Notes under the pieces: model-generated
Told to the model about the DNA's origin: nothing
Seen by the model: only the letters and a program-made list of their open reading frames with translations
Database searches by the model: none
Made by a program: the position numbers and the translations under genes
Shown here: positions 1 to 64,000 of the stretch, in pieces
How positions within the stretch are numbered: the stretch's first letter is position 1
Layout of the letters: each line of letters starts with the position of its first letter
From: Eretmocerus hayati
Taxonomy: Eukaryota; Arthropoda; Insecta; Hymenoptera; Aphelinidae
DNA: 64,000 nucleotides
Assembly (NCBI GenBank): GCA_029851415.1
Contig: CM056742.1
Span: 58,802,454-58,866,453, forward strand
Reading direction: 5' to 3'

Positions 1-1415
1 CTGAAGAGTGAAGGCCCGAGAACGGATCCCTGTGAAACACCCAGATTGTTTTCGAGTCAATCAGAACTACCAGATTTTGAAGTGACTATTTGGGTGCGGC
101 CTTGTAAGTATGATTTTATCCACAGGAGTGCCGATCTTGAAAATCCAAGGTTTCGGAGCTTCCTCAACAGCTTTGACGGTGTTTGTGTGTCGAAAGCTTT
201 CCTGAAGTCGAATAGTAGGAGTAAGGTGATCTTTTTCCTATGAATGCCTACTCTGATGTCATCCGTCAACTTTAGTAAAGCTGTCTGGGTGCTATGGTAT
301 TGCCTGAAACCAGTCTGGAAGCGATCAAGAAGTTTCTCTACTTTCAAATACTCCGTGATTTGGTCATGTGCAATTTTTCCCAGAACCTTGGAAAGGAAGC
401 ACAGCAGCGCTATGGGACGGAAGTCCGAGACCGCTGATGGAGCTGCAGTCTTCTTCAATGCAATCAGCTGCGCTTGCTTCCAAGCCTCGGGGAAAATGCT
501 ATGAGCGAAAGAGGAATTGAAAAGATGTACAATGAGATCACCAATTGCCGGAAGAGCCTTCGCGATCACGCTCTGGGGGATCCCATCCACCCCGCGGGCC
601 TGTGAGGAGAAATGTTTAATAGCAAGGACTACATCATTGAAATTTGTGGGCTTAAATTTAAACCCCTCCTCCGGTGCAGAGTTAATATCATCCATTGCTT
701 CATTGATATTTTGGTGAGGCGAAACGGAAACCCCCGCAAAGTGAGCGTTCAACTCATCCGCGTGAAGTTCTTCCTCTCTGCTCTTGGGCAAGAGGCCGAG
801 ATTGCGCATCTGCTTCCAAATATTCTTGTTCTGATCAAGAGCGTCTGGAAGATGGTTTTGAAGGAAGGAATTACGCTCTTGCTCAATGCGCAGATCGACC
901 TCTTCGCTAAGCCGGAAGTACTCATTTTGAAGCTCAGGACACTTGCACTGGTTGCGTTGCATGCGCTCCCAGCGCCTGCGCGTCGCGTCTCGCTTATTCT
1001 TAAGCACCCTCAACTCGGGACCAATTCAAGGAGCATCATTTTTACGCGGGTTTATAGTTTCTCCCGGTGCTAGTTCATCTAAAACGATCATTGAATTTTC
1101 ATTCAAGCAGTGGATTGCGTCTTCCAAACTGGTTTCGGCATTTTCAAGAGCTGTCCAGTCAACGCGGAGCAGACGGTCATTCAATATCTCTAGAGTGATG
1201 TTATGGAAATCCCTATACTTGAAGGAATTCTTCGGCGGAGTAGGGGTAAAGACGTTGATGGTGACGTCACTGACCGAGTGCCCACCGAAACTGGGCAGGT
1301 GTCTGTTGTGAAAGTCAGTAATGGTGTCGTTGTCATCTACGTGGATGTGATCAATCCATGTACGAGATACATTGGGGTTGTGTTGATGAGGCGGGCCATG
1401 CTGCACTATCTGCAA
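1..1415 (-). pseudogene. Non-LTR retrotransposon pol fragment (endonuclease end + reverse transcriptase)
   Basis: Minus-strand remains of a Jockey/CR1-like ORF2. The upstream part (1415 to 1026) carries the end of an AP-type endonuclease, with a WIDHI motif and a GGHSVSDV motif. The reverse transcriptase follows: an RPIALL segment, GFRQYHST, the catalytic-palm DFRKAFD, and at the window edge a GVSQGSVLGP block. All of this lies in one reading frame. That frame is broken by in-frame TGA codons at 1026-1028 and 57-59, so the copy is dead. The 5' end is truncated near 1415-1440 and the 3' part runs off the window. The domain assignment is firm; the clade is an inference. Confidence 0.85.
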
Positions 1416-1564
1416 GGCTAGTTAGAGAGAGATTGATTGAATGATTCATGTCCTTTATTCGTCATAAGACAAAATATAACCCACATATTTTTACATATGT
1501 TGCATAATTCTAGAAATAATTGAGTATTCAAAAATTCAAAAATAAAAAGAAAAGGTGTAAAATA

Positions 1565-3580
1565 TATATGAGTGATTCTGGAGCAAGCTGGACAAAACCG
1601 TCACCAGGGGGGTCTGGGAAAAATCCGCAAAAATTTTTTTCCATTAGTACTATGTTGAAATAGAACGAAAAAATTTTTTTCAGATTTTTTCGGCCCCCCC
1701 TGTGGGCCCCAGGGCCCATGAAAGGGCCATTTTAGGCCCTTTTTTAGCCTATTCTAGGAAAATCATAGCTCCGACGCAATTCAATATTTTTCAACGTACT
1801 TGGGCGCATTTTCCTCGTCAAGACTAGTACTTTGGAGAAAAAAATTGTCCAAGGCCACCTAGTGAGCCTGACGACTTCTGCCACCTATTTATTGAGAGCA
1901 AATTTTAGCGATTTTTGGGCTTGCTTCAAAGTGATGTAGCTCCCACTAGACATGTGATAATCGACTTTCACAAGTAGTCATTTTGAAGGTCTTGAAAATA
2001 CCTACAATTTGCCCACTTGTAAAACTCAATTATCGCACTTTTTGTTGGAGCTACAGTCGATACAAGTTGAGCTATTTACGAAAAAGTCGAAAATTCAGGA
2101 CTCGATTCCAAAAATATATCTTAATTTTTTTTCACCAAACTTGTGCGAAAATGTTCTTTCAGACATCTACTTTTAGTAAAAAAAATTTGGCGGAGGTTAT
2201 TTTTTTTTATTTTTTTTGCCGAGCGATACAAAATCCCGCATTTCGTGGTTTCAGCAAAAACAGCATCTTTGACCACGGTCACATATGCTCCCATCTAGAC
2301 TGATGTGCACCAATCTGTGTGAAAGTACTCCCCAAAGTACCCCCGAATACGTGTAAAAAGTTGCGGGGACGAGCCTCCACCCAGGAGCGAGCTGTAGGTT
2401 CTATTCACCGTGTCAAAAATAGGCATTATTTTGGCTATTCGAGCGTAAGCGACTAAGAGCATGATTTTACTCGTTCTGGCTCACAAATGAGATAATGGGG
2501 TAGAATGAGGATCAGAACATGCTTTTCCGACTCAAAATGACCATCTAAACACAATTCCGAGGTCAGTTTTGCTCTAAATAGTCGTCCCTCTGCCCCTCAA
2601 GAGCTTAGATTCTGTCGACGAGTTCTGACCCGTTGAGGCACTAGACGACATTCTAGAGCTAAGCTGACCTCGGAATTGTGTTCAGATGGTCATTTTGAGT
2701 CGGGAAGATATGTTTGGATCCTCATTCTAGCTCATTATCTCATTTGTAAGCCAGAACAAGTAAAATCATGCTCTCAGTCGCTTACGCTCGAATAGCCGAA
2801 ATAATGCCTATTTTGGACACGGTGAATAGAACCTACAGCTCGCTCCTGGGTGGAGGCTCGTCCCCGCAACTTTTTACACGTACTTGGGGGTACTTTGGGG
2901 AGTACTTTCACACAGATTGGTGCACATCAGTCTAGATGGGAGCATATGTGACCGTGGTCAAAGATGCTGTTTTTGCTGAAACCACGAAATGCGGGATTTT
3001 GTATCGCTCGGCAAAAAAAATAAAAAAAAATAACCTCCGCCAAATTTTTTTTACTAAAAGTAGATGTCTGAAAGAACATTTTCGCACAAGTTTGGTGAAA
3101 AAAAATTAAGATATATTTTTGGAATCGAGTCCTGAATTTTCGACTTTTTCGTAAATAGCTCAACTTGTATCGACTGTAGCTCCAACAAAAAGTGCGATAA
3201 TTGAGTTTTACAAGTGGGCAAATTGTAGGTATTTTCAAGACCTTCAAAATGACTACTTGTGAAAGTCGATTATCACATGTCTAGTGGGAGCTACAGCAAG
3301 CCCAAAAATCGCTAAAATTTGCTCTCAATGAATAGGTGGCAGAAGTCGTCAGGCTCACTAAGTGGCCTTGGACAATTTTTTTCTCAAAAGTTCTAGTCTT
3401 GATGAGAAAAATGCGCCCAAGTACGTTGAAAAATATTGAATTGCGTCGGAGCTATGATTTTCCTAGAATAGGCTAAAAAAGGGCCTAAAATGTCCCTTTC
3501 ATGGAAAAAAATTTTTGCGGATTTTTCCCAGACCCCCCTGGTGACGGTTTTGTCCAGCTTGCTCCAGAATCACTCATATA
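1565..3580. mobile_element. 2-kb palindromic foldback element
   Basis: Two arms of about 1 kb are inverted copies around a centre near 2610. The left end begins TGAGTGATTCTGG and the right end is its reverse complement. TATA flanks both ends (1565-1568 and 3577-3580), a possible 4-bp target duplication, although TATA is itself palindromic. The arms are nearly identical: both hold the same 106-codon open frame (1983-2303 plus; 2927-3247 minus), which I read as a chance frame. The right arm has lost a GC-rich stretch that the left arm keeps near 1690-1730. No transposase is present, so the element would be non-autonomous. Confidence 0.85.
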
Positions 3581-3769
3581 ACACAAGCGATTTGGTCAAC
3601 GACAGGTACATATCACAAATTGTGACTAGTCATTACAATTGCAAATTCGCATATGTCTAAAATCTGAGAGCATGGGTTCACAAAAGAGAAAATATCACAG
3701 TTTGCTTCAGTCAGGTGACAGAAGGTCACGTAAAACTAATCGTAAGCTAAAAATAAGAACCCAAGCCTA
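3581..3769. other. Intergenic spacer without recognisable content
   Basis: AT-rich sequence between the palindrome and the next retrotransposon fragment. I see no gene or repeat in it. Confidence 0.5.
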
Positions 3770-4024
3770 TCATAGATTAAAATAATGCTTCTTCTCCACA
3801 TCAATCTTCTGAGGAGTCTGTGTCATCAAGAGATCTTTTAAGGCCTCTTTAAACAACGATATCTTCCCCAGCTGCCGAAAGCCCGGAGGGAGAAAGTTCC
3901 ACAAATGAGCACATTGAACCTGGAAAGATCTTTTTCCATACTCAAGTCTCATATTGGGAACTTTGAGTACCCGCTCTTCTGTATCACCGCGTGCGGGGCG
4001 TTCGGATTGGTACCTGGTAAACAT
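3770..4024 (-). pseudogene. C-terminal tail of a non-LTR retrotransposon ORF2
   Basis: An 84-codon minus-strand frame whose sequence (YGKRSFQVQCAHLWNFLPPG) matches the conserved tail after the reverse transcriptase in Jockey/CR1/RTE-like ORF2 proteins. In those proteins a basic YG.RSF motif precedes a LWN.LP motif. The fragment stops at the GA microsatellite on its 5' side, so only the last part of the element survives. It could belong to the same family as the fragment at 1-1415, but the two do not overlap and this cannot be tested here. Confidence 0.6.
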
Positions 4025-4028
4025 CGCA

Positions 4029-4029
<1 letters not shown>

Positions 4030-4110
<81 letters not shown>
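4030..4110. repeat. (GA)n microsatellite, about 40 units
   Basis: Uninterrupted AG dinucleotide run. It directly abuts the 5' end of the R1-clade element that begins near 4113, and a shorter GA run also sits at that element's 3' junction. This suggests the run was the insertion target. Confidence 0.95.
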
Positions 4111-4114
<4 letters not shown>

Positions 4115-4385
4115 ACGACCCCGTAGGGGGCTTTGGGTGTGACCTTAGGGTTGCACTTGGAGCTTGAGGGAGCGACGCCCCTCCGGACCCGAGTCCTACA
4201 CTTACACTAACACACACACTACACCATACATGCACCATACTCACGCCTGCTCAAGCACTACACAAACATACCAACATCATACAGGACACGGATCACACAG
4301 AACACCACACCCGTGCTGGTCTGGTCCGGGGTCGGCCAGCATGCGATTCCAGGCCCTGGAAGAAGAAAGAAGATGATGTCCAGCA

Positions 4386-6269
4386 TTGACGGCAAGAATT
4401 CCCCAAGTAAAGCGGGGCCTCATTCGGATCTTGGGGGGGGGGGGGGCAACGATGCAAAACGCGCCACCAGTGGCACACTTGGCTGGTGGAATGACGCGTA
4501 CAGCTACAAGCGATGGAAATACGCTGCAGGTGGAGAATGCGAGAGAGAAAAACCTACGCCATGGAGAAGCTGAGCTCACCCCTAGCAGGAAGAGAAAGAG
4601 CCCGAGTGACGGAGCAGAGAAGCGAGTGCTCAAACAATCAAAGCTCACATTTCCGAGCCAACGAGGGATGAACGCGAAAGTGGCAGCAGAAGCACGAGAG
4701 GTGGCAGAGAAGCTGCTGAAGATCAACCCCGCTATCAGGATCCAGATCACGCAACCCAGCAACGAGGTTGATGACGCCGTCAACTTGAGCTCAGACTCGA
4801 GCGAGTCTGACTCCACTGTAGGGTCCCAGGGGAACGGAACAATCCTGACTCTTGGGAACGGTTTGCTCGGGAGGGGAGTGCACGATGAGGTGCCTGATAT
4901 GGTGGAGATTGACCACATCCCCTCAACCAGAGATGCGGCACGACAAAGGAGTGGAAACGAGGCAGGCGATCTCATGGAGAAATGGGAAGACCTGAAAACG
5001 TGCCGGGAAGAGACCGAGGAGAAGACATATCTCCTCCTCGAGCACTTCAACTTGGTTATAGGAATAGCCGAGTCCGTTTCCAGCAATCCAGAAGAGACCA
5101 AGGGTGACATCGAAGAGCTCAAGAAGATAGGCCACGCGCTCGAAGGCCTACTCGCGACAGACAAGGCGAAGCGGGCTGCTTTCGAGACAACGCTCCTCGA
5201 AACGGGAAAGACCCTGAAAGCGAGGGGGAATGTGCAGCCTCCGGTCACAAAAAAACCGGCCGCGTCGGGTAGTGGCTTCCAGGGAAGGGGGGCAGGGAAA
5301 CCGGAATCGCGACCGGGGCAACAACGCGGTTCGAAGGCGACGCGATACTGACCTCCACCGGGAGGTCTCGGAACACCGCGCTCGACATCAACGCCCAATC
5401 GGCCCGAGCAGAATGGGCCTTGGAAGGAAGTGGTGTCAAAGAAACAAGCGAGAAGGGCAAAGAAGAGCGGTAGATCGGACGATGCCGTCGGGAAGAAAGC
5501 GAAAATGAAGCCGAGAAGGGTGAAGCCCGAAGCCGTCCTCGTTACGGCCAAACAAGGTGGGCTAACCTACGCAGACATGCTGCGCAGGACAAAAACGGAT
5601 GACCTCGATGAAGAATTGGGCTCTTAGGCCACGGGCATCCGCAAGACCAAAGAAGGCCAAGTCCTTCTTGGACTCAAGAAGGGCACCGATGTCGCCGCCG
5701 TCAAGGCAGCCTTGGCACCAGTCGTCGGGCAAGAAGGAGCTGTCCACTGTCTAGCAAACAGCACGACCCTCGAGGTGCTCGGAGTCGACTACGATATCGA
5801 CATAATCAAGGCGCGGGATGACCTCGCGAAGGCCCTACCAGAAAACGAGAAGGGTGCCGTTGTAGTCAAGTCCATCCGGAGTGGCTACCGCGGCACCTAA
5901 ACCGCTGTTGTGTCGATCGCAACGAGACTGGCCCACCATCTCCTCGACTGGAAGGAGCCAAAGGTTCGATGGGGCAGAGTCAGGATCCGCGAGAAGGGTG
6001 GCATCCCACGGTGCTATAACTGCTTAGAGTACGGCCACAAGGCCTCGGGGTGCAAAAAAGAGAAGGCAGAGGAACGGAAACCAAAATTCTGCTTCGAACC
6101 AAAATGCCGCGAACCAGGGCACCTTGCTGCGATTTGCAAGGAAAAACCAAAATGCCTAAGCTGTGCGGCGATCGGGTCCAAATCTGACCACAGATCTGGG
6201 GCCAGCAACTGCACTGCGTACCAGAGGGCAAGAACCACATATAGACGCAGGAAGGGAAGAAATGGCTAG
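4386..6269 (+). pseudogene. R1-clade ORF1 (gag-like nucleic-acid-binding protein), three in-frame stops
   Basis: In these elements ORF1 binds the element RNA and carries it to target DNA. One reading frame runs the whole length. It has a charged N-terminal half, then a WKEVV motif followed by a lysine/arginine-rich stretch, a core (IRKTKEGQVLLGL), and three zinc knuckles at the end (CYNCLEYGHKASGC, a CX4C.GH...C unit, and a final C..C...H....C). The frame is interrupted by TGA 5349-5351, TAG 5625-5627 and TAA 5898-5900. All three are point nonsense changes with no frame shift. The start at 4386 is uncertain because a G-run at 4434-4446 lies just inside. It ends TAG 6267-6269, overlapping the start of ORF2. 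Confidence 0.85.
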
Positions 6270-9261
6270 CTTCATCCAAGCCAACCTTAGGAAGAGCGGG
6301 GACGCAGACGATCTCCTACACGCTGTAGCCAAAGAAGGAGGGATCGATGTTCTTATTCTCTCCGAACCGCCTCGGAAGCGCGAATTCTCTCGATCCACAT
6401 TCGATCACTGGAGGACAGCCGTAATCCAGATCATGAATCCTGCGATCCGTGAGACTGGACCAGCTGTTAGTGGCCGCGGTTTCGCTCGAAAGACCATAGA
6501 GGGCACAGCAGTCTACAGCTGCTGCTATTCGCCGTCGCTCAAGACGCACGAATTCGAAGACGAGCTCCACGACTTAGAAGAGGATGTGAGGCACTGGGGG
6601 GGGGGAGCAGTTATAATCGCGGGGGATTTCAACTCCAAGGAACCGACTTGGAGCGGGGGGCCGCGTGATAGACGGGGGGTAATACTCGCTGATGCCATGG
6701 AGGCATTGGGATTAGTGCTCGCGAACGAGACGGGGGTTATCACCTACTACCGACACGACACTCGGTCCAGGGAGGGAGGTTCGTCTTCGGTCCTCGACCT
6801 GACGTTCATGAGCCCGTCGCTCATGGGACGTATGACATCGTGGGAGGTTCTGGACACGGAAACATTGAGTGACCATCGACATATTCGGTTTCGGCTTAGG
6901 ACTGACAGACAGAGACAGACGACACGCAGACCGCGACCGACGGGGTGGCAGGTACGTAAGCTGGATGAGCGGAAATTCCGGGAATCGATAGGATCAGCCG
7001 AAGATCTCCCGATGAACATCACCGCGGACGAGGCTGTGGATATGGTGACGACCACCATCACAAGAGCTTGTGACGCATCGATGCCTCGCAAGATAATATC
7101 ATGCTTTTGGAGGAAACCAGAGTACTGGATCACCGGCGAGATAAAAGCCCTACGAAGAACAAGCAATAAGAAAAGGAGAACCGCGTGCCGATCAAAGAAA
7201 CTAAAACGACCATTACTGGAGGAAGATGATAGGGCGTACAGAGAAGCAAAGAAGGATCTCCATCTAGCCATCCGGAAAAGCAAAGAGAAGTGCTGGGGTG
7301 AATTGTGCGACATGGTTAATGGAGACCCGTGGGGTACGCCATACCGCGTGGTCATGTCTAAGGTCCGACCCCGGAGGGGCAACCCAGCACCGACTGATGC
7401 AGCTACCTTGCGCAGCATCGTGGAAGACCTCTTCCCAGCAGGAGAACCCAGGGTCACATTCCCTCCAGAGAGCGACGACCCCATCCCGCTCTCCACTATG
7501 CAAGAACTAATCATAGCTGCGAAGAGACTGCCAATCGGCAAGGCCCCTGGCCTGGACGGCATTCCAAACAAGGCTCTGAAACTGGCCTTCAAATACAAGC
7601 CAGATTTACTCCTCGACCTCTTCAACATCTGTCTGAGCGCGGGAAATTTCCCGGATAAGTGGAAACGCCAGAAGCTGGTCCTGATACCTAAAGGTCAAGG
7701 AGGTCAACGCCCTCTCAGCATGCTCGACAATATCGGGAAAATGTACGAGAGGATGGTGCTCAACAGGGTGGAAAAAGCCAAGAAGAGAGCGGCGGGCTAT
7801 CACCGATGCAGTTTGGGTTCCGGAAGGGACGAAGCACTGTGCACGCGATCGAGGAGGTCCAAGAACGGGTTCAAGCGTCGGTAGGGAACCCATACCAAGA
7901 AAGAGGAGGATTCTGTGCCATTATTGCGTTGGACATAGAGAACGCGTTCAACTGCGCGAGCTGGGAGCGAGTCTATCAATCCCAAGCAGGTAAAGTGCCG
8001 CTCTATCTTTTAGCCATCACGAGTGACTATCTGCGGAACAGGACACTCGTGTACGACACCGACGAGGGACAAGAGATCTGGGAACTGTCCACCGGAATTG
8101 GACAGGGATCGGTTTCCGGGCCGTTCAACTGGAACACCCAGTACGACAGTAGTGGCTCTCGCGGACGACGCGGGGCTCATAGTCTGGTTCGACAACGAGG
8201 AACTCTTGGGTAGACGCGCAAACGAGGCGCTGACCCGAGTCTACGAGTGGATAATCAGCAGACTCCTAGAGCTTGCTGTCAAGAAGTGCGAAGCAATCGT
8301 GGTCACAAGACGCAGGAAGTTTGACTTGCCCCACTTTTACATCAACGGGCAAGAGATCCCACGCAAGACAGAGCTGAAATACCTCGGCGTATGGCTTGAC
8401 GACAAGTGGTCGTTGAAGAAGCACATCCAGGAGGCCGCCCAGAAAGCGAGCAGGGTCGGTGCGGCGCTTCAGCGGCTGATGCCGAATATCGGGGGACCCA
8501 AGGAAAAGAGACGCGCACTTCTCAACACCGTCAGCACCTCTATCATGCTCTACGGTGCACCCGTGTGGGGAAAGAGAGTAGAGAAGACCATCATCGAGAA
8601 GAGGATGGGGCCTGTCCACCGGAGAGCGGCCCTGAGAAGTATCCGTGCCTACCGCACCGTGTCAAGAGGTGCGGCTTACGTATTGGCGAGTACACCGCCC
8701 ATCCACTTGCTCGTCGCGGAGCGAGTGAGGACCTGGGTCCGCCAGAAAGTGATCGGAGCCGAACGGGTACTCACTCCAACGATGAAGGAGATCATCCGCG
8801 ACAACGAGAAGGAAACCACCCTTGAGCATTGGCAAACTGAGGGGGATTCGTCATTCGCAAATGGCAGATGGCCGCACCGGCTGATCCGTGACGTAGCCAA
8901 ATGGACGGAACGCACCCACGGAGAGATAGATTACTGGACGACGCAAGCACTGAGTGACCACGGTTGCTTCGGTGCCTATCTGACCCGGTTCAAGAAGAGG
9001 ACATCCCCAGCATGTCGGTCATACGGGGACAACTGGGATGACGCTGAACACGCCATGTTCACGTGCAACGACACCCGAAGGGAGCGCGCCGAGTTGGACG
9101 AATGGCTGGGTGCTCAGCTGACATTCGAGAACCTCGTCCCGTACTTACTTAGCAACCAGGAGACATGGGATAGAGTTACCGGATACATCAAGCTGGTGAT
9201 AACCCGTGAGGAGGAGAAAGAGAGGGAGGTGAGGCGCCTCGATGCCGGTGAATTACAGTAA
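6262..9261 (+). pseudogene. R1-clade ORF2 (endonuclease-reverse transcriptase), two frame breaks
   Basis: The start ATG at 6262 overlaps the ORF1 stop (ATGGCTAG). The N-terminal APE-type endonuclease shows ILSEPP, AGDFNSK, SSVLDLTF and LSDHRHIRF. The reverse transcriptase shows KAPGLDGIP, a GFRKGRST block, ALDIENAF, GQGSVSGPF and ALADDA; the catalytic box is LADD rather than the usual YADD/FADD. Near the C terminus a C...H....C motif lies around 9016-9066. The frame shifts at about 7780-7800 and returns to the first frame at about 8130-8150, the two shifts compensating. A few residues are missing between the GPF.WN motif and the LADD box. The last block is open to TAA at 9259-9261. Confidence 0.88.
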
Positions 9262-9725
9262 ACCTGCCGATTCAAACAGAAGAGGGCCGAATGGTTCCAG
9301 GAGGAATATGATGGACTGAAAAGGGAAGGAAGAAGAGAGAAGATCGAAGAAAGAAGAAAGAAGAATGAAGAATGAAGAGATGGAAGAAGATCGAAGAAGG
9401 AGAAACAACACCTGCGAGTCGTGAGAAGAGAGACGCTCGATCCTGAGCGCGAGACGCCGCCGGCCCTGAAGTGATGCTCACGCGGTGCCGGGTCCGGATT
9501 GGTAAGTTGGTGGATCTCTCCCTTGTCCAATGGCCGGCGCCAACGGAGAAGGAAGAGAGGGTTTACCCGGTTCGGATGGCCGTATCGATGCGGATTCCAG
9601 CCCGGGACTGTTGGGGAGGTGCTGGCCAGCCGTGTTCGGCTGACCGGTGCCTCTCCTTTGTACGTCGCAGCGTATTCGCCCTACAACCACGTTATAAAAA
9701 AAAAGAAAAAAAAAAGGGAGAGAGA

Positions 9726-11000
9726 TCTATGAGTGGATGATCAGCAGGCTTCTGGAGCTCGCTGTCAAAAAGTGCGGAGCAATCGTGGTCACAAGGCGTA
9801 GGAAGTTTGACTTACCCCGGTTTTATATCAACGGGCAAGAGATCCCACGAAAGACAGAGCTGAATTACCTCGGTGTATGGCTCGACAACAAGTGGTCGTT
9901 TAAAAAGCACATCCAGGAAGCCGCCCAGAAGGAGAGCAGGTTCGGTGCGGCGCTCCAGCGGCTTATGCCGAATATCGGACGACCCAAGGAGAAGGGGCAC
10001 GCACTCCTCAACACCGTCACCACCTCCATCATGCTGTACGGTGCACCCGTGTGGAGAAAGAGAGTAGAGAAGACCCTCATCGAGAAGGGAATGGGGCCTG
10101 TCCACCGGAGAGCGGCCCTGGGGAGTATCCGTGCCTACCGCACCGTGTCAGGAGATGCGGCTTACGTATTGGCGAGTACTCCGCCCATCCCCTTGCTCGT
10201 CGCGGAGCGAGTGAGGATCTGGGACCGCCAGAAAGTGATCGGAGCCGAATGAGTGCTGACTCTGACAATGAAGGAGATCATCCACGACAACGAGAAGGAG
10301 ATCACCCTCGAACAGTGGCAAACTGAGTGGGATTCGCCATTTGCGAATGGCAGATGGACGCACCGGTAGATCCGTGACGTAGCCAAGTGGGCGGAACGCA
10401 CCCACGGAGAGATGGACTACTGGACGACGCAGGCACTGAGTAATCACGGTTGCTTCGGTGCCTACCTGACCCGGTTCAAGAAGAGGACATCCCCAGCATG
10501 TCGGTCATACGGGGACAACTGGGATGACGCTGAACACGCCCTGTTCACGTGCAACGACACCCGAAGATAGCGTGCTGAGTTAGATGAATGGCTGGGTGCT
10601 CAACTGGTACCTGAGAATCTCGTCCCGTACTTGCTCCGCGACCAGGAGACATGGGATGGAGTCACCGGATACATCAAGCTGGTGATTACCCGTAAGGAGG
10701 CGAAAGTGAGGCGCCTCAAAGCAGGCGAATTACAGTGAGTCTGCATATTCATATAGAAGAGATCCAAATGATTCCAGGAGGAATATGATGTACTGAAAAA
10801 GGAAGAGAGAAGGAAGAAGAAAGAGAGGGAAAAAATGAAGAATGAAGATACAACATGCCGACAAGTGACCGAAGAGATAAGATGGAGAAGAGGAAGGCTC
10901 GTAATCGAGCGCGAGACATGCCGCTCATCCTAAAGTAATGCTCACGTGGTCCCGGGATGAGATGGTAGACGCAGGTGGATCTCCACTTTGATTGCCCGAT
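9726..11000 (+). mobile_element. Second R1-clade copy, 5'-truncated
   Basis: Starting at 9726 the sequence matches the first element from about 8240 onward, through the end of ORF2 and into the 3' UTR. The similarity fades near 11,000. The truncated 5' end directly follows GGGAGAGAGA. So this older copy seems also to have landed next to a GA repeat, into which the full-length copy then inserted. No clear poly(A) tail is seen, so the 3' boundary is approximate. Confidence 0.8.
9737..10738 (+). pseudogene. R1-clade ORF2 C-terminal region, second copy
   Basis: Corresponds to the post-catalytic part of ORF2 (thumb region, KYLGV-like motif, C-terminal zinc motif) of the element at 4113-9715. The frame is the same throughout but carries stops at 10250-10252 (TGA), 10367-10369 (TAG) and 10568-10570 (TAG), ending TGA 10736-10738. 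Several substitutions separate it from the first copy, so it is an independent and probably older insertion. Confidence 0.85.
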
Positions 11001-11830
11001 CCCCTAGGTATCAGACATCAAGGGGAGAGGGATTCTACATGGCCGGGCCCACCTCTTGGTGGGCCCCACCCAAACCCGTGTCCCGCCTGGTTTGGCCTGC
11101 GTGGACTATGCATAGCCCGCACAGGCTGATCCTGTCCGGTATCTGTCGACGGGTCCGAAGGATATTGAGGCAGTCATGAGTAATTTTGTACATTTTTCGT
11201 CCTTGATGTTTTATATATGGGATGTTTATTTGGTCTTATCGATCTTCAAGGACGGATCCGTCACGCGTTCCACTCATCTACGTATTACTATTATTGCTCA
11301 AAAACTACTCATCGGATCACTTCGATTCAAATTGGAGATTAAAGCTAACGAACAAAGCTACCGATGAGAGATGGGTAGCCAAGTATTCCCAATCAAATTG
11401 GCGCACGAACGGTAGAGTGCATACAGGTGTGACACGCGATATTTTAACTCAAATTTTGACCCAGGATTTTGAAGGGTCAAGCATATTGAAATTCCTCGTA
11501 ATTCTCCAGGGAAAAACTAGGTGATACACTGATGCGAATTCATGAATCCTTGGATTTTTAAATACTTTTTTGTCTTTTATAACTGGGGTGCCCAAATTTT
11601 CGAGCTGCCCACCATACCCCGCTCTCCCCTACATATGAAATTTTGGTAGAATCTTCGGATTATCATTCAGAACCAGGGATCTAAACATATATCACAGAAA
11701 AGAATCCGTGAACTATTAGATTATATGATTATCCAGAGGACTGATCGACTTGGTATTTCAGGTGTTTCATCTGCAATTCTGAGGCGGATTTGAGAATTGT
11801 ACCCTACCAGGCGATACCTGAGTGACTTTT
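11001..11830. other. Gene-free spacer
   Basis: Up to about 11,180 a GC-richer stretch may be retrotransposon 3' UTR or flanking DNA. Beyond that it is AT-rich sequence with only short open frames. I see no repeat structure or gene. Confidence 0.4.
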
Positions 11831-11834
11831 CCAA

Positions 11835-13430
11835 TTGAACGCAATCATTATCCACGATACAAAATGTTGTCCGCGGCATCTCAAGGGTAATCTTCTCGAC
11901 CACGAACTGTTGAAATCAGTCAAACCTGATTTCGAAGATACACTGATGTCAGAAGAAGAAGTATCTCGATTCATGAGCTCATTACGAGACTTGGCAGTAA
12001 GAAAGAAGAACGAAAGTAAAAATGAGTGTTCCCAACATGATGGAATCCCTTCGATCCTGTTATAAATATGTATATATATATGTATATTCTTCTTGAATTG
12101 TTTTTTGTAATTCCAAGGGTGTTTACTAGACATGGAGGATGAACATATCTCGGAAAAAGACTACACTAATCTTAGAGGCATCACAAAGGAAAACTTCGAT
12201 CACATCATATCTGTTAGTGAAAATAGCGAGAAGTGTAAACGCTACGAAAAAAAACCACTTCTGGAAGAATGTATTGTTTCATTACTAATGGAATTTAGGA
12301 CCAATATATCACTGGCAGTATTATCCTCTCTATTCAAAGCCGCCAGATCAATCATATCAAGAGTACCATACGAAAAACGCGTATTCCTGGATTTTCTACT
12401 CCCTCCGAGAGGTTGATCATCCCATGAGTATGTTTGAAGTGAGAGCTCTCAAATTGGCAGGAACATCACATATTGGTCACAAGACTTTCGTAGCGAATCA
12501 TACTAGATTCTTCGCTCAGAAGTTGTTGAATACAGGAGGAGACGCTATTATAATAGCAGATGCAACCTATTGTTACATTCAAAAGAGTGGAAGTTAGAAA
12601 TTCCAACGGATGAGATACTCTCTCCACAAAAATAGACCTCTGCTAAAACCGATGATACTCATGATCTCAACGGAATATATTCTGGCAGTTCTCAGACCAT
12701 ACTATGCGAATGGCAAGAATAATAATGCCAATATTCTCATTGATTTACTGGTAACTATCATGCTTGATATAGAACACGGGATGAGATCGCATAGATTTCT
12801 ATCTACATACGTATCATTCCTGTGTGAATATTGTTCTCGTCCTCAGAAAAGAGATTGTCACGGACTCAGAGAATGATTGCGGCAAGGCGACCACTTGATC
12901 GTTGATCGAAGATTCAGAGATGCCTTAGAATTTCTGGGAGAGGTCAGGTTGGAAACAAAAATGCCTTATTCTCTCCATAAGAACAAGTATCAGCATTCCA
13001 CAGAAAAATCAAATGAGTCGAGAATCGTTACTTTGATAAGTTCAGTCAAATGGCTCAAATGGCTTCTCCGAGGAAGTTTAGATCTGCAGTATCTTCATGC
13101 AGCAACAGTAGAATGATCGCTCAGCAATCGCGTTGACAGAATTTTCAACTCTCTTTCGCTTTACCCAGATCGTTAGTGGAACTTCCGATCATGCACAATG
13201 CACCAATTTCTCATTCTATTCAATAAAAGAAAAGTTGGTCAGAATGTGATTCGTATATTTTATCTCATTTACAGATGAGTTATTGAAGCTGTGAATGGTA
13301 TGATGGAGAAATGAGAAGCCCTCGGAAGCGCCTCCACTAACCAATAGATACTGAATATCAGTGATCATGTCAAGATTATGTGCGCACTCTGTAATGCATT
13401 CCGTCCATCTCGTGTATTTGATATACAGGG
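11835..13430 (+). pseudogene. Decayed DDE_Tnp_4-type (PIF/Harbinger-like) transposase
   Basis: Fragments in several frames line up in the order expected of a DDE_Tnp_4 transposase-like protein common in insect genomes. An N-terminal segment (11835-12065, with DTLMSEEEVSRF) is followed by a helix-turn-helix-like block (12132-12416). The first catalytic region lies near 12540-12600 (IIIADATYCYIQKS), then a PLLKPMILMIS block and YYANGKNN, the second acidic region (LIVDRRFRD, about 12895) and a terminal ALCNAFRPSR at 13380-13412. Stops and shifts occur at 12414, 12595, 12874 and beyond, so it is not functional. The gap at 12066-12131 may be an old intron. The family is recognised from memory of conserved blocks, and the superfamily name is less certain. 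Confidence 0.7.
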
Positions 13431-15015
13431 TGTCCGGAAAGTAAGAACCCCCCCTCCCCCCCATTTTTTCAAAAATGGTTGAGAATCAGGGAAAACCCCG
13501 GGAGATTATTGACATTTCAGTAAGAATATTTCAATAAAAGTTCTCTTCTGCTTATTCGGTCTATTCATAATACTCTCAGTAACCATACGTGGAGAGTACT
13601 GGAGATCTGACGGAACGAGGGGGTGAAATAGCTTGAATTTCATGAGAATTTTCGATTTTTCCGAGTATCAAATTCCTGTCGCCTCATCGCGGGATGGCTC
13701 CGGATATAATATGCTGAAATTGGGTGTATTTCATTGCTCTGGAAGGGTCGTGAGGTGAGCCTCAAGATGATTGAAGAGTACGTGAAGGAGTAGTGAGGCC
13801 CGCCGGTGTTCGGAGCACGAGAAACTAGAATCTATCAACGAGGCAAAACGTCTTTTTTCAGTAAACGGAAGCTCTATCGCTTTATAATAAGATAGTTTGG
13901 TCCCAATACATGGAATTGAAGAGTAATTCCACTTGTTTCCAAAGTCCTGAGATGATTTTTCCTGAGAAATTTAATGGATTTCGATGCCAAACATGCAATA
14001 TATACGAGCGGGAGTCCTCGCAACGTCCAGAGGATCAAGTGACTCCTACTAATTAGGATCAGGAATACTTTATTGTCGAGAATATGTAAAAGACGTAACA
14101 GAGCGAAGCATTTATTCTTGGAAAAAGTTATTTTTGGCAAAAAAATGCAGATTCCTCTGACCAGATATGCGAGACCGTGGGAGTTTTTTCCTTTCATCCG
14201 AAATTACACGCAAACTGCCATCTTTTCGGGGTAAGATCAAGTATGGTTCCCATTTGAATTTTTCGAGGAATTTGTGTTCATAAATTGACACTTGCATTTT
14301 TTGAGTGGTTTTTGATGATTATCTCAGATTTGAAGCGTTTTATCGAAAAATTGAAGAGGAATGAGAATGTTTATCTCAAAAATATCTCGAAAATGTCTCA
14401 TCCATTCTTCCTATTTTCGGCTTCACCTGACAAAAAATATCGGTTTTTGAGAATATTTCACTTCCTCATAGCTTGCAGTGAAGAATCCGCTGCGTTTTTC
14501 ATATGGAATGGAAGTTGAACACAGGATAAACATCCATGGTCCTCAAGATTTTCTGGTCAATTTGCATCCAGTTTGAGCAATCGTGCTTTCAAGCATGGAA
14601 TTTCCGAAAACTCAACAATCAGAGTGATTTCTTGGTAGCAGCCGCCTATTCCCCATCCTCAAAAACATCCAGATTAGTTTTTTCTCAATTTAAAATAGAA
14701 TCCCGTTGGATTCAAAGCGGGACAAGTGGCAGTTTCTGGGACAGAGACGAAAAACTGACTTACACGTGTATTCTAAATGGGGAGGTTTTTTTGTCTATAG
14801 CAAAAAACTGAAAGGGTTCCACGCGGAAAAAATTGACACGCATACTCTGACACTCAAAAGGAGTATCTGACCCCGCTTGGGCCAGATTTTGGCTTATTTG
14901 CAACAGTTCCTTTCCTTGAGGATATATGATGACAATGGTCAGAAATGCGGGTGTGGCCAACGGAAAAACTTCACTTGATTTCTTTCATCAGCGAACTACT
15001 ATTCAAATTCGTGCT
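13424..15015. other. Gene-free AT-rich region with a GGTGTCC-type element end
   Basis: At 13,424-13,444 the sequence ATACAGGGTGTCCGGAAAGT resembles the ends of many small insect DNA elements; no matching inverted end was found nearby. The rest holds only short chance frames. Confidence 0.35.
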
Positions 15016-15019
15016 TATT

Positions 15020-15480
15020 TTGAGCTGAAAACGTATACTCGCAGGTTCTGGAGATCGCAGATCACGAATATGGAGTCAGAATCTCGATTTTCTCGAATCT
15101 GAGAATGCGGTTTCAAGTTGGCGAAATGAAAATTTCTGAAACCTCCTTCTCCGAGCTCAAAATACTTTTCTCGGGGTCTTTTGGGGTCGCTGATCACGGG
15201 AATGGCATCAGAAATGCAAAATTTCTTCATCCAAGATGGCAGACGCAAGATGGCGGAACGAGATTTTCTAAAAACTGCTCTCTTGATCTCAGAAGATGAT
15301 TCTCGGGGTTTTTCAGGGTCACTGATCACGAGAATGGAACCAGAAATGCAAATTTCCCAGATCCAAGAGAGCGGGCCCTAAATATTGAGGGATGAACTGG
15401 TAAATTCGAGTTTCGGGACTCCTTTTGAGGGTTTTTCTGGATCGCTCATATGATTTGGAAGGTAGCATTGATCTGAATTC
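15020..15480. repeat. Diverged ~135-bp tandem repeat, three to four units
   Basis: A GATCACGA/GATCACGGG/GATCACGAG core preceded by TCTCGGGGT..TTTT.GGGTC recurs near 15,059, 15,193 and 15,329. Each is followed by GGAAT..G...CAGAAATGCAAA-type sequence. The units are well diverged, typical of an old satellite-like array. No coding potential was seen. Confidence 0.6.
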
Positions 15481-15539
15481 ATTCTCGCTATAGCTGGGAT
15501 ATCGGAAGACGATATGGGGGAATAGCTCTCGAATTCAAA

Positions 15540-16760
15540 TCATAGGAAGCCAACAAACTCCCAAGCTCCCAAGCCCACGAACCCGCTAGACCTCTAATTG
15601 AGTACTTTGTCGATGAGGAGTGGATGGTCAACTCCCGTACCCAAACCTAGGAAGGCAAGGGAACTCCGAGCTCCCAAATTCACAAGCCCACTCCGTCTCA
15701 AATTGATTGCTTCGGTGACTAGAAGTGACAGGGTGATCCAGAACAGAAAACCCAGAAGGTCAGCAAAACCCCAAACTTACATACTTTTAGACCCGCTCCG
15801 TCTCGAGTTGGATGCTGCGGAAACTAGAGAAGAATGGGTTACTTCCATATCCGAATCATAGGAAGGCAAGAAAACTCGAAGCTTCCGAATCCACAAACCA
15901 GCTTCGCCAGTTAACCGCTCTGGTGATTAGAAGATCACATTCATGGGAGCTGTTTGTTGTAGCATTATACTCTACAGAGGCCAAGTCACTCATCAATGTA
16001 CAGCTGCACTTGCTTTATGACGACGACTGCGGGCCCGCTTGTACCTTGACCAGCCGCCAATACTGGGTTTTCTACACCCTACATCGTAAATCACTGATTC
16101 ATGCCTACCGTGACGGCATTGGCGCCTTCACCCAGGGACTTGGCTAGACGGATCTATTGTCCACCGTCACCACGAAGAGTGCCCAGGTTACAGGCATACA
16201 TCAGTGCTTTATGATTCACAGAAGTGTATCTCAAATGTTGCCGGAGGGGTATCTGGTTAAGAAGCTCCGAGGTCAGTTGACTTCCCTCATTCTGGTGTCA
16301 ATACACTTGGGGCTCGAATCCCTCGTCAGCATACTGACTCTGAAGAAAGGAAGGGAGGGGTGAGTTCATGGATTTGTGACTTTGGAGTTTCGTTGCTCTC
16401 CCGAAATTCCGATCTGAGAATCACCCAATCACTTCTAGTCAACAGAGTACTCAACTCGAACCGGAGAGGGTTTGTAGATCAACGAGCTTGAAGTCTTCTT
16501 GCCTCCCCAGGATTTGGGTATGAGAGTCACCCATTCACTCCTCTCCGCCAAAATACTCATCACGAGGGCGAGCGGGTTCGCGGATGCAGAAAGTTGGGGT
16601 TTTGCTGCTCTGATGGGTTTCGGGTTTGTGAATCACCCTGTCACTCCTAGTCAGCCGAGCATTCAACTTGAGACGGAGCAGGTCCGCAGGTTTGACAGCT
16701 TGAGATTTTGTTGACTTTCTGGGTTTTAGGTTGTGAATCACCCTGTTTTTGGCTCAGACA
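15540..16760. repeat. Two oppositely oriented arrays of a ~104-bp repeat
   Basis: A unit containing CCGCTCCGTCTC..GTTGA and AGTGACAGGGTGAT recurs about four times on the plus strand (15,540-15,930) and about four times on the minus strand (16,380-16,760). Roughly 450 bp of unrelated sequence separates the arrays. Units are imperfect. Together they form a large imperfect inverted repeat directly beside the palindrome at 16,743. Confidence 0.6.
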
Positions 16761-18202
16761 TATATGATTCTAGGGATGAAATGAGAAGACGCATATTCTT
16801 TTTGTCTTGCCTCAACCCATTTTCCTCTCAAATGTCACTATATTTTCGTTTCAAGCCTGAAAATCAATTTTCATTAAAAAAAACTCTAAAAATTGAGAAA
16901 CTCACCGATTTCTTCAAATCTTCCGTTAAATCTTATTCAGTATGATCAATTACACTATAGTACATCAAAAAAAAAAGAATCACCTGAGAATATTTTGTGG
17001 CCTTCTCAAATTTTAGTATTTCGTGAGGAACGCTCAAAACTCGTTTTCTCAAAAACGTCATCTTCAGAGTCGATGAAAAATTTTTTGGTAGTACTCTGAA
17101 ACAAGACAAATATAGGAAAGTTGGTCTGGTTGGTCTTACTTCGTTCACAGGTAGAGTGCGTAAAGATTACAGGTTCTTACTAAACCCGATATGAATCGAA
17201 TCAATTCGGCCTCCTGCCTTTGTCTGTGTACTCCAGATAATTCTTTTACGAATGGCTGCATTCGGATTCTGCGTTAACCACTATACGCCAAGAACTGAAA
17301 TAAACATGATTGTTGGGTTTCAAAGACACTCATCCCCTCTCACCTGATGTATTCGCGATTGACGAACCCAGGCTCCTAATTGCCCGAACAGCTAAGCATC
17401 CATGGGAGGATGTTATGTACTAATGCGAATCAAACTCGGACCCAGTTTCACAAAATGGGACTCAAGGTATGTGCTTCCATCGCGAATGAATCAGGTGAGA
17501 AAGGATGAATGTCTGTAAAACCCAACAATCATGTTCATTTCAGTTTTGTGTAGTAGACTTCACGCAGAATCCGAATGCAGCCTCTCGTAAAAGAATTATC
17601 TGGAGTACACAGAGAAAGGCAGGGGGCCGAATTGATTTGATTCATATCGATTTTAGTAAGAACCCTTAATCTTTGGACAATTGAATGTACTGTTAGAAAA
17701 TTGGAATATATTCTAGGTGCCATCAGCATGATCTTCACGAACGAGAGGCTTTCGATCCATTTTCATTCGAATCTGCTCCATATGTCCACTCTGAACGGAG
17801 TAAGACCAACCAGACCAACTTTCCCATATTTGACTTCCCATTCTCGTTTCGGAGTACTGCCAAAAAATTTTTCATCGACTTTGAAGATAATATTTTCGAG
17901 AAAACGGGTTTTGAGCGTTTTTCACTGAATACTGAAATTTGAGAAGGCCACAAAATATTCTCAGGTTATTCTTGTATTTTTCCATGTACTATAGTGTACT
18001 TGATCATACTAAATGAGATTCAGCGAAAGATTTGGGGAAATTGGTGAGTTTTTCAACTTTAAGCATTATTCTTAATGGAAATTGATTCTTCGGCTCTATA
18101 CGAAAATACAGCGGCATTTGAGGAGAAAACGGTTTGGGACAAAACGGAAAAATACGTTTCTTCTCATTTTGTTTCTAGAATCATATAGGTCAGAGCCAAG
18201 AA
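16743..18202. mobile_element. 1.46-kb palindromic foldback element
   Basis: The left arm (16,743 to about 17,365) and right arm (about 17,478 to 18,202) are inverted copies. The outer ends read TTGGCTC.GAC.TATATGATTCTAG on both sides. The inner ends share CTCACCTGAT near 17,340 and 17,490. The short loop at 17,366-17,477 is unique. Arms differ by scattered substitutions and small gaps. No open frame suggests a transposase, and a target duplication could not be read. Confidence 0.8.
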
Positions 18203-20015
18203 AATCTATTTTTTACCATTTTGACCGGGTGATCTTATCTAGAATCAGTCGAAATGTTATGTCAAAGAAGAACCTGGGATCTCTCTCCCATCTCGCTTGA
18301 TGGAGACGTGGTATCCTCAGTGGAAGCAGTCTTTTTCTGGTCGGCGACGATGGCCTGAAGCGCAGTGAGGCGGGCGAGTTGTTTGGCTCGCTCCAATCAC
18401 TCGAGCTATGATCTTTCAACTGAGAACAACTCTTAGAGCTGAACAGACAACAACATTTCCACGATTCATCCATATCATTCGTTGGTCTGGCCTAAACCCG
18501 CCAGAGATGAAGCTGTGGTGATATACCTGGAGATTAGTGTTAGTGAGGAGGAATACCCACATTATTTTGATCAAAAGTCGTTCAGAACGAGCATTTAGTC
18601 AGGATTCAGTGTCATTCTTCCACGAATATTATCCATATTGGTTTCATCACATTCAACAGTACACGCGTATGTGATGTCAATGCATGTTAGAGACTCACTG
18701 GTCTGCAAAATATGTAAAATACTCATGAAGATTTACGATAGATATGGAAAAGACAAGACCTTTCTATCTCATTGTTCTTGAATGACTAGGTTTTATCATA
18801 TCCACGAATCATCAGAGTTGATCTTGAATCCCTAAGGTTGAGAGTGATCTCGAGAGTTTATTATCAGCGCCCAAGACTTGTTAAGTTCGGATTTCAATTT
18901 CGAAAACAGCCAAAATTTGTCATAGCGAGCGGACTTTGGAGTCCATATATCACAGTATTCTTCAAATGTCGACGAAGAATAAGATTTATCACGATCATCC
19001 CGAGTGCCAAAATCGCATACTACGAGTTGTATGTGAGTTCAATAGATTACATCTGGAATTGATCATCTATTGATTGAACAGGAAGAGTGATATAATTTTG
19101 TTCCAATGAGGTTGTAATCTCAGCCCTATTCGCTCTCTTAACCTTTCCGAGTGAGCCTCCGCCCCTCCCGTTGTGGCAAATTGGAAACCGTGAGATTCAC
19201 TCGAGCATGAGTGGAGTTTTCACCCCAAAAGAGTTTCGGAGTTACCACGAAGAAGGGGGAGCGGGTAACCGGGGAAGGTCGGGAGAGCGCTCACAACAAA
19301 AGAGGGCGACGGATGAAAAGTTCTAATATCCCAATTGGCGATCGGAGGATGTCATTGATGTTCAAACATGACTGTAGGACATGATTAATACCTCAGTGAA
19401 TTAAAAAATAATGTATTATTTGTTCAAAAATTATAGATCAGTTGTAGATTCACCTCTTGGGGTCTCTTTCCGATCGATCAAACGAATGTTCGCCCATATC
19501 TGTGATATGCATCGCTCTACGGGGATTCTGACATGACACACGCGTTCAAATGTGCACGACTATCACATGTAGTGTTATAAATATGGGTTATCTTGGAATG
19601 GCCCTGAATCCTGACTAAATGTTCGTATTAAACGGCCTCTCATCAAAACAACGTAGGTATTCCACTCCACTAAATCTCAATGTCTATGACCACAGCATCA
19701 TCTCTGGCGGGTAACGACTGATATGGATGAATATACGTGGGAACGTTGTTGTCTGTTCAGCTCTGAGAGTTATTCTGAGTTGAACAATCATAGCTCGAGT
19801 GTTTGGGAAAGGATCGTTGAAGTATCAAAACGCGTGAATTTGAATAACACAAAAATGACGATTATTTTAAAAATCCCCGACCGATGATTTTAATTCTTAC
19901 TGGAAAATGATCTGAGGACTTGCCCAAAACATATCCAATTAGTATTTTTCATGATCACGCACCTAACACTCTTTCGCCGTTCCGACCCGCCGTGGGGGGC
20001 TCATATAGACCGAAA
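18203..20015. other. Gene-free region, possible LTR-like remnant
   Basis: Around 18,265-18,300 the words AAGAACCTGGGATC and TCTCGCTTGA recur in the same order as in the putative gypsy LTR at 31,050-31,110. This may be a fragment of a related LTR. Otherwise the sequence is unremarkable AT-rich DNA. Confidence 0.3.
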
Positions 20016-20019
20016 GTGT

Positions 20020-20360
20020 ACTGAGTGATTTGTAGTGAGTGGGTCAATCACTACCGTGTGTGTTGTAATGTGCGGTCGCATCACAAACTGGATGTATGCG
20101 TGCCATTTTCTGTAATGAGTGAGACGATTACAAATACGTGTATGGTTATGCGCGGCCGCATCACGATTTGGGTTTAGCGTGTCATGGTCGGCAATGAGTG
20201 GTTCGATAACTTGCGCGTGTATTGTAATGCGTGGTCGCATTACGAATCAAAGGTGCCAAATTCCGTGTGTAACGGACGATCACGATAGTATTGTAATGCG
20301 TCTCGACATCATATATGTGCGTGAATTTGACGTGTGTCATATGTGGAATCACGGTGCGAA
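20020..20360. repeat. Diverged ~80-bp tandem repeat
   Basis: The word GTAATG.GCGGTCGCATCAC and close variants recur near 20,064, 20,147, 20,224 and 20,292, with a shared GTAATGAGTG. segment between them. About four imperfect units are present. Confidence 0.6.
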
Positions 20361-20379
20361 TATGTTTATCGATTAATCA

Positions 20380-23300
20380 ATTCCTTAGATCCAGATGCGT
20401 GCATCAATCGCTCGGGGATCGATGAGTATATGAGTATCGTGGTTTGCTTTTTCGCAACTAGTCTTTCGTCGTCTCATATATTCAAACATGGGTTCATATG
20501 GGAATAGTAATTCGGAGGACAGATAAAGCATGATAACATGATCAAAATGGTCATAATGGTTATTAATTTGATTTTTTGTTAGTATGTTCAACAAATAGAA
20601 AAATTAGGTGCGTCTGTAAAACGCTCGATTGACGACGGAGTCATGATGGTTCGATGGAGAGTAGTACTATTTGATCGAATCTTTCGTAATTCGTTTGCCA
20701 TATTATATATCTTTCCATTTATCTTGGAGTTAGATAATTGATTTGTACTAATTCGAGGTGTAATCGACGAGGGACACTTTCTCGTTATTACACGTGCACT
20801 GTGGTTCTTGTCTCTCATGTTAACATCTATTTTGATCAAAGGGCGTGGTAACGCCTTGCGGGCGAGTATATGAAAGAGAAGAACATGTGAGAAAGAGAGA
20901 GAGAGCGCGCGCAAGGCCGCCGTGCCTCATATACGCCTAGTTGGGCCGTTTTAACCTCACACATTTTTCCGAAATTACTTATTTCATGCTTTTCTGGGTT
21001 ACGGGGGGTCTTGATCCCTCTGAACCCGTTATTTCGATATTCACCAAGAATATTGGCAAGTCGTTTCACCGCTGACAGCATTCAGTGCCGAAATATGTAG
21101 TTCTCTAATTTCGACCCTTCCCAATTCTTCCGCGTCAAGATTTCAGCCGCGTGAAGACACTCGAAGTCGAACATATTCGATCGTTGAAGTCGACCACGCG
21201 GGATGGTCGACCGCGAGACCGGATGATATTTTGATGCGGCTGCGTGTGTAGCAGATGGTGTCAGATGGCGTTACCATCCCGTTTGTGCTGTATTCTTTTC
21301 ACTATTTCGATTATAAATTTTATGTATAGAGATAACCGCAGAGATTGAATGCCGATGGATGCCAAACGTAATTGTTGGAGGAATGAGAGCCACCTATTGT
21401 TGTGTGTTTTTTTGTCTGGATTGATATGAGAATAATAAGCCAAAGGGCAAAATGTGTGTCATTCTCGCTGTTGTGCAGTGTCAAGAATTGATCGTCAAAA
21501 ATATTCGGAAAATTTGGTATTTGATCTTGAGGAAAAATGAGTGCCAGTATCAATCTTCATTTCAGCAGTGTGTTGACTCCCAGTTTCTTCAATACTTCAG
21601 ATAGACCCAACACTGAAGCTTCAAGTTATGCGTCTCAAAGAAAAGTTCATCATAAACCACGCTAGTTGAAGAAGAGTGCGATGAATAAAATATCCTATGT
21701 GTTGCTTTTCGTGTCTCGACAATAACCTGTTGATGTCCAACACAAGAGGGATCTTCTCTGACATCCAGATGTTGTGAGACAGGTCAGTTCTATATTGATG
21801 ACTGACCAAGAACATGTGATATATGAGGGTTTCCATGGAACATTTGACTATTGACCCTCTAAAATAAAAAAAAAAATTTCTCATTGCACACGTTTAAAAT
21901 GGGTTTCATGTGATTCTTATACCTCGAAAACATGTGAAAAAAGTGGTGCCACTCTCTTCCAAGCCGAGGTATCTGGTTCAGAACGAATTGTACGGAATTT
22001 CACACTTGAAACATTCGTGAATCAACTTCAATCGAACAGATTCGATTCAAAACATTGTCTAGACGATCGATACGGATTATATTTTGCCTGACTTGACTTT
22101 AAGATGAATTTCATCATTGATTTCTCCGAAATTCGATGTAAATTTCCAAAATCGAGTCAAGAGCTATGAGTCTCATTTCAATTTCTAGAATACACTGTGG
22201 TGTTATTTTGTTCATTTTTCAGCCGCATACTATGTGAAAATCAAGAAAATCGCGATACCATCACATTTAGCGGCTTATTTAGCTTACCATCCGGATTCAA
22301 ATATGTCTCCTCAGCTTCTCACAGAAATACCGATCGACAATTGTAACTCAGAACTGTGCGGTTATATCCCTTTTGCGATGAGGAAAAAAGAGCACAACAT
22401 TCCAATCCTGTGCTTTACGTTTCCTGAGTATGCCATCAAAAAATGACCGTTTTGAGAGCCAGTGGCGCGATAACTTTATGAGCTTTGAAGCTTTATAAAA
22501 TTTGTCCGGATCAACGCACACTCACAAACCAAACGGGATTCGATTCATCTTCTTTTCAACTTCGAAAACTCATTGCTAAATTTCCCGTTTTGCACAAGGT
22601 ATTTCATCAATTTCGTAAACAATAGCCAGAAAAAGTTTTCCCACAAAACTCAGTTACATCGATGAATGAGAGTTAATATCATAGCCAAATCAGCGCACAC
22701 CTCTGAATCAAAGATTTTCTCAAAATATGAGATTAGTATATGGATATATCATCCCACCGAAGTAGTTGAGGCATAGGTATTTTAGTTACAGCCTTATCAA
22801 TTCAAAAAAATCGCGTTGGTACGTTTGTAAACTACCCAAAAATCATCCTTTGCGGTCTGCTATTGACAAATCAGGATGCGTTTCAACAAAAAAGAATTTA
22901 GTCCATATTGAATGATGCCAAATACTATAGAATGCCACTCCTGCGCACTCCGAATAGTTCAAAATACTCTTGGAACACTGCAGTAACACAAAAGTTGAAA
23001 GTTCCGTGGAAACTCCCATATAAGCACTGATCTCTGGTGCTCCTCTGGTTACTTTTGAATAGCATACCTCCATTGCGTAATACTTTAATCCGAAAGTCTC
23101 AGCTAGGCTCTTACTCATATGGTAGGTATACGGATTTTACTTTCGTGGCGTGCCACTCACATTCTTGCAATATACTTTGAGAGCATGATGACATAGGTCA
23201 ATTTTTTATTAGGATTAGGAAGTTATACAAGGTTCATCTGTTCCATCAAGAGTATTATGGAGGAAGAAAGGCACATTTACGCTCGTGGTGGGAATTGGTA

Positions 23301-23985
23301 AGTTCAAATTGAAAAATTAGTGGTTGAAAAGTCAATCACTAAACGAACTGGATCCATACATCAATCCGGATGTATCTTGAGGATCATTTCATCACAAATC
23401 TAAACAGACATCACATAACGTTATTGAACCTTCATTTCCCTCAGAATGAGTTTGGACGGATTGCTCCAACTTCTTGATGTGGTACGAATCACCAATGCCC
23501 TAGATGGAATGTGTTTTAGTTTTTGGCTCTTGAAAAATATTGAGCAACAGATGCAGTGTCATAATTCTATGTTTCATTTATTGATTAGTTATTAAGTATT
23601 CACTTTGATAGTTAGCATCCTTTCTTGCTGAAGAGTGGACGAACCAACTCATGAGGGTAATTTCCACAATCTAGATGTTCCTCGTGATCCACAAATGTTC
23701 GCTTGCAAGCACCATCACAAGCTGGTTAGGAGTCTTTGCATCAATTCAAGTCAATTTCATTAACTAATTCCAAGTCTCGCTATCAAAAATACAAAGTTGT
23801 ACTTCGCCAAGTTTTTCTTTGCTCATGATCAAAAAATATTCATCTTGGAATTGAGCACACTAGTGTTCATTAGGAGGATGATTTTTATGGATGAGATAAA
23901 TAGAATTTTGTTGTGTTTTTCCATGTGCTACTATTTACAGCATATTTTTCAAACTGAGAATATTCAGTCATTACCATAGCCAAGT
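20380..23985. other. Gene-free AT-rich stretch
   Basis: Only short, compositionally ordinary frames on both strands. Apart from a short GA/GC simple stretch near 20,890-20,920 I found nothing to annotate. Confidence 0.4.
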
Positions 23986-23989
23986 GTTG

Positions 23990-24820
23990 AAATCCCCCCC
24001 CCCCCCACCTCCCCTACTTCACTATTCCCAAAAGTCTAACTTGGCGAGTCTGGCCATCCTTCCCCTCTGAAATTTTATCTGGGATCAAAATATGAATTTC
24101 AATTCTTGGGAGTCATGAGATCAGGGAAAACATGTCGGGTAACTATTTAGCCAAATCTAAACGTGAAACGAAAGAAAAGAGAATGAAAAATACTAATTTC
24201 AACCCTTGAGAGTCATGAAATCAAGAAAAGTATGTCGATTAATTATTTTGCAGAATCTTAACGTGAGACGCATAGATGAGGATTGATAGAATTACAATTT
24301 GATTCTTTCGGTAATTTTGACTCAACTTGAGTTACTCACCATCTCTACTGATACATTGAGAATTATCATCTATTTAGACCCATGAGAAGAAGACGGGAAC
24401 CAGAAGATTCAATCCAGCACTGATTGCTTTAGTTCAGTCTCCTTCCCATGGGTCTAAATAGATGATAATTCTCAATAAATCAGTAGAGATGGTGAGTAAC
24501 TCAAGTTGAGTCAAAATTACCGAAAAAATCAAATTGTAATTCTATCAATCCTCATCCATAAAGATTCTGCAAAACAATTCCTCGACATACATTTCTTGAT
24601 CTCACGACTCTCAAGATTCGAAATGAGTATTTTTCATTCTCTTTCTATTTGTTTCACGTTTAGATTTGGCTCAATATTTACTTAACATGTCTTCCCTGAT
24701 CTCAAGACTCTCAAGAATTGAAATTCATATTTTGATGCCAGATAGAATTTCAGAGAGGAAGGATGGCCATACTCGCCAAGTTAGACTTTTGGAAAAAGTG
24801 AAGTGGGGGGAGAAGGGGGA
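23990..24820. mobile_element. 0.83-kb palindromic foldback element
   Basis: The left arm (about 23,998-24,383) and right arm (about 24,448-24,815) are inverted copies. Landmarks are AAAGTCTAACTTGGCGAGT on the left and its complement near 24,775, and TAGACCCATG near 24,376 mirrored at 24,449. The loop is about 65 bp. The left end is bordered by a C-run (23,995-24,006) and the right end by a G-rich stretch, which hides the exact ends. Non-coding. Confidence 0.75.
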
Positions 24821-24829
24821 AGTGAATAA

Positions 24830-26570
24830 TACTCTGGCACCCCAAATTATAACATCTATTCAGATGAAGAACACTTCTACAATCAAACTAGAAACTTCCA
24901 AAGAACGGAATTTCGATATTTGAGCACCAATGTGTCACTACCGAACTATTCTTTCAAAGGTTACATAACATGCATATTCCGATTTTTTTGGAACGTATAA
25001 AGTGTGAACCACTCGCACGAGTATGTATGTTTTTTCACTCATCGGTGCCATGAGAATAACATGGACACTCTAGTGTCAGTGAATGAAACGATAAATTTTA
25101 GAGAGGGCACGGAACTTGACATTTGCCACTAAAATTCATCTCGATGAATGGTTCCAGCTACAGTCTTGGGGTTTTGATCCGGCTATGAGGTACCTGGCAA
25201 GATGCATGTCAAGGCCTTTGTTGTGGTCCGCACTAGTCGGCAGAGAACTGCCTCAAAAATTTAGCAAAACGAGATTTTCTCCAAAGAGTACTTAGCGGAG
25301 TGAGGAAATCAATTTTCCTTCGATACTTTGGAGCATGAAAGAGTTACGCCTCCCGATGAACTTTGAAAAAAAATTGGTACGAAAAGGCCTGGAATGGGGC
25401 AAATTCATCTTCATCGAGGAATGCTAAGCGAGTGAAATAGGCAGAATTGCGCCATGGAGTAGACGAGCTCAGCGTTCACACGGAGAATGGGATTCCGGTA
25501 CTTGTAACTCAGGGATTCGATGCTGAATAACATTTTCTATAAGTCTGCCCACCCGAATCCCGAACGATCTCGATCGTAAGCGATCGTGGCGCTTTGCTTT
25601 CACGAAGATCGAAAGAACCAAAACCCACAAGGGTACAAGGCACGGAACTGACATCAAGTCCCATTCCTGAATGATAATTTTTTTGGGTGATCTTAAATGG
25701 AATGGCTTATTATTGAGCCAAAATCAGCACCAAAGAATATATCGACAACAATTAGTTCTATGATTTTTCTCTCAAGCATTGTGAGGGTTTGCACAATGAG
25801 GTGGCTAGCATCATTTCAGAATTCCCACAGTACTACTCATATTAAAACGCCCCCAGAGCATGAGGAGATTGTACAGAGGAAAGTCACTGTATTTTCAAAT
25901 TTCGAGGAGCAGATACTCTCCAACAATATGCAAAATCTTATCATGCATTGTAATTCCATGAAGAACCTATAGATAATTGAATGAGTGATCCATCCGTGTT
26001 TGTTTACAAGCTCGGCGTGCCTATGAAATAAGCCTGCTCGGTATATAGATATACTCAATCATGCGTGTTACGTGGATCGTTTAGTGCGGCCGCAGCAAAA
26101 CTCAACGCGCGATAAGATGACTTCGTCATCAAAAGCACTGAAATATTGATTACTTTGAAACTTTCGTAAGCACTAGCACCCCACTCAATCAGGCCCGATG
26201 AGATCCGGATGTTACGCAGGGAGCCCTCTCCCGCGCCTCAGATGGTAACGATGCGTCGGCGAAGGATACGCAAGCCACGGTGAGTCATTTAGGCGAAAAA
26301 AGTCAAGTTTCGTGCACGTGGGTTTTGCCTGTTGGGTATGTTTTGGGGTCATAAGTAGAACATTTTTCAACAAGAATCAAAGAAATCCGTAGAGGGTTTT
26401 CGAAATAACGTCGATTTTTCGATTCCTTAGCTATTTTCTCAAAACAGTGGATTACCTTCATCGCTCATTCTCATCTATCGCTTTAAATTCGACTGTTCAG
26501 AATGATCGGAGTACCCATATCCGACGTGAGAAGACTTAATCTTTCGAAATCCGAGGTCCAAATTAGGCCC
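24830..26570. other. Gene-free spacer
   Basis: No recognisable gene, RNA or repeat. Short chance frames only. Confidence 0.4.
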
Positions 26571-26579
26571 AAATACGAT

Positions 26580-27477
26580 CTGAGTAATTTGGAACGACTA
26601 TAGTGCAAAAAACCCTCTTTTCATATATAAAATCCACGAGAAATCCAAGAATATCCTTTGTCAACGGTAGACATGGATAGATTGTATACTGATGGAGAGT
26701 TTATATTCATAGCACTGTGTTTCAATATAATATTCGATATGCCCAAGACCATCTCATCATTTGATTAGAATCCTGAATCTAAGTGACGAGTTATATTTGA
26801 AAGGTCTGAGTAATTTGGAACGACTATAGTGCAGAAAACCCTCTTTCCATTGATAAAATCCACGAGAAATCCAAGAATATCCTTTGTCAACCGTAGACAT
26901 GGATGGATTGAATACTGATGGAGAGTTCATATTCATAGCACTGTGTTTCAATATAATATTTGATATGCCCCAGACCATCTCATCATTTGATTAGAATCCT
27001 GAAACTAAGTGACGAGTTATATTTGAAAGGTCTGAGTAATTTGGAACGACTATAGTGCAGAAAACTCTCTCTTCATATATAAAATCCACGAGAAATCCAA
27101 GAATATCCTTTGTCAACGGTAGACATGGATAGATTGAATACTGATGGAGAGTTTATATTCATAGCACTATGTTTCAATGTAATATTTGATATGCCCAAGA
27201 CCATCTCATCATTTGATTAGAATCCTGAAACGAAGTGACGAGTTATATTTGAAAGGTCTGGGTATTTGGAACGACTATAGTGCAGAAAACTCTCTCTTCA
27301 TATATAAAATCCACGAGAAATCCAAGAATATCCTTTGTCAACGGTAGACATGGATATATTGAATACTGATGGAGAGTTTATATTTATAGCACTGTGTTTC
27401 AATACAATATTTGATATGCCCAAGACCATCTCATCATTTGATTAGAATCCTGAAACTAAGTGACGAGTTATATTTGA
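26580..27477. repeat. Four tandem copies of a 226-bp repeat
   Basis: The unit start CTGAGTAATTTGGAACGAC occurs at 26,580, 26,806 and 27,032, and a one-base-shorter form at 27,258, giving an exact 226-bp period. Copies are over 90% alike by eye. Each contains ATAAAATCCACGAGAAATCC and TCATCATTTGATTAGAATCC. No open frame runs through the units. The array ends near 27,477. Confidence 0.93.
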
Positions 27478-27694
27478 TTGGTTTTATAACAAACAAGCAT
27501 TCGATTTTTTTCGAATTTTTGTTTTAATGCGAATTAAATTCCCTATGAAGACAGTACTGTCCAATCATAGACCACTCTCGCATCATCAGTTTCTAACAAC
27601 AAAAATCTTGCTCTTGCAAAGTTGTAACAAGTTTTACGCTAAAGAGTTACATCATCTCATTCCATAACCTAATATGGTCACCGTGTGATTTCTA

Positions 27695-28900
27695 TCAGGG
27701 CAGAAAGCGATTCCACATCCTTGTACCGAATGCAGTCAAACAATAACTCATACTTTGCAGGAAAAAGGGCTGGTCCAGCCGGGGTCGGTGAAGCTTGAGG
27801 GGCTTCTTGGGGGCTTCCTTGACTCGATCCATCGATGCTTGGGCATCCTTAGGATCTCCAAGACTTGCTCTGCTTGAGAAATTCCGCCCTGGGAAGTGCA
27901 AGCCTAGCGTAGTCTGGAATGTATTCCCGCAGCCATGCGCACACTCCGAGGAACTTTTGCAGGCCCTTCTTGCTGCGTGGCGATGGCGACTCCAAAACGG
28001 CGCGGAGTGTTCCGTTTTTGCCTCGTTGTGGTCCATGGCAACCACGTGACCCAGGAATTCCAGGCGACTCTTGCCGGAAATGCATTCGTCGATGGCGCAT
28101 GCAAGTCCATACATCTCGAGGCGTTCCAAGACCTTGGCGATGTGCGCGAGTTGGTCGGCCCAGTTGTTCGAGAATATGACAATGTCATCCTGGAAGTTGA
28201 GGCAGAACTCGCCAACGAGTCCTAGAAGCACTCACATCTCGATGAGTTGGTTGCAGGTGCGTCCGGAGTTTCTTAGGCCGAAAGCTGCAACGTGGAAAAC
28301 ATATTGTCCGCCGTCGCACAGTGGGGTCCGCGCATCTTTCTAGGGCTCAGCGCCACGTGAATTCTCAACTTATTGCAATGTCCGGGAACAAGGAGTGTTG
28401 CTCTCAGTTATCAGAATACCGTCCGATCCCGGACACGGCGATAAGTTGAGAATTTGCGTGGCGCTAAGCCCTAGAAAGATGCCCTGGCCCCACTGTGCGT
28501 CAGGCGTACAGGAGGCGGTATATTGTTTGAAGTCCTCGGTGAGCGGGATCTGCCAATAGCGTTTCCGGGGGTCGATAAATGTAAAGATGGTAGCGCTACC
28601 AAACTCATTGAGCACCTCGTGAATGACTGGATTCGGTTGGCTGGCGTCCTCTGTAACACTGTTGATCCTCCGGATGTCAACGCAGAATCTGTAAATCCCA
28701 TCGTGCTCGTCCACCAGCACGATCGGAGAACTATTTGGCGAGGGAGCTGCATGAATGACGCCATCACCCAGCATTTGTCTAACCATGTCCGTGATTGCCC
28801 GCTTCTTTTCAGCAGAGTACCGATAAGGTGGAATTCTGAAGGGTGATCCGTATCTCGTGAGCGATAAACGGTGGGCTGGATGAAGGCGTCGTATCGTCAA
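27695..28900 (-). pseudogene. gypsy reverse transcriptase and start of RNase H
   Basis: The upstream segment (28,900-28,498) shows PSPNSSPIVLVDEHDG, RFCVDIRRINSVT and YWQIPL, the usual fingers/palm blocks of a gypsy polymerase. After an inverted duplication, a shifted frame (28,231-27,695) carries FQDDIVIFS, corresponding to the catalytic Y.DD box, then LEFLGHVV, which leads into the connection domain. Frame changes and the duplication separate the pieces. The remainder of pol is absent. Confidence 0.85.
28315..28499. repeat. Local inverted duplication inside the gypsy reverse transcriptase
   Basis: About 73 bp (28,315-28,388) are repeated in inverted orientation at 28,428-28,499; both contain CTTTCTAGGGC and AACTTAT. 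The two arms are flanked by the same GCACAGTGGGG/CCCCACTGTGC sequence. A 40-bp loop separates them. Confidence 0.85.
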
Positions 28901-29366
28901 AAATCTTCGAGTGCCGCATCATGATGTTCTTGAAGGAGTAGACGAACTCTGGTGGAAAGCCGTGGTTCACTTTGGCCCAGACCTGTTCTTGCAGGTAGGC
29001 CGACGGTCCGTCAGGGGCGCGTCCTAAGATCACACATACTCTCTCGCTGGTTCCAATGTAGAGGCAATCAACATGGTGATCGTGGATAGCCTTCACTTCT
29101 TTCAACCAGGGACGACTCAGGATCGCGGTTGGTCGTAAGTTCTCAGCGACGAAGAACATGTCACATTCATATTGTTGGATGTGCACGGTGATCGTGCACG
29201 TGGCTTGGAAACGCATCTCGGTCCCACTCATAGCCAGTTTGGCTCCGCGTGGCTGGATCTTCTTCACGATGGCTCCGTTCGGGATGACTTGTGGTGAGAT
29301 GAAGTTGTCCGAGGCCGCCGAGTCGACGAGCGCTGCAACAGACTTCTCTCCGAGGGAGACCCCCAA
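28809..29366 (-). pseudogene. gypsy aspartic protease
   Basis: A retropepsin-like domain with the active-site region ALVDSAASDNFIS. The usual D-S/T-G triad reads DSA here. A downstream ILSRPWLKE block corresponds to the ILG.DW-like motif, and the frame then continues into the linker before the reverse transcriptase (IFDDTTP). It would cleave the gag-pol polyprotein in an active element. The glycine-to-alanine change and the broken neighbouring frames argue that it is a relic. Confidence 0.75.
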
Positions 29367-29407
29367 GTTGGCGGCGTGGAGACTGGTGGCGTCCGCAGCC
29401 GAGGCGC

Positions 29408-30122
29408 TTATTGCGGGGTCGCGGATTTTGAAACGGCTGCGCCCGCGCCGTTTTCCGCTCCGCGCCAGTTCCCCGAAGGCATGTTCTTCGAGAAGTCCGG
29501 GTGCTTGGAGCAGTCTTTGTGCCAGTGATATTCTGGGCGGTAGTCACACCCGGGAAGGCGTTCCCCGTTCTTATGTTTGAACTCGCGATAAGTCTTGGGT
29601 TGTTGAGCAGACGCAGCGGCGTTGCTCTTCCCTTGGTTGTGGTTGGCTGGAGCGTGTTTGCGTGCGCCGGTTTGTTTCGCCTGCTCGTTGAGCTTAACCT
29701 CGGTGGCGCGGGTCAAGAGCTCGCCGGCATTTGTTGGCGGGCTTCCTCGGAGATGGCAGCGGATGGTCGCGTTCAGGGACTCGACGATGAGTGTCACCAG
29801 CTCTTCCTCGGCCGCTTCCGGTAGTGACCGTTGAGCTAAAAGGTTACGTTTTTCCATGAAGGTGCCCGCTTTCTCCTCATCTCCTTGTGCCTGGCCATAC
29901 AACTTGGCCTTGAGTCGTGGTCGGAGCTGGATGAGTCGTAGTAAGCCATGAGAAGCTCGCTGAATGGGTCCAAGGAACTGCCAAGTTCCTGTAGCAGGAC
30001 CACCACTTTTTCGCATTACCCTTGAGGGCGCTTTCGGCGATCTGGACACGGAACGCATCATCGATGCTCAGGCGCCTAAGGGTGTGTCCACAAATGAAGC
30101 GTACGCACTGCTCACGGCTCAC
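29408..30122 (-). pseudogene. gypsy gag-like region
   Basis: Two overlapping minus-strand frames carry gag-like sequence. The upstream one (30,122-29,877) has AESALKGNAKKWW, typical of the capsid region. The downstream one (30,061-29,408) runs through a basic region with CDYRPEYHWHKDC, a zinc-knuckle-like C..H..C arrangement. A frame shift lies between about 29,880 and 30,060. Upstream, the inverted duplication at 30,082-30,373 destroys the start. Confidence 0.65.
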
Positions 30123-30373
30123 AGCGCATACCCACGGCTCACAAGCGCCATGCGCTGCTCATCGGATTTCAGCCGGCAAGCGACATGGATTCCCCGGAAG
30201 ATCGTCATCCATTCTCGATCGCTAACCTCAAGTTCTGTATTTGATCCAGCCGGTTACAAGGGAAGTCCATATCACTCGCAGGCTGAAGTCCGATGAGCAG
30301 CGCATGGCGCACGTGAGCCGTGGGTATGCGCTCTGAGCCGTGAGCAGTGCGTACGCTTCAATCGTGGACACAC
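30082..30373. repeat. Local inverted duplication at the gypsy gag start
   Basis: About 92 bp (30,082-30,175) recur inverted at 30,282-30,373. Shared words include GTGTGTCCAC, GTACGCACTGCTCACGGCTC and GCTGCTCATCGGA. A loop of about 105 bp lies between. Confidence 0.85.
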
Positions 30374-30986
30374 TCTAAAATGCGCTTCGCACTCCGTGAT
30401 GGAGCGTGCGGGGTCCTCGTGCTCCGCTGCGTTGAAGTCCGGCGGGATCAAAAGAGTGCCAGCGAGTTAGCGAAACATCAAGCGGAGATCCTCCATATTA
30501 GACTCCGGGATGGCTCGTGGCTCTGGTCCGACAGGTACGGCATGGCCGTTTCCGCTGGAGCGCCTCCTGGCTCCGGGTCGGGGGAGCACTGATTTTTGCT
30601 CCGGCAATTGCTCTTGGGCTCCGACTGGGGGTCAGTTGGCTCGTCTTATGGCACGTCCGGCGACGGTCCGGGCGTGCGAGGTCCTTCAGTGATGTCCAGG
30701 TGCGGACGGGCAGCTGTGCTCTGTCCAGGAGTTCTCCGAGCTCCTGCTCGGAAACTCGGATCTCAACGATTGCTGTCGTCGGTGACGGGTCACGTGAGCG
30801 ACATGCTCAAGCGAGACGGCCCGTTGTCGTTGCAGTTGGGCGCCACTGGATGTTTCAACACTTCCAGAAGTGCTGGGGACCGGCTGTCGGGTCGTCCGGG
30901 GAAGACTGATCATTGGGTCGCAGGTCCCGGCATCACAAGATGCCAACTAGGTTCAAATACTCGTGGCCCCACATTGGGCGCCAAAT

Positions 30987-31302
30987 TGACAGTTGCCCGG
31001 CGAATCCAATCGACGGATAGTCTGGATGATTAAGAGAATTCATCCAAAAGGAGAACCTGGGATCCCTGTCAATGAAAGTGCGGTCACTCCTGCGTCTCGC
31101 TTGAGAGCGATGCATTCCAAGTTCGTGGGCTGCAGCAGCCCACGAGCCGGAAAGCTGCAGCGCTCTCGGTGGGGGGAGAGCGGCAGCCCTGGGAGCCGAG
31201 AGCGCAGCTGCCCCATGACTCGTGGGCAACCGCGCTACCATCTTTCTCTCCGTATATAATAAGGAGCAGAGAAGTTCATTTCAAAATATCAAGGTAGTGA
31301 CA
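30987..31302 (-). repeat. Putative 5' LTR of the gypsy element
   Basis: On the minus strand the segment begins TGTCACTACC and ends CAACTGTCA. It is followed three bases later by TGGCGCCCAATGTGGGGC, which looks like a tRNA primer-binding site. No second LTR exists in the window to confirm the borders, so they are inferred from the TG...CA ends and the primer site. Confidence 0.5.
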
Positions 31303-31787
31303 GGGATAAATACTAACTCACGCTGTGCGACCCATCGTCCACGACGATGGGTCGCACCGCGAAGCAGTACCTGAGAGGGAATGCGCTAGTCGCCGTCAGA
31401 AACGCTGACGGTGCACCTGCGACGGACAGCAAACCGCGCACGGGTGTTGCGAGGCTGGCGGCAGCCGTCGCCGTTGAAACGTCGTGGGGCGGAGTGAGGT
31501 GCGGGCGAGGGACCCGAGACTCACCACGTCACTTGCCATACAGTGATGTTTCAGTCACTACACTGTGCTCACATGCGGGTCCCTAGGTCGGTGGAAGTGG
31601 AACTTCCGAACCCCCTCAAATCGGAATTATTGTTCTTTCCAAGGGAATTACTTTCTTTACATTGTGGAATCAGTCCCTTTGGTTTGTGTTGTCAACTTGA
31701 TCTTCATTTCTCACCTGCGAGCGGATATTCTATCCCTCCCTGATCTGGTTCAAACATTTGATGATGAGATAAGTACCACCGAGTTAA
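31303..31787. other. Spacer between gypsy element and foldback cluster
   Basis: GC-rich to about 31,530, with short hairpins such as GACCCATCGT..ACGATGGGTC (31,328-31,354), then AT-rich. I see no gene. Confidence 0.4.
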
Positions 31788-31837
31788 GTATAGTCTGGCG
31801 GCTGAAGGGGTTTCCGTGAGGGTTTTGGTGTCCCCGG

Positions 31838-33339
31838 CACGGTGTCCTTGAACCATTTTCAAATGAGTCGGAAGACCACCTCGCCAAATATTCTCTTAAA
31901 TGGTTGTTCAGGGCTCAAATAACATCTCCCAACTGTTTTTAAAATCGTCTACGTGAGAATTTTCAAATAGATCAACTTCTATGATTTTTTCCTGAAAAAA
32001 TCGCCAAAAAACGACTTTAAAACGCGCTTTGGTGATGATAAACGCTTAGTTATATGCTTCAAATTCCACAAAAATTTCTATAGAAAGTGCAGATAGTTCA
32101 TGATACTCTATCCCAAACGATTCGCAATGTAATACGTAGAGGAAGGGATAGGCTTCGTGAGTTGTTGCTAATGCTTGGGTAAAGAGTCAGAAGGCGAATA
32201 TAGAGAGGTCCACATAATTGGGAAATTGGTCGTCTGCTCACGGCTCTGTCTTCTCCTTACTCACATTGGTCCTAGTAATATGTTCACAATGCCTTGGACT
32301 CTCGGCAAGGTCCTCATCGCGAACAAAAGCTCTCACTCCGGTTCTGGAGAGCTTGCAGATGTGTCATACCTGCTCCACATCTCGCATTTGAGTGGAGGGG
32401 GTAGCTCTATCGTAGTTCTAAGATGCCGTGTGCTTGCTCTCATGAAGAGAATCGACTCAAATTTTGGGTATTGTGCATGGAAAAGGAGGTGGGAGTGCAG
32501 AAGCTGAGAAGAGACATGAAAGACCGCTCCAAAAATGTTCAGCGATTGACCAGCAAGATGATAGATTGCCCTATCTGATTTACCTATGTCTGACATATAG
32601 ATGAAGGTATTTGATCATCCTGCCCGTCAATCGCTGAACATTTTTGGAGCGGTCTTCCATGTCTCTTCTCAGCTTCTGCACTCCCACCTCCTTTTTCATG
32701 CACAATACCCAAAATTTGAGTCGATTCTCTTCATGAGAGCAAGCACATGGCATCTCAGAACTACGATAGAGCTACCCCCTCCACTCAAATGCGAGATGTG
32801 GAGCAGGTATGACACATCTGCAAGTTCTCCAGAACCGGAGCGAGAGCTTTTGTTGCGCGATCAGGACCTTGCCGAGAGTCCAAGGCATTGTGTACATATT
32901 ATTAGGACCAATGTGAGTAAGAAGAAGACAGAGCCGTGAGCAGACGATAAATTTTCCAACTATGTGGACCTCTCTATATTCGCCTTTTGACTCTTCACCC
33001 AAGCATCAGCGACAACTCACGGAGCCTATCCCTTCCTCTACGTATTACATTGCGAATCTTTTGGGATAGAGTGTCATGAACCATCTGCACTTTCTAAAGA
33101 AATTTTTGTGAAATTTGAAGCATATAACTGAGCGTTTATCATCACCAAAGCGCGTTTTAAAGTCGTTTTTTGGCGATTTTTCCAGAAAATAATCATAAAA
33201 GTTGATCTATTTGAAAATTCTAACGTAGGCGATTTCAAAAACAGTTGGGAGATGTTATTTGAGCCCTGAACAACCATTTAAGAAAATATTTGGCGAGGTG
33301 GTCTTCCGACTCATTTAAAGTTGGTTCAAGGACACCGTG
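31838..33339. mobile_element. 1502-bp foldback with CCGG target duplication
   Basis: The ends read CACGGTGTCCTTGAACC and its inverse. Arms are about 750 bp, meeting near 32,590. CCGG occurs on both sides (31,834-31,837; 33,340-33,343). The uninterrupted copy of the host repeat at 46,681-46,684 has a single CCGG at the same place, which fixes the target duplication at four bases. Non-coding. Confidence 0.92.
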
Positions 33340-33757
33340 CCGGATGAAACAATGTGATTTCGATGTATTTTGATCCGCTGAATCAGAATTTCAATGGTAG
33401 AATGTCGGAAAGTGATGCTAAAAGAAGTTATTAACAATTTTTCATAAACAATTGAAAATTGACGAAAATTTTTTCTTTAGGTTATTTGAATGATTTCACG
33501 TCGAAAAGGTCTCCTGACATTTTCCATGAAAATGCAGTTTTCCCGGAAAAATTCATGAAGTTCTGAAAACTCAAAAATTTCAATTTTTGAGGATCTCCAG
33601 GACAGACGTGAAATGAAATTTTTTGATCTACCAAAGCTTGAAAGTTTCGTTCATGTGTCCACTCTCAGTAATACCAACGAAAACCCCGGGAAGATGTAAC
33701 ACGTCTTTGTCAGTTGACGGACAGTTTCTCATGTTTTCGATCCCACCAATGCGTAAA

Positions 33758-34877
33758 GGACCCCGCACCAAATACATTATTTTTGGGTCTCTGTAATTTT
33801 CAACGAGACTTGGCAGACAGATAAATTAGAATGCGCTGAACAAATGTTCAAATGGAGTCGAGTTTCTATCGGTTACGGTTATTGAGATATTTGTCCCGAA
33901 AGCTGTGGAAAATGCAGGCCATTGTGGAGGTTAGGATAGCGAATCGAACGTGAACATTGGCACAATGTATACATATAGCATCTTTGCACTCGGCGCTTTT
34001 TTGCAGTTTCTGGGTGGCTTTGAGGCTGCAGTAGATAGATTTATGATTAAGGAAAAAACAATAAAAACCTCAAGAATTGAGCTTGAATGATTTATCAACG
34101 AAAACAAGACCTGAATATCGTTTGCTAGCTGGCTCAAGGGAAGTCGAATATTCAAGCCTACTCGAATGCTAAGTTTCGGGTCGCGTTACTCGGTCCTTGT
34201 GTTGTTTCTTTCTCAAGACGTCAAGGACTGAAATGAATACATGTCTTTCTGATAAAGTATAGATTCTTTTCATTCAAATGATGTCTAGATTATTCGAGTT
34301 GAATACTACAAGGTCTTCATCATGTGCGTGGACAGAATATACACTTTTTCGTGTTCTTATACAAGGAAGGAAGAAGAGACAAGTTGATCCATTGACCGAT
34401 TGGTTGATTAGTTGAATGATGAAACGGCCTTGTCTATAAGGACCGAGTAACGCGACCCGAAACTCAGCATTGGAGTAAGCTTGAATATTAGACTTCCCTT
34501 GAGCCAGCTAGCAAACGATATTCAGGCCTTGTTTCCGTTGATAAATCATTCAAGCTCAAGTTTTGAGGTTTTTATTGTTTTTTTATTATCATAAATCTAT
34601 CTACTGCAGCCTCGAAGCCACCCAAAAACTGCACAAAAGCGCCAAGTGCAAAAGTGCTATATGTATACATTGTGCCAATGTTGACGTTCGATTCCTTATC
34701 CTAACCTCCATAATGGCCTGCATTTTCCACAGCTTTCGGGACAAATATCTCAATAACCGTAACCGATAGGAACTCTACTCCATTTGAACATTTGTTCAGC
34801 GCATTTCAATCTATCTCTCTGCCAAGTCTCGTTGAAAATTACAGAGACCCAAAAACAATGTATTTGTTGCGGGGTCC
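33758..34877. mobile_element. 1120-bp foldback inserted between AAA and TTT, no target duplication
   Basis: The ends read GGACCCCGCACCAAATACAT and its near-inverse. The centre lies near 34,325. The flanks are AAA (33,755-33,757) and TTT (34,878-34,880). The intact host copy at 46,264-46,269 reads AAATTT with nothing duplicated or lost. Non-coding palindrome. Confidence 0.9.
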
Positions 34878-35028
34878 TTTGAGCGGTTCACACCTCGTCG
34901 TTGGCTCGTTGGTGCTCACACTGATCGCGAGGTGAATGAATGATTCTTCAAAAAATACTCGCCCAATAAATGGAATAATTTAGAGGTGGGATGGGGCGCT
35001 CAGAACGAAGGGGCAGTGGAAGCTTATT

Positions 35029-38000
35029 GATGAATTCCACGCCAAAGCGACCTACGAAAAGGGGTCATCTCTCAGATTCTTTTTTAACCTTTTTCATTCG
35101 ATTCTATGGCCCAAAATAGGAACTTCGGACCACCTATGGGGCCCAGAAAAAATTTCTCCTCTCCATTGCACGCACATCCGTCAACAGACCGAAAATTTAT
35201 CGTGTAAAAATCGATGCTCTTTTATTCGCGAAAATGGGAATATTTCGAGTTTTTGAATAGCTATCGATTCGCGGGTTGCGGCATCTGAAAGGGCATCAAA
35301 AAACCTATCGAAAACGTTGTCGGGAATTCCTTCTCTGTGATTTGGGGGCCTCCTGGAGGCAGAAGAGTGTTTTTCACTAAAATGTTGATTTCTCGAAAAG
35401 CCATTTTTTTTATTTTTTTAAAATCATATATTTGACGTAAAATTTTGCGTTCTTTTGAAAAATACGCTGCTAAAAGTGATTAGCAGAAAGCTTTCTCCAA
35501 GCGTCATATGATGATAATTAGAATAACCAGACCATCATCATTCTAAGATTGTATGAAAAATATAATGTGAAATTCCTTTCCACATGATGAGTCATGAAGG
35601 GAGGTAGGAGGAAAAATTGAATATTAAGGGAGATTTTCCTTTGTTTTTTGAATTATTTTTTGGAGGGAGCTTTTTAGAAGGATTTGAGCCATCTAGTCTT
35701 AGGTTTTTTCGATGATATCTATTAGTTGGTTGAGACAGAATTTGGATGCGGTAGGTTTAAAAAGGCTCAAAAAAAAATTTTTGGTGAAAATTTTGATTTT
35801 TTTGAAAATTTGAGATCTGTAGAGATTAAATGGAATTTCGGTATTAACCAATCGATAGATCTCGCAGAAAAAATCATAGTTTAGGTCATTAAGATTGAGA
35901 TAAATGAGTCATGAACGAAGGTAGGAGCAAAAATTGAATATTAAGGGAGATTCTCCTTTATTTTTTGAATTATTTTTTGGAGGGAGCATTTTAGAAGGAT
36001 TTGAGCCATCTAGTCTTAGGTATTCTCGATGATATCTATTAGTTGGTTGAGACAGAATTTGGATGCGGTAGGTTTAAAAAGGCTCAAAAAAAAATTTTTG
36101 GTGAAAATTTTGATTTTTTTGAAAATTTGAGATCTGTAGAGATTAAATGGAATTTCGGTATTAACCAATCGATAGATCTCGCAGAAAAAATCATAGTTTA
36201 GGTCATTGAGATTGAGATAAATGAGTCATGAAGGGAGGTAGGAGGAAAAATTGAATATTAAGGGAGATTCTCCTTTATTTTTTGAATTATTTTTTGGAGG
36301 GAGCATTTTAGAAGGATTTGAGCCATCTAGTCTTAGGTTTTCTCGATGATATCTATTAGTTGGTTGAGACAGAATTTGGATGCGGTAGGTTTAAAAAGGC
36401 TCAAAAAAAAATTTTTGGTGAAAATTTTGATTTTTTTGAAAATTTGAGATCTGTAGAGATTAAATGGAATTTCGGTATTAACCAATCGATAGATCTCGCA
36501 GAAAAAATCATAGTTTAGATCATTAAGATTGAGATAAATGAGTCATGAAGGGAGGTAGGAGGAAAAATTGAATATTAAGGGAGATTCTCCTTTATTTTTT
36601 GAATTATTTTTTGGAGGGAGCATTTTAGAAGGATTTGAGCCATCTAGTCTTAGGTTTTCTCGATGATATCTATTAGTTGGTTGAGACAGAATTTGGATGC
36701 GGTAGGTTTAAAAAGGCTCAAAAAAAAATTTTTGGTGGAAATTTTGATTTTTTTGAAAATTTGAGATCTGTAGAGATTAAATGGGATTTCGGTATTAACC
36801 AATCGATAGATCTCGCAGGAAAAATCATAGTTTAGGTCATCAAGATTGAGATAAATGAGTCATGAAGGAAGGTAGGAGGGAAAATTGAATAATAAGGGAA
36901 ATTTTCCTTTATTTTTTGAATTATTTTTTGGAGGGAGCTTTTTAGAAGGATTTGAGCCATCTAGTCTTAGGTTTTTTCGATGATATCTATTAGTTGGTTG
37001 AGACAGAATTTGGATGCGGTAGGTTTAAAAAGGCTCAAAAAAAATTTTTTGGTGAAAATTTTGATTTTTTTGAAAATTTGAGATCTGTAGAGATCAAATG
37101 AAATTTCGGTATTAACCAATCGATAGATCTCGCAGAAAAAATCATAGTTTAGGTGACTCAATTTGTTGTGAGAGTGTGTGGGAAAAAGATATTTATGTAT
37201 TAAAAGTTGAAATTTGAGCACTTTTTATTCAAAAAGCCCATGGATCAAATTTGACTGGGAGCCGAAAGGTGCCAAATCACTGGGCTCTCAGAAATTGTAT
37301 TCTCTACAACTTGTAGAAAGCCAAAAGTTGATAAGGCGAATAGTAAAAGAGAAAGCGTGTCCAATATAAAACAACATACATACATACACACACACAAACA
37401 CGGAAAATGGGGTGGAAAGATGAGTCTTTGGCAGATTTGGGAGGACATTAGGAGGAAAAGTGTTACCTACATTTGATAGCTTTTGGCGAGAGGAAGAGAA
37501 TGGTCGTTGGCTTTTTTCGATAAGAGGGATTTTGTTGAAGAATATGTTGATTTTAATGAGAAATTTGATCAAAATTTCGTTGGGGTGAAAACAAAGCTTC
37601 CTCTTTAGGGAAAGCGAAATGGGTTTCAGAGAAGTTTAGGGCGATCTAAGTGACTTATGAGCTATTTTTCGAAAATTCGAGTTTTTTGATTTCAGAAAAA
37701 GGCGATTTTCTGCGCATGCGCACAAACGTAGACTTTTGGCGCCACTTTCAATGGAAAGCTGACAAAATTTCCTATAAAATGACTACCCGCAAAGTTGAAA
37801 TTCATGCACTGAAACGCGATCTGCAAGGATTAATTTTGTCGAATCAAAATCACATGAAAATTCAGCCCATTATCGCCTTTGTGGCGCCTGCTGAGATGAC
37901 ACATTCACGAGATCTTCTCTGGACTCAATTTTGAGCACGAAATTGACCTGAGAAAAATTCGGACCACATGGTTTCAACGTAAAATTGTATGAACTTTCAA

Positions 38001-38965
38001 AATATGCGATGTAAAACCCCGTTTGAGGCAAACCCGAGGTGCTACATTCAATTTCTCGCAATTTTGAATGTGAAATATCGTATTTTCTGGCAAAAAATTG
38101 AATGTAGCACCTCGGGTTCGCCTGAAATGGGATTTTTCATCGTATATTTTGGAAGTTCATACAATTTCACGTTGAAACCATGTGGTCCGAATTTTTTTCA
38201 GGTCAATTTCGTACGCAAAATTGAGTCCCGAGAAGATCTCGTGGATGTGTTTTCTAAGCAGGCGCCACGAAGGCGTTAATGGGCTGAATTTTCATGTGAT
38301 TTTGATTCGACATAATTAATCCTTGCAGATCGCGTTTCAGTGCATGAATTTCAACTTTGCGGGTAGTCATTTTATAGGAAATTTTGTCAGCTTTCCATTG
38401 AAAGTGGCGCCAAAAGTCTACGTTTGTGCGCATGCGCAGAAAATCGCCTTTTTCTGAAATCAAAAAACTCGAATTTTCAAAAAGTAGCTCATAAGTCACT
38501 CAGATCGCCCTAAACTTCTCTGAAACCCATTTTTTTCAAAAAAACGCAAAATTTTACGTCAAATATATGATTTTTAAAAAATAAAAAAAATGGCTTTTTG
38601 AGAAATCAACATTTTAGTGAAAAACATTCTTCTGCCTCCAGGAGGCCCCCAAATCACAGAGAAGGAATTCCCGACAACGTTTTCGATAGGTTTTTTGATG
38701 CCCTTTCAGATGCCGCAACCTGCAAATCGATAGCTATTCAAAAACTCGAAATATTCCCATTTTCGTGAATAAAAGAGCATCGATTTTTACACGATAAATT
38801 TTCGGTCTGTTGACGGATGTACGTGCAATGGAGAGGAGAAATTTTTTTTGGGACCGATAGGTGGTCCGAAGTTCCTATTTTGGGCCATAGAATCGAATGA
38901 AAAAGGTTAAAAAAGAATCTGAGAGATGACCCCTTTTCGTAGGTCGCTTTGGCGTGGAATTCATC
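35029..38965. mobile_element. 3937-bp foldback inside the left LTR, ATT target duplication
   Basis: The ends read GATGAATTCCACGCC and its inverse. ATT flanks both sides (35,026-35,028; 38,966-38,968), and the right LTR copy has a single ATT there (44,118-44,120). The right arm is continuous from about 38,070 to 38,965. The left arm is split into 35,029 to about 35,465 and about 37,610 to 38,070. Between the two halves sits 2.1 kb with the 317-bp tandem array. Short frames around 37,650-37,934 and 38,254-38,499 are the same arm sequence read from both sides. Confidence 0.88.
35588..37155. repeat. Five tandem copies of a 317-bp repeat
   Basis: TGAGTCATGAA recurs at 35,588, 35,905, 36,222, 36,539 and 36,856, an exact 317-bp period. 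Units differ by only a few bases. Each contains TTTGGAGGGAGC, a run of eight or nine A, and CCAATCGATAGATCTCGCAG. The array lies inside the left arm of the foldback at 35,029. Confidence 0.95.
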
Positions 38966-41900
38966 ATTATGAAATCATTAGTACACTCGGTTAACTGTAT
39001 AAAATAGCACTTTAATCACCAAACTTGTGTGATAACAAACTTGTAAAAAAGTAAAGACGCGGAGGGAGGTGAGGGGTGAATTAGTCGCGGAGAAAACAAT
39101 TGCTAGATGAATTTAGGCGGGAGCTCGCGGGCGCGAGATCAGCCGAACTTGCTGTCTCGCCGATCCATGGTCAACTGACTGCCAAATCGCTTACGGATGA
39201 TTGACAACGGCAAGGTGCGAGGTGAGATGCGACGCTGCCCAATTTCATATTTAAATGCACCAATGGCTATAATTTTACTGATCGAACGATTCGAGGGGGG
39301 CACAAGGGGTCATCGCTCTCGTGCCACGCAATTTACTTTCTCGAACATTCGAAAGCTTCAAAATTCTCCAACATTTCGAGCTGAAAGGAAATACTTGCAC
39401 ATTTCCGAACATACCGCCCTCTTCGCTCGCACATAGCGAGCAACCAAAATTGAAAGATGGCAAAATCTCACTGATAAACTAATTTGATAAGAACCAATGG
39501 ATGTGAACGAGGCGAAATATTCGGTCATGAGGATGCAGTTCAAATCAAATTCAGGAAATATAATACAATTTTGAATCACAACCGTGATGTTAAGCCTCCG
39601 AACGCTGCAAAAATACCAAACAATCGAATGAAATGGTCTATAAGCTAAGACATTATTGTGTTTTTTGAGAACAAAATGAAATAAGCAAACTAAGCCAACA
39701 GGTTTCGATTACCAACGAGCTCCATTGCGAGAAAGAAATATGTGTGTGCATAATCTAAAGCCAATGAGTCGCAAATATATAAACTTTGAAAATGACGAGA
39801 GAAGTCAATCTCACAATCCGTATTACAGTCTCTGACACAATAAAATGACTCAGAACTGGTGACTTGAAGAGTCGCTAAAATTGAACCAAATATCCCAATG
39901 ATGTCACAGATACAAAAAAATGCGAAAGTCGCATAGTCGATTGCGAAAGCAAATGACTAGAATTCAACAAGTGAAATCTAAATTGAGACTTGTCTCTGTT
40001 GAAGTCCCAGACAGAAGAATATTACGATTCACAATTTCCAATCAACACAATAAATCCAATAATGGGATTTGATCCATGAGTTGTCATGAAAATTAGTCTA
40101 CAATAGACGCAACCTAACAAGACGAATTCAAACTATCGACAGACGAGCTGCGCAATTTTGAAACTGAACGCTTAAGATAAAAGTGTTGTAAGCTCTTCCA
40201 AAAGAAAGAATCTAAGTTGTGAAAAATTGAACGCCGATTTCTCAATCCAAACCAAAAATACAATTCATAAATATGAGTGACTCTATTAAAGCTCTACCAC
40301 GTACAATTTATGCTAAGGGGGACCAAACAAAATCGTGACAATCTTTCGCGGGTGTACGAAACGAGGAAAAGTGTGTAATGTGTGTCGAGAAGGTACGCGA
40401 TAATCAAAATTCATCAATCATAGTATCTTCAATCTCCTTCTTGGTGCGAATCCAATTCCAATGTTGATGTCCATTTTTCGACAATGTAGTGACCACCTTT
40501 GCGAGACCCAACTCAAGCTGGCAATATCCGTGATTGAATAGACAATAGTTTCAGAATCCTTGACGTTGGCGATCGTTGTTCTAATCGCATGTGTCTATTA
40601 ACCATTGGCAATCTATTAAGGGTTGGCAACGGCCATCCAAATATCCAAACATTTTCCAAATAAGCCCATTGATCTGGGTATGACAAAATCGATTCTCCAT
40701 CCAAGTTGTTCTCTTCGTCAACCAAGTCCCGGTAAATGCCATGGATCTTGGCTCTATCTGCACTGAAGAGAACTTTTTTAAGCGTAGGGTCGATTCCTTC
40801 CAAAATATTGCGAAGAGAGATGTAACTTGTGTGTAAGAAATACACTTTCATAAATAGGACTATATATAGAAGACACAACATAGTGGAAATGTGAAAAATT
40901 GCAATCTACAATTTTTTGATGTTTTCGAGTTCCAACTCCATGTTCCGAGACCCATAAAAAATCTAAAATCAATGAGCCACAAAGTCAGAGCGCGGCGAGC
41001 AGCCGCCCCTAATGAACAATTGTGACAAACTTTGCGACATCGTAAGATGTTGTCAACATGAGTTATGTGACATAAACCAATAACATGTACAAATTCAAGG
41101 TATTTATCTATGATCATAAAACAACCACAAGAATATACATGAATCAATTATACATTCGAGGCGCGGCGCACGGCCGCCTCCTTTGAGTTACTCAAAATGA
41201 GGACCAGAGTGCCAACATTTTTGTCAGAAAATATCTGACCCGATCAGGACCAAACCATCTTTCGGAAACAACCATTTCAATTTTCTGTTACACTCAAATC
41301 CAACAACAAGAATTCCAACTCAACTCGATTCTAATAGTTTGTGCTTGCATGACTGATTAAGGACATGAGACAATATGACCAAAACCCATTAACCAATCAA
41401 CCAAGCCTCGTGAACTCGAATAGTTTGCCAACGCCTGTGCCAATGCAAAACTAGCCGTAAAAATGATTCGACAGGCAAATCTGAGTTCTCACGGTCTCCG
41501 CAGCTACTGCTAACGGCAGAGAAAATTGACTCAAAGTGAATCGATTCCAAACCAAACCAAATACCAAAAGCACCATGGGTGATGATGCTACCAAATGAGG
41601 GAATGAATCAAGGATCATCCCTCGCCCAAGTCAAAGATTGAATCAAAAATCATTCTTTGCTGGAGTGGATGCTCCATTGAGAATGAAGCCAGAGCACATG
41701 TGATGATAACTCTGCAGTAGACCCCATATGATCGACTGTCCACAAACCAATTATCCCAAATTGAGACTACAAGTTCTCAGCCAAATAAATCAACCATGAA
41801 ATCTTACCAAACGTGAAATGTCTCGGGATATGAGACGTGATCTCTTCGGTGCCCCAAAATTCAGCGAGAGTTGCCAATCCAACCAAACCAATTTTTGAAA

Positions 41901-44544
41901 ATGAGTCGATGATGATATCTACTCAAAATGAAATCGATGAATGAGTGCAAATTCAACCAGACTTGAGATGTCTTGTAATATGAGATGCGATCTCTTTTGT
42001 GCTTTATAGCACAGAAAGAGTTGCCATTCAAACCAAACCAATTCTTGAAAATGAGATTATATCTTGGACAATCACTTGAAAATGAATATGCACATGTATA
42101 TGGTACAGTATGCATAGCTTATTTTCCAAAACCAAATATTTACAGAATGAGATAGTGAATCTCATCTGCACAAGGTACAGAGAGAATCTTGATCAAAAAT
42201 AGAGCTGAACCAGAACTAAATGAAAAAACATGCAGCGAACCCATGGATCAAAAATTGAGTGAACATTCAGCCATTCAATTTTCCAAACCCAAATGAACTT
42301 TTGAGTGTACCAAGTGCAAGATATTTTGAATATCTACTATTACCTGGGATGAGTCAAAGAAACTCTGACTCAAAAACTGTTCGAAGGCAATGCCTGCGCA
42401 GCAGTTGTGTGATAAAATTCCGAAATTCCACATCCATATGTGACCAGTAAGTTCTGCATACGACCAATTAGCATCAGCTCAGTCAATCCAATTGCCAATC
42501 CAATCCAATTGTGATCAATCTAACCAGTGTACGCCTGCTGAGACGTCGAAGTTGTGACAGGTTGTAGAATCGGCTGCAGTGATGTTCCTCAACAAAAGAT
42601 ATGCAAAATGAGAACGAATCGTGGATGATGGTGAATATCTATGGCTAATCGTACATACTATTTAAACATGATAAACATCCACGAGATTCTAATTTCCACG
42701 ACTTTTTGACTTCATGAAAAATAGAAGAAATTATCAACTACAGCGCGAAGTTTGACGAAAAGTCAGCAATTGTGCATCAAAATGCACTTCCAAATATCTA
42801 TAGCGAAGAGTAATCAGTCCAAATAAATCAAAATTTCGGAAATGAAGAACATAAAATGTTCTCGCAATTTATTGCATGCTGAGATATGCCAGAAACAATC
42901 CAAACATTCACCAAGAACTTTAGTCAAAGGACACGTATACACGGTTGACCAAGATGACATTCAAAATCCAACTTGAAAATAAAGTATGATCGAGATTCTC
43001 GTTCATCTGATCGAGTGAAATCCATCGCATAATTTTCCGACAATTCCTGAAAATTTCATACAACCAAGTAATGGACTATTTGGTTTGAGAGTATTCGAAA
43101 CTAAGAATGCAAAGCGCTGTTGATCGAAATATCAAAAGGCCACTTGAAGAATCAACCTAGTTCCTGATATTAATCAGAACTGATATTAACATCCAACCAA
43201 AAAAGACGATACGAAAACGCGTAAAAGTTGCGAGCCCGTTGCTCCATTCAACTTTGTATTTTGACCATGAATCCAACTTGAAAATCGATTTGCGTAGCAA
43301 AAACAATATCCATCAAATATGCTGAGTGAGAGTCAATACCGAATATAAATGCTCGGCCAAGCGCAACCAAAACAAACCATCATATGCTTGTTGAGTCTCT
43401 CACCAGCTGAGCGCATCTTTGTGCGTGAGCGCGAGAGAGACAGCGCTCCCAGCGCACGCAAGTATAGCCATCCAAACGAGAAAGGTATATGAAACGATAC
43501 GCTCACCGCGATGAGCTGGTCAAGCAACCCAGCCAACTCATCCCCACCAATCCAGTGTACGCGCCCAGGCAGTAGAGTCGCGCAGCAGGAGAAGTCCCCT
43601 CTCCAGTCGCATCGCCGATCAAGACGAAACAGGGGAAGAGTGGCGGGCTGATGGATGACGCCGTTGTGACGTCGTCGCGGCAAACAGCAGGCTCGAACGA
43701 TGATGAATCGCGGGAAAATTCTGCGATTCGCGCCAAAACCAATGCGCTACCTTGCTGCTGCACAACTGCTCTGGGGCCAGGATATCCTTTTTGGACCTCG
43801 ATGATGCCGTTGATTGTCGGCGATGCCATCCGAAGCCGAATTCTTACAAGTCCCGCGTCGAACACTCACATTCGACGGACGCGAACTCTGATTGCTCCGC
43901 GCACTATCACATCACCTGCACTCGCGCGCGACGAGATTCACTCGCGTCCAACGATGCCATTAAAACCGATAATTACCAATTGAATTACCGATGTGCGCTT
44001 AGCCCCAACCATGCTCTGCTCCCAAAAATGATATATTCTTCGAAAATTACTCGCCCAATAAATAAAATGATATAGAGGTGGGATGAGGCGCTCAAAACGA
44101 AGGGGCAGTGGAAGCTTATTATGTAATTATTAGTACACTCGGTTAACTGAATAAAATAGCACTTTAATCACCGAACTTGTGTGATAACAAACTTGGAAAA
44201 AAGTAAAGACGCGGAGAGAGGTGAGGGGTGAATCAGTCGCGGAGAAAACAATTGTTAGATGAATTTAGGCGCGAACTTGCTGTCTCGCCGATCCATGGTC
44301 AACTGACTGCCAAATCGCTCACGGATGATTGACAGCGGCAAGGTGCGAGGTGAGATGCAACGTTGCCCAATTTCATATTCAAATGCACCAATGGCCAGAG
44401 TTTTACAGATCGAACGAATCGAGGGGGGCACAAGGGGTCATCGCTCTCGTACCTCGCAATTTGCTTTCTCAAACATTCGAAAGCTACAAAAATCTCCAAC
44501 ATTTCGAGCTAAAAGGAAATACTTGCACATTTCCGAACATACAG

Positions 44545-46222
44545 GTTGCCTTAATTCATCCGTAAGTCAACAATGGTTCCCTCGGACCACTTTCTACACT
44601 TGCTAACATCCCTTCGTACCGGAAAATCTCGGAAAATTTGTAGGATTTTCCAAATTTCCCGAGAATTTGATCTTTTACTAGAATAAATCACCATGCCTCA
44701 TTCAACTTACACATACCACTGTTATAAATGATGAGATCACTTCAAGATATATGAAAACTTCTATTGTAATGAGATATGCACAAAATTTGATACGTGTGAT
44801 CTTCCAAAGATGTGTCAATAACATTCAGTGCCCACCAAAAATAATGGAACATTGATACTCGCACAAAAACATCGACTGCTCAAGGACTATTGGTCGTACG
44901 GCAATTTTGGGAAAAGCATCTCAAAGATCGGAGAAATGCTAACTTTCCATGTATCTCAAAGAGTCTTTTCATGTATTTTCCATGTCCAGTATTCACTGTC
45001 AAAAAGTGAAATTTCTCAAGTCGCCCCAATCACCTGTAATTTTCACGGGCATGGACGGATCGAAAAAACTCAACAGGATCTTGTAGAACTTTCCAAGACC
45101 TCCAATTCCCTCTTCTTTAAAATTCTCTTCGATGATATTAAGCCATACAATCACCCTCGGACGACAACGATGAAATATTCGTGCTACCTGTATGGTTCTC
45201 AGGATGTTTCGCTTCATTTTTATCCGACCTCGTTTGTGAACATGAAATATGACTTCGAAAAATGTCAAAGGCCACATGATCGATGTAAAATTGTCTGGAC
45301 TTTCAGAAAATGCGGTTGAGATTGCCCTCAAATGCGCTCCTGGAGAGCTACGTTCGTTTTTCTTCATATCATTATGATTTTTCACTCAAAACCGTATTTG
45401 AATCGAACGTAGCTCTTTAGGAGCGCATTTGCGGGCTGTTTCATCTACATTTCCTGAAATTGCAGACAATTTCACGTGGATAATGTGTCCTTTGAAATTT
45501 TTCCACAGTCATATTTCATGTCCACAAACGAGGTCGAATGAAAATAAAGCGGAACATCCCTGGAACCATACAGGTAGCACGCATATTTCATCGTTGTCTT
45601 CCGAGAGTGATTGTTTGGCTCAGAATCATCGTAGAGAATTTCAGAGAAAAGAAAATTGAAGGTCGTGGAAAGCCCTCCAAGATCCTGTTGAGTTTTTTTC
45701 GATCCGTCCATGCCCGTGAAAATTACAGGTAATTGGGGTGACTTGAAAAATTTTACTTCTTGACAGTGGATACTGGACATGGAAAATACATGAAAAAACT
45801 CTTTGAGTCACATTAAAAGCTAGCATTTTTTCCGATCTTTGGGACGCTTCTTCCAAAATCGCCGTACGACCAATAATTTTTGAGCAGTCGATGTTTTTGT
45901 GCGAGTATCGATGTTCCATTATTTTTGGTGGGTACTGTATGTTATTGACACATCTTTGGAAAATCTTACGTATCAAATTTTGTGCATATCTCATTACAAT
46001 AGAAAATTTCATATATCTTGAAGTGATCTATCTCATCATTTATAACAGTGGTATTTGTAAGTTGAATGAGGCATGGTGATTTATTCTAGTGAAAGATCAA
46101 ATTCTCGGGAAATTTGGAAAATCCTACAAATTTTCCGGGATTTCCCGGTACAAAGGGATGTTAGCAAGTGTAGAAAGTGGTCCGAGGGAACCATTGTTGA
46201 CTTACGGATAGATTAAGGCAAC
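44545..46222. mobile_element. 1678-bp palindromic foldback element
   Basis: The ends read GTTGCCTTAATTCATCCG and the inverse of GTTGCCTTAATCTATCCG. The arms are about 800 bp and meet near 45,385; shared landmarks are the ACAATGGTTCCCTCGG block near 44,570 and its inverse near 46,180. It sits between the LTR-like element and the right arm of the outer foldback. No target duplication can be read, because the left neighbour is the end of another element. Frames around 44,828-45,319 and 45,472-46,012 are arm sequence read on each strand, not genes. Confidence 0.88.
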
Positions 46223-46730
46223 GTGTGAGCACCAACAAGCCAATAACGAGGTGTGAACCGCTCAAATTTACGCATTGACGGGATCAAAAACATGGGGAAC
46301 TGTCCGTCAACTGACAAAGACGTGTTATATTTTCCCGGGGTTTTCGTTGGTTTTACTGAAAGTGGACACGTAGACGAAACTTTTAAGCTTTGGTAGGTCA
46401 AAAAATTCCATTCCACGTCTGTTCTGCAGGTCCTCAAGAACTGAAAATTTCGACTTTTTCAAAACTTCATGAATTTTTTCCGGGAAAACTATGCATTTTC
46501 ATGGATTTCGACGTAAAATCATTCAACTAACCTTAAAAAAAATTTTTTCCGTCAATTGAAAGAAATTTTCAATTGTTTATGAAAAATTGTTGATAACTTT
46601 TTTTTGCATCACTTTGCGACATACTACCATCGAAATTCGGATTTAGCGGATCAAAATACATCGAAATCATTTTGTTTCATCCGGGGACACCAAAACCCCT
46701 ACGGAAACCCCTTCAGCCGCCAGACTAGTA

Positions 46731-47419
46731 TCAAGAGATCCTCTAATCTAAATCATCATCGGCTTCTCCTCATTCATGATAAATGGATATTTTCTCACCC
46801 TGTCCTCTCCGTGAAATACAATACCCGACAATATTAGTGGATATCGTATAGTCTCAGTGAACCAACGATTACTTTGGTTCACTCCATCGTGAAGGGAATT
46901 TTACAAGACGGAATCGAAGATCGGAGAAGTAGAGGTGCTACACGAAAATCCAACAATTTTAAATTCAATTGGACACTTTGTCCATTTAAAATACATGGGG
47001 AAGCCGTCTGAGCGAAAAGCATTGGAGGTATATGAAAATCACACGTTGAAAATGCTCTGTCTCCCACAGCCCCCCTCTTACAGTATGCTCAGCAGGTCAT
47101 GGTGCAACACCATGCTCTGCAGACCACGGTGCATCCAGCACATGTATGCTCTGCATACCACGGTGCTGCCTGTATCCAGCATATAAGGCTATGTCAATAT
47201 ATGTCGGGCAGACCGAGGCTTGAATATCCGTGGCTATACAGCCGTTTGAGGATTCTACAATTCATTGCCGTCGTTGTCCCCCACAACGAGTTTGCTGCCG
47301 CCCTCCTCCTCCTCATCGCAGCAAGTCATCGTTCTTACGTGTATCCGCCGCCACCGTTGCCCTCGTCCTCGCAACAAGTTCTCGCTCCCACATAAGGCCA
47401 CCGTTGCCCGCATCACCAA

Positions 47420-47425
<6 letters not shown>
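46731..47425. other. Gene-free spacer before the R2-like gene
   Basis: Contains short internal repeats around 47,095-47,165, where ATGCTCTGCA.ACCACGGTGC occurs twice. No convincing gene. Confidence 0.4.
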
Positions 47426-47426
<1 letters not shown>

Positions 47427-47474
<48 letters not shown>

Positions 47475-47480
47475 CTCTCT
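47427..47480. repeat. (CT)n microsatellite
   Basis: A CT dinucleotide run of about 22 units followed by imperfect CT-rich sequence. Confidence 0.9.
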
Positions 47481-47520
47481 CTTTCAATATTCACTCTACC
47501 ACCAAGATGAGTTCTCTTTA

Positions 47521-47925
47521 CCTCTTTCGCTCACTCTTGCTACCCGAGACTGCTAACATTCATTCCGTTAGAATGGAACTTTAAATGTATAGGAAGTATT
47601 ATACTTTAATCTACACCAATACCTCTCCCGCTCACTCTTTCTGTACCGAGATAGTTAACATTCATTCCGTTAGAATGGAACTTTAAATGTATAGGAAGTA
47701 TTATACTTTAAACTACACCAATACCTCTCTCGCTCACTCTTTCTGTGCCGAGACAGTTAACATTCATGCTGTTAGAATGGAACTTTAAATGTATAGGAAG
47801 TATTATACTTTAAACTACACCAATACCTCTCTCGCTCACTCTTTCTGTGCCGAGACAGTTAACATTCATGCTGTTAGAATGGAACTTTGAATGTATAGGA
47901 CGTATCATACTCTAAACTACACCAT
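47521..47925. repeat. Four tandem copies of a 101-102-bp repeat upstream of the R2-like gene
   Basis: CCTCT..CGCTCACTCTT begins units at 47,521, 47,622, 47,724 and 47,826. Each unit carries CCGAGA, GTTAACATTCAT, GTTAGAATGGAACTTTAAATG and TATAGGAAGTATTATAC. Units are more than 90% alike. The array ends about 90 bp before the predicted start site of the R2-like gene, so a regulatory role or a place in a viral terminal repeat is possible; neither is shown. Confidence 0.92.
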
Positions 47926-47984
47926 CTCTATGATATCTTATATGGAAGACGAATGCAACTCCTTCTCCTCTACAGGGGGAAAAC

Positions 47985-48018
47985 CATATGTTGAAAAATC
48001 CTTTGTGGAGTATTCAGT
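47985..48018 (+). promoter_or_regulatory. Possible promoter of the R2-like gene (weak TATA, TCAGT initiator)
   Basis: CATATG at 47,985 lies 30 bp before a TCAGT initiator (48,014-48,018). The TATA element is poor, but the spacing matches the other genes of this region. Confidence 0.4.
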
Positions 48019-48079
48019 CGTCTAACAGATCTCCGTTCATTCGCTGTGCTCTCTCTCTCTCTATCTCTCCTTGTGTATC

Positions 48080-49360
48080 ATGTCTGCAATCAAAATGATT
48101 TGTGTGTGTTTTATCACGGTATTGACCATGTACTATTGTTACTTATATCATGGTCAGTCAATAATTCAACTGTTTGCGAAGAAAGAAGAACCCGTGGAAG
48201 TGAAAGTTAATTCCACTTGGTTCTATTTACAGTGTACATGCACAGTGATTGTGGTTATAAGTTTCACAATGTGTTTGAAGAATATAGTTGAAAAACGGAA
48301 GAAACTCGAGATAAAGAAGGGATTCGTGCTTCTTCAAGAAAAAATGATTCAGTATGATGCGACATTAGAGAGTGATGCATCGCTCAAGGACTTGGAACAT
48401 GAGGAACCTCTGTTGGTAGCAAATCATGATAGATTTGTGCTGTTCCCAATTAAATGGTCTTTCATCTGGCGACTCTACAAAAAAGCAGAGGGATCCTTTT
48501 GGGCTGCTGAGGCGGTGGATGTTTCCAAGGATTCATCTGATTGGAATCAATTAAATGAGAGTGAAAGAAACATCATTTCTCATGTTCTCGCGTTTTTTAC
48601 CGCCTCGAATACTACATTGAACAAAGATTTAATTCTGAACTTATGTAAGAAAGTTCAGATCCCAGAAGCGAGGTCCTTCTACGGCTTTCAAATAGCCATG
48701 GAGAATATCCATCATGAGATGTACGCACGGCTTCTGGATACATATGTCACTGATGACATATACAGAGAATTCCTCCTCAACACGTCACGTATACAGAAGT
48801 GTATATCGATGAAGATGGAATGGAGTTTAAAGTGGATTAACAACTGTTCAACGTCGTTTGCTGAGAGGTTGGTAGCATTAATAGCTCTCAAAGAACTCTT
48901 CTTCAGCAGCAGTTTTGCAGTAATTTTCTGGTTCGAGCATAGAAATCTCCTACCAGGTCTTTCATATGCAAATAGACTCATTTACAGAGATCATGACTTA
49001 CATAGTCATTTTTCATGCATACTTTTCAAGAGTCTTGAAAGGAAACCATCGGAAGCGAAAATTAAAGAAATTATCATGAGTGCTGTGGAGGTGGAGAAGA
49101 AATTCATCCATGAGTTTCTTTCGCTAACATCAGTTGGAATGGATAGAACTCTAATGAATCTACATGTTGAATATGTTGCTGACTGGTTACTGATAAATTT
49201 GGGGAATATGCCAGCCTTCGGTGGTGGACACCGTCTTCCATTCGTCAAAAAGGTTTCCTTCAAAGGAAAACGCCATACATTCAACATAACGGTATCAGAG
49301 CATGAGGGGTGGAAATCCAGTGGAGGGTCCACAAAGTTTACCATCGACTCGGACTTTTAA
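48080..49360 (+). CDS. Ribonucleotide reductase small subunit (R2)-like protein with N-terminal membrane segments
   Basis: A 426-residue intronless gene. R2 proteins hold the diiron-tyrosyl radical that lets ribonucleotide reductase make deoxynucleotides. Two hydrophobic segments (residues about 4-24 and 46-66) precede the R2 fold, which starts near residue 130 (EGSFWAAEAVD). Kept residues are D147, E208, H211, H308, the radical tyrosine Y215 (in ENIHHEMY) and the C-terminal FTIDSDF tail that docks to R1. Two metal ligands are replaced: the usual second-helix glutamate is K271 (LKELFF, with E272 next to it), and the glutamate of the R-D-E-x-x-H motif is H305 (RDHDLH). The first ATG is used; an upstream TTG is possible. 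It may be viral cargo or a diverged host retrocopy. Confidence 0.88.
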   Translation: MSAIKMICVCFITVLTMYYCYLYHGQSIIQLFAKKEEPVEVKVNSTWFYLQCTCTVIVVISFTMCLKNIVEKRKKLEIKKGFVLLQEKMIQYDATLESDASLKDLEHEEPLLVANHDRFVLFPIKWSFIWRLYKKAEGSFWAAEAVDVSKDSSDWNQLNESERNIISHVLAFFTASNTTLNKDLILNLCKKVQIPEARSFYGFQIAMENIHHEMYARLLDTYVTDDIYREFLLNTSRIQKCISMKMEWSLKWINNCSTSFAERLVALIALKELFFSSSFAVIFWFEHRNLLPGLSYANRLIYRDHDLHSHFSCILFKSLERKPSEAKIKEIIMSAVEVEKKFIHEFLSLTSVGMDRTLMNLHVEYVADWLLINLGNMPAFGGGHRLPFVKKVSFKGKRHTFNITVSEHEGWKSSGGSTKFTIDSDF

Positions 49361-49411
49361 AAAAAAAAAATTACTGCTAATGCTTTAAGTATAAGAAGAG
49401 AGGGGGAACAG

Positions 49412-49447
49412 TATATAAGTTAGCATCGACACATATAAAGTGTTAGT
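49412..49447 (+). promoter_or_regulatory. Predicted promoter of the small spliced gene
   Basis: TATATAAG at 49,412-49,419 lies 32 bp before TTAGTT (49,443-49,447), an initiator-like word, and about 40 bp before the start codon. Confidence 0.5.
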
Positions 49448-49453
49448 TCAACA

Positions 49454-49884
49454 ATGTTCTCAATAGGAAGAGACGGTGAGTGTTACTTAAAAAAGATTTA
49501 ATCTCTCCCTTTCTCTCTCTTTAATAAAATTTCCTCTTCTTTCTAGGGCAACTAGAAGTAATTAACGCGCTCATAAATTATGAGCGAGATTACGTTTACG
49601 GTGATTCATTTATCCACTACTGTATAGCATATCAACATTTAAACGTCTCACACAGATTTTCAATTGTGTTTGAGCTAACTGGCGGACATTCACTTCTATC
49701 AGTCTTCACTTACCACAGACTTGACGATGGAATTTTTGAGATTGATGAGAACACAAGTGGCTATAATAGATGCTTACCAAAAACGTACTACAAAATTGGA
49801 AATATTAAAGAAATTGCTGGTTTTATCTGGCATTGCAGACACCACCTCTCAAACATTCAAGTGGTTGATTTGAAAAGGAGGTGA
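49454..49884 (+). CDS. Small spliced gene of unknown function
   Basis: Two exons, 49,454-49,475 and 49,547-49,884, encode about 119 residues. The 71-bp intron has a GTGAGT donor and a pyrimidine-rich tract ending TTCTAG, and the reading frame continues across it. An AATAAA signal follows at 49,887. The protein is mixed alpha/beta by composition, with no signal peptide, membrane span or motif I recognise. It lies between the R2-like gene (same strand) and the integrase (opposite strand, convergent), so it may belong to the Maverick element. Confidence 0.6.
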
Positions 49885-49985
49885 GTTGAATAAATGATGT
49901 TTTCATTCCTCAATGGTGAGTGCGGCGAATGATATTAAATATTTCCATTCAATCATTCTAGGTTACAGATTCAACCGGGAAGATA

Positions 49986-50056
49986 GTTGGAATAGCTCAG
50001 TGCGAGAGTGTATGACTGAAGATCACAATGTTCTCGCTTCGATCCAGAGTTCCAAC
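49986..50056 (+). tRNA. tRNA-Phe-like sequence (anticodon GAA), possibly a pseudogene
   Basis: The acceptor arms GTTGGAA and TTCCAAC pair perfectly. TAGCTCAGTG fits the D arm/A box. The anticodon loop CTGAAGA gives GAA with four of five stem pairs, and TTCGATC fits the T loop/B box, but the T stem pairs at only three of five positions. The length is 71 nt. Confidence 0.5.
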
Positions 50057-50100
50057 AATCGTCGAATGAGTTCCGCGAATAAGCTATGAGGTTCACCAAA

Positions 50101-50171
50101 GCCGAAATAGCTCAGTTGGTAGAGCTTATGACTATAATGATGCGGTCCTCAGTTCTAGTTCGAGTTTCGGC
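50101..50171 (+). tRNA. tRNA-Phe-like pseudogene
   Basis: The acceptor arms GCCGAAA and TTTCGGC and the D arm TAGCTCAGTTGGTAGAGC match metazoan tRNA-Phe closely. The anticodon stem does not pair in the normal register and the loop reads CTATAAT, so it cannot be a normal tRNA-Phe. It lies 45 bp after a second tRNA-like sequence. Confidence 0.5.
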
Positions 50172-50382
50172 AAAAATTTTTCTTTCTTTAAAAAATTTTT
50201 TGATTTTTTTTTATCTTTTTTTTTTCAATTTTTCTATTTCTTTCATTTTTTTGAAAAAATTTTTTCCTTTCCCTCCTTAATATCTGTTACGAGTGAAAAT
50301 ATGTGAGGTACGTTTAATGAATAAAAAATGCTGTCATTCATTTTTTTAAAAAAGTGTAATTTTCTTTTATTTCTCAAACAAT

Positions 50383-51345
50383 TCATAAAAATGATTTCTG
50401 ATCTATCCAACTATTCATGGATGAAGGTAGCCCCCACCATTTAACCAAGGATTTTCCAGCTTTCCTCCTTAATATTTTTTCCACTAAATAGACATTGGGA
50501 TCATGCACCTTGGATAATTCTTGTGAGTAAAATTGACCTGATATTGGATCATCTTTATCATCCACCAGATGATATGTAATGGGCCATGCATTATGATTTA
50601 CTCGAGCAATTCTGAAAATCTCAGCTGTCCAGTTGGCTGTATATCCCTTTGAGAAGATGGTTTTATATTTTGATACTCGCACATAATCACCCACTTTGAA
50701 TTTAGATTCTTTCGAGAGATGTGGTTCACTAGCATATACAGTTTTCAATAATCTCGATTCAATTTTCGACTGGTTGGTGGATCGTTTCCACACCTGTATA
50801 GGTTTCATACCAATAGTTCTATGAACATCATCGTAATTATACTGGTGCACCAAGTCCTGTATAATATCAATCCAACGATAACTCCCTCTGAGTGAAAAGG
50901 AACGATATATCTTTCCCTTGATTGTTCTTATGAAACGTTCAACAATTGATGCCTTACAAACTGAGTACGAGGAATAATGATTGATATTTCGATCTTTCAT
51001 CAGCTGTGAAAATTTAGAGTTGTAAAATTCAGTGCCTTGATCACTCTGTAAGTTTTTTGGCTTCCTTTGCTCCCTATCCAAGATCGATTTAAACGCTTCA
51101 GTGACGTGTGAGGCTTGTTTTGTCTTGATTGCAATGCACCATGCATACTTGGAAAATACATCTATCACAGCGAGTATATACTTATAATTTTTGTTAACTT
51201 TTGCATAATTGATCATAACTACAATATCAATCTGCCAAGTGTCATCAATCCCTCGCACATCTACTCTCCGACGAAGGAAATTCTTCCTCGCTGGAGCATG
51301 AAGCTCCTTAACCAACTGTCTTTTTTGTAAACTGTATTGATCCAT
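50383..51345 (-). CDS. Retroviral-type integrase with C-terminal chromodomain
   Basis: An intact 320-residue protein that would insert the element into host DNA. The catalytic core shows D40 (WQID), D102 (LQSDQGTEF) and E136 (SIVERFIRT). A C-terminal chromodomain spans about residues 284-317 (VEKILRRKAGK, VKWWG, NSWI), as in Polinton integrases, where it is thought to steer integration to chromatin marks. There is no obvious N-terminal zinc motif. The ATG at 51,345 follows a TATA/TCAGT promoter, and AATAAA lies 12-17 bp after the stop. It is the leftmost gene of the leftward set. Confidence 0.92.
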   Translation of the reverse strand: MDQYSLQKRQLVKELHAPARKNFLRRRVDVRGIDDTWQIDIVVMINYAKVNKNYKYILAVIDVFSKYAWCIAIKTKQASHVTEAFKSILDREQRKPKNLQSDQGTEFYNSKFSQLMKDRNINHYSSYSVCKASIVERFIRTIKGKIYRSFSLRGSYRWIDIIQDLVHQYNYDDVHRTIGMKPIQVWKRSTNQSKIESRLLKTVYASEPHLSKESKFKVGDYVRVSKYKTIFSKGYTANWTAEIFRIARVNHNAWPITYHLVDDKDDPISGQFYSQELSKVHDPNVYLVEKILRRKAGKSLVKWWGLPSSMNSWIDQKSFL

Positions 51346-51385
51346 ATTTGTATAGAGGTATGTATACTACCATCTCACTCATTTA

Positions 51386-51420
51386 ACTGAGCTCAACGTC
51401 CAATAAGATAGTTACTTATA
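51386..51420 (-). promoter_or_regulatory. Integrase promoter (TATA + TCAGT)
   Basis: On the minus strand TATAAG begins at 51,420 and TCAGT has its A at 51,388, 32 bp apart, ahead of the integrase start. Confidence 0.65.
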
Positions 51421-51518
51421 CCATATTGTAGTGAGATAGGGATGTAGAGGAGGGGGAGGGGGTAGGGTTTAATTAAAAGAAAAAAAGTCAGATTTTCATT
51501 GTATACAATTTTTTTTAT

Positions 51519-52232
51519 TTATATATAATCGAATTGTGATTCAGGTGTATTGATAATGCTTCTGTAATGTTTCAAATATGATTCTTTTTCGAGATGATAC
51601 ATGTATTGCACTGTTCGCTTAGCACATGTATATTTTGAATTATCGTGGAATTCACATGGTGTATAGTTGAATTTCTCAGTAAAGTATCCATCCTGGTTAA
51701 CGCGACAAGTTTGAAAGATGTTTTTCATCCAATATCTCGAATGTTTTCGGAAAAGATGAGGTAGTTGTCTGCTCAACCATCTTTTTTTCACATCACTCCC
51801 AAAATAAATAATATCCATGCGAAAATGTGAACGCGAATATTCAAGCTCATCCAGTAGAGGTGCTAGCATCTCACTCCACGGTACAGAGCCTGCAGACCAT
51901 GGAATGTTGTGAACATAAGTTCGATGATGAATCATTTGTCCCACATCACTAGCTGATGGTGTTCCAATCTCTGGTGGTGGGCCTACTGTATAATGAAGAA
52001 TCTTGTATGATGTTGGACAACATTCATACATTTCTCGATTGAGAAGAGCTATTTCTTTTGGAAAAAAGTCTCGACCAATGGTATAGCCTTGTATATCAAG
52101 ATAAAATTTATTAGCAGCCATAGGACTTGCTGCCTCCATCCGATGTTTGAAATCATCTACGTTTGCAACATTGGACCACCACATCTTTCCAACAGTTGCT
52201 ATTGTCTCCTGCTCCTCCTTCAACAATTGCAT
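51519..52232 (-). CDS. Maverick-associated protein, possibly exonuclease-like
   Basis: An intact 237-residue protein lying between the integrase and the capsid gene. Blocks DIQGYTIGRDFFPKEIALL near the N terminus, IIYFGSDVKKRWL near residue 140, and a C-terminal TPCEFHDNSKYTCAKRTV resemble an uncharacterised family seen in arthropod mobile elements. There a D.QG...KE motif and a C..H.....CA motif recur, and the fold looks RNase H-like. That link is from memory and tentative. AATAAA overlaps the stop codon (51,519-51,514). Its function is unknown. Confidence 0.55.
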   Translation of the reverse strand: MQLLKEEQETIATVGKMWWSNVANVDDFKHRMEAASPMAANKFYLDIQGYTIGRDFFPKEIALLNREMYECCPTSYKILHYTVGPPPEIGTPSASDVGQMIHHRTYVHNIPWSAGSVPWSEMLAPLLDELEYSRSHFRMDIIYFGSDVKKRWLSRQLPHLFRKHSRYWMKNIFQTCRVNQDGYFTEKFNYTPCEFHDNSKYTCAKRTVQYMYHLEKESYLKHYRSIINTPESQFDYI

Positions 52233-52313
52233 TCTCCTTCTCTCGAAGCAATTGTTCCTATCAAATTCCCTCTCAAATTGCTCCCACTCCTCCCGTGAAG
52301 GCTTGAACAGAAA

Positions 52314-53528
52314 TCAAATCATCTTCTGAACAATATTTGTCAGTGGGTTGTACTTGACGAGTTTATCATGAATTATGAGACAGTAGGCTGTTGTATTTTT
52401 TGGAATATTTTCTTTGAACTCGAGTTCAACTCGAACATCCACTACTGATGATTTCACCGAATCAGCTGACTCACTAACATCAAACACGAGAATCGGGAAT
52501 GAATCCTCAAAATTTTGTTTACTAATTGAAACATTGCTTTTATCAGCGTGATAATAACTCTTCCTAAAAGCCTTCAACATTTCAAATAAGACAGAAGTAT
52601 TCTGAGCCTTGGCAAAGTCGATGTGAAGATGTTCATAAGGATATGCTTCAGAATTAAGGAAGATTTTTGCATTAACAATCTTGCAGTGATCAAATTTTGA
52701 CATGTCCTTCTTCTTGCTGTTATTCCTAGCGGTCTGGAAGGCAATAATGATGTACCGAGGTTTCTCCAGCTGAGTTGTGCTCTTAATAGGCCATATTAAT
52801 TGAGAGGTTTCGGGCATTGTTGGAAGTTCACAGAGATCCCAGCTTCGGTATGATAGGAACAAAGGAGTGTTTCTTTCAAGAATTTTGAGTAGGCGAAGAC
52901 GTATCAAATCGTTTGGATATATATGAGTCATGTGTAAAGTTACAGCAGTCAGATTGATTTGTGGAGCGCACTCTTCACTCGTTGTTATCACACAATTGTT
53001 TTCATTTTTTGATCTGAGCAGTACTATATCATGTTTTGCAAATGCTATAACCCGTCTAAAGTCTTCACAAAAACCAAATATTTTACTGAGTGGAATAGCA
53101 AAGTTGAATCCGTGACCTGAGCTTATAGTGTAGTTTCCTATATGATGTCCTGCATTAGTCATAGACTTATCTTCATCCGCAGAAAGTGAAACAAGATTTT
53201 TCAGACCAACACTGATACCAGGATTTTTTGTTTCATCAATAATCACGTTGTTAATCTCATAGCGAATCATGTCAAAGAGGAAAAGTAGGAAATCACTTAT
53301 CAACAGAATACTTTGCTCCTTATCGAATACAATATTGCCTTCAATATAGAGATAACTATCACTTGGAAGCAGTAGACTGTCAGATGAGGATACTGTAATC
53401 CGTATCTCATCATTCCGCTGTAAATTCTGGAAATTGTATGGTTGATACTTCCGTACCATTCGCCGTGAGATGCTATCGTCCATCACAGGCCTCTCGGCAA
53501 TATCAAGAATATGATTACGCCCAGCCAT
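52314..53528 (-). CDS. Probable major capsid protein (double jelly-roll, hexon-like)
   Basis: An intact 404-residue protein, ATG at 53,526-53,528. Conserved-looking blocks include KYQPYNFQNLQRNDEIRI near the start, TTQLEKPRYIIIAFQTAR, the FDHCK..N.K.FLNSE.YPY segment, and a terminal TTAYCLIIHDKLVKYNPLTN. I recognise this pattern from the large capsid-like proteins of arthropod Mavericks. Position next to the penton-like gene and size support the major capsid role. It would form the trimeric shell subunit. The sequence alone does not show the fold, so the call is an inference. The gene overlaps the small gene upstream. Confidence 0.65.
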   Translation of the reverse strand: MAGRNHILDIAERPVMDDSISRRMVRKYQPYNFQNLQRNDEIRITVSSSDSLLLPSDSYLYIEGNIVFDKEQSILLISDFLLFLFDMIRYEINNVIIDETKNPGISVGLKNLVSLSADEDKSMTNAGHHIGNYTISSGHGFNFAIPLSKIFGFCEDFRRVIAFAKHDIVLLRSKNENNCVITTSEECAPQINLTAVTLHMTHIYPNDLIRLRLLKILERNTPLFLSYRSWDLCELPTMPETSQLIWPIKSTTQLEKPRYIIIAFQTARNNSKKKDMSKFDHCKIVNAKIFLNSEAYPYEHLHIDFAKAQNTSVLFEMLKAFRKSYYHADKSNVSISKQNFEDSFPILVFDVSESADSVKSSVVDVRVELEFKENIPKNTTAYCLIIHDKLVKYNPLTNIVQKMI

Positions 53529-53685
53529 TTTTCCTCACTCTAAAGCCTTGTGATTGAAGAAAAAGTATACTTTTCTTTGAGAGCGGAATTCTTCCTCTCA
53601 CAATAGGTTTCGTAGTGCGTCCCGTTCGAGTCACCCCGCTCAACTGAGCGGGGCTCGTGTTTACTGGTAGATTATATAGATACAT
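53515..53685 (-). CDS. Small basic protein overlapping penton and capsid genes
   Basis: A 56-codon frame from ATG 53,685 (a GTG at 53,700 is also possible). It overlaps the end of the penton-like gene by 14 bp and the start of the capsid gene by 14 bp. The product is rich in arginine, lysine and serine (TRTGRTTK, GRIPLSKKS). Such size and charge would suit a virion core peptide. Nothing else identifies it, and it could be non-coding. Confidence 0.45.
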   Translation of the reverse strand: MYLYNLPVNTSPAQLSGVTRTGRTTKPIVRGRIPLSKKSILFLQSQGFRVRKNGWA

Positions 53686-54436
53686 GACCCACTCTCTCAC
53701 GCAAATGGAAACGCATAGTGATTACTTCACCTCTATTATTAATCAAGTTACCGTCTTGATCCAAGAGTCTAATACATATATTACGTATATCGTTTGTGCG
53801 CGTTTGTAAATAAACAATATTTTTTGGTTCTACGGTGTATTGTTCACCAATCGGAACTCTACCAGCACAATATTCAAATATGGTGTAACAAGGCTCCCCG
53901 TTGTAAAAGGTACCTTTAATCAGGTTACACTCCACCCGCACAATATTAACTCGACTAATTTTCACAATGTGGTCAGACTTATGCCATCTGTAGGCTGGTA
54001 GAGACAACCTACTACCAAAACCCAAAAGTTGACCTATATTGTTTGAATTGAAGAAATTGATGTCGTGATGTGAGTAAATCTCGCAGTGTAAGGTGTTTTT
54101 ATTCACGCGCAAAAAAATTGGTTTCTCCCTCAATTCTAGTGGAATAGTTTTATCCTCCTCTTCCTCAGCGTGTGCACTAGATGGAACTCTCAGAGGTATG
54201 TGTTCCTGCAAATAGCGTTCCAAATCTTCTATTTCATAAGATCCTGTTGGTATTTGTAGTTCCTTATCACCCCAGTAGAAGGTGTTATTATTCCTATCAA
54301 CATTGGGGATGGCGTGGAAAGTTGTTAAATCAACCAGACCAAGCTCATAGATCTTATTGGGACACAACTGCTCTCTAAGCCTAATGTTCTGATCAATGTG
54401 CGATGAGGTACTCGAGACTGTAAACTGTTCAGACAT
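53672..54436 (-). CDS. Minor capsid (penton-like) protein
   Basis: An intact 254-residue protein. The order of blocks is characteristic of the Maverick penton: an N-terminal IPNVDRNNNTFYWGD, then PTGSYEIEDLERYL, LHCEIYS, IGQLLGF, HKSDHIVKIS..NIVRVECN, and a C-terminal LLDQDG...RGEVITMRFHLRE. It would occupy the capsid vertices as a single jelly-roll pentamer. It overlaps the small basic gene by 14 bp, and its own promoter has TATAAAAGGTGATGC about 55-60 bp upstream. Confidence 0.75.
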   Translation of the reverse strand: MSEQFTVSSTSSHIDQNIRLREQLCPNKIYELGLVDLTTFHAIPNVDRNNNTFYWGDKELQIPTGSYEIEDLERYLQEHIPLRVPSSAHAEEEEDKTIPLELREKPIFLRVNKNTLHCEIYSHHDINFFNSNNIGQLLGFGSRLSLPAYRWHKSDHIVKISRVNIVRVECNLIKGTFYNGEPCYTIFEYCAGRVPIGEQYTVEPKNIVYLQTRTNDIRNICIRLLDQDGNLINNRGEVITMRFHLRERVGHVSI

Positions 54437-54488
54437 CTTTCACAACTGATCTGCGATAAGCAACTGGCTCAAAGTCAATCACGCATCA

Positions 54489-54497
54489 CCTTTTATA
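54489..54497 (-). promoter_or_regulatory. TATA box of the penton-like gene
   Basis: TATAAAAGG on the minus strand (54,497-54,489), followed by TGATGC. The same TATAAAAGGTG.TGC word stands before the coiled-coil gene at 57,756. A TCAGT initiator lies 50 bp downstream (A at 54,447). Confidence 0.6.
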
Positions 54498-55542
54498 GGA
54501 GATGTTCCCTCAAAAATTTCACACTCAGCGGACCGCAATTACTCTGACGAAAGGTTTGACGCTGACTCCTGTTATAGACAATTTGACAATCCGGGGAGCT
54601 CTTCTTCCAATAATTTACCAACTCACGTGGTGGCCTCAAATTCCCAAAACTATTGAAATAATGAACAAAGCGGTTTCTCTTTATGTATGCAACCCAGTGT
54701 GCATTACCCAGATTCACTATTGCCGCTTCGGTTTCCCACGCAGGTGGAGGGGGGAGTTCAGTTAGTGAAAATACACCTCTAAAGTGAGGTATGTTGTGAG
54801 CTAACCTCAATAGTTGACTCCCCGACGTACCTTTCACTTTTTTCTTCCCCCTCCCTTTCGTTTTTTTGAGATTTTTTTTTTTTCTCAAACCACCACCATA
54901 CTGGTTGCTGCAAGACGATGGACTCAATCGCAATCCCCGACCTTTGGCCTCTAATGCAAGATTATGTCTCCTCAATTCAGCCAATTGCTTCTTATTCATA
55001 CGCATGGTACTAATGGATTTGGCGACATTTGCAGCACCCCCTGCTAATGAACCCAATGCTCCAAGTGCTGCTAGGGTGGGTAGAATTGCTGGTAAGAAAC
55101 CTCCTCGTTTTGCCAGGGCAAGAGTGCGCATATTCACACCAGCAAGAGCCCTCCCTCCTCTCCTCTTCCCCCTCCTTAGCACATTCTTACGCTTCTTCAG
55201 GCCCATCCCAAATCGTCGCTTAGCACGCATGGTTGCTGCAACTGCTTTTGCAGCTAACCTCTCCAAGAAACCTCCTTCTTTCGCACGTTTTTCAGCCCCA
55301 AGCTGGAGGGCAAGATCAGCAACGTGTCGATCCTTAATATCTTTGCTTTTTGCATAAGCTATATCATGCTTCATACAGTAGTTGTCGAGCTCGTTCCTAC
55401 CCCTATCACCTCGTGCGAGCCTCTTATGTAATTTAGTTCCTGGACCACAAAATTGATAGCCTGGAAGATGGAATTCGAAAGGGAGGCTGTTGATGGTGGA
55501 ATTAACAAGACCTGCTCCTCGTAATGAATGCATTGACAGCAT
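54493..55542 (-). CDS. Phospholipase A2-like domain fused to adenain-like cysteine protease
   Basis: An intact 349-residue protein. The N-terminal part has the parvovirus-type PLA2 signature: YQFCGPG at residues 29-35 (calcium loop) and the catalytic H59-D60 in CMKHDIAY. A lysine/arginine-rich linker and a hydrophobic stretch (about residues 150-185, rich in Ala/Gly/Leu) follow. A C-terminal cysteine-protease-like domain carries H282 (AHWVAY), N297 (YFNSFG), Q333 and C336 (QSNCGP). The middle residue is Asn where Asp/Glu is expected. PLA2 would help membrane escape on entry; the protease would mature capsid proteins. The fusion could also be read as a virion core protein. Confidence 0.8.
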   Translation of the reverse strand: MLSMHSLRGAGLVNSTINSLPFEFHLPGYQFCGPGTKLHKRLARGDRGRNELDNYCMKHDIAYAKSKDIKDRHVADLALQLGAEKRAKEGGFLERLAAKAVAATMRAKRRFGMGLKKRKNVLRRGKRRGGRALAGVNMRTLALAKRGGFLPAILPTLAALGALGSLAGGAANVAKSISTMRMNKKQLAELRRHNLALEAKGRGLRLSPSSCSNQYGGGLRKKKNLKKTKGRGKKKVKGTSGSQLLRLAHNIPHFRGVFSLTELPPPPAWETEAAIVNLGNAHWVAYIKRNRFVHYFNSFGNLRPPRELVNYWKKSSPDCQIVYNRSQRQTFRQSNCGPLSVKFLREHLL

Positions 55543-55570
55543 ATGTTCTCCATGTCAAACATGGAATCCA

Positions 55571-55632
55571 ACTGAAGCATCACGGTATTGGTGTGGGTAT
55601 TTATACCCAATTTGAGTGATGATTGAGTCAGT
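55571..55632. promoter_or_regulatory. Bidirectional promoter with one shared TATA
   Basis: GGGTATTTATACCC (55,595-55,608) reads as TATTTATA rightward and TATAAATA leftward. A TCAGT initiator lies 30 bp away on the right (55,628-55,632) and 32 bp away on the left (55,575-55,571). It serves the ATPase (plus) and PLA2/protease (minus) genes. Confidence 0.7.
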
Positions 55633-55658
55633 AGTAGTGTGGAAAGACTCATGCAAAC

Positions 55659-56504
55659 ATGGAATTCATCAAACAGCCCAACAACATTCACATAATCGAT
55701 GTGGATGTTAACGCTCCTACACAGATCGTTAAACGTCATGGAAAGCTCTTACCCAATACCATTAGAGCTATCATATGTGGACCATCCAACACCGGGAAAA
55801 CCCAGCTCCTGATATCCCTTCTAGTCAGTCCCAATGGTCCTAATTTTAATAACATTTACGTATACTCAAAGTCTCTTGAACAACCCAAATACAAATTCCT
55901 TGAGAGTGTTATGAAACCACTTGCTGCTGTGGGTATGAAGTATTTCACATTCAGAGAAAATAGTGATATAGTAAAGCCCAGTGAAGCTTTGAAGAATAGT
56001 ATTTTCATATTCGATGATGTTATCTTAGATAAGCAGAAAACGATTGAGGAATATTATAGTATGGGCAGACATAACCAATTAGATTTATCTTATTTATGTC
56101 AATCGTATACTCACATTCCGAAACATCTAATCAGAGACCAGGCCAATTTAATCATTCTATTCAATTAGGATGAGGGAAACTTGAGGCACGTTTACAATAA
56201 TCACGTTTGCGCAGATATGACGTTTGATCAGTTCAAACAACTATGTTCAGCCTGTTGGAAAGATAACAGATACGGTTTTCTAACTATCTCAAAAGATGAT
56301 CCAATGTATCTGGGTCGTTACAGACGTAACCTAAATGAATTCATCATACTGAGATCAGGTCAGTCGTGTCTGAAACGTTATCATGGCAAGAGCAATGACA
56401 AGCAAGAAAGTGAAGAAAGAGGTGAAACAGAAGGGGGGAGGGGGATCAGGAAGAAACAAAAAAAATGCACAAGAAAAACTAAAGATTCAAATTCACAAGG
56501 CTAG
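55659..56504 (+). CDS. FtsK/HerA-type (A32-like) genome-packaging ATPase, in-frame amber stop
   Basis: Would pump viral DNA into capsids. Walker A is GPSNTGKT (residues 41-48) and Walker B is IFIFDD ending at D119-D120, followed by LCQSYTHIPKHLIRDQANLIILF, the arginine-finger region typical of this family. A TAG at 56,166-56,168 ends the frame after residue 169. The same frame then continues with family-like sequence (DMTFDQFKQLC, GFLTISKDDP) to 56,504. So this is either a nonsense-mutated copy or a readthrough gene. It shares a promoter with the PLA2/protease gene. Confidence 0.85.
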
Positions 56505-56729
56505 TCAGGCAATTAGAGCAAAGCACTTGGCTCTGAGAGAGGGTAGAATGGAGGAGCAAATGGTTAATAGAGAGCATTTGAAACCTATAGTTGAACCTCT
56601 GGAAAAACTTTTGACTTTAAAAAAAAAGAGCGATGATGTTGGAACTAATGTCAAGAGAGAGAAATCATTTAATGATTCAGAGTTGACATTCGAAGCAGGT
56701 GAAGATTCTGATGATGACTATAATCAGCG

Positions 56730-56772
<43 letters not shown>

Positions 56773-57021
56773 AAATATGAGGATGCTGAAATTGAGGATA
56801 CCGAGGATCAAGATCGATTATTAAATATACAAGAGGTACCCCGAAAGTCGAGTCATAATTTAGAAGAGTTGAACATACCAGTGATCGAAAGGAATAAGAA
56901 GAGAATTCTGGAGTCACCCTACATCTTGCAGGAACCGAAAAAAAGTAAAAAAAAACACCAACAAGAGTTTGATGGGTTCCTTTCGCGAGCAAGCTCACAC
57001 TTCTGCTATGGAGGTGGATGA
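56383..57021 (+). CDS. Charged protein, N-terminal part of a Maverick accessory gene
   Basis: A 212-codon frame starting inside the last part of the ATPase gene. The product has a lysine-rich, probably helical start (KIQIHKASQAIRAKH), an aspartate run (13 consecutive D, 56,737-56,775) and a basic end (KKSKKKHQQ). The next frame, 56,969-57,760, carries what I recognise as the C-terminal half of the same Maverick protein. The two are probably one gene split by a frame shift near the A-runs at 56,938-56,958. Function unknown; a nuclear or virion protein is plausible from the charge pattern. Confidence 0.55.
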
Positions 57022-57760
57022 ACCTGTTAGTCTTGATCAATCAATAAGAGAAACAATTAGACGTCCAGAACAGTGGGAAACATATCTTGACCTAACAGAG
57101 GGTAACCTCCCCGGTCTAACCACTCAGTATATCTCAGAATTCTTCAAAAACCACAAAGAAAATGATCACGTATATGGTCCGCGATTTTCCATCGGAGCAG
57201 ATGGAAAGAGTGATCTTACAGTTGGAAGAAGTTCCCTAACCTTCGATAAGCACATCGATAAGGTGTATTTAGACAGAATACATGCTTTTCCCGCTAGTAG
57301 AGGGCTTTTTGAATTGATTTTCAAAAAGAAACCACACCACTTCACCAACACAGATCTCACACACTACAAGAGATTTTTGGAAATCAGTCTTCCACATAGA
57401 ATAGGTAATGATCCTAAAGGCAGACTCATCGGTTCAATATCATGGAAATATAAACATATTGTGAAAATCTTGTGTGGTAAGAAACCACCACCACTAAATG
57501 AATCATCGTCATCGGGTAATTCCAATGATGAAATGTATGGAAAAGGATTGGTGAAAGGCAAATTGAAGCAGGTCATGGACGGCGACGTCATGACATTTCG
57601 TAATAACTCTAACCTAGATTACGTGTACTGGGATGACCCAAACGAACTGGTAGAAAGGCTCGATTTGTTAATGAGGTCATCATACATAGGAAATTCAGGT
57701 CTCGAGAACGAAATAAATAGTATACTTGAAGAGTTGCGTGAGGGGGGGTACATTATATAA
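56969..57760 (+). CDS. Maverick accessory protein, C-terminal part (YWDDPNELV family)
   Basis: A 263-codon frame. Blocks HVYGPRFS, RGLFELIFKK, LTHYKRFL, ISWKYKHIVK and a terminal YVYWDDPNELVERLDLLM....GN.G..NEI.SILEELREGG are typical of a protein often found in arthropod Mavericks, whose role is not known to me. The frame differs from the upstream one (56,383-57,021) and overlaps it by about 50 bp; a one-base change would join them. The TATA box of the next gene overlaps its stop codon. Confidence 0.65.
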   Translation: MMGSFREQAHTSAMEVDEPVSLDQSIRETIRRPEQWETYLDLTEGNLPGLTTQYISEFFKNHKENDHVYGPRFSIGADGKSDLTVGRSSLTFDKHIDKVYLDRIHAFPASRGLFELIFKKKPHHFTNTDLTHYKRFLEISLPHRIGNDPKGRLIGSISWKYKHIVKILCGKKPPPLNESSSSGNSNDEMYGKGLVKGKLKQVMDGDVMTFRNNSNLDYVYWDDPNELVERLDLLMRSSYIGNSGLENEINSILEELREGGYII

Positions 57761-57764
57761 AAGG
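57756..57764 (+). promoter_or_regulatory. TATA box of the coiled-coil gene
   Basis: TATAAAAGG at 57,756-57,764, overlapping the stop codon of the previous gene and followed by TGTTGC. It matches the penton-gene element TATAAAAGGTG.TGC at all fixed positions. Confidence 0.65.
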
Positions 57765-57835
57765 TGTTGCACTCCAAGACCACCATCATTCTGTGTTCAG
57801 AAGTCACAGAGCATAAAACTATTGAGTAGAAAACG

Positions 57836-59290
57836 ATGGAGTCGCTTCAGAAAGGACTTAAATCTGTGGGTGTGAACAATGGGGGAACAGCTCCAGCAAG
57901 CAGTCCATCTTCTCATCCTGTTGAAGATTCTCAAGCTGGAAATCTATCTGATAGTGAAAAGAGAGTATTGCATGAGAAAACAGTCAGCAGTTCAGGGAGT
58001 AGTGTTGGAGGAGAAAGTGACGGAATTGAATCAGAAACCAACATCGAAAAAACTAAAAAAAAGGAACAAATGTCTGTTGCTGTAAAAAGCGGTGTGTACA
58101 GATTACCATTTTTTTTTCTCTCTCCAATCATATTGTTGATGTTTGAATGAATAAAAAATAAAAAAATTTTTTTTCTTGTCTACTATACAGATGGACCTAG
58201 TGAGACAGCAGTTACTAGTGTTTTTCGCAACATGTTGAGAACCACTTCAATTGATGAGCAGCAACAGCAAGTGTTACTCCAAACTTTTAAGGAAAATTAT
58301 GTGCGAGTTGATGCAAATCCAGACCTAAGTTTCAAAGAGAAGATTACATTTGTGCTTGATGCGGTTGCAAGCAAGATTACTGAAAAATTACCTGGGAAAG
58401 AAAAGGAATTGGTTAGCACTTTCACTAAACTCTTTGACATTTCATTTGGTGAAATGAATTCAAAATTCGAAGAGAATGCGAAACTCTATGAAAATCTTGT
58501 AAACGAAGTAAAAGTTGTGAAATCTAATTTGGAATTACATACTAGTTATGTTGATTTGAGGATCAATAGATATGGAGATGTGCAGAAAGCTATTTTAACT
58601 GAGCTGGGTGAACTACGTCGAGATTTTGCTGGGTTAGTTAGAGAACATCATAAGTTACTTGATGAAGTGATGAAACTCCGAGCTGATATTGTGCTTTACA
58701 AGAGCGTGACGAATGAATTAGCTAAAATGTTAGCGAATCATGGTGAGATCTCAGAAGCAAAAATTACCGCTCTTGAGAAGTCAGTTGATCAACGTCTTCG
58801 GGTGAATGATGAACTTATTAAGGAAAATCAGGATTTCAAAGCTGAATTGACACGTTCGTGTAAATTCGTAAAGGATGAATTGAAGAAACGTGATGAGATC
58901 CATGATCACATTCAGAGAGAGCAGAGTGTTATGAAACAGCGAGTCTTGGATTTGGAAAAACGAGTTCTTGACAATGCTGCTGCTAATGATACTGCTTTGG
59001 TTGATACACGCTCCTATATTGATGAACTCCACCAACAAATCACTCGTCAGAATGATCGTTTGACAACCTTTAGATCAGAACTGGATGATGAGGATGATGA
59101 TCAACAAGACGTTATTGAAAGAATGGAGTTAAGGATGGATGAATTCAACAGAGACGTTCAAACAATCGATGCTAAAGTAGCTCATGAGCCTGAGAATAAT
59201 CAGAGAATCTTGTCAAGAGTTGAGGATAATAGCAGAACTCTAAACCATCTCGCCGAACAAATGCGTCGAATGCTTGAAAGATCTTCATAA
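57836..59290 (+). CDS. Large coiled-coil protein with one intron (probable structural/fibre-like protein)
   Basis: Exons 57,836-58,091 and 58,191-59,290 give about 451 residues. The 99-bp intron has a GTGTGT donor and a CTATACAG acceptor, with the frame preserved in phase 1. The N-terminal 85 residues are rich in Ser, Gly and Glu and look disordered. The second exon encodes a long heptad-like helical region (repeated L/V/I spacing with K/E/D, for example AKITALEKSVDQRL, MKQRVLDLEKRVLD) and an acidic DDEDDDQQD turn. AATAAA (59,289-59,294) overlaps the stop. If the intron is kept, translation stops at 58,148-58,150 after a hydrophobic tail. A fibre or scaffold role is inferred only from shape. 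Confidence 0.7.
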
Positions 59291-59294
59291 TAAA

Positions 59295-59680
59295 CTATAA
59301 GCTATAATCAATTCATTTCTTCTTTTTTTGTTTTGTTCTGGTTAACCATGTAAGCCTTTTAAATTGTAATCATACAATCAGTTAATATTCCAATTTGCAT
59401 CTAGCAAAGTGAGTTCAATGATTCTATATATTCTTTCTGCTCCAATTATAAATGTATACAATTTTAATCAGTTTGAATTGTAAAAATAATTGTTAACATG
59501 TAAGACCTTCCCATATTCTTTTTTTTTCTGCTTTCATTATCAATGTATTCAATTTCAATCATTTTTTGAATTATAAGATTTTTTAACGTGTAATTAATAA
59601 TAAAATAGAAGCATTAAATTTCTTTTGAAAACAATAGTTATTTCTTTATTCAACATCATTATCATACATACATATTCATG
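59295..59680. other. AT-rich convergent spacer
   Basis: Lies between the 3' ends of the coiled-coil gene and the polymerase gene. It contains a loosely repeated segment (TAAGCCTTTTAAATTGTAATCA versus GAATTGTAAAAATAATTGTTAACATGTAAG) near 59,350 and 59,475. No gene seen. Confidence 0.5.
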
Positions 59681-59684
59681 TTTA

Positions 59685-62600
59685 TTACATATTCTTTCCC
59701 ACGAGTCTATAATCACCATATGCAAGAGTCTCGATACCGTCTTCTAGACAAACTCTCTTATCATCAAAAGGACTTATGAAAACTTTTTTTTCCTTAACCG
59801 AGAAGACAATGTGATTGACACTCCTAATACTTCTTTGTTCACCCGATAAAATTTCTTGATTAAGTAAACAATTCTTATAGTCTTGGAAAGTGATTCGATT
59901 TTTTATTTGCACTCGACTCACACCTTTTGCACATTTTTTCTCTAGAGTGCCTGCCTCTGTTTGGAGCAAGAGACTATATGATTTTGGTCTTAAAAAAACA
60001 GCCTCTCTAATGATGGATGTGGGACATTCATCTGACATAATTCCTGGAACTTTTTTATTCAAATTGATTGGAATGCTATATTTATTATTCGGTGGATATA
60101 CTGAGGTGTCAAAGTGTGAATGACAGTCTCTTTTAATCATATTTTCATAGAAATCAAAAGAAAAACTGTATAGTAGTCCATCGGTGTCTACGTATAATAA
60201 CTTACTCTGATCACCCGGAAAGTTCTTCATTACATAGTTATAGTGAAAATTATATAGTGTGATTTTGGATAGGTCTAAAATAGAAAAACCAACGTATACC
60301 GGTTTACCGATTTCTATTCGAGTTTTCGCCATTTCCACAGCAATGAGATTGTCACTAAAGATAACCATACGCTTAAAGCGGTCTGAGGCTGCAAGTGCTG
60401 AAGCACTATGACGTCCGTCCCACTTACTAATTAGTTTAACGTCAACACGTCTCCTCATATTTTCAATGCATTTTCCGAAGATGCTGTTATTCATCATCTT
60501 GTATAGGTTCTTATCAAAGTCACTCGTAGACATCTGTCTAAAACGAGTATTCAAATTGATGTAAGGTGCTAGCCAGGCACTCTGTTCAAATTTCAGAATT
60601 CTTGAAATTTTGGTTAATATTAAACCATTCGCTAAACACTGCTTTAGATATCTATAATGAATGATATAATCTTTTTTGTCATATAACGTTGTCATTAACT
60701 TATAATTTTCATGTGTGGCACCAGGGGGAATCATCTTCTCGGGTGCAAATGGTAAATCAGAGTGATATTCATGAATACTCGCTGGATATTCTAAATCAAC
60801 CATGAGTATGTAGCCAACGTTTGAATCATCAGGAATTTTCTTTACGTCAAAATTTAGGTCTTGAACCCATTCAAAATTTTTTACTGGTAGCGGCTGTTGC
60901 ATTGCAAAACCATATGAATTGTTAACGTCAAAATAACCAATGAATTTCTGCTCCTTGGAGCTATTAAAATCAGGCATGTATTGATTATTTGATTCTGCGT
61001 AGTGTCTAACAGCACAACATATACCACCTCTTATACCTTGTTCTAAGAATAGCAACATTGTTGGACATTTTATTATTTCTAACTCAATTTGAGTGTGTAA
61101 TAACATACACTCCCAGGTGAAGCCTGGGAGTGTGAAGAAATGAGCAGGGTCTAGTCTATAACTCTTCATAGAACTTGAACGAAAATTCTGAAAAATATCA
61201 GCAAGCAGTAGAATATCGCATTTCATGTAGAGCAGAGCATACTCGCACAAGTTTTTGATCTCAAACATGTTCCACACTTGTTTAACATGGTCGTAATCAG
61301 ATTCAGAGATGGAAGTCTCTGTTAATATATTATAAAATTTATCTCTAGATGGTATCTGTGTTTCACCAAGTTTCTCCATACTATCAACATAGTCATATGG
61401 AAAACTGCCTTTACGAGTCAACAAATTGAAAATCTCTGCTTGATCCAGCCCCGTTCGCTGTGCGATCGATTGAATTTGCTCTCTGAATTGCGAGTAGAGA
61501 ATAGTTTTCTGGTTATTTGGTAAGAGACTAGCAAGGTTATCCAGACCTGCGTTCAGAAATTTTAGGGAATCAATGAAACGGAGCTGGATCCGTGAGTTTT
61601 TATATATTTCGTGAAGGAGATATAATTTTCAGTATTTTGAGGGATTATAGATATCTCACCCTCGATTGCATTCGCTATGTCAGTAATGATGAAATGTGCA
61701 TCATACCTGTTGAAAGAAAAAAAAAAGAAATGATTGAATGTATTCATGGTGTGTTGAAGGAATTCAAATAGTTGAAACTCACCGAGAAAGGTTGTGGTAT
61801 ATAATTGGAATGATGAATGATTTGCGATATGCTAGATTACATGATCGATGTGCTAAAGATCTTGGTCTGCCTGTGTGGTGGTCGTGGTCAATTACAGGAA
61901 CGTCTTCTGAACCAAACTCCTTCTCACATATATGACATGCTGTAACTCGTTGAAGGCGCATTTGTTCCTCATCAGTCAAATTGAGTGGAATGGGGTTTGA
62001 CAACTCCTGGAAAATACACATGAAAAAGTAAATTCAAATAGAACCATGAGAATTATCCAAGTTTTTTTATTTTTATTACTCACTTGTTCCACTTCTTGTG
62101 CAATTTTTTCAAGTTCCAGGGCAAACCATCTCGAAACATCAGTTCCAACGTGATGAGCGTACACAGACTTCTCAGATTTATATTTATTTAAATAAAAATA
62201 TCCTATGGAGAATGGAATATGCCTTTGATAGGCATTTTGAGCCAATTTAACGTTGGCTAACTTGTTTACATTAATATCATTTGAATTTTTGAAATACTCT
62301 GAATCCGTTTTGGTTAAATAAGATTCAAAATCTGAATAAATCACACAAGGAATTTCTAACATCTTATGATAGTTAGTAAATTTCACAACATCTTCCTTTG
62401 GGAAAGTGACAACAGACTGATCTCTAGTTTTTAAACATAATTCTCTATGTGTATTAAGTTTCTCATCCGTGTAGAAATAATGAAGACATTTCCGACATAT
62501 GAAAACACGATTTCTAATGGTTGGTGCCAACAATTTAGATAAGTCCTTAATGTATAGATAGTGATTATCAAGTAGGAGCAAATCAATATGATTCGTTTGC

Positions 62601-63663
62601 TCAGCTTTCGTTATATACAGAGGATAAAAATTCTTTTCAGAGTGGTCGACTCCATACACATTTACACTGTAACCCTTGTTCTGCTTCTCAAATTTTGGAA
62701 TAGATTTAATTTTAACTGGGAAGCTCATCTTTGAGAAATTGAAATGTAAATCAGGATCTGGATATGCGTTCTTCAAATGTTCATTTTTTTTTTTGAAACT
62801 GTTATTGATGAGGCAATGAGAGCATACTTGAAACAGTCTTCAGAATCAGTTTGGATGTTGATAACAGCACCCCGCTGGAGAATCCATTTGGGTACATGTG
62901 CTGCTGACGATCCATGTATAGGATTATGCTTAATTATATTAATTTTTAAATTTAAAATTTCAGAGAGGGTCCAACCACTACCCTCACCTTCATGTTCAGA
63001 TATTTGATTGATAATATCTTGGGAAGAAGTGGTATACCATTTTCTCACGTTATCAGATGAAGCCAAACTCTTATAATGAGTTTGGAAATATTTGATATCT
63101 GATGAAGAATCAAGCAGCTCAAATTGAGCTGCTAATATTAAATTGACTTTGATGTTCTTCAGTTGTTTCCTTGTTAATCTAATGAATTTCAAGACTTTCA
63201 ATTCTGCAGCTCTCAAGAATTCATTAATATTCTTATAACTAATATTTGCTACCATTCCAGTTCGAATACGTTTCTGGAATGCACTTTGGCTTTCGAAAAA
63301 TATTAATTCATCAAAATCATTCTTTTCACGTTTTGAATATCTTAGAGATAATGTCTCCCTGCAAGACTGACATCTATCTAAATAATTCTCTAATCTCGCT
63401 TTGATTCCAGTGGACTTTACATTCAATTCAGGAGAATGTAAATAATTCAGAATCATGGTTTCTAATTTTTCAAAATTCCTTACAAGTCTTGGATATCGTG
63501 ATGGGTTTGCAAAATCTTTTCTTTTAAAATAATTGAATCGTGCTATGAGAGCTTCATAATTTAATTTTATCATATCTACTAAATTCATCGTTTTACGATT
63601 CTTATACATTTCTGAATCAAACATCTTAGGATCATACATCTTAGGATTGTATATATGAGACAT
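59685..63663 (-). CDS. Family B DNA polymerase (protein-primed type), two introns, two frame breaks
   Basis: Replicates the element. From the N terminus: a GSGWTL..IL and HNPIHGSSA region, a C..C.....H...C zinc motif (CRKCLHYF...THRELC, near 62,500), Exo I SDFESYL, an endonuclease VII-like CHICEKEF...DHDHHTG...CNL module, Exo II YDAHFII, Exo III YMKCDILLLAD, palm motif A FDVNNSYG, motif B NNSIFGK and motif C YVDTDG. Polymerase aspartates are kept. Two introns (62,083-62,007, 77 bp, GTGAGT..CAG; 61,782-61,707, 76 bp, GTGAGT..CAG) fit the frame. Frame breaks lie at an 11-base A-run (T-run at 62,784-62,794) and at a short A-run near 61,598. AATAAA overlaps the stop. Confidence 0.9.
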
Positions 63664-63713
63664 TGCGCTTACCCAAACAGTCTGTGTACGTCGGTGATCA
63701 CGGTGGAACTTCG

Positions 63714-63744
63714 ACTGGAGTCAGTTTCCATCCACATATTTATA
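63714..63744 (-). promoter_or_regulatory. Polymerase promoter (TATA + CCAGT)
   Basis: TATAAATATG on the minus strand from 63,744 and CAGT at 63,717-63,714, 28 bp apart (T to A), about 50 bp before the start codon at 63,663. Confidence 0.6.
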
Positions 63745-64000
63745 TGTTTCACATGGCATTAACTTGAAACTATGTGAGAACGTTGGGGGTTAAAAAAAAG
63801 ATCGTGGCTGATGCAAGACTGGGAGTCAGACCTTAATAGTAAATATTTCTATGCAAGATACACAGAATGTATGTCATTATAGATTACGGATTTCACATTG
63901 AGCGAAAGTGAATGTTGTAAGTTTGAAGTTGTAAGCGATCGAAACAGTTTAGGGAATCCAAAGCCTTCCTTAACACTTGGTTTGGAATGAGAAAAAGAAA
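63745..64000. other. Right flank of the polymerase gene
   Basis: Non-coding sequence at the window edge. It might hold the start of the element's right terminal repeat, but no inverted match to the left side of the element was found. Confidence 0.4.

Follow-up and report, generated by a model that had tools for sequence, protein, structure and literature searches.

A Polinton of Eretmocerus hayati carries an R2 homologue with lost catalytic residues and a likely N-terminal membrane anchor

What might a ribonucleotide reductase R2 do once residues on which its catalysis depends have been replaced in a reading frame that stays open? The question is posed by a gene, here called R2-C, in a stretch of 64,000 nucleotides of the Eretmocerus hayati genome (the window). 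We conclude, with a probability of roughly 0.9, that R2-C is the cargo of a Polinton and an R2 pseudoenzyme; that it would also dock to R1 and regulate the host enzyme is a reading to which we give about even odds.

An R2 gene within a Polinton

The R2-C frame is intact and occupies a single exon of 426 codons; its product matches the Pfam family Ribonuc_red_sm (PF00268) with an E-value of 2.2e-83, and mouse R2 aligns with it from residue 88 to its end (E = 3e-98). An AlphaFold model (mean pLDDT 75) has the R2 fold and compares with human RRM2 at a TM score of 0.94. The full-length, intronless R2 frame described in an earlier note on this DNA is therefore borne out, as is the fold, albeit in a predicted model. 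Where at least 47 of the 48 public R2s aligned with R2-C share the same residue (150 near-invariant positions), R2-C keeps 95 and has changed 55, such that its binding to R1 or R2 could also be altered.

The gene lies inside a transposon. The left terminal inverted repeat (TIR) has its partner 2068–2623 bases past the end of the window; the two repeats, each of 558 bp, are 98.9% identical in inverted orientation by blastn, the outer termini read AGTAGAGG.../...CCTCTACT, and a perfect 6-bp target duplication, CGGAGA, flanks both ends. Together, the TIRs and the duplication place R2-C within a complete Polinton of 19.7 kb, of which it is the leftmost gene (Table 1); the Maverick that the earlier note had taken for a neighbour is thus the carrier of the gene. 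When the window is aligned to separate insertions, the match with L010 and with L007 begins exactly at the TIR, and that with L011 two bases before it. Outside the Polinton, at 44541–46226, there is a foldback-like palindrome with arms of ~820 nt, in which pieces are 82–96% complementary, and a 41-nt loop.

Table 1. Features of the Polinton and of the R2-C gene, in window coordinates
Feature	Position	Strand	Evidence
Left terminal inverted repeat	46928..47485	.	blastn; partner L030:2068-2623
Tandem array of a 102-bp unit (four copies), lying between TIR and R2	47519..47924	.	TRF score 679
R2-C gene, ATG to stop (catalytic residues lost, N-terminal anchor likely)	48080..49360	+	ORF, Pfam, alignments
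N-terminal region (aa 1–90) with a pair of hydrophobic helices, likely a membrane anchor	48080..48349	+	hydropathy, family B homology, model
Codon 271 (AAA): Lys in place of ligand E233	48890..48892	+	alignment, codon comparison
Codon 305 (CAT): His in place of ligand E267; older copies have CGT, Arg	48992..48994	+	alignment, codon comparison
Codon 408 (CAT): His in place of radical-relay Y370	49301..49303	+	alignment, codon comparison
R1-docking heptapeptide FTIDSDF	49337..49357	+	sequence comparison
Small gene, probably spliced; by eye, three exons separated by short GT-AG introns	49454..49986	+	sequence, exon 2 translation
tRNA-like gene, apparent GAA (Phe) anticodon	49986..50057	+	Rfam RF00005, 41.4 bits (gathering 29)
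Second tRNA-like gene	50101..50172	+	Rfam, 37.1 bits (gathering 29); ARAGORN without full anticodon
Retroviral-type integrase	50383..51345	-	PF00665, E 4e-15
Double jelly-roll major capsid protein	52314..53528	-	PF21738, E 7e-98
Phospholipase A2-like protein	54493..55542	-	PF08398, E 3e-11
A32-type packaging ATPase	55659..56168	+	PF04665, E 5.5e-9
Probable DNA polymerase B, split over three ORFs	59685..63663	-	sequence motifs

The element shares with animal Polintons/Mavericks its TIRs, 6-bp duplication, rve integrase, double jelly-roll capsid protein, phospholipase A2-like protein and A32 ATPase; it differs in the R2 next to the left TIR, in the two tRNA-like genes, and in a probable polymerase recognised by motif alone. 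The last of these, a candidate for the protein-primed DNA polymerase B of Polintons, is represented by an ORF at 59685–61424 containing DVNNSYG, KMMNNSIFGK and DTDG, which we take to be DNA polymerase B motifs, and none of the three ORFs on this side has a matching Pfam, NCBIfam or PDB entry. The same three-ORF split is seen in L051, an element of R2 family B (the families are defined below). Exon 2 of the small gene has no Pfam match; this stretch is ~81% identical in family B elements and is also aligned in L013. At the first tRNA-like gene of the window ARAGORN makes no call; elsewhere, it calls a tRNA-Phe (GAA) just before the integrase in all four family B loci scanned (L023, L024, L025 and L026), a tRNA without a full anticodon in L009–L011, and no tRNA in the three scanned loci of family A. 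The ORFs of the window element that were scanned include no second R2 and no R1, and give no Pfam match to NrdI; hence, an R1 partner for R2-C would be expected from the host or from a different element, and an active R2 partner would likewise come from elsewhere.

Catalytic residues, docking tail and N-terminal region

R2-C retains four of the six class Ia metal ligands (D139, E170, H173, E233, E267 and H270 in mouse R2): Lys271 stands at the position of E233 and His305 at that of E267, both of which are glutamate in 48 of the 48 aligned public R2s. A third lesion, absent from the earlier note, is His408 in place of the mouse relay tyrosine Y370 (Y356 in E. coli), again tyrosine in 48 of 48. 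This tyrosine carries the radical from R2 to R1. It is, in the available text of PMC8463856, essential and conserved in all characterised class I ribonucleotide reductases (RNRs), from which R2-C departs. Trp130, Asp147, Glu208, His211, Tyr215 (the radical tyrosine, Y177 in mouse), Asp304, His308 and the last Phe are all kept, and the C-terminus presents, by sequence, the R1-docking heptapeptide FTIDSDF. The residue-by-residue alignment accordingly confirms what the earlier note had read from the frame, namely, a lysine at an expected glutamate, a histidine in the R-D-E-x-x-H motif and hence a broken metal site, together with a radical tyrosine and a docking tail that persist. We infer that the protein would be able neither to make nor to pass a radical.

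The N-terminal region precedes the R2 domain and is missing from the family A reference. Its two hydrophobic stretches have Kyte-Doolittle means of 1.81 and 1.92 over 19 residues, but a buried core helix of R2-C reaches 1.93 by the same measure (in family B, the N-terminal maxima are 1.49 and 2.54, and the core helix 1.73), so that membrane insertion is likely but not proved by hydropathy. In the model, the corresponding helices (residues 3–32 and 46–75) fall in a low-confidence part, and a cluster of Lys and Arg residues follows helix 2. The B and C N-termini are homologous: their local alignment scores 71 against a shuffle mean of 27, a score reached in none of 5000 shuffles and none of 5000 block shuffles. 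Of the membrane anchors proposed in the earlier note, therefore, the two hydrophobic stretches stand and gain a homologue in family B, whereas insertion into a membrane is graded as likely only. A search of the protein collection with the R2-C anchor alone yielded 28 candidates, none at an E-value of 10 or better, and among the 120 matches listed for a family B query none covers more than 81% of the query; with neither query was an anchored R2 found in that collection.

R2 copies, their history and selection

The genome searched, of 692 Mb, is assembled into 17 contigs, four being chromosome-sized, and gave at least 101 R2 matches (98 of 167 candidates scored), some of which are pieces of one gene; 45 sites, the host R2 included, were read out of the 101. 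By best reference match, the Polinton copies divide into set A (canonical residues; n = 20), set B (canonical and anchored; n = 12) and set C (anchored and degenerate; n = 12, window included). In a tree from a quick search without bootstrap, B and C each form one clade among the rows used, and A is a bin rather than a single clade. Twenty neighbourhoods of 10 kb were picked by hand, and are mostly top-scoring rather than random; 18 of these hold integrase and capsid homologues beside the R2, so that relatives next to other Mavericks, which the earlier note had proposed to look for, do exist, and the other two hold other element genes (L013) or none (L012). In two of the C copies, L007 and L013, the R2 is followed by the polymerase-side ORFs and not by the integrase, which suggests that these elements are rearranged or internally deleted.

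A separate locus, L029, contains introns and canonical R2 motifs, and we take it to be the R2 of the host. It is 88% identical to Copidosoma R2 over 336 columns and groups with Leptopilina and sawflies in the tree, in which 15 Polinton R2 rows lie on one side of a branch with an SH-aLRT value of 96. A host gene that merely sits beside a Maverick is ruled out by this intron-bearing, canonical gene and by the TIRs and target duplication; derivation of R2-C as a retrocopy of the host R2 is not supported, the Polinton rows being set apart and the host R2 falling near Copidosoma. A very long branch (2.7 changes per column) connects C to the other sequences, and for this reason family C is not placed precisely among the Polinton R2s.

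The lesions distinguish C from A and B. E233 and E267 are kept in all 32 A and B copies (L014–L028 and L034–L050), and Y370 in 28 of the 29 that cover it, the exception being L044 with Cys; single departures elsewhere are E170Q in L022, H270R in L046, Y177F in L026 and Y177H in L039, and L037 lacks both H173 and Y177. Many of these A and B frames are intact. In C, by contrast, E267 is lost from 12 of 12 copies (His in seven, Arg in five), as is Y370 (His in eight, Asn in two, Arg and Asp in one each), and E233 is Lys in nine and Glu in three, whereas D139 (10/12), E170 and H173 (11/12 each), and H270 and Y177 (12/12 each) are kept. The FTIDSDF tail is exact in nine of the 11 C copies covering it, with one change each in L007 and L013. 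Of the 12 C copies, eight are interrupted by stops, and a frame shift affects L011 close to its end; the window, L009 and L010 have intact frames.

The codons allow the order of these losses to be read in part. Codon 305 is CGT in L006, L008, L012, L013 and L032; the seven remaining C copies have CAT. One transition separates CGT from CAT, and three changes separate a glutamate codon (GAA or GAG) from CGT. L013, the most divergent C copy (66% identical to the window), has Arg at 305, and so the loss of E267 is shared, old and predates the L013 split. Lys271 is a later change that arose inside C. At the Y370 position L013 has Asp, and the tyrosine could in principle have been lost independently on its line.

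Constraint on the R2-C protein persisted well past the point at which its catalysis should have been lost. Between the window and L013, dS is 0.96 and dN 0.186, giving a dN/dS of 0.19 (bootstrap interval 0.14–0.27); the ratio is 0.30 against both L012 and L006 and 0.38 against L008, and in none of 1000 bootstraps for each of these four comparisons was it 1 or higher. Since the older C copies have decayed, these ratios probably overstate the true value. The ratio near 1 expected of random pseudogenes is thus not seen against the four older copies, and the suggestion in the earlier note of selection for something other than normal catalysis is supported. Against the intact copy L010 the ratio is 0.51 with an interval of 0.22–1.29, and L009 differs by three nonsynonymous and no synonymous changes; the purifying selection appears to lie in the past, the L010 interval being compatible with neutrality now.

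Divergence from a family B element (L024, L051) is uneven along the window element: dS is 0.23–0.39 from the integrase to p58232, and 1.3–2.1 in the three polymerase-side ORFs, whereas synonymous sites of the R2 are saturated; nucleotide identity is 92% over 50268–55897 and 81% over 49402–50093. The window element therefore looks like a mosaic, for which the simplest reading would be a C-type end and a B-type core joined by recombination. Fast evolution alone as the source of the B–C difference is ruled out by the uneven dS.

Possible role of R2-C

Our best reading is that R2-C is a formerly selected, catalytically silent and membrane-tethered R2 that would dock to host R1, and so regulate or capture it. 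The Lys/Arg cluster after helix 2 would place the protein at the cytosolic face of a membrane, where its tail would bind host R1; pairing with an active R2 could also occur. In this way R2-C might hold, redirect or restrain the host ribonucleotide reductase during replication of the element: as a homodimer it would compete with active R2 and act as a dominant negative, and a mixed dimer could give it a means of tethering an active enzyme. The earlier note had already offered a catalytically silent R1-binding partner and a membrane-tethered regulator among its options, and a role that combines the two fits what is seen here.

The closest parallel is the vaccinia virus R2, F4. In the passages available from PMC2900304, most chordopoxviruses encode R2 without R1, and F4 forms complexes with host R1; when changed at the Y370 homologue, F4 is predicted to be inactive yet able to bind R1, with a dominant-negative phenotype that disappears once the C-terminal seven residues are removed. 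Having lost two ligands and the relay tyrosine and kept the tail, R2-C resembles this tail-dependent dominant negative. The two proteins have in common a tail for host R1, and they differ in that F4 provides activity, whereas R2-C is naturally changed at the relay tyrosine and at two ligands, and is likely anchored.

Several other readings have to be set against this one. R2-C could be the structural, membrane-tethering half of a mixed dimer in which an active R2, of family B or of the host, still supplies one radical; we regard this as possible but doubtful. Its model is yeast Rnr4, which (in the available part of PMC2704937) lacks three iron-coordinating residues and is nevertheless needed for the activation of Rnr2 and for a stable diiron centre in it. 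Rnr4 and R2-C are both eukaryotic R2 paralogues retained after loss of iron ligands, and ligand loss with retained selection is indeed what is found here; Rnr4 is a host protein, whereas R2-C is element-borne and likely anchored. Such a dimer would accord with the E. coli holoenzyme, in which only one half of the R1–R2 interface is engaged at a time (PMC8463856, in the text available), and with the presence in the same genome of family B, with its homologous anchor and canonical ligands; it accords less well with the difference between C and B at 54% of aligned positions, and with the finding of neither a second R2 nor an R1 in those ORFs of the window element that were scanned. We think it improbable that R2-C is simply a passenger under relaxed constraint, on its way to becoming a pseudogene, and that the intact frames are merely those of young copies. 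The stops and the frame shift in C, its very long branch, the variability of residue 408 and the L010 interval all point that way, against which stand the ratio of 0.19 at a dS of 0.96 between lineages that share the E267 loss, and the conservation of the tail and the R2 core.

An active enzyme with another cofactor, whether through a shifted ligand at E272 or a metal-free radical of the class Ie kind, is very unlikely, even if Y215, D147, E208 and both histidines are kept. In the accessible text of PMC11846895, class Ie R2s work after the loss of three glutamates; like R2-C they have metal-ligand glutamates replaced, but at other positions and by other residues (VPK or QSK), and DOPA formation or activity depends on NrdI. 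In R2-C, E170 is kept, and across set C the other two positions are Lys or Glu and His or Arg. Glu272, put forward earlier as a shifted ligand, accompanies an intact Glu271 in L008 and L012, and L013 combines Glu271 with Gly272; Glu272 therefore predates Lys271, and compensation by it is ruled out. Another metal, the other option of the earlier note, is an unlikely resort along with any other radical system, as the relay tyrosine is gone from all 12 C copies read. There is also only a slender chance that translation starts at a later Met, leaving the hydrophobic N-terminus untranslated and the protein unanchored. No relative of that region was found in the protein collection, and it changes more rapidly than the R2 domain (dN/dS 0.28 versus 0.175 against L013); conversely, the B and C N-termini are homologous beyond any shuffle, their frame is open in the intact copies, and anchor dN/dS is below 1 in both families in every comparison having synonymous changes.

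To return to the docking, membrane-tethered R2, an extension of it embracing both anchored families can be sketched, which we hold to be rather unlikely: family B would tether active R2 at a membrane and feed replication of the element, and family C would use the same tether as a natural dominant negative, capturing host R1 and starving competing elements or viruses of dNTPs, so that animal Polintons would run their own RNR control.

Searches of open-licence papers turned up neither an R2 carried by an animal Polinton nor a membrane-anchored R2. The available portion of a gene-sharing study assigns the small subunit to Megavirales, Herpesvirales and some Caudovirales, and not to Polintons (PMC4981718), and the word 'reductase' is absent from the main text of a paper on parasitoid wasp transposons (PMC6035795). 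R2-C also differs from its counterpart in the endogenous mavirus-like element EMALE07, which belongs to a protist host and is known from a single EMALE type; the source text available mentions neither ligands nor an anchor for it. Scans of IMG/VR, limited to close relatives, returned neither R2-C nor a relative of the capsid protein, and among the best 80 of at least 576 R2-bearing loci there, none carries another protein of the window element.

That a viral R2 can work with a host R1 is already known, as is the dominant-negative behaviour of a laboratory-made vaccinia R2 altered at the relay tyrosine. In R2-C, nature appears to have altered the same tyrosine, in a protein that has partly lost its metal site, gained a likely anchor and been kept by selection. 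The Polinton life cycle in animals is poorly understood, and it is here that the value of R2-C lies: it may provide a testable handle on the dealings of Polintons with the nucleotide supply of their host, and on competition among Polintons or with viruses.
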